Shown: positions 1-36,148 of the stretch, in pieces
How the letters are laid out: each line of letters begins with the position of its first letter
How positions within the stretch are numbered: the first letter of the stretch is position 1
Assembly: GCA_013204185.1 (NCBI GenBank)
Contig: JABMOI010000146.1
Span: 1 to 36,148, forward strand
DNA length: 36,148 nucleotides
Direction: 5' to 3'
DNA from: a bacterium
Lineage (GTDB): Bacteria > Bacteroidota > Rhodothermia > Rhodothermales > UBA10348
The notes under the pieces: model-generated
Told to the model about the DNA's origin: nothing
Seen by the model: the letters and a program-made list of their open reading frames with translations, nothing else
Database searches by the model: none
Made by a program: the position numbers and the translations under genes

Positions 1-224
1 ATTTTGGCGTTTTCGAAGTTAAGAAAACTCGGGCGAAACCTAAGGCTCGGAATCCTAAAACAAATGAGACGGTTTACATTCCTAGCCGTAGAAAAACTCA
101 TTTCAAGCCAAGCAAAAAGCTGAAGGCTGTTCTTCAGCAGCCATTAGCTGATCTACAGAGTTCTAAGAAAAAGTCAACATCGGCTAATCTTGAATCTATC
201 CCAGATTTAATGCTGTCCGAGTAA
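1..224 (+). CDS. HU/IHF-family DNA-binding protein, C-terminal part (5' end outside window)
   Basis: An open frame enters at base 3 and stops with TAA at 222-224, giving 74 visible residues. It starts FGVFEVKKTRAKPKARNP and continues with TNETVYIPSRR and FKPSKKLK. This is the second half of the HU/IHF fold: the GxFEV strand, the basic RNPxT DNA-binding arm with its conserved Pro, and the closing FKPxKxLK helix. HU/IHF proteins are small dimeric nucleoid proteins that bend DNA. About 25 residues after the normal end of the fold (LQSSKKKSTS, then an acidic end) form an extra tail longer than a minimal HU. The first half lies upstream of the window, so the subtype (HU, IHF or an HU-like histone variant) cannot be decided. 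The stop is 7 bases before ruvX, so the two are probably co-transcribed. Confidence 0.85.
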   Translation, partial: FGVFEVKKTRAKPKARNPKTNETVYIPSRRKTHFKPSKKLKAVLQQPLADLQSSKKKSTSANLESIPDLMLSE

Positions 225-231
225 GGAAGAC

Positions 232-654
232 ATGACCCAAGGCAGAATTGTGGGGATAGATTTTGGGACGAAACGTGTTGGGATTGCTATCGCAGACCCA
301 TTGAGAATGTTTTCCCAGCCAGTGGGCACCTATTCACAGAATGAAGCGATCGACATTTTGGGGCGTATTGATGCTGAGAATTGGATTGAAGAGTTGGTTG
401 TTGGCTGGCCTCTGGAGGAAGATGGAACCGCAGGAAAAGCAACGGAACGGGTCCAGCAATACGTTAACCGCCTTCGGAAGAAGTTCAAGCGCGCTGTCAT
501 TATCTTGCAAGACGAACGATATTCGACAGAAAGAGCGAAAGAGCTGATAAAGGATAGCGGGCGTCCTTCACTTAGAAAAACCGGGCGAGAAAGAATTGAT
601 ACAGCGGCAGCTGGAATCATACTGCAAGAATACCTTGAAGAAATACAGTCCTAG
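232..654 (+). CDS. ruvX: RuvX/YqgF family putative pre-16S rRNA nuclease / Holliday junction resolvase
   Basis: The product has 140 residues, the usual size for YqgF/RuvX, a cytoplasmic RNase H-fold nuclease implicated in 5' maturation of 16S rRNA and earlier named a Holliday junction resolvase. Visible family motifs are GIDFGTKRVGIA (residues 8-19, first catalytic Asp10), VVGWPLEEDGT (57-66), DERYST (94-99, acidic Glu95) and RIDTAAAGIILQEYL (121-135, last catalytic Asp123). All acidic active-site positions are present. The ATG at 232 has an AAGGAAG ribosome-binding site just upstream, one of the few clear ones in the window. The gene follows the HU-like gene by 7 bases and precedes def by 46. 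Its last five codons and stop lie in the first copy of a 17-bp tandem repeat (637-687), so the C-terminus may have been altered by the duplication. Confidence 0.95.
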   Translation: MTQGRIVGIDFGTKRVGIAIADPLRMFSQPVGTYSQNEAIDILGRIDAENWIEELVVGWPLEEDGTAGKATERVQQYVNRLRKKFKRAVIILQDERYSTERAKELIKDSGRPSLRKTGRERIDTAAAGIILQEYLEEIQS

Positions 655-687
655 AAGAAATACAGTCCTAGAAGAAATACAGTCCTA
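637..687 (+). repeat. Three perfect tandem copies of a 17-bp unit across the ruvX stop codon
   Basis: The unit GAAGAAATACAGTCCTA occurs at 637-653, 654-670 and 671-687 with no mismatch. Copy one encodes the RuvX C-terminus (EEIQS) and most of the stop codon (TAG 652-654). Copies two and three fill the ruvX-def spacer. Since 17 is not a multiple of 3, the reading frame changes in each copy. The perfect identity suggests recent replication slippage. Confidence 0.97.
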
Positions 688-700
688 TTGAGGCTATTTC

Positions 701-1309
701 ATGATTAAGCCGATCTATTTATTGGGTACAGACTCCCTGCGTGCCCCAACCATCCCAGTAGAAAAACCTTCTCCTGAGCTGGAAACGTTGATTACTGATA
801 TGATTGACACCATGCACGGTGCCAGAGGGATCGGATTGGCTGCGCCTCAAGTTGGCAGTTCGGATCGCTTGTTCGTTGTCGATGTTTCGCCCATGGAGGA
901 AGATTTCATTGAGGATGGCATCGAAATGCCACCGCAGCCCATGGTGTTCATCAACCCTCAAATAGTAGAAGAGTACGGCGAAGAAAACGAGTTTGAGGAG
1001 GGATGCTTGTCCATTCCAGATGTTCAAGAGATTGTGGTTCGATTTGATACGCTCGACATGACCTATCTAAACGCCCAATTTGAACAGGTGGACGCAACGT
1101 TTACGGGTATTCTTGCTCGTGTAATTCAACACGAATACGATCACGTAGAAGGCGTCCTGTTTTTAGACCATCTCACGGCCTTCAAGCGCCGATTACTTAA
1201 GCGGAAGCTTAACGATATCAGAGCGGGCATTACAGAAGCAGAGTATCCAACATACACGGAAGAACTCGGGGTTATTCTCCCTGAACCGGATACCGAAGAG
1301 TTCGAATAA
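701..1309 (+). CDS. def: Peptide deformylase
   Basis: The enzyme removes the formyl group from N-formyl-Met of nascent proteins and uses a divalent metal, normally Fe2+, in the cytoplasm. The three diagnostic motifs are present and correctly spaced: GIGLAAPQ (residues 43-50), EGCLS (100-104, metal ligand Cys102) and QHEYDH (143-148, with the HExxH-type ligands His144 and His148 and catalytic Glu145). The 202-residue length is a little above the usual 165-190. The extra residues are an acidic insertion around 65-80 and an acidic C-terminal tail rich in Glu. The ATG at 701 follows the 17-bp tandem repeat by 13 bases. The gene is probably co-transcribed with ruvX. It converges with the metal-transport operon, leaving only 11 bases between stop codons and no obvious terminator hairpin. 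Confidence 0.97.
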   Translation: MIKPIYLLGTDSLRAPTIPVEKPSPELETLITDMIDTMHGARGIGLAAPQVGSSDRLFVVDVSPMEEDFIEDGIEMPPQPMVFINPQIVEEYGEENEFEEGCLSIPDVQEIVVRFDTLDMTYLNAQFEQVDATFTGILARVIQHEYDHVEGVLFLDHLTAFKRRLLKRKLNDIRAGITEAEYPTYTEELGVILPEPDTEEFE

Positions 1310-1320
1310 ACCGGTTCTTG

Positions 1321-2127
1321 TTAAGTGGACCTGATCTTTTGATAGATTAGGGCGATGCCAAAAATAGCAGATTGGACTAGTACGATGACAGCCCCGGAAG
1401 GAAGATCAAGCGCATAGGACAGATACAGGCCCACTACAGCTGAAATAGCGGAAATGGCTACGGCACCTAACGTCATGAGCCGAAATGTAGGGGACAACAG
1501 CCGACCCGCAGCCGCAGGAATGACCATCCACGCGGCAACTAACAATATCCCGACTATCTTAACGGATAGGACAATGGTGAGCGCAATGAGCGCAGTTAAC
1601 AACGTGTCGTGTGTTCGTACGGGAAGTCCTTCGATTAAAGCTGCTTCTTCATCAAAACTAGCGTAAGCCCAAGCAGCCCAATGGGTCCAAAGGGTTAGGA
1701 TACCCGTTGCAAACAGTGCCAAACTGGTCAGTACGTCCGTATTACTTACCGATAGAATGGAGCCAAAGAGATAAGAAAAGGCGTCTGTTTGCTGGCCTGA
1801 TTTTAGTGATAGGAACAGAATTCCGAGCGCCACAGACACTGAAAAGAAAATACCAATGGCGGTATCGCCGGTAAGCCGGGTATGACTTTTAACCCAGGAT
1901 ATTCCCGCGGCCACTAACACGGTAAAGGGTAGGGCGATCCACAAAGGTTGGACACCAAGTAGAAGGCCTAGGGCAATTCCTCCAAACGCGGCGTGCCCCA
2001 ATCCGGCACCGAGAAAACTCAGCTTTCGTTGGACTAGAAAGACTCCATAATAGCCAGAGAGCGCGCTTAACATCATTCCTGCCAGCAACGCGCGTTGCAT
2101 GAAAGGATGTACTAAAAACTCAGGCAT
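1321..2127 (-). CDS. znuB: Zinc/manganese ABC transporter permease (ABC-3 family)
   Basis: This 268-residue protein consists almost entirely of hydrophobic helices (about eight membrane segments) and carries the ABC-3 permease signature near residues 30-50: a charged VQRKLSFLG followed by GLGHAAFGGIALG. ABC-3 permeases (ZnuB, MntB, TroC/D) form the inner-membrane channel for Zn2+ or Mn2+ import. Its start overlaps the ATPase gene by 8 bases, so the two are translationally coupled, and it is the last gene of the operon that begins at 5204. Zn is the more likely substrate given the ZnuA-like domain encoded upstream, but Mn or Fe cannot be excluded from sequence. Confidence 0.93.
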   Translation of the reverse strand: MPEFLVHPFMQRALLAGMMLSALSGYYGVFLVQRKLSFLGAGLGHAAFGGIALGLLLGVQPLWIALPFTVLVAAGISWVKSHTRLTGDTAIGIFFSVSVALGILFLSLKSGQQTDAFSYLFGSILSVSNTDVLTSLALFATGILTLWTHWAAWAYASFDEEAALIEGLPVRTHDTLLTALIALTIVLSVKIVGILLVAAWMVIPAAAGRLLSPTFRLMTLGAVAISAISAVVGLYLSYALDLPSGAVIVLVQSAIFGIALIYQKIRST

Positions 2128-2863
2128 GGGAGTGTCCTCCTAGCAAAACGCCATGCGAGTGCCCGACATGCCCAAATGCTTCTCGAATGGCGCCATCAGT
2201 TAGCGCTTGGTCGGCTGTGCCAAAGCTGATCTGCTTGGTCTTGAGAACGAGAACATGCGTTGCGTGGTGAAATGCAACTTCCCAGTCATGAGTTACCATG
2301 ATAACCGTTGCGCCCGCACTTTTTCGATAGGACTCAACAATTTCAAGGAGGTCCGCTGCACCAGCCTGGTCGACCCCTGCCGACGGTTCATCCAGAATGA
2401 GAAGCTTGGGGTTGCCTATGACAGCACGGGCCAAATACACCCGTTGTAGCTCTCCTCCCGATAGATTACGTATCTGTTGGTCCTTCAGATGTGCTGCTCC
2501 AACGCGTTCCAAAGCGCCTTCAACTATGGAGGAACAGGCGGCATTCATGGTCCACGGCCATTTCTTTTTAAGCGCAGTTGCCACCAATTCGCTAGCCTTT
2601 GCTGGAAACGTTCGGTCCAGGGTCTTTATCTGAGGTACATACCCGATGAGCGCCCCAAACTCAATCTGATCTGCCGCGCGGGCATCAAAATCTATGTGGC
2701 CTTTAAACGGCTGAAGCCGCAACAAGCACCGCACTAACGTAGATTTGCCACCCCCATTTGGTCCCAATACGGCCAAAAACCCCTGAGAGGGCAGCTCAAA
2801 ATGAACTCCATCAAGAATGGTGCGATCGCCAATTTGAACAACAAGATTGCGGACTGAAATCAT
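2120..2863 (-). CDS. znuC: Zinc/manganese ABC transporter ATP-binding protein
   Basis: This is a 247-residue ABC ATPase with a Walker A loop GPNGGGKST (34-42), Q-loop Gln near 78, signature LSGGE (134-138), Walker B LLILDEP (154-160), a D-loop SAGVD and the switch His in MVTHDW (His192). Together with the ABC-3 permease that overlaps its end by 8 bases it would power import of a divalent metal. Its ATG overlaps the stop of the upstream fusion gene in an ATGA arrangement (2860-2863). The C-terminal 18 residues are rich in His (HVGHSHG, then HSHA), which could bind or sense metal, but this is inference from composition. No separate substrate-binding protein gene is present. That role is assigned to the C-terminal half of the gene immediately upstream. 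Confidence 0.95.
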   Translation of the reverse strand: MISVRNLVVQIGDRTILDGVHFELPSQGFLAVLGPNGGGKSTLVRCLLRLQPFKGHIDFDARAADQIEFGALIGYVPQIKTLDRTFPAKASELVATALKKKWPWTMNAACSSIVEGALERVGAAHLKDQQIRNLSGGELQRVYLARAVIGNPKLLILDEPSAGVDQAGAADLLEIVESYRKSAGATVIMVTHDWEVAFHHATHVLVLKTKQISFGTADQALTDGAIREAFGHVGHSHGVLLGGHSHA

Positions 2864-4629
2864 TCTGCCGAGTCAAGAAGCGCTTGTGAAAGGGCTGAAA
2901 GATACGCTTCATAGGTCACTTGTTCAGACCCCAATGGATCGACTACGACCATTCTGACCCCTAAATCTTTCGCTAACGATTCCATGGAACGATTATCCAC
3001 CGTTTTTTGGACAAGCAATGTGCGGCAACTAGACGATTTAGCCTGGTTCATCATCTCTGCTAGCGTGCGAGGTGAGGAATCATGTCCGGGCAATGGCTGA
3101 ATTGGCCCAATTGATGAAACACCGAATCGGTCCAGAAACTGAGTCATAAATGAATGCGCGACTACAAAACATTCATTTTGAAGGGAGGCAAGTTCAGTTC
3201 TTATACGGTTTGAAACAGAGTCTACGCGAACAGAAAAAGCGATTGATCTACGGCGGTATAAAGCGCATTCACTTTGATTAATTTCACAGAGCTTATCCGC
3301 AAAGCGTCTTGCGGCTTCGCTCGCCATGACCGGATCCGTCCAGAAATGAGCATCTTCGGTAGCAGAATCGGTCCAGAGTGCAAAGCTCGACTCCGGGGAT
3401 AGGGTAGAGGCCCATCCGTCAATTTCTGGATGAGCGTACACCAACAGTCGGGCTTCACTTAGTCTGCGGGCTTGAGAAGGAGATACCTGGAATCCGTGAG
3501 GTGATTGTCCATCTGGAAGTAGGACTTCAAATGAATATTCACTGGCGATAGGCGCCAGAATAAGGTGTAAGACAGGGAGTGTGGTAACAACTGAACGATC
3601 GTTGAGCGCCGGGGAGCCGCCGGAACATCCAACTATGAATACTAAGAGTAACATCAGAGCGGCAGACGCAATCCGCGCCGCTGTTTCTGAGAATGGTCGA
3701 GGATTAAACTCTAGCGCCTTGCTGGCCTTGGCGTTAGAATAAAATGAAATAGATGATGCCAAACGCGCCGTTTCACGATTAATGAGCGGTTTAGTACGCG
3801 ATAGCGTTGCCCATCCTTCCGAGAGGTACGAAAATGCTCTTAAAACTGACGGCGAAACGATGCGAGAAGGAGCGGGGACCCCAAGAGGCTGGGCTAAGTC
3901 CGCCATAATTTCGGTCCACTTCATGTTGTGTCCACTCAACAGGTAACGCTCCCCACAAACTCCTTGGTGATAGGCAGAAATAGTCCCGGCGGCAACATCT
4001 TCAACATCGACCACATTTGTACCTCCCTTTGGAATAAAAGGGATAGAGCGAGAGAGTAGCTTTTCGGCGATTTGCATGGTGTTCTCACCTTTTCGCCCAG
4101 GACCCATCACAAGCGATGGGTTAACGATTACCGCGTCGAGACCCTCAGAAATACCCCGATAAACCTCCATTTCGGCCATATGCTTGGAAAGGGCGTACGC
4201 GGTGTTCAGCGGAGAGTTGACCCATTCAACTGTTTCATTCAGTTCTCCGCTCGCTTGGTCCGACCGGCCTAAAGCAGCGATGCTCGAAATGTGAACGAGA
4301 CGCCTGTTTTCAAATTCGAGACTCGCATTCACCACGTTTGCCGTCCCGGCCACATTGACGTCCATCAATATTTCGCGAGAAAACTCCCCGTCAAACCCGA
4401 GGTATGCAGCGCAATGAAAGGTCCCTTCGGTTCCTTCCATTCCAGAAATCAGCGAGTCAATATCGCCCACTTCACCTTCTAGCCATTCCACCTGTTCCGC
4501 AGACGGACCCAACAGATCGAGCTTGGACGTCCGTCGCTTAATGGCCTTTACTTGGTGGCCTGCCGATAGGAGCTGACGCACCAGGACTGAACCTAGGAAC
4601 CCTGTTGCACCGGTTACAAATACTTTCAC
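2860..4629 (-). CDS. Fusion: NAD-dependent epimerase/dehydratase + ZnuA-like metal-binding domain
   Basis: One continuous frame of 589 residues holds two whole domains. Residues 1-318 are an extended SDR epimerase: Rossmann GATGFLG (7-13), HISSIAALG (113-121), the catalytic YALSK pair Tyr145/Lys149, NPSLVMGPG (170-178) and a normal ending ALEFNPRPFSET. Residues 320-335 are a hydrophobic stretch ending in a lipobox-like FIVGC, and 345-589 are a ZnuA/TroA-type binding protein with the metal-ligand positions His378 (SPHGF), His428 (DAHFW), His492 (VAHSF) and Asp564 (VDPLG). The start is GTG at 4629, overlapping the previous stop as GTGA. The frame stays open to 4881, but that part is only a shadow of the carrier gene. 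Likely topology is epimerase in the cytoplasm and metal-binding domain outside. The only in-frame internal ATG, at 3654, would give a poor signal peptide with no positive charge. The fusion could also reflect a lost stop or start. Confidence 0.85.
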   Translation of the reverse strand: MKVFVTGATGFLGSVLVRQLLSAGHQVKAIKRRTSKLDLLGPSAEQVEWLEGEVGDIDSLISGMEGTEGTFHCAAYLGFDGEFSREILMDVNVAGTANVVNASLEFENRRLVHISSIAALGRSDQASGELNETVEWVNSPLNTAYALSKHMAEMEVYRGISEGLDAVIVNPSLVMGPGRKGENTMQIAEKLLSRSIPFIPKGGTNVVDVEDVAAGTISAYHQGVCGERYLLSGHNMKWTEIMADLAQPLGVPAPSRIVSPSVLRAFSYLSEGWATLSRTKPLINRETARLASSISFYSNAKASKALEFNPRPFSETAARIASAALMLLLVFIVGCSGGSPALNDRSVVTTLPVLHLILAPIASEYSFEVLLPDGQSPHGFQVSPSQARRLSEARLLVYAHPEIDGWASTLSPESSFALWTDSATEDAHFWTDPVMASEAARRFADKLCEINQSECALYRRRSIAFSVRVDSVSNRIRTELASLQNECFVVAHSFMTQFLDRFGVSSIGPIQPLPGHDSSPRTLAEMMNQAKSSSCRTLLVQKTVDNRSMESLAKDLGVRMVVVDPLGSEQVTYEAYLSALSQALLDSAE

Positions 4630-5204
4630 TTCGATTCGTACCCAAAACCAATTAAGAGTTGTCCTTTTTGAACTGCATCGCCGGCCGAAACGTGGACCGA
4701 TTGTACGACTGCATCGAAAGGCGCCTTGATTTCGTTCTCCATTTTCATGGCTTCTAGTACAAGTAGTGGATCGCCTGCTGAAACGGCCTGTCCCTCCGCT
4801 ACCTTCAAAGAAAGAACCAGCCCAGGCATGGGAGCAAGTATTTCTGGAGCTCCTTGTTGGCTCGATTCGTCCAATCCCCACTCGGCAAGTAGCTGATCGC
4901 GATGATCTCTAACAATAGCCTCAAAGACCCTGTTTTTAGAAGATAATCTGATGTTCTTCCGATCCAACGCTTCAATCACGATGGGAATTGTTTTTCCCTC
5001 CATGTGAAGTACGTACTGTGAATCTCTGATACGATCGAGCCGGATACCAAGATCTTTCAGGACGTTTGGATCCACGGAGACTGGGTCTCCGCCGTCGAGC
5101 GTAACCTTGTAGGGCACGGGTAATTGATCGTGAGCTTTTGACAATGGGAAATCCGTTACATTAAGGAAAGCAAGATAAGGAATCCTGCTATTGTTAGGGG
5201 CCAT
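4626..5204 (-). CDS. Biotin carboxyl carrier (biotinyl-domain) protein of an acyl-CoA/oxaloacetate-type carboxylase
   Basis: The 192-residue product ends in a biotinyl domain (about 120-189). It has the APMPGLV entry strand, the biotinylation loop LEAMKMEN with Lys154 as the modified residue, and the closing GQLLIGFG. Residues 30-105 resemble the BT (carboxylase/transferase interaction) region seen before the biotinyl domain in propionyl/methylcrotonyl-CoA carboxylases. It would shuttle carboxybiotin between a biotin carboxylase and a carboxyltransferase, but neither partner is in the window. The gene heads the operon leading to the epimerase-ZnuA fusion and the importer; its stop overlaps the next start (GTGA, 4626-4629). 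The ATG at 5204 lacks a visible Shine-Dalgarno sequence. The 116-base divergent spacer to pfkA must hold both promoters. Confidence 0.88.
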   Translation of the reverse strand: MAPNNSRIPYLAFLNVTDFPLSKAHDQLPVPYKVTLDGGDPVSVDPNVLKDLGIRLDRIRDSQYVLHMEGKTIPIVIEALDRKNIRLSSKNRVFEAIVRDHRDQLLAEWGLDESSQQGAPEILAPMPGLVLSLKVAEGQAVSAGDPLLVLEAMKMENEIKAPFDAVVQSVHVSAGDAVQKGQLLIGFGYESK

Positions 5205-5320
5205 TCGAAAATGCGAACTACCGTATACATAACAACCTGTTTCGTGGTAATTTCAAGCCGAATCGAGAACGTGACCGACAACGACGCATTTACTCTCAAC
5301 AGAATCAAACTTTAGTATCC

Positions 5321-6304
5321 ATGGGCGTTATTCAGAAAATTGGAGTATTCACCTCCGGCGGAGACGCACCAGGAATGAACGCCTGTCTTCGTGCGGTGGT
5401 TCGCAAGTCCGTGTCCGTTGGATTGGACGTTGTTGGAATCAGACGAGGATACCAAGGAATGATTGAGGGCGATTTTGTTGATATGGATTCCAAGTCCGTT
5501 TCAAACATCGTCCAAAAAGGAGGGACCATCCTTAAAAGTGCCAGGTCCAAGGCATTTCGAACACCTGAAGGCCGCGCACTGGCTGCTGGCTACTTAAAAC
5601 AAGCTGGAATTCAGGGTTTGGTAGCGATTGGTGGTGATGGTACGCTCGCAGGTGCATCCGTCTTTTATGACGAGTACAAAATCCCTTTGGTTGGATGCCC
5701 CGGAACCATCGACAATGACCTGTTCGGAACGGATGAAACCATCGGCTTTGATACAGCGGTGAACACGGCCATTCAAAACATCGACAAAATACGAGATACA
5801 GCCGATGCACATGACCGGCTCTTTTTGGTAGAGGTGATGGGACGGGACGCCGGCTTTATTGCTCTGAACTGCGGTATAGGTGGGGGAGCGGAAATGGTGT
5901 TGATACCTGAAACGTTGAGCGACCTAGATGAGGTGAAACACCATATTTACACGTTGATGTCTTCCCAGCATCGCTCTTCCATTGTGGTTGTTGCCGAGGG
6001 CGACGAGACAGGTGGAGCTACGCAAATTGCAAATGTTCTGCGCGCTGATGCCGCTTTTGAAAACATCGATTTGAGAGTGTGTATTCTTGGGCACACTCAA
6101 CGCGGCGGTGCTCCATCGGCCAGAGATCGCGTCTTGGCGAGTCGTTTGGGAGTTGCGGCGGTGGATGCATTGCTTGCCGGTCACTCCAATGTGATGGTAG
6201 GAATTGTCAATAATGAGATCAAATTGACCCCTAGCAGAAATGTGTGGAGCCGAAAGAAAAGTATTAGTTACGAATTGTTAGGACTGACTCAAATGTTGAG
6301 CTAA
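5321..6304 (+). CDS. pfkA: ATP-dependent 6-phosphofructokinase
   Basis: This enzyme phosphorylates fructose 6-phosphate in the committed step of glycolysis. The 327-residue length fits bacterial PfkA. Motifs are TSGGDAPGMN (11-20, nucleotide binding), IGGDGT (103-108), PGTIDND (127-133, catalytic base Asp131), MGRDAG (173-178) and LGHTQRGG (substrate binding, near 257). Gly in GGDG and Gly in PGTID are the residues of ATP-using enzymes; pyrophosphate-dependent relatives carry Asp and Lys there. The ATG at 5321 starts the first beta strand directly. It is transcribed away from the biotin-carrier operon and is followed after 36 bases by menG, with which it probably shares a message. Confidence 0.97.
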   Translation: MGVIQKIGVFTSGGDAPGMNACLRAVVRKSVSVGLDVVGIRRGYQGMIEGDFVDMDSKSVSNIVQKGGTILKSARSKAFRTPEGRALAAGYLKQAGIQGLVAIGGDGTLAGASVFYDEYKIPLVGCPGTIDNDLFGTDETIGFDTAVNTAIQNIDKIRDTADAHDRLFLVEVMGRDAGFIALNCGIGGGAEMVLIPETLSDLDEVKHHIYTLMSSQHRSSIVVVAEGDETGGATQIANVLRADAAFENIDLRVCILGHTQRGGAPSARDRVLASRLGVAAVDALLAGHSNVMVGIVNNEIKLTPSRNVWSRKKSISYELLGLTQMLS

Positions 6305-6340
6305 TTCCTCAAAACGAAAGTCCCAAAAACAGATAAAATT

Positions 6341-7081
6341 GTGTCGAAAAAACCCACGTCGGGCATGCCGCCCATCGGTACGGTCGAAGGAAAAAAGCCC
6401 CAAATCGAACGGATGTTCGATTCGATAGCACCTCGCTATGATTTACTGAACCGGGTGTTGAGCGCTGGAATTGATCAAAAGTGGCGCAAAAAGGTGATTC
6501 GGCTCATTCTCGAGAAAAGTCCTCAGCGGGTTCTTGACGTTGCGACTGGAACGGCAGATTTAGCCATCATGGCTGCGAATAGTGGGGTACCAAACACCGT
6601 AGGCGTCGACATTTCAGAAGAAATGCTTGCCGTGGGAAAAAGAAAGGTGGTCGCCAAAGGTCTGACCGAAAAAGTGGTTTTGCAGAGCGGAGACGCAGAA
6701 AAGTTACCATTTGAAGACGCCCAATTTGATGCGTGCATGGTTTCTTTTGGAGTCCGAAATTTTGAAGATCTGGACGAAGGCCTACGGGAAATCCACCGAA
6801 TTATTCGACCAGGAGGCCAATTGGTAGTTTTGGAATTTAGCCGACCTGCAGCCTTCCCAATTAAGCAACTGTACGGTTTCTACAACTCGTACATTCTACC
6901 GAATATCGGTAAGTTGCTATCCGGCGATTCAGCGGCCTACACCTATCTCCCAGAAAGCATTGTCGCGTTCCCCGAAGGAGAAGCCTTTTTAGACCACATG
7001 CGCCAAGCAGGCTTTAAGACTGTTCGTGACGAGCGCCTAACGTTCGGAATCGCTTCAATTTATGTAGGTGAGCGTTCCTAA
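6341..7081 (+). CDS. menG: Demethylmenaquinone / ubiquinone biosynthesis C-methyltransferase
   Basis: This is a SAM-dependent methyltransferase of 246 residues for the last C-methylation of menaquinone (or of a ubiquinone precursor). The UbiE/MenG signatures are present: MFDSIAPRYDLLNRVLSAG followed by IDQKWR (25-49), SAM motif I VLDVATGTAD (64-73), VSFGVRNFEDL, and the second signature IIRPGGQLVVLEFS. The start is GTG at 6341, chosen because the MSKKPTSG-type N-terminus precedes the family core by about 24 residues and no better codon is close. Menaquinone is the expected quinone for the inferred lineage, so the MenG name is preferred, but substrate choice cannot be read from the sequence. 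It converges with the anti-sigma-type kinase gene, with 26 bases between stop codons. Confidence 0.95.
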   Translation: MSKKPTSGMPPIGTVEGKKPQIERMFDSIAPRYDLLNRVLSAGIDQKWRKKVIRLILEKSPQRVLDVATGTADLAIMAANSGVPNTVGVDISEEMLAVGKRKVVAKGLTEKVVLQSGDAEKLPFEDAQFDACMVSFGVRNFEDLDEGLREIHRIIRPGGQLVVLEFSRPAAFPIKQLYGFYNSYILPNIGKLLSGDSAAYTYLPESIVAFPEGEAFLDHMRQAGFKTVRDERLTFGIASIYVGERS

Positions 7082-7107
7082 CAGCTGAAGGTCCGTTTTT
7101 CAGGACA

Positions 7108-7533
7108 TCACGCTCTCATCTTGGTCATAAGACATTCGTTGAACCCTCCATGGTGCCGATACTCTACTGCATCCATCAACTTATGCATGATATGCACACC
7201 GAACCCGCCGGACTTTTTGGACTTGGCAAACTGGACTAAGTCTGGCTCTACGTAGGTTTTGCGATCGAATTCTGTTCCTTTATCCCGTATAACGACTACG
7301 AGCTTTTCAGGATCGACGTGGATTGAAATGTCGATGGGTTGACCGCTTTGTCCTCTGTAAGAGTGTTCAATTACGTTTGTGCAGGCTTCGTCGACCGCCA
7401 TTTTCATTTGTTCGACCGTCATCTCATTGAAACCAGCTTGCACAGCATGAGTCGTCACAAACTCGCGCACTTCTTCAAGGAAGCGCGTTGAGCTCGGAAT
7501 TGTCATTGTGTGCGTATTTGCGGTCACGTGCAA
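7108..7533 (-). CDS. Anti-sigma-factor-type serine kinase (RsbW/SpoIIAB-like ATPase)
   Basis: This 141-residue GHKL/HATPase_c_2 protein has the N box MAVDEACTNVIEHSY (Glu49 and Asn53), the G1 box IRDKGTEFD and the G2 loop SGGFGVHIM (108-116). Such kinases bind a sigma factor or other target and phosphorylate a STAS antagonist, which is encoded 18 bases upstream at 7552-7908. There is no sigma-factor gene nearby, so the target is unknown; it could be a sigma factor elsewhere or a non-transcriptional partner. Three starts are possible: TTG 7533, GTG 7527 and ATG 7506. The first beta strand of RsbW-like proteins seems to begin before the ATG, so a longer form is preferred, with moderate certainty. 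Confidence 0.9.
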   Translation of the reverse strand: MHVTANTHTMTIPSSTRFLEEVREFVTTHAVQAGFNEMTVEQMKMAVDEACTNVIEHSYRGQSGQPIDISIHVDPEKLVVVIRDKGTEFDRKTYVEPDLVQFAKSKKSGGFGVHIMHKLMDAVEYRHHGGFNECLMTKMRA

Positions 7534-7551
7534 TTAACGTTTGGGTGCTTA

Positions 7552-7908
7552 TCAGGCGTTTGAAGGTTCAAATTTTCCTAGCGCGTCGACTTCTGAATCC
7601 ACGATATCGAACAGCATTGGAAATCCTAGCAAGTCAAAAACATTGAAAACCTTTGGCTGTAAAGCCGCAATTTTGATGTCGCCGCCGGCTTCACGTACTT
7701 CTTCGATGTAGGCCATAAAAACTCCCAAACCTGCGCTTGAGATGTACATCAAGTTGCTCCCATTGATCAGAATATGAACCAAATTGTCACGTTGGCACTT
7801 CTGAATAGCGGCTTCTAACTCGGATGCAGTATGGGCATCCAGTTCTCCCTTTAGGTCTAGTATTTGGATGTGTCCGCTGCTGCGGAATCCAACTGAAAAA
7901 TTACTCAT
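7552..7908 (-). CDS. STAS-domain anti-sigma factor antagonist (SpoIIAA/RsbV-like)
   Basis: This is a 118-residue single STAS domain. The regulatory loop reads NLMYISSAGLGVFM (52-65). The Ser in the SSAGLG motif (Ser57/Ser58; Ser58 by analogy with SpoIIAA) is the expected phosphorylation site. In partner switching, unphosphorylated antagonist captures the RsbW-type kinase and releases its target, and phosphorylated antagonist is inactive. The kinase gene follows after 18 bases and the PP2C phosphatase gene precedes by 70, so all three switch components are in one transcription unit. After the usual STAS end there is a short charged tail (ALGKFEPSNA). Function is inferred from the family and the neighbours. 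Confidence 0.93.
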   Translation of the reverse strand: MSNFSVGFRSSGHIQILDLKGELDAHTASELEAAIQKCQRDNLVHILINGSNLMYISSAGLGVFMAYIEEVREAGGDIKIAALQPKVFNVFDLLGFPMLFDIVDSEVDALGKFEPSNA

Positions 7909-7978
7909 AATCTCGTTGCAGTCTGTTGAGTGGTCCTACCGGGTAATGATTTTACCAAGTTGGTTGAAAGATAGTGCC

Positions 7979-9535
7979 TCATGCTGATTCATGTACGATT
8001 TGATTCGAGGATATGATGCTTTCCATGGGCAGTCCATGCCATTTTAACACAACAAGCGTCATATCATCGTCGTATTCTTCCCCGGCCATGAAGCTTCTTA
8101 AATCTCTCAAAATGGCCGCGTGTATGCCATCTGCGTCGTCGTGCCGGTGATCATTCAGCAGAGCTAAGAGTCGGTCATATCCGTATTCTTCGCCATCTGA
8201 TGAACGACTTTCTACGACTCCATCCGTGTATAAAACAAAGACGTCGCCCGGCTGAAGACTTATGTGCTCTTCCGTCAAGCTCCGCCTGAAAAGGTCACTT
8301 CGATCTAGTCCAAGTCCGAGACCTTTTGTCCGAATGTAGCGTGATTCTCCATTGAGCCTGATAATAGCAGCAGGGCAGTGACCGGCCCTTGCAAGGATCA
8401 TCTCTTCTTTCTCGAGGTCGAGGATCGCATAAATGGCCGAAATGAATATGTTACGATCCAAGCTTTGAGCCAATGCAACATTGGCGTGATGCAAAAAATC
8501 GGCAGGAGAGTCTGCTAAACGGCTAACAGATTGAAAAATGCCCTGCATTTCCGCCATGTAAAACGCTGCAGACGTTCCTTTGCCCGAAACATCTCCAATA
8601 ATCACACCTAGTTTTTTGTCAGCTAAGCGTACAAAATCGTAATAGTCGCCTCCAACTTCCTGAGCCGAAACGCTACTTGCGGCAATGGAAACCCCGCTCA
8701 TTACTGGTACATTTTGAGGAAGCAAGCGTCTTTGGACCTCTCTAGCAATGCTCATTTCACGGGACAAGCGCTCTTTTTCAACTTGTTGTTCGAAAAGGCG
8801 GGAATTGTCTATTGCAAGGGAAGCTTGTGCCGCAAAAACACTAATGGTCGCGATATCGTCGCGTTCAAAGCCGTTTACGACTTGTTTTGCTGCAAACAGA
8901 GCGCCAATTATCTCATCTCGTGCAATGAGTGGCACAGCAAGCAAACTCCCAATTTGTCCATTACTTGGCAGTACGGTGAGTCGGTGATCGGTCGATGCGC
9001 GTTGAATCACAATGGGATTTCTTTCGCCTATCATACTTTCAACCAACAGGTCTGAGTCTACCCACTCAGCAATTTGTTCGGATGAAATTTTATGAGTGCC
9101 AACGACTCGGTAGCGAAGATTTCCAGACGACGGGTCCGGCATTGCTAGCCATGAAAAATCAGCAGAACCGGCCTCAACTGGCGCAGATGTAACGGTTACG
9201 AACAAGCGTTCCGCATCAAAAACTTGGCTTACTAGATGGGCCAGCGAATACATGGTTGCGCGCTCGCCTTCCCTTTGCTCATAATCTCCTGAGGTTGGAA
9301 GATGAAATAGCAACGATAGAAAAGCGGTGATGCAGTACAGAATGCCGAAGATACTTGCCTGTTTGACGAAACTAGCAAGGGGCACGAAATAGAACTCTAG
9401 ATACTCAAATGATCTCGGAACCAGAATATTTACGCCGGAATTTCCAATGCCAAGGCCAAGCAAAAGGAGAGTAGCAAGAACAAAACAAAGGCCAATTGTG
9501 GCCATTTTCTCCTTAACGAAAGAAAAACGATCCAT
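7979..9535 (-). CDS. GAF + PP2C (SpoIIE/RsbU-type) protein phosphatase with N-terminal membrane helices
   Basis: The visible frame has 518 residues. There are two hydrophobic helices (about 14-31 and 60-79), a GAF sensor domain (about 105-245), a coiled-coil linker (245-272, EREMSIAREVQRRLLP-like) and a SpoIIE-type PP2C domain (285-500). The metal-binding motifs are VGGDYYD (294-300), GDVSGKG (314-320), AGHCP (384-388), YTDGV (436-440) and DDDMTL (489-494), and all acidic ligands are present. It would dephosphorylate the STAS protein encoded next. The ATG at 9535 lies 106 bases inside the preceding membrane-protein frame, and the first helix here is read from the same DNA as that protein's last helix. 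A one-base frame difference separating one ancestral multi-pass phosphatase into two frames is therefore likely, and the stated start may not be the true protein start. Confidence 0.88.
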   Translation of the reverse strand: MDRFSFVKEKMATIGLCFVLATLLLLGLGIGNSGVNILVPRSFEYLEFYFVPLASFVKQASIFGILYCITAFLSLLFHLPTSGDYEQREGERATMYSLAHLVSQVFDAERLFVTVTSAPVEAGSADFSWLAMPDPSSGNLRYRVVGTHKISSEQIAEWVDSDLLVESMIGERNPIVIQRASTDHRLTVLPSNGQIGSLLAVPLIARDEIIGALFAAKQVVNGFERDDIATISVFAAQASLAIDNSRLFEQQVEKERLSREMSIAREVQRRLLPQNVPVMSGVSIAASSVSAQEVGGDYYDFVRLADKKLGVIIGDVSGKGTSAAFYMAEMQGIFQSVSRLADSPADFLHHANVALAQSLDRNIFISAIYAILDLEKEEMILARAGHCPAAIIRLNGESRYIRTKGLGLGLDRSDLFRRSLTEEHISLQPGDVFVLYTDGVVESRSSDGEEYGYDRLLALLNDHRHDDADGIHAAILRDLRSFMAGEEYDDDMTLVVLKWHGLPMESIISSNQIVHESA

Positions 9536-10194
9536 GAAAGTTTAAATGCATTCACCAGCATGAAAACGACGGCCACAATGAAGGCAATATTCTGCCACTC
9601 GTTTTGGGACGATCCGGCAGGCTTCATGACCGTTAGAACCGAAGCAAATGCCATGAGAGTCAGCATAATGAACCAATTGCGCTGGCTCGTTTTTGTGCGC
9701 TTGACTAACACCAAAAGTTGAAGGCGATGCATCAGAATGAACGCGAATAGAACCTGAGCAAGGCTGATGACCATCATTTTCACGATGGTGGGAGACGTCA
9801 GAGGTACGCTGGTGTCCGGGGCAAACCCGAGGGGAAGTTCAAGTCCACCTGCTGAAATGGTACCGAAGCGCGATGTGAAACCAGCGATAGCCACCAAAAC
9901 AAAGCCCGACACCATAACAGACCATAAAATTCTGGAGGGGGAGGCATTCCGATCTTGAAAATACCCCTTCATCCAGAACCACAAGGATCCGAACCCGACC
10001 GTTACGCACACTGCATAAAGCAACTCGGTGCCCATGGCAGCCGGAGAGCCGCTGGCCAGCTCAATGAAGTGGTATCCAATTGAAAGCAGGAAACAAGAGC
10101 CAAAAACCACCGCTAAGAGCAAGGAAACGCCCTTCTCCGCAAGGCGGGAAGTCCACTTTTTCGATGCTGATTGTTGAGGAATGGCTTCAGCCAT
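9430..10194 (-). CDS. Multi-pass membrane protein, probable N-terminal sensor segment of the adjacent phosphatase
   Basis: The 254-residue product has about seven hydrophobic segments (for example near residues 22-40, 55-71, 88-108, 130-152, 168-185, 197-212 and 228-250) and no enzymatic motif. The ATG at 10194 gives a short hydrophilic N-terminus (MAEAIPQQSASKKW) before the first helix; a TTG at 10248 would add 18 residues. Its last 35 codons (106 bases with the stop) overlap the start of the GAF-PP2C phosphatase in the -1 frame. RsbU-type phosphatases with a long multi-pass N-terminus before GAF are known, and the stretch around NAFKLSWIVFLSLRRKW looks like the end of such a segment. I infer that the two frames were, or are, one protein of about 750 residues. 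Two interacting proteins translated by coupling remain possible. Confidence 0.75.
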   Translation of the reverse strand: MAEAIPQQSASKKWTSRLAEKGVSLLLAVVFGSCFLLSIGYHFIELASGSPAAMGTELLYAVCVTVGFGSLWFWMKGYFQDRNASPSRILWSVMVSGFVLVAIAGFTSRFGTISAGGLELPLGFAPDTSVPLTSPTIVKMMVISLAQVLFAFILMHRLQLLVLVKRTKTSQRNWFIMLTLMAFASVLTVMKPAGSSQNEWQNIAFIVAVVFMLVNAFKLSWIVFLSLRRKWPQLAFVLFLLLSFCLALALEIPA

Positions 10195-10285
10195 AGACTG
10201 GAGTAGGAGGTACGTTTGATGTTGAGGCGTTGTACCGAGCAATTCCAAGGATTGTTACAGTAGCGCGATCCTCTAAGGTAGCTAT

Positions 10286-10335
10286 CAAACATTCAGCATT
10301 AAAGACGCACTCTATTGATCTGTGCTGAATGTTTG
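10286..10335. promoter_or_regulatory. Perfect 13-bp inverted repeat in the divergent promoter region
   Basis: CAAACATTCAGCA (10286-10298) is repeated as its exact reverse complement TGCTGAATGTTTG (10323-10335), with a 24-base spacer. It lies between the start of the membrane/phosphatase operon (10194, minus strand) and the start of the four-module protein (10402, plus strand), 66 bases from the latter. The position suits a divergent operator or an RNA hairpin in a 5' leader. Arm spacing from centre to centre is 37 bases, between three and four helical turns. Confidence 0.6.
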
Positions 10336-10401
10336 CAGTCGGTAAAGTAACTTCAACCCCGTCTAAGCGTAGAGGAAGCCTATTCATCTGAACCCACTCC
10401 C

Positions 10402-12162
10402 ATGCGAAAACGTCGCCTCGTAAAAACCCAGCTTTTTCTGCTCATTGTAACCGTGGGACTTATTGTCTGGCGAATGAACACAGATATCGACAAAAGCGAC
10501 GGATTTGTATCGTTTACGCATCTTACTGTTCGACATTTATACCAAGAGCATTTTCAAGTGAGCGATACCTTGATGGTTTCGATTGAAGCCAAGGCTGCTT
10601 TTGAAAATGAAACGGCCAGTCAAGAACTCGTTGTGTATCCATGGATTGTGAACCAATCGAATCACACGGTTGTTTGGCAAATGGATCCAAACGCTTCGAC
10701 TCGCGACGGTGTACAAGCATCGGTACAGGATTCCGTTCAGTTGGTGCCCGGGGTGTACACCGCTTACTATACAACGTATGGTCCAACTAGGGCGTCTTCT
10801 CGAGGAGGTGCATTTTTGGGCCTCAAACCACATTGGACAAACGATCCCGGTTTTTGGAAGCTCACGTTATCGGCAGCTAGCGGTCAACAGTTTGTAACGA
10901 TCCTGAAAGATGCGCCCCAATCCTCAAACGTGGTAGAAGGGCTGTCTGAAATGTGGTCGTTTGAGCCAAGTTATAGCAGGCAGTCTTCAAACCGAGTATT
11001 TCGAGTCAAAACCGCGACCCCAATCCGAGCCACTGGCACGGCTGCTATTTGTTCTTCAAGATGCGACGATGTCCGGATTTACTCCATACCAAGTGAGGTA
11101 TCCGTTTGGAGTTTATCCGAAGACATGACGATTCCAGCCGGTGGCGCGGGCACCAATAGGTCTTTTGACCTGAATATTGAACTCGATGCAGGATTGTATC
11201 GAATCGAGTACACCGTCGGGAGCGATCAGGTATCTCGATCCTGGCAGTCGAACCCGCCTACGTTTCCATCCGAATGGAGAACCACCTTCTATACATCGGA
11301 CGAGAATAATATTTTTGAGTTTGATCCATGGGCGACAGAAGCTCCGCTTATTTCGTTGTTAGAAGTACGCGATAGTGAACGGCTAAGCGTTACACTAGAA
11401 TTGGACAAACAACTCACCGTTGTAGTCTTTGCTATGGGCGAGGTGCGAAGCAGCGACTCAAAGTATGACTACGGATGGATTGAAAAGGAAGGTCGTGGAG
11501 CAAGGGTCTGGGAGATGTCCTACGAAAAAAGCATACCCGCAGGCGGAGACGAAACCAACCGACAGGAAATGGGGATTATTACGCTTGAACCAGGTCGCTA
11601 CTTTGTCAAATATGAATCTGACGGCTCTCATAGTTATCGGAGCTGGAATAAGGCTGGTCCTGATAATGGCGAGCGTTGGGGAATTGCTCTCTTTGCATTG
11701 AATCCGGATGAGGTCGATTCCTCTGTTCGGGTAGTGGAAACACCCCAAGCTTGGACCACGGATGCAGCGCCATCCGAAGCAACCGTTGTTACGGGAGACT
11801 CAATCTTGATTCGAAATCGATTAGGGGACGACGCTCACATCAATGAACGATTTGTACTGAGCGAGGCCACTGCTCTCCACATCGTGGCAATGGGAGAGAT
11901 TACAGGAAGCTCGAAATATGATTTCGGCTGGATTGAGCGAGTTTCAGATGGCGAGAAAGTTTGGGAAATGACCTACCAGAACACGACGAGCGCTGGCGGC
12001 GCAGATCGAAATAGACGATTTTCTGGAACACTATCGCTCGAGCCTGGAGAATACCGTGCCTATTTCGATACTGATTTCAGTCATTCCTACGGGAATTTTG
12101 ATGACGATCAACCATCGAATGGGCAAGACTGGGGCATCGCTATCTATAAGGTTGGCCAGTAA
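10402..12162 (+). CDS. Membrane-anchored protein with four repeated beta-rich modules, function unknown
   Basis: I do not recognise a named family. The 586-residue protein starts with a positively charged N-terminus and one hydrophobic helix (about 9-24), so the rest is probably outside the cytoplasmic membrane. Four related modules follow at about 36-157, 196-298, 327-433 and 467-583. Modules 2-4 share an order of short motifs: VW[SE][LM], PAGG...TNR (SAGG...NR in module 4), L[DE][AP]G.Y...Y, a Ser/Tyr-rich SHSY.. or SRSW, and a closing W...[FIL][FY]. Modules 3 and 4 are most alike and also share AMGE followed by KYD[YF]GWIE. Module 1 is the most diverged. The pattern suggests ligand-binding beta-sandwiches, as in pre-peptidase C-terminal-type domains, but that is a guess. 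It faces the partner-switching operon across the 13-bp inverted repeat and is followed after 9 bases by a sugar-kinase gene. Confidence 0.85.
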   Translation: MRKRRLVKTQLFLLIVTVGLIVWRMNTDIDKSDGFVSFTHLTVRHLYQEHFQVSDTLMVSIEAKAAFENETASQELVVYPWIVNQSNHTVVWQMDPNASTRDGVQASVQDSVQLVPGVYTAYYTTYGPTRASSRGGAFLGLKPHWTNDPGFWKLTLSAASGQQFVTILKDAPQSSNVVEGLSEMWSFEPSYSRQSSNRVFRVKTATPIRATGTAAICSSRCDDVRIYSIPSEVSVWSLSEDMTIPAGGAGTNRSFDLNIELDAGLYRIEYTVGSDQVSRSWQSNPPTFPSEWRTTFYTSDENNIFEFDPWATEAPLISLLEVRDSERLSVTLELDKQLTVVVFAMGEVRSSDSKYDYGWIEKEGRGARVWEMSYEKSIPAGGDETNRQEMGIITLEPGRYFVKYESDGSHSYRSWNKAGPDNGERWGIALFALNPDEVDSSVRVVETPQAWTTDAAPSEATVVTGDSILIRNRLGDDAHINERFVLSEATALHIVAMGEITGSSKYDFGWIERVSDGEKVWEMTYQNTTSAGGADRNRRFSGTLSLEPGEYRAYFDTDFSHSYGNFDDDQPSNGQDWGIAIYKVGQ

Positions 12163-12171
12163 CGTCACACA

Positions 12172-13695
12172 ATGAATCGCTATTTCGTCGGGATTGATCT
12201 AGGAAGCTCGTTTGTAAAAGTATCTCTTTTGGATGCGGATCTAGGAAGAGAAGTCGCTTTTTCTTCTAATCCACCCGAAGAAATGACAATCCATTCGGGC
12301 CAAAAGGGATGGGCGGAGCAAGACCCAGAGGTATGGTGGAGCATGGTTCAGGATGGAATACACCACGTTCTTCAAACGTCAGGAATCGATCCGCTTGAGA
12401 TCGAATCCTTTGGAATTAGTGCCCAAATGCATGGGCTAGTGGCCATAGATGGTCAAGGAAATGTGGTCCGGCCTTCCATAATATGGTGCGACGGTCGCGC
12501 CGTCAGCATTGGGGAAGATGCCCTTTTGAAGTTAGGCTCCGCGTGGTGTAATACCCACTTATTGAATGCGCCTGGGAATTTTACAGCTTCAAAGCTTGAG
12601 TGGGTTCGCGCCAACGAACCCGACGAGTTCAAGCGCATCGATAAGATCTTGTTGCCTTCGGATTTCATCGCTTTCAAACTGACAGGTGAGATTACCACTA
12701 CAGCGTGCAGTCTGTCGGAAGGCATGCTCTGGGATTTTAAAGAAGACCGACCAGCCTACGGCGTCTTAGACTTGTGGGGAATGGAGCACTCTCTCATTGC
12801 TGAACTGGTCCCTGCAATTGGTTTCCAGGGCGCCGTATCTAAAGAAGTGGCTACCACGTTCGGTATTCGTGACTCGACTACGGTGTCGTTTCGTTGCGGC
12901 GACCAACCAAACAATGCATTTTCTTTAAATGTGACTGAGGTAGGCGATATAGCGGTAACCGCTGGTACGTCTGCCGTTTTATACGCTTTGACAGGGAAGC
13001 CGGCTGCAGACGCGTACAATCGGGTAAACACGTTTTTGCATCCCACTAAGGCTACTGAAAGTCCGGTCCAGGGTGTTTTGGCTTGCCTAAATGGAGGCGG
13101 TAAGTGGCACCATTGGTTGAAAAACGTGCTGAGCGGCCCAGTTACGGCTAGCAGCCAAATGGCTTCTTCGAGTCAGTTTTATGAACACATGGACAACCTC
13201 GCTCAGTCGGTTCCAAGCGGAAGTGATGGGTTGATGGTGTTTCCATTTGGAAACGGCCCTGAGCGACTATTGAATAATAGAAATGAAGGGGCTCAAATAG
13301 CCGGAATTCAATTTAACACGCACCAGGCTGGACACCTGGTCAGAGCGGGAATGGAAGGCGTTGCTTATTCCCTATGTCTCGGTCTTGAAGTACTCGGCGA
13401 ATTGGGGATTTCTCCTGCCAAGATGCGCGCAGGGCTCAATAACATGTTTCTTAGCCCCTTCTTTCAGCACATATTTGTCAACACGTGTAAAACGAGCCTG
13501 AGTCTCTACGAAACGAATGGCGCTGAAGGGGCAGCCAGGGGTGCAGCGCTTGGGGCAGGCTATTATTCGTCAGAAAAGGAAGCCGCTGAGAAACTGAAAC
13601 CCGTTCGGACAGTGGAACCGGACCATGCCAAGGCAGATGAGGTTGCAGATCACTTTGGAAAGTGGAAATCGCATCTAGCCGCCGCGCACTTTTGA
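12172..13695 (+). CDS. FGGY-family carbohydrate kinase, xylulokinase-like
   Basis: The 507-residue protein has the FGGY kinase layout. FVGIDLGSS (5-13) is the first phosphate loop, SAQMHGL (83-89) is the xylulokinase-type QMHG motif, IIWCDGRA (103-110) belongs to the sugar-binding half, CGDQPNNAF (242-250) carries the catalytic base Asp244, and VTAGTSAVLYAL (262-273) is the adenosine-side loop. FGGY kinases phosphorylate free sugars or polyols with ATP; D-xylulose is the best guess, but no isomerase or sugar transporter is next to it, so the substrate stays open. The ATG at 12172 is 9 bases after the stop of the four-module protein, implying co-transcription. prmA follows after 19 bases. Confidence 0.9.
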   Translation: MNRYFVGIDLGSSFVKVSLLDADLGREVAFSSNPPEEMTIHSGQKGWAEQDPEVWWSMVQDGIHHVLQTSGIDPLEIESFGISAQMHGLVAIDGQGNVVRPSIIWCDGRAVSIGEDALLKLGSAWCNTHLLNAPGNFTASKLEWVRANEPDEFKRIDKILLPSDFIAFKLTGEITTTACSLSEGMLWDFKEDRPAYGVLDLWGMEHSLIAELVPAIGFQGAVSKEVATTFGIRDSTTVSFRCGDQPNNAFSLNVTEVGDIAVTAGTSAVLYALTGKPAADAYNRVNTFLHPTKATESPVQGVLACLNGGGKWHHWLKNVLSGPVTASSQMASSSQFYEHMDNLAQSVPSGSDGLMVFPFGNGPERLLNNRNEGAQIAGIQFNTHQAGHLVRAGMEGVAYSLCLGLEVLGELGISPAKMRAGLNNMFLSPFFQHIFVNTCKTSLSLYETNGAEGAARGAALGAGYYSSEKEAAEKLKPVRTVEPDHAKADEVADHFGKWKSHLAAAHF

Positions 13696-13714
13696 TAAGA
13701 ATTTAGGTCTTTCC

Positions 13715-14599
13715 ATGTCTTCAGTTGCCGTTAGGATTCCCTCACTACCATCAGATCATGAGCTTTTGCTTGGGCTGCTGCTAGACGACGTGGTGCAGGG
13801 AGTCGAGGAACGCGACGATGCACTCTTTTTGTTTTATGATCCAAATGATGTGGACGGGCAAAAAGAGTTTATCGAGCGGACGGCGGCTCCATTCCTAACC
13901 GCACCCATTTCGTTTGAGCTAATTCAAGATCAAAACTGGAACGCGGAATGGGAAAAAACAATCAAACCGATTCATGTTGGTCCTTTTTGGATACGACCAT
14001 CATGGGATCAAACTACCGTGCCGGGTTCTGTCATTGAGTTGATTATAGATCCTAAAATGTCTTTTGGGACGGGATATCACGAAAGTACCCGCTTGATGAT
14101 GGGGGCCATTCCTGAAATGGTGAAGCCAAACGATTTGGTGCTGGACGCCGGAACGGGAACGGGCGTGCTAGCTTTCGCAGCGCTAAAAGTTGGGGCAAAG
14201 AACGCCTTCGCCTTTGATATTGACCCGATTTGCAAGGAAAATGCTGAAGAAAACGCTGGGCTGAACCACTTATCAGAAAGCTTCAGCGTCGTTGTTGGTA
14301 CCGAATCGGTTCTAACTACAGATACCGGTTCTTCCCAGCTCGAGGGCCCTTATGATGTGGTCATGGCGAACATAAACAGAGAAGCGCTCCGGGCCATGCT
14401 TCCTGCTCTCAAACGCTTTATGGGCCCGAAAGGGCGGTTGGGATTGGCAGGTTTGCTGGTTTCAGATCGTGGAATTATGCTCAAAGAGCTCGAAGGGTTA
14501 TTTCTAGAACCGATTCGCGAAGCTACTGAAGGGGACTGGTGGTCCGTCTGGGCTACGCCTGCGACTCCGGCGCCTGCGACTCCGGCGAGTGCGCAGTGA
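13715..14599 (+). CDS. prmA: Ribosomal protein L11 methyltransferase
   Basis: The 294-residue product has the PrmA order: an N-terminal substrate-recognition domain with NWNAEWEKTIKPIHVGPFWI (74-93), then SFGTGYHEST (116-125), SAM motif I LDAGTGTGVLAF (143-154), acidic AFDIDP (166-171) and the ANINRE catalytic-side loop (218-223, in place of NPPY). It methylates ribosomal protein L11 in the cytoplasm. The last 14 residues are an Ala/Thr/Pro-rich tail, part of it encoded by two identical 15-bp units (14558-14587), absent from a typical PrmA. Its TGA overlaps the GTG start of the following phosphatase gene (GTGA, 14596-14599), so the two are translationally coupled. Confidence 0.95.
   Translation: MSSVAVRIPSLPSDHELLLGLLLDDVVQGVEERDDALFLFYDPNDVDGQKEFIERTAAPFLTAPISFELIQDQNWNAEWEKTIKPIHVGPFWIRPSWDQTTVPGSVIELIIDPKMSFGTGYHESTRLMMGAIPEMVKPNDLVLDAGTGTGVLAFAALKVGAKNAFAFDIDPICKENAEENAGLNHLSESFSVVVGTESVLTTDTGSSQLEGPYDVVMANINREALRAMLPALKRFMGPKGRLGLAGLLVSDRGIMLKELEGLFLEPIREATEGDWWSVWATPATPAPATPASAQ
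14558..14587 (+). repeat. Two perfect tandem 15-bp units in the 3' end of prmA
   Basis: CCTGCGACTCCGGCG occurs at 14558-14572 and 14573-14587. The unit is in frame and adds Pro-Ala-Thr-Pro-Ala twice to the C-terminus of PrmA, ending 9 bases before the prmA-phosphatase start/stop overlap. Confidence 0.95.
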
Positions 14600-15561
14600 G
14601 ACTAGCCACGATAGATATCGGCACGAATACAGCCCTGTTACTGATTTCAGAATGGCAAGAGAATCGACTAGTCGAAGTGTTTGATGCCAGTGGTTTTGTG
14701 CGCCTTGGGGAGGGAATGGATGCATCCGGGCGCGTTTCTGACGCGGCGCTATCCCGCTTGCAGGCCGTTTTGTTTTCACACATGGAAGAGATTCGAATCC
14801 ATGGCGCTACAGATATCGTGATTACGGGCACGAGTGCATCAAGAGACGCTCAGGATGCACATCGGATACACACGTTGGTACGCAACATAACGGGGACCAA
14901 CTATACCATTTTAAGCGGTGAAGAAGAGGCTAATGTGACATTTCTGGGCGCAACGTTGGGCTTGGAATGGATGCATGGCGCCGCCTCAGATACGCCGTTG
15001 TTTGGACAGGAAGGCGTGACGGTTGTAGATGTGGGGGGCGGTTCCACTGAGTTTGTACAAGGAAGGCCAGGCGCCGCAGGAAAAGCGATTTCGTTTAAAA
15101 AGAGCCTAAATATGGGCTCAGTGAGGTTAACCGAGCGTTTTTTGACCCGTCAACCAGCGCCTTTTAGCGAAGTTGACACGGCGCGAAAATTTGTAAAGGA
15201 TCTACTTCGGACAGAACTATCTGGCTCCAAATCAACTTCGTCTTGCATTGGAGCCTCGGGCACATCACGGATTTTGGCACTCATTTACCATGATCTTTTT
15301 GAGTTGAAAGAGGCCGAAGGATTGGTGAGTATTCCCACGGAAGAGGTTGTTCAACTCGCAACTAGGCTTTTGCACATGGATTACGACGAAGTGGTAGCCC
15401 TTCATCCCGCCAAAATGAAAGGCCGCGCCGATGTGTTGCCCTCTGGTGCACTTATTTTGTCGGAATTGCTCATGTTTTTGGGAGCGAAAGAACTCATTGT
15501 GTCTCCTTTTGGAGTCCGCCATGGCGTCGCAATTAGATATTTTGGGGAATCTTTAGCCTAA
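14596..15561 (+). CDS. Ppx/GppA family exopolyphosphatase / pppGpp phosphohydrolase
   Basis: This is an ASKHA-fold phosphatase of 321 residues. It has a phosphate-1 loop DIGTNTALLL (7-16), the Ppx/GppA catalytic region LSGEEEA (106-112) and a phosphate-2 loop VVDVGGGSTEF (143-153). Enzymes of this family hydrolyse inorganic polyphosphate and/or pppGpp. The short form without the long C-terminal HD part of E. coli Ppx is common. Polyphosphatase and guanosine pentaphosphatase cannot be told apart from sequence. The GTG at 14596 is chosen as start because it places the first beta strand at the N-terminus and overlaps the prmA stop as GTGA. The frame is open to an ATG at 14539, but those 19 extra residues are a shadow of the prmA repeat tail. 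mrp follows after 97 bases. Confidence 0.93.
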   Translation: MRLATIDIGTNTALLLISEWQENRLVEVFDASGFVRLGEGMDASGRVSDAALSRLQAVLFSHMEEIRIHGATDIVITGTSASRDAQDAHRIHTLVRNITGTNYTILSGEEEANVTFLGATLGLEWMHGAASDTPLFGQEGVTVVDVGGGSTEFVQGRPGAAGKAISFKKSLNMGSVRLTERFLTRQPAPFSEVDTARKFVKDLLRTELSGSKSTSSCIGASGTSRILALIYHDLFELKEAEGLVSIPTEEVVQLATRLLHMDYDEVVALHPAKMKGRADVLPSGALILSELLMFLGAKELIVSPFGVRHGVAIRYFGESLA

Positions 15562-15658
15562 TCGTAAATCGTTCGGAACGAAGCGAAGCGGAACTCTTTA
15601 CTAAGCCAAAGTTGGGAAAATTATCAACTGCTGACCCTAGTATAAATTGTCTGGATTT

Positions 15659-16765
15659 ATGATCGATACGCAAGACATTTTGTCGGTACTCAAACACGTT
15701 GTTGAGCCGTCGTCGGGACGAGATATTGTTCGTCTTTCTTGGATTCGGAACCTGAAGGTTTCCGATGATACCATCTCATTCATGTTGCTCCTCGGCGATC
15801 CCACCTTGCCTTTTGCCGGGGTGGTGAAATCTGAATGCGAGAAGGCGCTTCGTGCTGCCTACCCGACTGTTCGCTTGTCGATAGAGCAAGACAGCCCCAT
15901 GATTGGCTTGGGTGATGATTTCAAGATTGATGGGAAGGCGGTTGCTGATGGCCCTGGCTCTGGCGTCACAAATATCATTGCTGTTGCCTCAGGAAAGGGC
16001 GGCGTTGGTAAAAGCACAGTGGCAACCAATTTGGCTGTAACCCTTGCAGCACAAGGATATAGTGTAGGTTTGGCTGATGTCGATATCTACGGACCTTCCA
16101 TTCCTACCATGTTTGGATTGGAGACGGCCAAGCCACGAGTTAGCCCCGAACGCAAGATTATTCCGTTGGAGAAGTACGGTGTTAAATTACTTTCCATGGG
16201 CTTTTTAGTGGACCCGGAAAAAGCGGTTATTTGGCGTGGTCCCATGGTAACGAGCGCCGTCAAGCAGTTTCTTTCAGATACCCAATGGGGAGACTTAGAC
16301 TTTTTGTTGTTGGACCTTCCCCCTGGAACCGGTGATATCCAGCTGACCATTGTACAGACCGTTCCTTTGAACGGAGCGGTCATTGTTTCGACGCCTCAGC
16401 GCGTTGCGCTGGCCGATGCCCGGAAGGGAATCGGAATGTTCGATCAGGTTAACGTTCCGGTGCTAGGCGTCGTTGAGAACATGGCGTACTTTTCGCCGCC
16501 GGAGCTTCCAGAGAAACGCTACTATTTGTTTGGAAAGGGTGGTGCTAGAGCGCTGGCTGAGGAGCTGGATGTTCACTTCCTGGGAGAAATACCTCTCGTG
16601 GAGGCGATTCGCACCAACGGCGATGAAGGAACGCCCGTTGTAACAGATCCATCCCAAGAGTCGACTAAAGTCTTTAATAAGGTCGCTTTAGATTTAGTGG
16701 CGCAAGTAGAGCTGCGCAATGCTGTTCGAGACGCGACGCAGAAAATTGATATTTTACATCGATAA
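15659..16765 (+). CDS. mrp: Mrp/NBP35 family P-loop ATPase (Fe-S cluster carrier)
   Basis: The 368-residue protein has an N-terminal MIP18 (DUF59) domain (about 5-85) followed by an Mrp ATPase. The deviant Walker A is SGKGGVGKST (111-120), with DVDIYGPSIPTMFG (140-153), IWRGPM (191-196) and DLPPGTGDIQLT (219-230). Mrp/ApbC proteins bind and transfer Fe-S clusters with ATP. The CxxC pair normally found after VENM is absent: here the stretch is VENMAYFSPPELPEKRYYLFG, with no Cys. From memory, this variant occurs across Bacteroidota, so it is lineage-typical rather than a broken gene. Start choice: ATG 15659; a TTG at 15647 would add four residues. The NifU-like gene follows after 58 bases, supporting a shared Fe-S role. 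Confidence 0.93.
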   Translation: MIDTQDILSVLKHVVEPSSGRDIVRLSWIRNLKVSDDTISFMLLLGDPTLPFAGVVKSECEKALRAAYPTVRLSIEQDSPMIGLGDDFKIDGKAVADGPGSGVTNIIAVASGKGGVGKSTVATNLAVTLAAQGYSVGLADVDIYGPSIPTMFGLETAKPRVSPERKIIPLEKYGVKLLSMGFLVDPEKAVIWRGPMVTSAVKQFLSDTQWGDLDFLLLDLPPGTGDIQLTIVQTVPLNGAVIVSTPQRVALADARKGIGMFDQVNVPVLGVVENMAYFSPPELPEKRYYLFGKGGARALAEELDVHFLGEIPLVEAIRTNGDEGTPVVTDPSQESTKVFNKVALDLVAQVELRNAVRDATQKIDILHR

Positions 16766-16823
16766 TGTGCTTTGAACTATCCTTGATGGATAGAGTAGAA
16801 ACGCCCAAATCCAATCCCATTGT

Positions 16824-17093
16824 ATGAACGACACGCTCATGATGCCTCACGTAGACGACCAAGCCATTCGAGTCCAGGTTGAAGCCGCTCTCGATACGCT
16901 CCGCCCTTATTTAGAGGCTGATGGCGGCTCGGTTCGATTAGTTGATATTACTCGCGATATGGTCGTCGAGTTAGAACTATTGGGAGCGTGCGAAACCTGT
17001 CCGATGAGCTCGATGACGCTTCGGGCAGGAATTGAGCAAGCAGTAAAACGGTCCGTCCCCCAGATTGTCCGGGTCGAAGCGGTAAATATCTAA
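16824..17093 (+). CDS. NifU-like C-terminal-domain Fe-S scaffold protein
   Basis: The 89-residue protein consists of one NifU C-terminal domain. LDTLRPYLEADGGSVRLVDI (24-43) is the typical helix-strand entry, and GACETCPMSS (54-63) carries the CxxC cluster ligands Cys56 and Cys59. Such small Nfu proteins assemble or carry [4Fe-4S] clusters, probably as a dimer with the cluster shared between subunits. Adjacent to mrp, and followed by a strong terminator hairpin at 17137-17170, it is likely the last gene of the run that starts at 10402 or at a later internal promoter. Confidence 0.95.
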   Translation: MNDTLMMPHVDDQAIRVQVEAALDTLRPYLEADGGSVRLVDITRDMVVELELLGACETCPMSSMTLRAGIEQAVKRSVPQIVRVEAVNI

Positions 17094-17136
17094 CCTCGAT
17101 TTTGGCGTTGGATTTATCCGTGTTTGATTAGAATGA

Positions 17137-17170
17137 AGAAGGGCTCCGCGCGAATGCGCGGAGCCCTTCT
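17137..17170. terminator. Rho-independent-type terminator, probably bidirectional
   Basis: A perfect 15-bp stem pairs AGAAGGGCTCCGCGC (17137-17151) with GCGCGGAGCCCTTCT (17156-17170) around a GAAT loop. It sits between convergent genes, 43 bases after the NifU-like stop and 48 bases before the M28 peptidase stop. The downstream T-run on the plus strand is weak (CTTATATA), so efficiency is uncertain, but position and stability support a terminator for both strands. Confidence 0.85.
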
Positions 17171-17218
17171 CTTATATACTAAAGCTGTTCACGGCTATTG
17201 ACCACGAAACGCAAGCCT

Positions 17219-18982
17219 CTAGTTGAATCCTTCGCCGGATACAACAGGAGCTGTGTCTTGATTTGCAACCTGCCAAGCCGTTCCAAAGATGACCTGAGCG
17301 ATGCGCGCCATGCGTTCGTAGCCAATTTTTTCAGGCTCGTCGTCCACGCCATGGTAATCTTCGTGCGTTCCGGTAAAGAAGAAAATGAACGGAATGTTGT
17401 GCTTGCCAAAATTCCAGTGGTCACTTCTACGGTAGAACTGATTTGGATCGTCTTTCGAGTTAAACCGCTCGTTAAGGTCCAATTTAGTCCCGATTTCCTG
17501 ATTTACACGAATGTTGATGTCGTGCAATTCTTGCGATACCAAGTTTGACCCGATGATGTATACATAGTCCGAGTTAGGTCCCGTGTGCGTCGGATCAATG
17601 CGTCCAACCATGTCAATATTTAGGTTGGTAACTATTTTTTCGAGGGGAACGAGAGGCTCGCGATCAGTGAAGTAGCTCGATCCTAGCAGGCCTTTTTCCT
17701 CACCCGTTACATTCAGAAATAGAATCGAGCGGCGAGGACCGAATCCGTCAGCTTTCGCTTTCATGAACGCTTCTGCGATCTCGAGTACGGAAACGGTACC
17801 AGAGCCGTCGTCGTCGGCGCCGTTGTTGATGCCGTCGACTGGATCAGGGCGCATTCCGATGTGATCGTAATGCGAGCTAACCACGACAAATTGATCTTTC
17901 AGAGCTGGGTCCGAGCCTTCAATGTATGCGAGAACATTTTCAGAAGAGGTCTCATACGTTTTATTCGCGACCACCGCTCTTACCGGTGTGTCTAGTGCAA
18001 AAACAACAGGTTTCAAAGAACCGTCAATTTCTGACTGTATTTGTTGAACCGTACGGCCAGACGAAGCAATCAATTCGTTCGCAAGGTCAGCAGAGATACT
18101 CAAAACGGTAGGGAAGCGAGCTCTTCTTCCATTGCCTGTGGGAGCATCCAATGACAGGGAGCCTACAGACGTAGGAGCCGTTCCACCGCTCATAGCAGCG
18201 TCGTGAACTGAACCCGTTTGACGAGGAGAAAGATCGCCAACGATGAAGATACCTGCTGGTGCTAGTTCGCCAGTTGGAAGGCCACGTAGCTTGTTGAAAC
18301 GACCCGTAGTCCAGGTTGAAAGTTCGCTTCCGTCAGTTGGTAGCAAACTTGTTTCGGCGTCCTTCATGGGTTCATCAGCCAGAATCATAAGCCATTTGCC
18401 GGCCATATCGACTCCTGCTGCAGTCAATGCAGCGAAATCGTCGTAACCGAGTTTCTCGTCTGTGATGCCATATCCTCCGAAAACGATACTCGCATTCACA
18501 TCGGCTTCGCTTGCTAGAACGGTCATAAATGAGCCGTCCGTAGCTGAGCCGCCATATGTGTGCGATGGCGTGGCGCTGCCTTTTAGGTACAGTTCAGCTT
18601 TATCGAACTGTGAGCCGTAAAGTGAAAATTGTTGCTGATACACAGCCGGAGAACGGGGATTATCTCCTCCGCCAGTTCCTTTTGGTGTGAGTCCCATTTT
18701 GCGGTACTGACCAGAGAGATAGTCTGCCGCCATTTTCTGGCCTCTTGTTGAGGTTTCTCTGCCTTCAAAGAAGTCGGATGCGAAAAAGTACAGGTGAGCT
18801 GCGAGATCCTCGGCAGTAATCGAAGCCTGATATTTGCCAACCAATTCAGGATTTTCAAATGTGGTCGGCGTGTCGCCGGGCGAAGCCAGACCCCGTTGAC
18901 CATCGGTATTTTGGGCATGCGATGAAAAAGCGGTACCAACCGCTAACAGCATGAGCACCAAAAAGGTGTGTTTAAACTTCAT
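17219..18982 (-). CDS. Secreted M28-family zinc metallopeptidase with PA-like insert
   Basis: With the ATG at 18982 the protein has 587 residues and begins with a typical signal peptide (MKFKHTFLVLMLLAVG, then SSHAQ before the likely cleavage site). An ATG 24 bases further up (19006) is possible but puts eight extra polar residues before it. The mature part has a lid/PA-like segment (about 150-335) and an M28 catalytic domain: HYDHIG (371-376; His371 ligand and Asp373), NGADDDGSG (387-395; bridging Asp), TGEEKGLLGS (427-435; catalytic Glu and ligand Glu), NIDMVGR (455-461) and a final ligand His in DYHGVDD (542-548). All di-zinc ligands are in place. It is predicted to be an exported aminopeptidase degrading peptides in the periplasm or outside. 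The DUF58 gene is just upstream on the same strand. Confidence 0.93.
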   Translation of the reverse strand: MKFKHTFLVLMLLAVGTAFSSHAQNTDGQRGLASPGDTPTTFENPELVGKYQASITAEDLAAHLYFFASDFFEGRETSTRGQKMAADYLSGQYRKMGLTPKGTGGGDNPRSPAVYQQQFSLYGSQFDKAELYLKGSATPSHTYGGSATDGSFMTVLASEADVNASIVFGGYGITDEKLGYDDFAALTAAGVDMAGKWLMILADEPMKDAETSLLPTDGSELSTWTTGRFNKLRGLPTGELAPAGIFIVGDLSPRQTGSVHDAAMSGGTAPTSVGSLSLDAPTGNGRRARFPTVLSISADLANELIASSGRTVQQIQSEIDGSLKPVVFALDTPVRAVVANKTYETSSENVLAYIEGSDPALKDQFVVVSSHYDHIGMRPDPVDGINNGADDDGSGTVSVLEIAEAFMKAKADGFGPRRSILFLNVTGEEKGLLGSSYFTDREPLVPLEKIVTNLNIDMVGRIDPTHTGPNSDYVYIIGSNLVSQELHDINIRVNQEIGTKLDLNERFNSKDDPNQFYRRSDHWNFGKHNIPFIFFFTGTHEDYHGVDDEPEKIGYERMARIAQVIFGTAWQVANQDTAPVVSGEGFN

Positions 18983-19027
18983 TTTTATACGATTTCGTTG
19001 AGTCATTTGGTATACGAGGCCTCCATT

Positions 19028-19960
19028 CTAGGTCAGGCGACTTCGCTTGTTTAAGTAGGCCAGCAAGGCCGTGCCGTATGGTTCTGCAGTATCAAGTTCA
19101 ATAAAATCAATGTTCCGTTCTCGGCATTTCTCACGAAATCGAGCCGAGAACCCTTTAACCGCTTCAGCATAGTTTTCGCGCAATTGAGACGGCTGAATAG
19201 ACATTTCTTCTCCAGTTTCCATGTCTACAAACCGCATGGGGACGTCTGGAAACTTAAAATGGCGTTCTGTTTCTGACTCCAATAAGTGGAAGACCAGCAC
19301 TTCGTGTCCTTTATATCTCAAATGCCTTAGCGCATTGAGTAGCTCATCGTGTTCAGAGACGTTTTCAAACAGATCCGTGATAATAACCACTAGAGATCGT
19401 CTGGCAATTCGCTCTGCAACTTCATTTAGAACGGTGGCAGCACTCGTTTTATTCTGACTGTCGGTTGCCTTCGAAATGACTTCGAGCCGCGCAAGTAGCT
19501 GCCTCAAATAGGCTTGAGTACTCTTTGGCGGCATGAGGGTGTGAATCTTTTCATCAAATGCAATCAGTCCCGTTGCATCCCGCTGTTTGGCCATCATAAA
19601 GTGAAGCGCAGCCGAGAGATAAGACCCATACTCCAACTTTGAAAGTCCCGATGAATGCTTATAGCGCATGGAGGAGGAGGTGTCCAGAACGACGTAATGG
19701 CGAAGGTTGGTTTCCTCTTCGTACTGCTTTACATAGTGCCGGTCGGTCTTGCCATATACCTTCCAATCCACGTGCCGAAGCTCGTCTCCGGGATTGTAGG
19801 GGCGATGTTCTGCAAATTCGACGGAAAAACCGTGATACGGACTTTTATGTAGACCGGTTATAAAGCCCTCTACAATGAGCCGGGCCCGCAATTCCATGTT
19901 GGAAAGCTGACCAACAAAAGATGGATCAAGGTACTTTAGGGTAGTAGTTTCTTCGCTCAC
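19028..19960 (-). CDS. DUF58 domain protein (von Willebrand A-like)
   Basis: The 310-residue protein has the DUF58 signature YNPGDELRHVDWKVYGKTD (55-73), followed by YVKQYEEE and a MIDAS-like metal motif VVLDTSSSMRY (90-100). DUF58 proteins are usually encoded with MoxR AAA+ ATPases and are thought to work in protein maturation or envelope functions. No moxR or BatA/B gene is adjacent here, so this is an isolated member. The start is GTG at 19960, where the frame gives MSEETTTLKYLDPSF. It lies 45 bases upstream of the M28 peptidase start, suggesting one transcript. The divergent spacer to pyrR is 139 bases. The function is not known. Confidence 0.9.
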   Translation of the reverse strand: MSEETTTLKYLDPSFVGQLSNMELRARLIVEGFITGLHKSPYHGFSVEFAEHRPYNPGDELRHVDWKVYGKTDRHYVKQYEEETNLRHYVVLDTSSSMRYKHSSGLSKLEYGSYLSAALHFMMAKQRDATGLIAFDEKIHTLMPPKSTQAYLRQLLARLEVISKATDSQNKTSAATVLNEVAERIARRSLVVIITDLFENVSEHDELLNALRHLRYKGHEVLVFHLLESETERHFKFPDVPMRFVDMETGEEMSIQPSQLRENYAEAVKGFSARFREKCRERNIDFIELDTAEPYGTALLAYLNKRSRLT

Positions 19961-20099
19961 CGGCTCGAATTTAAGTCATGATACAGACCACATATACGAC
20001 ACGGATGAAAATCGTTCCTTCTGTTTTTTTCACCATCTTTCCCATTCAATTAATGAGTTTGTTGAAATGAGTTGCTTTAAAAAATCGTAACTTGCGGAC

Positions 20100-20678
20100 A
20101 TGGAGCTAAATGATATCATTAAAGCGCAATTAATGGATGCGCACGACCTCGAGCGCACATTGAATCGCATGGCGCGTCAGATTGTCGAGATGTTTGATCT
20201 CGATGAATCGAAGGCCGCGTCATTTGCTCTGATTGGGATGCAAACTAGAGGCGTTTATCTCGCGGCGCGTATTCGGAAGATTATCAGCGAAGTGGATCGA
20301 GTAGACGTTCCGATGGGGATTTTGGACGCCACGATGTACAGGGACGATTTCAGAATGCGCTTGAAGCAGCCTGTGGTCCGAGAAACTCGGATAGATTTTG
20401 ATATCGATGACCGCGACATCGTATTAGTAGACGATGTGCTGTTTACTGGCCGAACCACTAGAGCAGGACTAGATGCGCTCACTGACTTAGGACGGCCAGC
20501 CTCGGTCCATTTTTTGGTCCTTATTGATCGTGGTCTTAGAGAATTGCCCATCAAGGCAGATTTTGTTGGCCGAAAAGTCCCAACTCTTCCTGGGGAAGAG
20601 GTCCGCGTTCGTTTACACGAAATGGACGATAAAGAAGGCGTCTGGTTGGTAGGACGCTCACCATCACCCACTAATTGA
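20100..20678 (+). CDS. pyrR: PyrR: pyrimidine operon regulator / uracil phosphoribosyltransferase
   Basis: The 192-residue PRTase-fold protein has the PRPP-binding loop [20 protein letters not shown] (107-126), the [10 protein letters not shown] segment (46-55) and the late [20 protein letters not shown] block (143-162) characteristic of PyrR. PyrR binds pyr mRNA in response to UMP in Firmicutes and has uracil phosphoribosyltransferase activity. It is immediately upstream of pyrB, overlapping it as TTGA (20675-20678), which fits pyrimidine control. I saw no convincing PyrR-binding loop or attenuator in the 139-base leader, so regulation by attenuation is not supported here. Confidence 0.95.
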
Positions 20679-21661
20679 ACTATCCAGTATTCGTGGAACC
20701 GACAGAAAATCAGATACAAACCGGACTTGATCACCGCCATCTGTTAGGTTTGTCGGACTATTCGTCTCGTGAAATTAGTCTCATTCTAGAAACAGCAAGG
20801 CGCTTTCGTGACGTGTTAGATCGGCCAATTAAGCGTGTCCCAACGCTTAGAGGCATTACGGTTGTTAATCTGTTTTTTGAGTCCTCGACTCGAACCCGTA
20901 TTTCGTTTGAACTAGCTGAAAAACGACTTTCTGCCGACACGGTGAATTTTAGCGCCTCAGGGTCGAGTGTTTCTAAAGGTGAATCGCTCAAAGACACAGC
21001 CCAGAATATTGAGGCAATGAAAATTGATATGGTGGTCATTCGCCATCAATCTCCGGGAGCGCCTAACTTTTTGACGCAGTGCGTGGACGCAGTCGTAATC
21101 AATGCAGGGGATGGAGCTCACGAGCATCCAACACAAGCGTTGCTAGACATGCTTACCATCTCAGATCGGTTTGGTAAGTTGGAGGGCCTGAACGTTTCCA
21201 TAATTGGGGACATCCTGCACAGCCGAGTGGCCCGGTCGAACATCCATGGACTTTTGGCCATGGGCGCGAATGTGACCATTTGTGGCCCCAAACCGTTGCT
21301 TCCAGTGCATTTAGACCGAATGGCTAGTTCCAAAGGGGATCTACGCATCACGCACAAACTGAATGAAGCGCTTGAAGGGTGCGATGTAGCCATGGCCCTT
21401 CGTATTCAGATGGAGCGTCAAGGACAGAGCCTGTTTCCAAGTATTCGGGAGTATCATGATCAATTTGGCATCAGGATGGAGCATTTACATGCCCACAAAG
21501 ACTTAATTGTGATGCATCCCGGTCCTGTTAACCGCGGAGTAGAACTTGCGAGCGATGTAGTAGACCACGAACGCGCGCTTATTTTGAACCAGGTTACCAA
21601 TGGGGTAGCGGTTCGAATGGCGGTTCTGTATTTACTTTCCGGTCAAATAGCCTCCGAATAG
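20675..21661 (+). CDS. pyrB: Aspartate carbamoyltransferase catalytic subunit
   Basis: The enzyme makes N-carbamoyl-L-aspartate from carbamoyl phosphate and aspartate in pyrimidine synthesis. The 328 residues contain [13 protein letters not shown] (67-79, carbamoyl-phosphate loop), the [11 protein letters not shown] loop (98-108), HPTQALLDM (151-159), LHSRVARSN (181-189) and MHPGPVNRG (280-288). The start is TTG at 20675, overlapping the pyrR stop; no ATG is near and the extra N-terminal residues are modest. No pyrI is present. The C-terminal codons and stop fall in a 15-bp tandem repeat whose three copies each carry an in-frame GAA-TAG (21649-21693). Confidence 0.96.
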
Positions 21662-21693
21662 GTAGTCTCTGAATAGGCAGCCTCCGAATAGGC
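21649..21693 (+). repeat. Three imperfect tandem 15-bp units, each with an in-frame stop, at the end of pyrB
   Basis: The units at 21649-21663, 21664-21678 and 21679-21693 are of the type AGCCTCCGAATAGGC. Copies one and three differ only at the last base; the middle copy has two further changes. In the pyrB frame each ends Ser-Glu-stop, with TAG at 21659-21661, 21674-21676 and 21689-21691. The array lies between pyrB and the HsdR-N-like gene. Confidence 0.93.
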
Positions 21694-21720
21694 AGATTCT
21701 GCCTCCCAACGTACGTTTAT

Positions 21721-22116
21721 GTGAAGGATCCCGTTCGAAACAAGTCAGTGGCTGAAACGCCTGAAGAAGCTGTTCGGCAAGCGGTAATATTGTATTTACA
21801 TAGAGAACGTAACATCCCCACCGGGTTGATGTCAGTTGAGAAAGGTCATGTAAACCGAGGCGATTCAAAACGAGCTGATTTAGTGGTATATGACCGCAAA
21901 GGGGCTCCCTGGATGGTCGTGGAATGCAAAGCACCAAGCATAAAGTTGACGCAAGCAGCTTTAAATCAGGTGGCACGATACAATCAGTTTTATAAGGCGC
22001 CTTATGTTCTGGTCACGAATGGAACGACGCATTATTGCGCGCATGTTCAAGACGAATTGATTACTTTTTTGACTGAACTGCCAACGTGGCCTGATTCGAA
22101 ATCGAACGGAAATTAA
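21721..22116 (+). CDS. Stand-alone HsdR N-terminal-like nuclease-fold protein
   Basis: The 131-residue protein matches the small type I restriction HsdR-N-like proteins common in Bacteroidota. It has TPEEAVRQAVILYL (13-26), KRADLVVYD (50-58, acidic), WMVVECKAP (64-72, the ExK half of a PD-(D/E)xK site) and NQVARYNQFYKAPYVLVTNG (82-101). No hsdM, hsdS or helicase part is near, so it is not a working restriction enzyme. Its cellular role is unknown. The GTG at 21721 is the first usable start, yet the frame stays open back to 21673 and residues just upstream (TYVYV) look like the family's strand before KDPVRNK, so the normal N-terminus of about 30 residues seems shortened. It ends exactly where cysQ begins. 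Confidence 0.85.
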   Translation: MKDPVRNKSVAETPEEAVRQAVILYLHRERNIPTGLMSVEKGHVNRGDSKRADLVVYDRKGAPWMVVECKAPSIKLTQAALNQVARYNQFYKAPYVLVTNGTTHYCAHVQDELITFLTELPTWPDSKSNGN

Positions 22117-23115
22117 ATGTCTTATTACTCTGAGAAAATGATTGCTATGGCCGCCGTTCGGGAGGCCTCTGATCTGTGCATCAATGTTCAACAGAGTTTG
22201 ATGGGGGACTCAATCAGTAAAGCAGATAAAAGTCCCGTAACTATTGCAGACTTTGGAAGTCAGGCACTTGTCTGTTCTAGGATCCGCCGAGCCTATCCTG
22301 GAGATCCCATCATTGCAGAAGAGACTTCAGCCGCTTTGAGAAAGGATGAAAACGATTCTGAACGAAATCAGATGATTCATCAGGTCCGATTGCTGCGACC
22401 TGATGCGTCGGCGGCCGACATCTTAGATTGGATAGACTATGGTGGTCATAAGAAACAGGCGGATCGTTTTTGGACGTTGGACCCCATTGACGGCACGAAA
22501 GGCTTTTTGCGGGGCGATCAATACGCCGTTGCGCTGGCTCTAATCGTAGACGGTGAAGTGGTTGTAGCTGCTTTGGCTTGTCCAAACCTGGTACTCAACT
22601 CTGCTCCAGACTGTATGGGAGTGTTAGCAGTGGCCGTTAAAGGAGAGGGGACTGAACTATATCAATTGGGCAATATGAGCCCGATCGGAAAAGCACAGGT
22701 AAGTTCGACGGCCGAGCCATCGGAAGTGCGTTTTTCTGAATCCGTTGAGTCTGCTCATACGTCTCACTCCGACGCGCAGCGCATTGCAGGTATTCTTGGA
22801 ATTGAAGGCAAGAGTGTTCGACTCGATTCGCAGGCCAAATATGTGGTTGTGGCCGCTGGAGATGCCGAAATTTATATGAGGCTGCCCTCAAGCCGCCGGT
22901 ACGTGGAGAATATTTGGGACCACGCAGGCGGAATGCTAATTGTAGAGGAAGCAGGAGGAAAGGTGACGGATATTAACGGACTCCCTCTTTCATTCACGCA
23001 CGGGTACCTACTTGAATCAAATCAAGGGGTCATTGTATCCAATAGCATTTTACACCAGCCACTGCTGGGCGCCATAAAAAAAGCCGAAATCGGATCAAAG
23101 AAACGCAGCTCGTAA
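22117..23115 (+). CDS. cysQ: 3'(2'),5'-bisphosphate nucleotidase / inositol-phosphatase family (CysQ/HAL2-like)
   Basis: This is a 332-residue member of the lithium-sensitive Mg-dependent phosphatase family. Metal-binding motifs are IIAEET (65-70), FWTLDPIDGTKGF (118-130) and NIWDHAGGM (265-273). The longer insert between the first two motifs (about 72-115) and the HSDAQRIAGILG segment resemble the HAL2/BPNT1 type that removes the 3' phosphate from PAP/PAPS, protecting sulfate metabolism from product inhibition. Other substrates such as inositol monophosphate cannot be excluded. The ATG at 22117 directly follows the TAA of the upstream gene. The last 21 bases overlap the end of the convergent aminotransferase gene. 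Confidence 0.93.
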   Translation: MSYYSEKMIAMAAVREASDLCINVQQSLMGDSISKADKSPVTIADFGSQALVCSRIRRAYPGDPIIAEETSAALRKDENDSERNQMIHQVRLLRPDASAADILDWIDYGGHKKQADRFWTLDPIDGTKGFLRGDQYAVALALIVDGEVVVAALACPNLVLNSAPDCMGVLAVAVKGEGTELYQLGNMSPIGKAQVSSTAEPSEVRFSESVESAHTSHSDAQRIAGILGIEGKSVRLDSQAKYVVVAAGDAEIYMRLPSSRRYVENIWDHAGGMLIVEEAGGKVTDINGLPLSFTHGYLLESNQGVIVSNSILHQPLLGAIKKAEIGSKKRSS

Positions 23116-24267
23116 TCTGCGGCAAGCCTCTTCTAACACGGGGTATTCTTTGGCAAAGCAAAAGCGAAGGCAAGAAGCTCCATCGGCATCCTTATCAAAG
23201 AAAGAGCGTCCGGCTACCGTACCTATTCCAGCACGTTCCACGAGCGTCGTAGAGGCCGCCATATCGTCCTCAAACCCATCGAAGCGGCTCCTGAGTGGAG
23301 AAAAATCCGCTAGCACATAGTAAGATCCTTGGGGCCAAGGGACCAAAAAGCCAATTTCTTCCAATGTGGTGCACATCAAGTCCCGTTTTCGAGCATAGGC
23401 TTCACCCATTTCTGTGAAATAGGAATCGTTCATGTCAAACGCTTCGGCCACGCCGTGTTGAAGTGGAGTGGGTGCACAGATGTAGATCAGATCGGACAGG
23501 AGTCCCATCTTTGAAATAATAGCTTCTGGCCCAACGGCATAGCCTAGTCTCCAACCCGTCATATTATAGGTTTTGGAAAAGCCGGATAGCGTGATCGTGC
23601 GGCTATATGCGCCGGGAATGGAGGCAAGGGAAATGTGCTCTCTACCATCATACAGCATGTATTCGTAAATCTCGTCTGTGATAGCATAAATGTCATGCTT
23701 TTCAAGTAGCCCTGCCACACGCGTGAGTTCAGTTCGTGACCAAACCTTTCCACTCGGATTGCCGGGCGTGTTAACCAAAATGGCTTTGGTTCGTGGTGTG
23801 ATCAGAGATTCAACGTGATCAAAATCTATCTCCCATTCCGGGCCCACTGTTTTCACAAACTTCTGTTTTGACCCCATCACCGAAAGCAGGTTGGCGTGGT
23901 AACCGTAATAAGGCTCGAATACGATGACCTCATCTCCCGGGTTAAGCAGCGTAAACATTGCGGCCACAAACGCCCCGGTAGACCCAACCGTCACCATCAC
24001 TTCGTCAGGCGAAGAAACAGGTATCTTGTTGTACTGCAATGACTTAGTCATTAGCGCTTTTCGAAGTTCTATAATACCGCCGTAATGGGAGTAGATCGAT
24101 TGATCGGCATCAATGGCTGCATGAGCACCTCGCTTGATTGCATCTGGGGTTGGCATATCGCAGATGCCCTGCCCCAGATTAATGCCATCCCGCCCCTGAA
24201 GAAGCAACGTAATAGCTCGAATGTTGCTTTGTTTTAACTCGTTTGTTCTCTCTGCTAGCGGTTTCAT
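23095..24267 (-). CDS. Class I/II PLP-dependent aminotransferase
   Basis: The 390-residue enzyme is of fold type I. It has the substrate segment INLGQGICDMPTPD (29-42), SIYSHYGG (57-64), the cofactor-binding VNTPGNPSGK (165-174), TDEIYEYMLYDG (197-208; Asp198 and Tyr201), the Schiff-base motif SGFSKTYNMTGWRLGY (228-243; Lys232) and a C-terminal LRFCFAKE with the carboxylate-binding Arg. The family includes aspartate, methionine and kynurenine aminotransferases; the exact amino donor cannot be assigned. It starts 8 bases after the tamB stop and is the last gene of the aroB-tamB run. Linkage with aroB loosely fits aromatic amino acid synthesis. It overlaps the convergent cysQ by 21 bases. Confidence 0.94.
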   Translation of the reverse strand: MKPLAERTNELKQSNIRAITLLLQGRDGINLGQGICDMPTPDAIKRGAHAAIDADQSIYSHYGGIIELRKALMTKSLQYNKIPVSSPDEVMVTVGSTGAFVAAMFTLLNPGDEVIVFEPYYGYHANLLSVMGSKQKFVKTVGPEWEIDFDHVESLITPRTKAILVNTPGNPSGKVWSRTELTRVAGLLEKHDIYAITDEIYEYMLYDGREHISLASIPGAYSRTITLSGFSKTYNMTGWRLGYAVGPEAIISKMGLLSDLIYICAPTPLQHGVAEAFDMNDSYFTEMGEAYARKRDLMCTTLEEIGFLVPWPQGSYYVLADFSPLRSRFDGFEDDMAASTTLVERAGIGTVAGRSFFDKDADGASCLRFCFAKEYPVLEEACRRLRAAFL

Positions 24268-24275
24268 GCGGTCCG

Positions 24276-26297
24276 TTATTGGGTTTCCGAGGTCTCATTT
24301 GTCAGTCGTCGAAACAATCGACCCCACGATTCAAAATCGGTTTGGTAGGAGACGCCAACACCAGTGGTGTTGGTCAGTTCAGACGTCTCCAAGATATCGC
24401 CTTCACGTCTAAAGAACACTTCAACAGAAACTTTGGGACTAATTCTAATCTCTACCACAAATTCCCCTTGAAGGCCTTCGTTCACCCGAACATTCTCTGC
24501 GGCTCGAGTCCCTTGATACACCCCTTCTCCGCGAATAATTAGGCGTTCGTCGAGAAGGCGGAGCGCTACCCCGTAGGTTACATCGAGGTCGGCTGCGCTT
24601 TCACCCAGCAGTCCAAACGAAAAATCAACGTTGGGAAGCGCTTCATTCAGAAAACGATTCAGTTGAGCTGATACAAGCTGAGAAACGCTGTTAAACGCCA
24701 ACTGACTACCCGAGTCGGAGGTCAGATTATCAGTTGTCAATTGAAACGAGTTGGTGAGCAATACGCTCGTTGCGTATTCCGTTGCCCGGTCAGGCTGGTT
24801 GAGCTGCGCTTCAAGGGCTTTGTAGTCACCCAGTACGTTTTGATTGACTTGATCAATGCTCAATGAAAGATCGACTTGAGGGCCATTCACGGTTCCTGAA
24901 ATTTGCAGGTTAACAATGAGCGGAATTAGGCCGGTCTGTTGCGCATCGGATCCCGGAAGTCCTGCCCGGCTGGCGCGCGTTCTGTACGAGGCAGGAATAT
25001 CCAATTGGGCATTTACGGAATCGCCATCCCACGTTATTGTGCCGCCTTCGTTTATGATGAAACGCCTGAAAAAGAGCTCACCTGCGGTAAAAAGGTAATC
25101 TCCTCCATCGACCGAAAGTTGTCCGAAGGTTTGAAACTTGTCGTCTCCACGAATCAGCTGAACGGTTCCGGTGCTTTTTGCATTGATGACGTCGCCCAGT
25201 AGAGGGTCAATCACGAGGTGAACGGTCGATCCTACCGGTGCATAAATAGAAAGGTCGAGGTTTAGACCATCTAAGAAGCGTCGTTCAGCCGTTGGACGAC
25301 GGCCCAAAATGGAAGGCCGTGTATTAAGCTGATTGAAGTCGGGGATGTAACCTGCAGAGTCCTCAAACACGATAAAACTCTCGTCCGTTTCCGAGAGGTC
25401 TTCTTCAATCGGAATAAACAGTTCTGAGTTTGCCCGCGTAGAGGCGTTGTTCGAAAACAAGGTAGCATCGTAAAGTGGTCCATTAAGTGTGATATCTCCA
25501 GATGCCCACAAAAATCCGTAAAAGGGGAGTTCAGTAGAAGCGCCTACATTCATAATTTGGAGTTCGCTGAGCCGGCCGCCAATATCAAGCGAGAAAAAGC
25601 GATAATCATTGAATAGAATTCGACCTGATAAATCGGCAAAACCGCCTTGAGAATCAGAAATTTTCGCTGCGTCCACATGGATCGCTTCTCGGTCTATTCT
25701 AACATCTCCTGCAATCTGATATTGGCTTTGCGTGATTGGGACATTAAATCTCCCATCAATCAATCCTAGCTTTACATCGAATAGAGGATTGGTGAACGAG
25801 CCTTTGATGGTTCCATCTCCAGATAGATAGCCGGTAACTGTGCCAATTGCATCGGAAAAGATGTATTTGAGGAAGAACAAATCTGCTCGATGAATATCTA
25901 AAAAGAGATCCATTTTACTGTCGATGTCCTCACTCTTACTCGGTAGACGAACCGTCCCCTTAAGCGTCAAATCGTTACTTATGCGCTCCCCCAGCAAGTC
26001 GGTACCGGCCAAAACTGCATCTCGTTCATCGGGTATGGGCGTCAAAACGAGAGAGACGTCGGTATCTGTTGATCCCGTCTGATAGTTGCTTACCACCTCA
26101 ATGTCACCCAAAATGCGATGGTCAATCGAAAATGATTTGACTATTGCAGAGCCTGCCAAAATGGGCTGTCGCAAACCGCCAGAAAATGCAATTTGCGTAT
26201 TAACGATACCGCCTAATACATGGTTTAGGTTGGCAAACGCTGAAAGATCTCTGAGCGATATTTCGTTCAGGGTTACAATTAGCTTTTCGTCTACACC
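24276..26297 (-). CDS. tamB: TamB-like translocation/assembly protein, C-terminal part, after a frameshift
   Basis: About 673 residues of beta-helical repeats end in the TamB (DUF490) C-terminal domain: short strands of alternating hydrophobic residues, GLLGESAADLDVTYGVALRL, then TGVGVSYQTDFESWGRLF near the end. TamB spans the periplasm between the membranes and supports outer-membrane lipid or protein delivery. The first usable start in this frame is TTG at 26174, but coding-like sequence (DEKLIVTLNEISLRDLSAF) runs upstream to the stop of the N-terminal part, with no ATG, GTG or TTG in it. Adding one G to the G-run at 26296-26299 joins both parts into one frame of about 1550 residues. So this is the second half of one gene, separated by a real or artefactual single-base deletion. 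Confidence 0.88.
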   Translation of the reverse strand, partial: GVDEKLIVTLNEISLRDLSAFANLNHVLGGIVNTQIAFSGGLRQPILAGSAIVKSFSIDHRILGDIEVVSNYQTGSTDTDVSLVLTPIPDERDAVLAGTDLLGERISNDLTLKGTVRLPSKSEDIDSKMDLFLDIHRADLFFLKYIFSDAIGTVTGYLSGDGTIKGSFTNPLFDVKLGLIDGRFNVPITQSQYQIAGDVRIDREAIHVDAAKISDSQGGFADLSGRILFNDYRFFSLDIGGRLSELQIMNVGASTELPFYGFLWASGDITLNGPLYDATLFSNNASTRANSELFIPIEEDLSETDESFIVFEDSAGYIPDFNQLNTRPSILGRRPTAERRFLDGLNLDLSIYAPVGSTVHLVIDPLLGDVINAKSTGTVQLIRGDDKFQTFGQLSVDGGDYLFTAGELFFRRFIINEGGTITWDGDSVNAQLDIPASYRTRASRAGLPGSDAQQTGLIPLIVNLQISGTVNGPQVDLSLSIDQVNQNVLGDYKALEAQLNQPDRATEYATSVLLTNSFQLTTDNLTSDSGSQLAFNSVSQLVSAQLNRFLNEALPNVDFSFGLLGESAADLDVTYGVALRLLDERLIIRGEGVYQGTRAAENVRVNEGLQGEFVVEIRISPKVSVEVFFRREGDILETSELTNTTGVGVSYQTDFESWGRLFRRLTNETSETQ

Positions 26298-28933
26298 CCT
26301 GTGAACACACCTGTCGCTTGAATGGACTGATTTGTAGTTCCAAGTGCATTGTGAAACTGCAAGTCAAAACCAGAAACTGAGATCGCATCACCATACAACC
26401 TGAGGTCAGAGGGCTTAGACAAACTCCAGAAACCTTCAGCTGTGCGCACTTCCAATTGCCGGAATTGAACCCGATTGAATAGTAGGGTGCTGTTGAGACC
26501 CAATTTGATGTCGATCCCATCAATTCTTTCGCTACCAGCGCTTGAGATGTCAATGAAACCACTTCTGTCTTGGAAGGAAGAATGGACTACTGCGTCACTA
26601 AAGAGCATATTTCTGACAGAAAGGGTATCCATTTTGAATTCGCTTTCCCAGGCGAGCGAGTTCGAAATTCCAGAGCGGCGGCTGGCGCCGACGCGCAGAG
26701 ATCCTTCCGTGCCTAACAGTGAGTTAGATCCAAAGGCTAAACTTGGAGAGATTGCCATTGTTGTTGCGGAGACCGTATCCGGAGAAATGACCCACGAACT
26801 GGATAGGGAAACGGCTCCCGTCAAAGACGGGAAAGATGGTATGAGCGTCGAGGCCTGTTCAGCATCAAGGATGTCTAAGCGAATTGAAGCCTCCAGGGGA
26901 GTGGAATGCCCTGCGCGCGAGAAGGAAGTACGAGCCTGTTCCCAAAGTAGAAGATCCTCGAGCGGGGAATCTGGGAAGGACTCATCGACGGCGCTGTTTG
27001 GATACAGTGACTTATTGTTTTCTTGCTCAAGGGCCAACCGAATCCCAGAAGCCCAGGAAAGCGCCAGGCGGGTCCATACAGGGATGGAGCCTGTTCCGTT
27101 CATCTGGAGCGTTGCAAAATCAGAGACGAAATCCAACATCGGTTCCGATTGATTCGCTGGATTTCTAATACTTGTTACAGAGTTGAAAGGGGCAATTCGC
27201 GAAGAATCACCCCGTACACTAACGAGGGAGGAGTCTAAGCTTAAATTAAGTGTACCCTCAAATAAATGGTCCCAAGTAAGATTTGTAGACGCTGAAAGAC
27301 TGCCGCTTAAATCCGAAAAGAGATCGGAATTTCCAAGAAGCGGACCTATATCAAAATGGGTTAACTGAGAGGCAACTTCAATCCAAGGCTCACCACTTAA
27401 AACCACGTCCCCGTTCAAATCCATTGAACCTTGATTACCGGTCAAGAGAATCCTACCACCAATGTTTTCTGGTTCTAGGTCCAAATCGAAGTCAAGACGT
27501 TTTAACGATCGTTTCCCAAGCACCGGAGATACTAAATCGCCTTCAATGGTTGCGAATAGCTCCTTTCCGCGCAAAAGGGCTCCTTCTGCTTTGAGGGTGC
27601 CTGAGATGTCGCTGGAAAGGGCAGTTTTACCGGTCCACTTGGATAAGTCGACATGCTCTGTGAGCAAGGAAACAGAATGAGATAGGGAATCGATTGGGCC
27701 AGAAATCAGCAGAGATCCGGACAAAAGCCCGGCGTCTGATGAAACGTCAAAAGAGCCCCGTGCCGAAATGTCTGAAATTGAGCCAGAGTCGAGTCCTAAC
27801 TTGCCTTGTACATAAGCTGACGTTGAAACCGACTGGACTTCTAAGAACCGACTCCAGTCAACAAAGGGTAGCAGTACGTTCAGGTCGGATGGTTCAAGGG
27901 TGCTATTCGACAACGATAAGTCTACATCGAGTTCATCCGGGTAACCTGAAAAAGTCCCCGCCAATTCCAAATAGGACTCGTCTCTGCGTAGCTTAATCCA
28001 CGAAATGGTTACATCAGAAAGAGGTCCTTGCACATGAGCGCTGAGAGAAGCAGAGCCGCCCATGGGAGTTTTCGGGAAAAAGCGTTTTAGTTCTGAAAAA
28101 TCAACGTTTTCAGATTCTACATCTACCACGAACGGCCGGTCCACTAATTCCTGAGCACCTTCGTTGGCATCCCAAAAGCCTGAAAGTGACAGATCCGAAT
28201 TCCCAATTCTGAGTCCAAAATGGGTGATTGCGATTCTTCCGTCACGGATCACGACCTGCGATTCGCCGGATTCAATGGCTACGTTTGGCTCAGGAAAACG
28301 ACCATTCAAACGTAGAATATCAATTTGCTTGCTGGACTCCGAGATATCCAAATTCGCATTTAGCGTGATCTGCGAAAGGCTCGTGTTTCCAAAATCGAAG
28401 ACTCTTCCTGATTGGATAAGTGAGTGCAAAGGGACTGGGGAAGAGGTTACCACCTGCCCGTCGAGTACTTCAATAGCTGCACCCTGAAGGCGCCAGGTAG
28501 TTTCAACCGCTTCGGATGTGGAATCTGCCCGGCGGAAGGCATTTGCTACATTACTAGAGCCATTCTCATCGAACCTGATTTCAACGCGAGGCCGAATAAG
28601 CGTCAAATTATGAAGTGAAAACTTTTTCTGAAGTAGGTACGTCCACTTGGGACGAATTATGACGGAATCAATGTGAACGACCACGCTCCCTAGAGAGTCT
28701 GCGATTTCCACATTTCGAGCATAGAGGGTGTTGAGTAGATTCCCTGTTAATTGCCCAATTTGGAGTTCACCTTGAAACCGATTAGCAAATTCAACCTCAA
28801 GTTGCCGGCCTAATTGATCTCTCCCTACCTGAGTTCGAGTCAGCGCAAAAAACAACACAACGATTCCAAACGCTACGGCTAGTATCGTGTGGAGAGTACG
28901 TTTTGATATGTGCGTTAATATGGAGCCGAACAC
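26291..28933 (-). CDS. tamB: TamB-like translocation/assembly protein, N-terminal part
   Basis: The 880-residue frame starts with a cytoplasmic stub and a membrane helix (about residues 15-32, HTILAVAFGIVVLFFAL), then RTQVGRDQLG and long beta-repeat sequence of AsmA/TamB type (for example ELQIGQLTGNLLNTLYARNVEI near 55-76). This is the inner-membrane-anchored beginning of TamB. It ends abruptly at TAG 26291-26293 in IQATGVFTGV, without the C-terminal domain, which follows at once in the -1-shifted frame. The start is GTG at 28933, 15 bases after the aroB stop. No tamA/bamA-like gene is in the window. If the frameshift is real in the cell, this part would be a truncated, probably non-functional protein. 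Confidence 0.88.
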   Translation of the reverse strand: MFGSILTHISKRTLHTILAVAFGIVVLFFALTRTQVGRDQLGRQLEVEFANRFQGELQIGQLTGNLLNTLYARNVEIADSLGSVVVHIDSVIIRPKWTYLLQKKFSLHNLTLIRPRVEIRFDENGSSNVANAFRRADSTSEAVETTWRLQGAAIEVLDGQVVTSSPVPLHSLIQSGRVFDFGNTSLSQITLNANLDISESSKQIDILRLNGRFPEPNVAIESGESQVVIRDGRIAITHFGLRIGNSDLSLSGFWDANEGAQELVDRPFVVDVESENVDFSELKRFFPKTPMGGSASLSAHVQGPLSDVTISWIKLRRDESYLELAGTFSGYPDELDVDLSLSNSTLEPSDLNVLLPFVDWSRFLEVQSVSTSAYVQGKLGLDSGSISDISARGSFDVSSDAGLLSGSLLISGPIDSLSHSVSLLTEHVDLSKWTGKTALSSDISGTLKAEGALLRGKELFATIEGDLVSPVLGKRSLKRLDFDLDLEPENIGGRILLTGNQGSMDLNGDVVLSGEPWIEVASQLTHFDIGPLLGNSDLFSDLSGSLSASTNLTWDHLFEGTLNLSLDSSLVSVRGDSSRIAPFNSVTSIRNPANQSEPMLDFVSDFATLQMNGTGSIPVWTRLALSWASGIRLALEQENNKSLYPNSAVDESFPDSPLEDLLLWEQARTSFSRAGHSTPLEASIRLDILDAEQASTLIPSFPSLTGAVSLSSSWVISPDTVSATTMAISPSLAFGSNSLLGTEGSLRVGASRRSGISNSLAWESEFKMDTLSVRNMLFSDAVVHSSFQDRSGFIDISSAGSERIDGIDIKLGLNSTLLFNRVQFRQLEVRTAEGFWSLSKPSDLRLYGDAISVSGFDLQFHNALGTTNQSIQATGVFTGV

Positions 28934-28948
28934 GCCCTACGTACAGAT

Positions 28949-30052
28949 TTAATTGCGGCCCAAAGAAAATGAAATCGCTGCTTCTACATCAGCTAGGGTT
29001 ACATCGTCTGTCACGTAAGCTTCCCCAATACGCTTCAGAAGGACGAAATGCAGCCGTTCGGATACCTTTTTCTTGTCTGTAGCCATGGCTTTCCTAATGT
29101 CTGTGACTCCTATTTGGGCTGGAATGGGTGGCGTTGGGATCAGATTCAAAATGGCCTGTACGCGGGAGTGATCCAGTTTTCGACTAAACCGTCGAGACAT
29201 AAAGGCCGCTGCCTTCATTCCGATTGCAACTGCTTCGCCGTGGGTTAGAACGCCGTATCCGAGTGCTTTTTCAAGGGCGTGTCCAAACGTATGCCCAAAA
29301 TTCAGGAAGGCCCGTTTGCCTTGTTCCAACTCATCTTCTGATACGACTTCAGCTTTTATGGAGGCGGCTCGATAAACGAGATCGCCCACAACTCGGGGGT
29401 CTCGGGCCACAATTTGCCTCATTTCAGATTCGATCCAGGCAAAAAATGCTTCATCTCCGATGAGTGCATGCTTCACCACCTCTGCCAGTCCACTTGTCCA
29501 TTCTCTGCGCGGAAGCGTGTAGAGCAGTTTTGTGTCGATCAGTACTAATTTCGGTTGATAAAACGCTCCAATGAGGTTTTTGCCTTCTGAGTGGTTAATC
29601 CCGGTCTTGCCGCCAATAGCACTATCTACTTGAGAGATGAGCGAAGTAGGAATGTGTACCATGGGTACACCGCGCAGAAGAGTAGCTGCAGCAAATCCGG
29701 CCAGGTCTCCTATAACGCCACCGCCGAGAGCCAATACCGGCGTATGCCGATCTATATTCCACGACAATGCGGCGTCATAAATGGCCGTTAGATGCTTGGG
29801 CGATTTGGTTTCTTCTCCTGGGGGGAGTGCCAAAACAAATGGATCCCACCCGTCAAGTTGCAACATGCCTACCACTACATTTCGGTAGTGCGAGGCGACG
29901 TTTGTATCGGTAATAACTAAACATTTACCGGGACGCAAACCAGCCTCTCGCATGCGGACAGGCAGGGCTTGGAGGGGAGCAAAAATTAACTCGTAACCTC
30001 GGTCGTCGGGTAGGTTTATTCGTACCGGTAATTCTTTGTTTTGAAGCAGCAT
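28949..30052 (-). CDS. aroB: 3-dehydroquinate synthase
   Basis: The enzyme converts DAHP to 3-dehydroquinate, the second step of the shikimate pathway, using NAD+ and a divalent metal. The 367 residues include ALGGGVIGDLAGFAAAT (108-124, NAD and substrate region), PTSLISQVDSAIGGKTG (135-151) and the metal ligands Glu191 (GLAEVVKHA), His254 (NFGHTFGHALE) and His271 (THGEAVAIGM). All are in place and the length is normal. The ATG at 30052 has no visible Shine-Dalgarno sequence. It is the first gene of an apparent aroB-tamB-aminotransferase transcript. Confidence 0.97.
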   Translation of the reverse strand: MLLQNKELPVRINLPDDRGYELIFAPLQALPVRMREAGLRPGKCLVITDTNVASHYRNVVVGMLQLDGWDPFVLALPPGEETKSPKHLTAIYDAALSWNIDRHTPVLALGGGVIGDLAGFAAATLLRGVPMVHIPTSLISQVDSAIGGKTGINHSEGKNLIGAFYQPKLVLIDTKLLYTLPRREWTSGLAEVVKHALIGDEAFFAWIESEMRQIVARDPRVVGDLVYRAASIKAEVVSEDELEQGKRAFLNFGHTFGHALEKALGYGVLTHGEAVAIGMKAAAFMSRRFSRKLDHSRVQAILNLIPTPPIPAQIGVTDIRKAMATDKKKVSERLHFVLLKRIGEAYVTDDVTLADVEAAISFSLGRN

Positions 30053-30405
30053 TTCTACGACAAATATGTGCGAATCGGGGGGGTAAAATAAATTTCACCA
30101 AAGATAGGACTTCTATACACGCGGCACCTTGAAATGATCAATAAAGCCAAGTATTTGACTCAATTCGCACTCGATTCTCCAAATGTGATCCTAAGTTGTC
30201 GTTGTACATGCTGTCTTTTCATCAAAGAACCCGAGAAATCCACTTTTCAGGGGATATCCCGTCGGTCTTCGAAACAATTCGGGTGTAGGTTGCACTAACG
30301 GCATACGACCTCCGCAATATCGCCCTTCACAATTTCGCCCTCCACAAGACGCCCTCTTCAAGATGTCATGTGAAAGGCACCGAATGAGTTAACTAGTCGT
30401 CCTGC
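30053..30405. other. 353-base divergent intergenic region
   Basis: This is the largest gene-free stretch. It separates aroB (minus) from the NRDE-family gene (plus), so it should hold both promoters. I see a run of seven G at 30077-30083, an array of four imperfect 14-15 bp units at 30310-30367, and no tRNA, hairpin terminator or convincing small gene. No promoter is assigned with confidence. Confidence 0.7.
30310..30367 (+). repeat. Four imperfect tandem 14-15 bp units upstream of the NRDE-family gene
   Basis: The units CTCCGCAATATCGCC (30310-30324), CTTCACAATTTCGCC (30325-30339), CTCCACAAGACGCC (30340-30353) and the more diverged CTCTTCAAGATGTC (30354-30367) follow one another directly and end 38 bases before the ATG at 30406. 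They are more degenerate than the arrays at ruvX, prmA and pyrB. Confidence 0.75.
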
Positions 30406-31233
30406 ATGTGTTTGATCGCTTTTGCATTTGATCCTGAAGCCGAGCAAAAACTACTTGTTTTGGCCAACAGAGATGAGTTTTATGAACGTGAGGCCCTACA
30501 GGCACACTTTTGGCCGGATTACGAAGGGTTGCTCGCAGGCAAAGATGTCCAAGCAGGTGGAACGTGGCTCGGGGTACATGCCTCTGGTAGGTTTGCAGCA
30601 GTTACTAACTACCGCGAACCAGGTGTTATCGTTGAGGACGCTTTATCTCGTGGGAATTTGGTCCTGGATTTTCTGACCTCGAAACAGGAGGCGCTAACAT
30701 ACTTGAATGAGATCCACCAGAGGGCGCACCGCTATAACGGATTCAATGTGATCGTTTATGATGGTACAACCCTGGCATACTACTCGAATCGATCAGAAAA
30801 GCAGCCAGAGTCTTTAACTGCAGGCATCTATGGCCTAAGTAATCATCTGCTCGATTCTAGTTGGCCCAAAGTAGAGCGCTTGAAATCCAAGCTCCGAGTG
30901 AGATTGGATGAAGCGCAACATGTGAATGAAATCTGGGCGGACACCTCATTTATCGACATGCTCAATGATGAGGAAACAGCTCCGGATAGCGAGCTTCCCT
31001 CTACGGGCGTGCCAATTGAATGGGAGCGGAGGCTATCTGCTATGATGATCAAATCCGAGCGGTACGGTACTCGATGTTCTACCATGGTCGGCATTATGGG
31101 GGATCGTACCATTCGATTTGCTGAAAAAACAATTCATCCACCACGACCCGGCACTCCGGACTCGGTCCAGTTTGAAATTCAACCCACGGATACCGATCGA
31201 TTAGAAGAGCGTCCAATTTACGAATCGGAATAA
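30406..31233 (+). CDS. NRDE/TANGO2 family protein
   Basis: The 275-residue protein begins MCLIAFAFDP and has the family's name motif in LANRDEFY (19-26), then GGTWLGV (51-57), VTNYREP and later YGLSNH. NRDE/TANGO2 proteins have an Ntn-hydrolase-like fold in which Cys2 would be exposed after removal of Met1; bacterial functions are unknown, and the eukaryotic homologue is linked to haem or lipid handling. The start is fixed by the conserved Met-Cys N-terminus. It is followed after 2 bases by the hydrolase-OsmC gene, so the two are co-transcribed. Confidence 0.93.
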   Translation: MCLIAFAFDPEAEQKLLVLANRDEFYEREALQAHFWPDYEGLLAGKDVQAGGTWLGVHASGRFAAVTNYREPGVIVEDALSRGNLVLDFLTSKQEALTYLNEIHQRAHRYNGFNVIVYDGTTLAYYSNRSEKQPESLTAGIYGLSNHLLDSSWPKVERLKSKLRVRLDEAQHVNEIWADTSFIDMLNDEETAPDSELPSTGVPIEWERRLSAMMIKSERYGTRCSTMVGIMGDRTIRFAEKTIHPPRPGTPDSVQFEIQPTDTDRLEERPIYESE

Positions 31234-31235
31234 AT

Positions 31236-32471
31236 ATGTCCTCGACTAGAATAACATTCCCAAATAAGGGCGGCCAGATTTTGTCCGCCGTGTTGGAACA
31301 GCCAGCGGATGGACAAGCAGTTGCCCACGCGATTTTTGCTCACTGTTTTACGTGTTCCAAAGACTTAAGAGCTGCGCGGCACATAAGCAGATCGCTTGTA
31401 AATGCTGGGTACGCCGTATTGAGATTCGATTTTACCGGCTTAGGCCAAAGCGAAGGGGAGTTTGAGGATACTAGCTTTTCAACGAATCAGGGTGACTTGG
31501 AAAGTGCGTATGAGTGGCTTAAAGAGAATCTGGAAGCTCCCGCGCTTCTAATCGGACATTCATTGGGCGGGACGGCTTTGTTACATACAGCATCCCGATT
31601 GGAGGGAATTAAAGCAATTGCTACCATCGGTTCTCCATTTGATCCAGGGCACGTAGCGCACCTCTTTGCGGAAACGACGGATGAAATTAAAGCCCGAGGC
31701 GAAGCAACCGTGGCCATTGGGGGACGCCCGTTTAACATCAAGAAATCGTTTTTGGATGATTTAGATCGGACTGATTGCGCTGAACTTGTAGCCAATCTGG
31801 ACGCGGCGCTTCTGGTAATGCACTCACCAATAGACAACATCGTTTCAATTGACAATGCAGCTCGAGTGTTTCAAGCTGCCCGTCATCCAAAAAGCTTTGT
31901 TTCTCTGGATTCCGCGGACCACCTTTTGTCACAAGAGGAGGACGCTAAGTATGTGGGGGCCGTTCTCGGGGCTTGGGCGTCCCGGTACCTGGATATTCCC
32001 GTACAAAATGTGAAAGGAAAGGAAGAGGGTTCTCATCAGGTAACTGTCAAAACGGGGACTGAACATTTCTACACAGAGATAATTGCCAATGGGCATAGCC
32101 TAGTGGCAGATGAGCCAGCGGATCTTGGAGGGACGAATTTAGGTCCAACGCCATACGATTTACTTCTTTCGGCGCTCGGTGCGTGTACGGCCATTACCGT
32201 ACGGATGTATGCGGATCGAAAGGAATGGCCTTTGGAGGACATTCAGGTAGCACTGGTTCATTCTCAAGTGCAGGCAAAAGACTGTGTCGATTGTGGTTTG
32301 CCAGAGGATGCAAAAGGGCGTGTCTATCTCATTGAGAGGCAAGTAAAACTATCTGGAAAGGACCTTACGCCAGATATGATCAAGCGTATCATGGAAATAG
32401 CCGATCGATGCCCGGTTCACCGCACGTTGGTCGATCAAGCAGTGATCAAAACCACGCTGGTTGATAAGTAG
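31236..32471 (+). CDS. Bifunctional alpha/beta hydrolase - OsmC-family fusion
   Basis: In this 411-residue fusion, residues 1-250 are an alpha/beta hydrolase with nucleophile elbow LIGHSLGGTAL (105-115; Ser109), an acidic residue in HSPIDNIVS (196-204; Asp200) and the catalytic His in SADHLLS (226-232; His229). Residues 265-410 are an OsmC domain with GPTPYDLLLSALGACTAITV (303-322; Cys317) and DRCPVHRTL (390-398; Cys392), the two redox Cys of peroxide-reducing OsmC/Ohr proteins. This architecture is known in several phyla; the likely role is processing of organic hydroperoxides or acylated substrates, inferred from the family. The ATG at 31236 follows the NRDE gene by 2 bases. Its end is 9 bases from the convergent epimerase gene. 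Confidence 0.94.
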   Translation: MSSTRITFPNKGGQILSAVLEQPADGQAVAHAIFAHCFTCSKDLRAARHISRSLVNAGYAVLRFDFTGLGQSEGEFEDTSFSTNQGDLESAYEWLKENLEAPALLIGHSLGGTALLHTASRLEGIKAIATIGSPFDPGHVAHLFAETTDEIKARGEATVAIGGRPFNIKKSFLDDLDRTDCAELVANLDAALLVMHSPIDNIVSIDNAARVFQAARHPKSFVSLDSADHLLSQEEDAKYVGAVLGAWASRYLDIPVQNVKGKEEGSHQVTVKTGTEHFYTEIIANGHSLVADEPADLGGTNLGPTPYDLLLSALGACTAITVRMYADRKEWPLEDIQVALVHSQVQAKDCVDCGLPEDAKGRVYLIERQVKLSGKDLTPDMIKRIMEIADRCPVHRTLVDQAVIKTTLVDK

Positions 32472-32480
32472 GGACCCTAC

Positions 32481-33506
32481 TTATTGGGCTGGTACGACGC
32501 CAAGGCCGGGTCTTTCAGGTAACGTAATCACTCCAGAGTTGAACGAGAGACCAGAATATGGGTCTTGAGCAAGATGGAGTTGTCCGTCGAGATCTAGGTA
32601 GTCTACCAGGGCTCCTAAGTGCGCGGCCGCTGTTAGCGCCACAGAAGATTCGATCATGCAACCTAGCATGACGGACATGTCCAACGACCGAGCTAACGAG
32701 ATCATCTGCTGCGCCGCGCGAATGCCTCCGCATTTGGCCAACTTAATATTGATTCCTTGAACTGCTCCTTCTAACTCAAAGATGTCGTCGAGTCCCTGAA
32801 CACTCTCGTCAGCGATGAGCGCAGGTGAGGCTTTAGGGAGCAATCGCTTGAGTAGATGCCATTCATCGTTATCCTTTGGGCGGATAGGCTGTTCTACAAA
32901 CACTAAATCCAGTTCATGCATGGCCGGAATGGCCCGGACAGCTTGGTCTAAGGTCCAGCCACCATTTACATCCACGCAAAGCTGTCCTGAATATTGCTCT
33001 CTTGTTCGACGGGTAATGGCGAGATCCATTTCGACGTCGCCTGAACCTAGCTTCAGCTTTAGAAACGGAAAGTCGAGTAAGGAGGACAATTGCTGGTCCA
33101 GGTGCTCTAAACTTTCGGGGATTGGCAGCGCATATGAACTTGCAGGAATGTGCTTTTGACTAAGGCCAAGTAGTTTGTAAAGCGGCAATCCCAGCCGTTT
33201 GCCCCACACGTCGTGCAACGCTTGATCAATCGCGGCTTTGGCTGGGCTCGGGCCATCTGGGAGACGCTCGAGGGTAGCTATGAGTTCTAAGGGGTCAGAG
33301 ACCATGACATCCTGCAACAGATGCGATACCCCTTCTACATAGGTCTTTACGTCTTCAAAGGTTGTGGGGTAGTAGGGAGGAAGCGCGGCCTCCCCAATGC
33401 CGTCTCCTAGGGTGATCAACGCATTATTTCGGACGGTGCTCGTACCGTGTGCAATCCGAAAAGGATGCCGAAGTTGTAAGGGGAGAGGCGTGACTGTTAC
33501 AACCAT
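32481..33506 (-). CDS. Dipeptide epimerase (L-Ala-D/L-Glu epimerase type), enolase superfamily
   Basis: The 341-residue protein, from the ATG at 33506, belongs to the muconate-lactonizing/dipeptide-epimerase group. Catalytic residues are in order: LKLKLG with Lys150 and Lys152 (acid/base), metal ligands Asp179 (VDVNGGWT), Glu205 (FVEQPI) and Asp233 (IADES), and Lys255 (NIKLAKCGG). The N-terminal PLPLQLRHPFRIAHGTS is typical of this subgroup, which recycles cell-wall L-Ala-D-Glu by epimerising Glu. The exact dipeptide is not certain. The frame extends 20 codons further, to 33566, but those residues would overlap the upstream gene, and the ATG at 33506 matches the family N-terminus. It follows the unrecognised gene by 10 bases. 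Confidence 0.92.
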   Translation of the reverse strand: MVVTVTPLPLQLRHPFRIAHGTSTVRNNALITLGDGIGEAALPPYYPTTFEDVKTYVEGVSHLLQDVMVSDPLELIATLERLPDGPSPAKAAIDQALHDVWGKRLGLPLYKLLGLSQKHIPASSYALPIPESLEHLDQQLSSLLDFPFLKLKLGSGDVEMDLAITRRTREQYSGQLCVDVNGGWTLDQAVRAIPAMHELDLVFVEQPIRPKDNDEWHLLKRLLPKASPALIADESVQGLDDIFELEGAVQGINIKLAKCGGIRAAQQMISLARSLDMSVMLGCMIESSVALTAAAHLGALVDYLDLDGQLHLAQDPYSGLSFNSGVITLPERPGLGVVPAQ

Positions 33507-33516
33507 TGCATTTTCG

Positions 33517-34563
33517 TTACTGGCCGGGAATGACTTCGAAAACCAATCCAGCTTCCTTGGATCCATAGCAAAAGGAAGACAATCTAGATGTCACAAATCG
33601 AAGCAATTCCTCTGGTTCAAACGTTCCTGAAAGTGATACTCGGTTAGATTGGCCGCCGAAGACCGGAAAGCCATCCAAGCGTCGCACAATCTGAATACCG
33701 CCGACATTAGAATTAACTTGAACGGCTTGGCTGAGCAGTGGGGCGGCGGGAGAGCGGAGTTCCAAATCCAAGAGTCGATAGCATGTTTGGCACGTCGCTG
33801 CGACTTGCCTCCCCAATTCCAGAGCAGTGGTAATATCGGCATTTGGGGAAACGGCGAGTGAAAGGCCTTTGATTTCGGGCGATACACGACGCCCATAAGC
33901 CCTTCTGTCACAGCCATTTACAACCATTGCGACCCGAATGGAGTCGTTGGCCAGGCCGCTCGAAGCAATTCCAAGACCGAACATAAGCGCTTGGAGCGTA
34001 TCCTCTGAAAGTGGGTCTTGCTCGGTTCCTACTTGGAGGACCGGGGTCAATCGTTTAAATCGTGAAAGAAGATCTGGGATGATATCTACTTTGCTAAACT
34101 CCTCAGAAAGTGATAGATCTAGAAACGGCCCGCGGATGGACGCAATAGACGCATTCACTGCTGCCTCCGATAACGCATCTGCAATGGAGAGAACTTCTTC
34201 AGGTTCGTGTCCAGCGTACAGATTAGAACAGTCACGAGCATGGAGTTCTATGCTGGGTACATCGCTTAATCCAAGTTGTTTACTGCTGTTGTAGACAGCC
34301 TCCGAAAGGGCATCCGCAGCTTGTTTAACACGATCATACACCTTTGCCTTCTGTGTTACAGAACGCCTGCTCGAGCAAGATGCCAAGGAAACAGAGCATT
34401 GAACGGCTTCGATTCCCACGTTTGACGCCGCGTTTGCAGCCTGACGGGATTCGTACAAACGCATAGCGGCAGCCTCGACTTCAGAAGAAGTCGGGCTGCC
34501 GCCAAGGGAGGCCAATGCTGTCTCTACGATATCGTTGAAGTCGGGTCGTTGCATAAAACTCAA
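33517..34563 (-). CDS. Conserved-looking hypothetical protein, 348 residues
   Basis: I do not recognise a family. The protein has no signal peptide or membrane segment and looks soluble and cytoplasmic. It is rich in Ala and Ser and has about nine Cys, including CSVSLASCSS (56-65), one CxxC (TCQTC, near 251-255) and NGCDRRAYGRR (near 211-221). The motif ADALSEA occurs twice (83-89 and 128-134), 45 residues apart. The last 60 residues contain a Gly-rich NVGGIQIV and a strand-like FEVIPG end. It lies in the same direction just before a dipeptide epimerase (10 bases), so a link to peptide or cell-wall metabolism is possible but unproven. Good codon structure and tight packing support a real gene. 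Confidence 0.8.
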   Translation of the reverse strand: MSFMQRPDFNDIVETALASLGGSPTSSEVEAAAMRLYESRQAANAASNVGIEAVQCSVSLASCSSRRSVTQKAKVYDRVKQAADALSEAVYNSSKQLGLSDVPSIELHARDCSNLYAGHEPEEVLSIADALSEAAVNASIASIRGPFLDLSLSEEFSKVDIIPDLLSRFKRLTPVLQVGTEQDPLSEDTLQALMFGLGIASSGLANDSIRVAMVVNGCDRRAYGRRVSPEIKGLSLAVSPNADITTALELGRQVAATCQTCYRLLDLELRSPAAPLLSQAVQVNSNVGGIQIVRRLDGFPVFGGQSNRVSLSGTFEPEELLRFVTSRLSSFCYGSKEAGLVFEVIPGQ

Positions 34564-34618
34564 GTTGAGTTCAGCAACATACTAATCAAGTAGGATGGAC
34601 TCCAACAGAAATTTTCGC

Positions 34619-36148
34619 TTATTCAGGCTTTGTCAGAGCCGTCAAGAAAGAGCGCAGCGTTCTAGAACCATCGGGATTGGCAGAAACGCGGTACGCCTTG
34701 ACTAAAAACGTAGAGCCTTCTTCCACATTCTTATAGGCGTCTACAAAGGCCTCTTTTGAGCTCACTGCGTCTCGATTTACCTCCGTAATAATATCGCCTT
34801 GGCGCAAATCACCATTCCGAAACGCTAGGCTATTTGGATCTACCGAACGAACAATGACGCCTTTAACATCTTTGGAATCGACGCCTAGTTGGTCTAGAAT
34901 CTCATTTGAAATAGATTCTATTTGAAGCCCCAAGGACTCAACCATATTGGACTCTTTTTCGAGGACTACTGGGGCATCGGCAACGGTTTCGTCAACAAAG
35001 GCACTCCGTTTGCCAAGGGTCACCTCTACTGTTTTGCGATGATCGTCGCGAGCATTTTCGAGAGACACTTTTTCGCCAGGAGCTAGGTTGGCAATGGTTG
35101 TTCGTAGTTCGTTGAAATCGTTTAATGTGATGCCATTCACAGCAATAATGATGTCGCCGTCTCTAAGACCTGCATCGTCGGCAGGTGCATCTGGAGTGAC
35201 AGAGGTCACTTGCGCAGCGCCCCTTGGGACGTTCAGAGCCCTCGATAGCGAAGAGGATACACGGTCGAAGTTAACCCCTAGAAATCCGCGCTCCACCTTG
35301 CCTGATTCAATCAGTTGGGAGGTGATGTTTTTCACCACGTCAACAGGAATCGCGAAGCCGATGCCTTGGCTACCACCACTTCTGGATAGGATGGCGGAGT
35401 TCAGCCCGATTAGCTGTCCGCTTAGATTGACCAGTGGCCCACCTGAGTTACCGGGGTTAATTGCAGCATCCGTTTGGATGAAAGAGGAGAACAGATTCAA
35501 ACCCGCTAGCGTCGAACTATTACGCCGAACAGCGCTGACAATACCAGAAGTAACTGTATTTCCTAACTCCTCGGCAAGGGGAGATCCAAACGCCATAACC
35601 CATTGTCCGACACGGATTTTGGAGGGGTCAGCGAATGAAATAGAAGGCGCGTTCCGTTTTTCAACTTGAATGACCGCCAGGTCTGAGTTGGGATCCGTTC
35701 CAACTACTTTGGCTTTCAAATACTGACCATCAAAAAGCATAACTTCAAGCGTTTCAGCATCTTTGATCACATGGTAGTTCGTAACGATATGCCCTTCGCT
35801 TGAAATAAAAACGCCAGATCCGAGCGCTGAAGTTCGGAATTCTGTAGGCGTATTTGGGGCCTGTTGAAGGTCTTGCCCAGGGAAGTTGAAAAAATTACCA
35901 AACGGATTTGCCTGAACTTGCCGCTCTTGCACGACTTCCGAGTGGATTTGGACAACAGTTGGATTTATTCGGTCCGCAACTGACACAAAAGCATCGTCAA
36001 TTGCTGCCATTGAAGCATCTTCATCTAGTAAAATTGGAGCCTGTACAGAATTCGCGTGGGACGCTGTACCCACATGCGTTCCGGCTCCAAGCCAGTTTGC
36101 TCCTGCCGTCGTAAAGAAGATTCCTGATACGAATGCAGCCGTAAGAAG
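34619..36148 (-). CDS. degP: DegP/HtrA-type periplasmic serine protease (5' end outside window)
   Basis: This is a trypsin-like protease with two PDZ domains. Numbering from the GTG at 36073, the catalytic triad is His101 (TNYHVIKD), Asp131 (PNSDLAVI) and Ser210 (NPGNSGGPL). PDZ1 (about 270-360) and PDZ2 (about 395-480, GDLRQGDIITEVNRD) follow. HtrA proteins degrade or refold misfolded envelope proteins. The frame is open from 36073 to the window edge and reads a hydrophobic segment (AAFVSGIFFTTAG) there, part of the signal peptide or membrane anchor, so the gene is incomplete and the GTG at 36073 is not the start. An insertion with NPFGNFFNFPGQ before the protease core is usual for the family. 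It is upstream of the hypothetical gene by 55 bases, on the same strand. Confidence 0.96.
   Translation of the reverse strand, partial: LLTAAFVSGIFFTTAGANWLGAGTHVGTASHANSVQAPILLDEDASMAAIDDAFVSVADRINPTVVQIHSEVVQERQVQANPFGNFFNFPGQDLQQAPNTPTEFRTSALGSGVFISSEGHIVTNYHVIKDAETLEVMLFDGQYLKAKVVGTDPNSDLAVIQVEKRNAPSISFADPSKIRVGQWVMAFGSPLAEELGNTVTSGIVSAVRRNSSTLAGLNLFSSFIQTDAAINPGNSGGPLVNLSGQLIGLNSAILSRSGGSQGIGFAIPVDVVKNITSQLIESGKVERGFLGVNFDRVSSSLSRALNVPRGAAQVTSVTPDAPADDAGLRDGDIIIAVNGITLNDFNELRTTIANLAPGEKVSLENARDDHRKTVEVTLGKRSAFVDETVADAPVVLEKESNMVESLGLQIESISNEILDQLGVDSKDVKGVIVRSVDPNSLAFRNGDLRQGDIITEVNRDAVSSKEAFVDAYKNVEEGSTFLVKAYRVSANPDGSRTLRSFLTALTKPE

Follow-up and report, generated by a model that had tools for sequence, protein, structure and literature searches.

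A four-module protein gene opposite a partner-switching gene set

The window, by which we mean the whole 36,148-nucleotide stretch of DNA analysed here, comes from a bacterium of the order Rhodothermales and contains a gene for a protein built from four related modules. This gene is transcribed divergently from a gene encoding a membrane SpoIIE phosphatase, which is followed by STAS and then HATPase_c_2 genes; together the three constitute an RsbU-type set, with the phosphatase gene frameshifted in this assembly. The features of the locus are as follows:

Positions 7108-7533, minus strand: HATPase_c_2 protein, putatively of the RsbW-like class (PF13581, 6.4e-31)
Positions 7552-7908, minus strand: STAS protein, putatively of the anti-anti-sigma class (PF01740, 2.4e-15)
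Positions 7979-9535, minus strand: GAF and SpoIIE part of the phosphatase gene, 3' piece (SpoIIE 1.2e-46, GAF_2 8.2e-11)
Positions 9430-10248, minus strand: membrane part of the same frameshifted SpoIIE phosphatase gene, 5' piece (a single 750-aa ORF in the relative L031)
Positions 10249-10401, no strand: 153-base intergenic stretch between the divergent module and phosphatase genes
Positions 10402-12162, plus strand: four-module extracytoplasmic protein (586 aa, ATG start)
Positions 10411-10479, plus strand: N-terminal membrane helix, residues 4-26 (helix in the AlphaFold2 model; hydropathy in relatives)
Positions 10531-10812, plus strand: module 1, degenerate, residues 44-137 (profile E 1e-9; profile-profile 98-99%)
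Positions 10975-11295, plus strand: module 2, residues 192-298 (profile E 1e-15; the window's lineage has lost two residues of the acidic triad, the first E and the second D)
Positions 11371-11697, plus strand: module 3, residues 324-432 (profile E 3e-39; acidic triad E347, D356, D407)
Positions 11827-12150, plus strand: module 4, residues 476-583 (profile E 1e-43; acidic triad E499, D507, D558)

A frameshift near 9.5 kb (9430-9535) divides the phosphatase gene, and its two ORFs align to consecutive parts of the L031 protein. Unsplit copies occur in relatives, and the frameshift reflects either an assembly error or recent decay. A sequence-only reading of this DNA had described the partner-switching set as complete, which it is not in the window, given the broken phosphatase ORF. 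On the other side of the module gene, a sugar-kinase-like ORF (12172-13695, plus strand) lies before a PrmA-like ORF; its homologue is on the minus strand in the relatives L031-L033, the result of either a local inversion or a replacement.

The four homologous modules, each about 108 residues long, were delineated with a single-module profile (A4) built from 37 modules, namely window modules 3 and 4 plus modules 2-4 of relatives. This profile matched the protein with E values from 1e-9 to 1e-43 and none of 780 shuffled sequences, and in a six-frame search of the bacterium's own genome it found modules at the same four places and nowhere else. Because A4 contains window modules 3 and 4, the independent evidence for homology comes from pairwise shuffles and profile-profile comparison. 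Modules 2-4 aligned to one another with scores above all 1000 shuffles; module 1 was weaker, its score being reached by 171 of 1000 shuffles against module 2, 4 of 1000 against module 3 and 0 against module 4. When the modules were built across 24 orthologues, all six pairs were related at 98-100% probability. These three lines of evidence bear out the four related modules proposed in the sequence-only reading, and the motifs quoted there are present, with AMGE...KYD[YF]GWIE common to modules 3 and 4.

Basic residues (MRKRRLVK) at the N-terminus lie ahead of the helix at residues 4-26, an arrangement that looks like a membrane anchor and would put the modules on the outer side. In most relatives from other orders the N-terminus looks instead like a signal peptide, with no anchor, as judged by eye from hydropathy and sequence. 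Both observations agree with the earlier placement of the modules outside the membrane, and whether the N-terminus is an anchor or a signal peptide the modules are extracytoplasmic. The N-termini of L054 and L071, both from outside the order, look anchored.

The module gene was present in 38 of 41 genomes (the bacterium's own and 40 relatives). A named scan returned 47 loci from Rhodothermales, Calditrichota/Caldithrix, KSB1, Zixibacteria, Ignavibacteria, Kapaibacterium, Eisenbacteria and unclassified Bacteroidota, with four modules counted in at least one locus of each group. Given its presence in 38 of 41 genomes and its four-module relatives in other groups, the module family is old. We aligned the window sequence with 38 of the 47 loci, leaving out L040, L042, L046, L047, L048, L051, L060, L066 and L077 as near-duplicate, partial or having no clear start, or, for L077, as weakly similar. 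A4 counted four modules in 38 of these 39 sequences and six in L052. Among the loci left out, L040, L042, L046, L048 and L066 have four modules each, the partial L047 and L051 have three, L060 has three in its main ORF and one in an overlapping ORF, and L077 has one. The six-module relative is from Calditrichota (L052:7722-10355), and one of the 24 members from the order gave a five-module count.

A module scan of the phylum gave matches in 43 of 247 genomes and revealed two architectures: proteins of ~450-700 aa consisting of modules alone, mostly four, and proteins of ~1190-1330 aa with one module. The complete genome of Roseithermus sacchariphilus MEBiC09517 encodes the module protein and has its phosphatase elsewhere, and in a Rhodothermus metagenome assembly (L064) the module gene adjoins switch genes. 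Two further genomes, G026 (one contig) and G040 (two contigs), have the module gene as well as the phosphatase gene, and their module proteins share 91-92% identity with the L064 protein. Three members of one genus of the order (G036, G224 and G228, with 3.6 Mb genomes) are without the module protein, and G036 is also without the SpoIIE phosphatase.

The window protein had no match in Pfam, NCBIfam or PDB sequences, in keeping with the earlier statement that the family could not be named. Its relatives gave only weak, mutually inconsistent matches to 21 Pfam families (E up to 0.05), including AMPK1_CBM, CopC, DUF5013, DUF4458 and DUF6786, and a single NCBIfam family was matched, in one of 39 sequences. 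When ten relatives were scanned in detail, 2 of 23 Pfam rows had a stretch that passed alone and 1 of 23 was above the family cut-off; this last row was AMPK1_CBM in the six-module L052, at 28.9 bits and with no single stretch passing. We took the weak Pfam rows as weak repeats summed over a protein. A viral origin was set aside: viral contigs gave 34 pattern matches, and no relative is encoded at any of them. In the PMC literature we found no title or abstract describing the module, and it may be described in print elsewhere.

Predicted fold and a conserved acidic site

AlphaFold2 modelled the full protein with a mean pLDDT of 88.8 and a pTM of 0.68, and module 4 alone with a pLDDT of 94.4 and a pTM of 0.86. 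The predicted module fold is a jelly roll of the CUB/PPC/GOLD type, and the beta-sandwich anticipated from sequence is thereby supported by both the models and structure comparison. With the single-module model, collagen-binding/PPC, GOLD and CUB domains were tied at Z ~7. The CUB rows, which ranked with the lowest for rmsd, gave 2.2-2.8 Å at Z 5.7-7.0, where a Z under 8 may reflect a common arrangement, and included Kremen CUB (Z 7.0, 2.2 Å over 81), C1s CUB1 (Z 6.8, 2.5 Å over 83) and C1r CUB2 (Z 6.3, 2.3 Å over 82); the best PPC row was 5sv5 (Z 7.4, 2.9 Å over 81). With the full model the values were Z 8.2 and 2.5 Å over 92 for Kremen CUB, and Z 8.5 and 3.0 Å over 91 for PPC.

We did not retain rmsd as an argument for CUB alone, as enterotoxin C-terminal domains (2.2 Å over 73) and an immune-inhibitor peptidase domain (2.5 Å over 87) were equally close. 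Foldseek placed influenza hemagglutinin heads best for the single module (E ~2e-3, rmsd ~7 Å), which we took as meaningless, and all 19 rows with E ≤0.001 for the full model had an rmsd of at least 15 Å, a hint at most. Membership of either family by sequence was likewise rejected: neither CUB (PF00431, up to E 0.05) nor PPC (PF04151, in the Pfam scan) matched any of the 39 sequences or the bacterium's own genome, and hhalign gave 2.2% probability with 9 bacterial CUB sequences and 0.5% with 12 PPC sequences. A combined-term query found no literature on bacterial CUB domains. The likeness to CUB domains, which bind calcium in complement C1r/C1s, MASP, Kremen and cubilin, thus consists of the predicted beta-sandwich and motif spacing. 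Tandem CUB proteins also exist, several of them among the structure-comparison rows, and in this they are like the tandem modules here, whereas the AGG..NR and WG features that the modules keep are absent from the CUB rows compared.

Modules 3 and 4 share a site of the pattern E-x7/8-D ... D-x-S-H. Its E, D and D are invariant in both modules in all 39 aligned sequences, as are the G before the E, a W, a second G and an N; S and H are found in 36-39, the S of D-x-S in 38 of 39 (module 3) and 36 of 39 (module 4). Module 2 of the window genome has A for E and G for D in the alignment, while most relatives keep the motif there. As described in PMC4222235, Glu45, Asp98 and Ser100 of C1s CUB1 contact a lysine of the ligand, and the calcium site requires Asp53. 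Module 4 has the spacing of C1s CUB1 as given there, namely 8 from E to D and 2 from D to S; in module 3 these distances are 9 and 2. At the sequence level, then, modules 3 and 4 have acidic residues at CUB calcium/ligand positions (E, YD, D-x-S). The weak profile alignment (2.2%) sets YD on YD and TD on the SD of bacterial CUB domains, in which the first E is nearer to the D than in the modules. The resemblance of this site to the calcium site of complement CUB domains is suggestive, not proof. The most likely role of the acidic site of modules 3 and 4, which most relatives also keep in module 2, is to bind a ligand together with a divalent metal, probably calcium.

Module fusions and gene neighbourhoods

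Among the matches listed, eighteen propeller sensors with one embedded module were found, in 11 of the 247 genomes of the phylum, and per-genome match counts leave no further fusions beyond these in the 11 genomes. Each of the 18 long proteins, three of which are cut by the ends of the retrieved stretches, has one module by profile. Pfam, run on 14 of them, found Reg_prop and Y_Y_Y in all 14, SpoIIE in 11, and HisKA with HATPase_c in two; the L116 fusion, read to the contig end, has HisKA_3, and the remaining four have a SpoIIE domain in the same frame according to a SpoIIE search of the same genomes. The outputs therefore total 15 SpoIIE domains and three histidine kinases. Y_Y_Y frames ending in SpoIIE made up 15 of 18 with a module and 14 of 117 without one in these 11 genomes (Fisher p 1.4e-9, relatedness of genomes ignored; background frames drawn from 135 of 139 matches over the cut-off). 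As the 15 SpoIIE fusions come from three families and seven genera, several as tandem copies, the independent events are few.

In the fusions the module starts at residue 523-592 (16 proteins with a complete N-terminal side) and is flanked on both sides by blade-like motifs. The G, E, D and D of the acidic site are invariant in all 18, and W46 (15/18), G57 (10) and S85 (10) vary. A 19th fusion, L077:3294-8015 from a Saprospiraceae locus, is a hybrid sensor 1574 residues long. It combines a propeller and Y_Y_Y with kinase, receiver and AraC-type HTH parts, and its module is placed differently from the others, at residues 262-387. The 19 cases seen thus place the same module in two-component propeller (Reg_prop/Y_Y_Y) sensors. 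The window protein differs from such sensors in having no propeller and no output domain in the Pfam scan, only four modules. In all nine genomes with SpoIIE-type fusions, the fusion genes are immediately preceded, on their own strand, by a further SpoIIE gene with an open frame of 535-552 aa (L111-L113, L117-L121 and L123, and their contigs). One locus, L111 (G252), carries four tandem genes of ~1250 aa, each with propeller, one module, Y_Y_Y and SpoIIE, with a further SpoIIE gene preceding them.

In the 25 loci from outside the order, phmmer (E 1e-6) found nothing homologous to the window's switch genes in the retrieved flanks. The sequence-only reading had proposed a surface or envelope function linked to the switch; the link gains support from the SpoIIE and kinase fusions found elsewhere, and loses some from these 25 loci. 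Five of them (L050, L055, L057, L058 and L072) have an Omp85-type barrel gene before the module gene and a DUF4097 (Toastrack) gene after it, with Omp85 recognised by Pfam in three and DUF4097 in four, and the rest by phmmer. The barrel has a weakly bactofilin-like N-terminal stretch in these loci, and in L072 the barrel and module genes are separated by two ORFs, one of which is weakly related to the DUF4097 protein. Of the five records, four bear the name Caldithrix or Calditrichota/Calditrichia. In three other loci of the 25 (L054, L062 and L071) the module gene is preceded by two genes of one recurring pair, presumably TldD/PmbA-like. The gene-neighbour table covers the loci other than L035, L044, L045, L046 and L047.

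These surroundings bear on the possibility that the protein binds surfaces or maintains envelope integrity and senses nothing, its modules stabilising the envelope through binding of calcium, glycans or proteins, and its link to the switch being incidental. The barrel/module/DUF4097 arrangement in 5 of 25 loci, and the mostly unanchored protein with a signal peptide outside the order, would fit such a role, and the lack of switch genes near the 25 loci together with the DUF4097/Omp85 context makes an envelope role without the switch conceivable. It would not account for the joining of a single module to a SpoIIE or histidine-kinase output, seen in L077 and in every one of the 18 long proteins, and PMC11237479 connects DUF4097/Toastrack itself with the signalling of envelope stress. 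We regard such a role as rather unlikely. In the Toastrack neighbourhoods the DUF4097-type gene is directly downstream of the module gene, whereas the loci of the window's order contain no DUF4097 relative by phmmer with two such proteins as queries. Toastrack, as described in PMC11237479, is a right-handed beta-helix, unlike the module fold.

Within the order, the module gene and the phosphatase gene (scored at a threshold of 1e-60) occur together in 34 of the 41 genomes; four genomes, all of one genus, have the module gene only, none has the phosphatase only, and three (G018, G020 and G036) have neither. The joint occurrence has a p of 0.003, or 0.05 if a partial match in G018 is counted as a phosphatase; this genome, 88% complete, was scored as lacking the gene since its sole match covers the catalytic part alone. 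In 28 of the 34 genomes the two genes lie side by side on one contig and point away from each other, and in 20 genomes other than the window's the gap between match edges is 178-424 bases, values that are upper bounds. The phosphatase gene of G011 (= L034) has its membrane part beside the module gene and the remainder on another contig, and in G023, G028 and G010 the genes are on different contigs, with one or both of them at a contig end. In G027 the phosphatase is on another contig, with 27 kb between the module gene and an end of the contig that carries it, and in the one-contig genome G030 the two genes are far apart. The four genomes that keep the module gene with no phosphatase found belong to genus g3, and three loci of this type (L037, L038 and L040) still have the STAS and HATPase genes beside it. 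The SpoIIE homologue beside the module gene in G037:C29:30707-32776 has an unusually long open frame (1442 aa) and is possibly a fusion.

Such linkage could also arise if the module gene were a target of the switch, turned on by it and read from the shared 153-base intergenic stretch. The divergent arrangement and short intergenic stretch would allow a single control region, and the full phosphatase is never found without the module gene among the 41 genomes. Retention of the module gene in four genomes without the phosphatase argues the other way, and the sensor fusions would be left unexplained, which makes this improbable. That the two genes adjoin merely because a whole block is conserved across the order (a block we take, from homology to window ORFs, to comprise PFK, UbiE, the switch, the module gene, PrmA, PPX and Mrp) is suggested by its synteny in many loci of the order and by the separated genes of G030 and G027, but is very improbable given the three joint absences (G018 with the reservation above), a full phosphatase alone in 0 of 41 genomes, and the module fusions elsewhere.

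A candidate extracytoplasmic input to partner switching

The reading we favour, at a rough probability of 45%, is that the module protein is an extracytoplasmic and probably calcium-dependent ligand-binding receptor that feeds the partner switch. Four CUB-like jelly-roll modules would be held at the inner membrane by one helix, and in the window's order the protein would work with the divergently encoded membrane GAF-SpoIIE phosphatase, which we infer to be its functional partner from the linkage of the two genes. The ligand state of the modules, set at a putative metal site, would be passed through a contact to the membrane part of the phosphatase, so that signalling would run from modules to enzyme; the phosphatase would then dephosphorylate the STAS protein, which in that state would bind the HATPase protein and free the target of the latter, as the output of the switch. 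In other families of the phylum, SpoIIE phosphatases or histidine kinases have one such module inserted in their own periplasmic propeller head.

The most economical account of the fusions and the linkage is an extracytoplasmic ligand-binding module family that acts as input to SpoIIE partner switches and, less often among the cases found, to histidine kinases. RsbU/RsbP-type SpoIIE (PPM) phosphatases are the same output class as the neighbouring GAF and SpoIIE gene and 15 of the 18 fusions, and the ending of 3 of 18 fusions and of L077 in kinases stands against SpoIIE exclusivity. A role that goes beyond a single phosphatase is suggested by the g3 genomes, which keep the module gene alone, by the kinase fusions and by the DUF4097 loci.

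The RsbU N-terminus, PAS, GAF, response receiver and HAMP domains are cytoplasmic types of sensory domain. Such domains are named for PPM phosphatases in PMC12143880; unlike them, the candidate sensor here lies outside the cytoplasm and, in the window, is encoded by a gene of its own. According to a proposal in PMC12143880, PPM phosphatases and histidine kinases can exchange their sensory domains through coiled-coil linkers, and exchangeable domains of this kind fit the two output classes of the module fusions.

Four-module proteins and the module of the propeller fusions are without a Pfam name, and the former also without an NCBIfam name, which marks a gap in domain libraries. The invariant acidic site offers concrete residues to mutate, and the module gene a concrete deletion target. 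To our knowledge, how partner-switching phosphatases sense outside conditions is poorly known beyond Bacillus-type systems. We tentatively suggest, with less confidence than for the window protein itself, that the modules form a previously undescribed, FCB-group-wide family of calcium-dependent CUB-like domains that provide the extracytoplasmic input of SpoIIE partner switches and some histidine kinases, either as a four-module co-receptor acting in trans or as a single module in propeller sensors. The module is probably a signal-sensing part of stress switches, and if this proposal is true, it would provide a periplasmic ligand-sensing route into partner switching.
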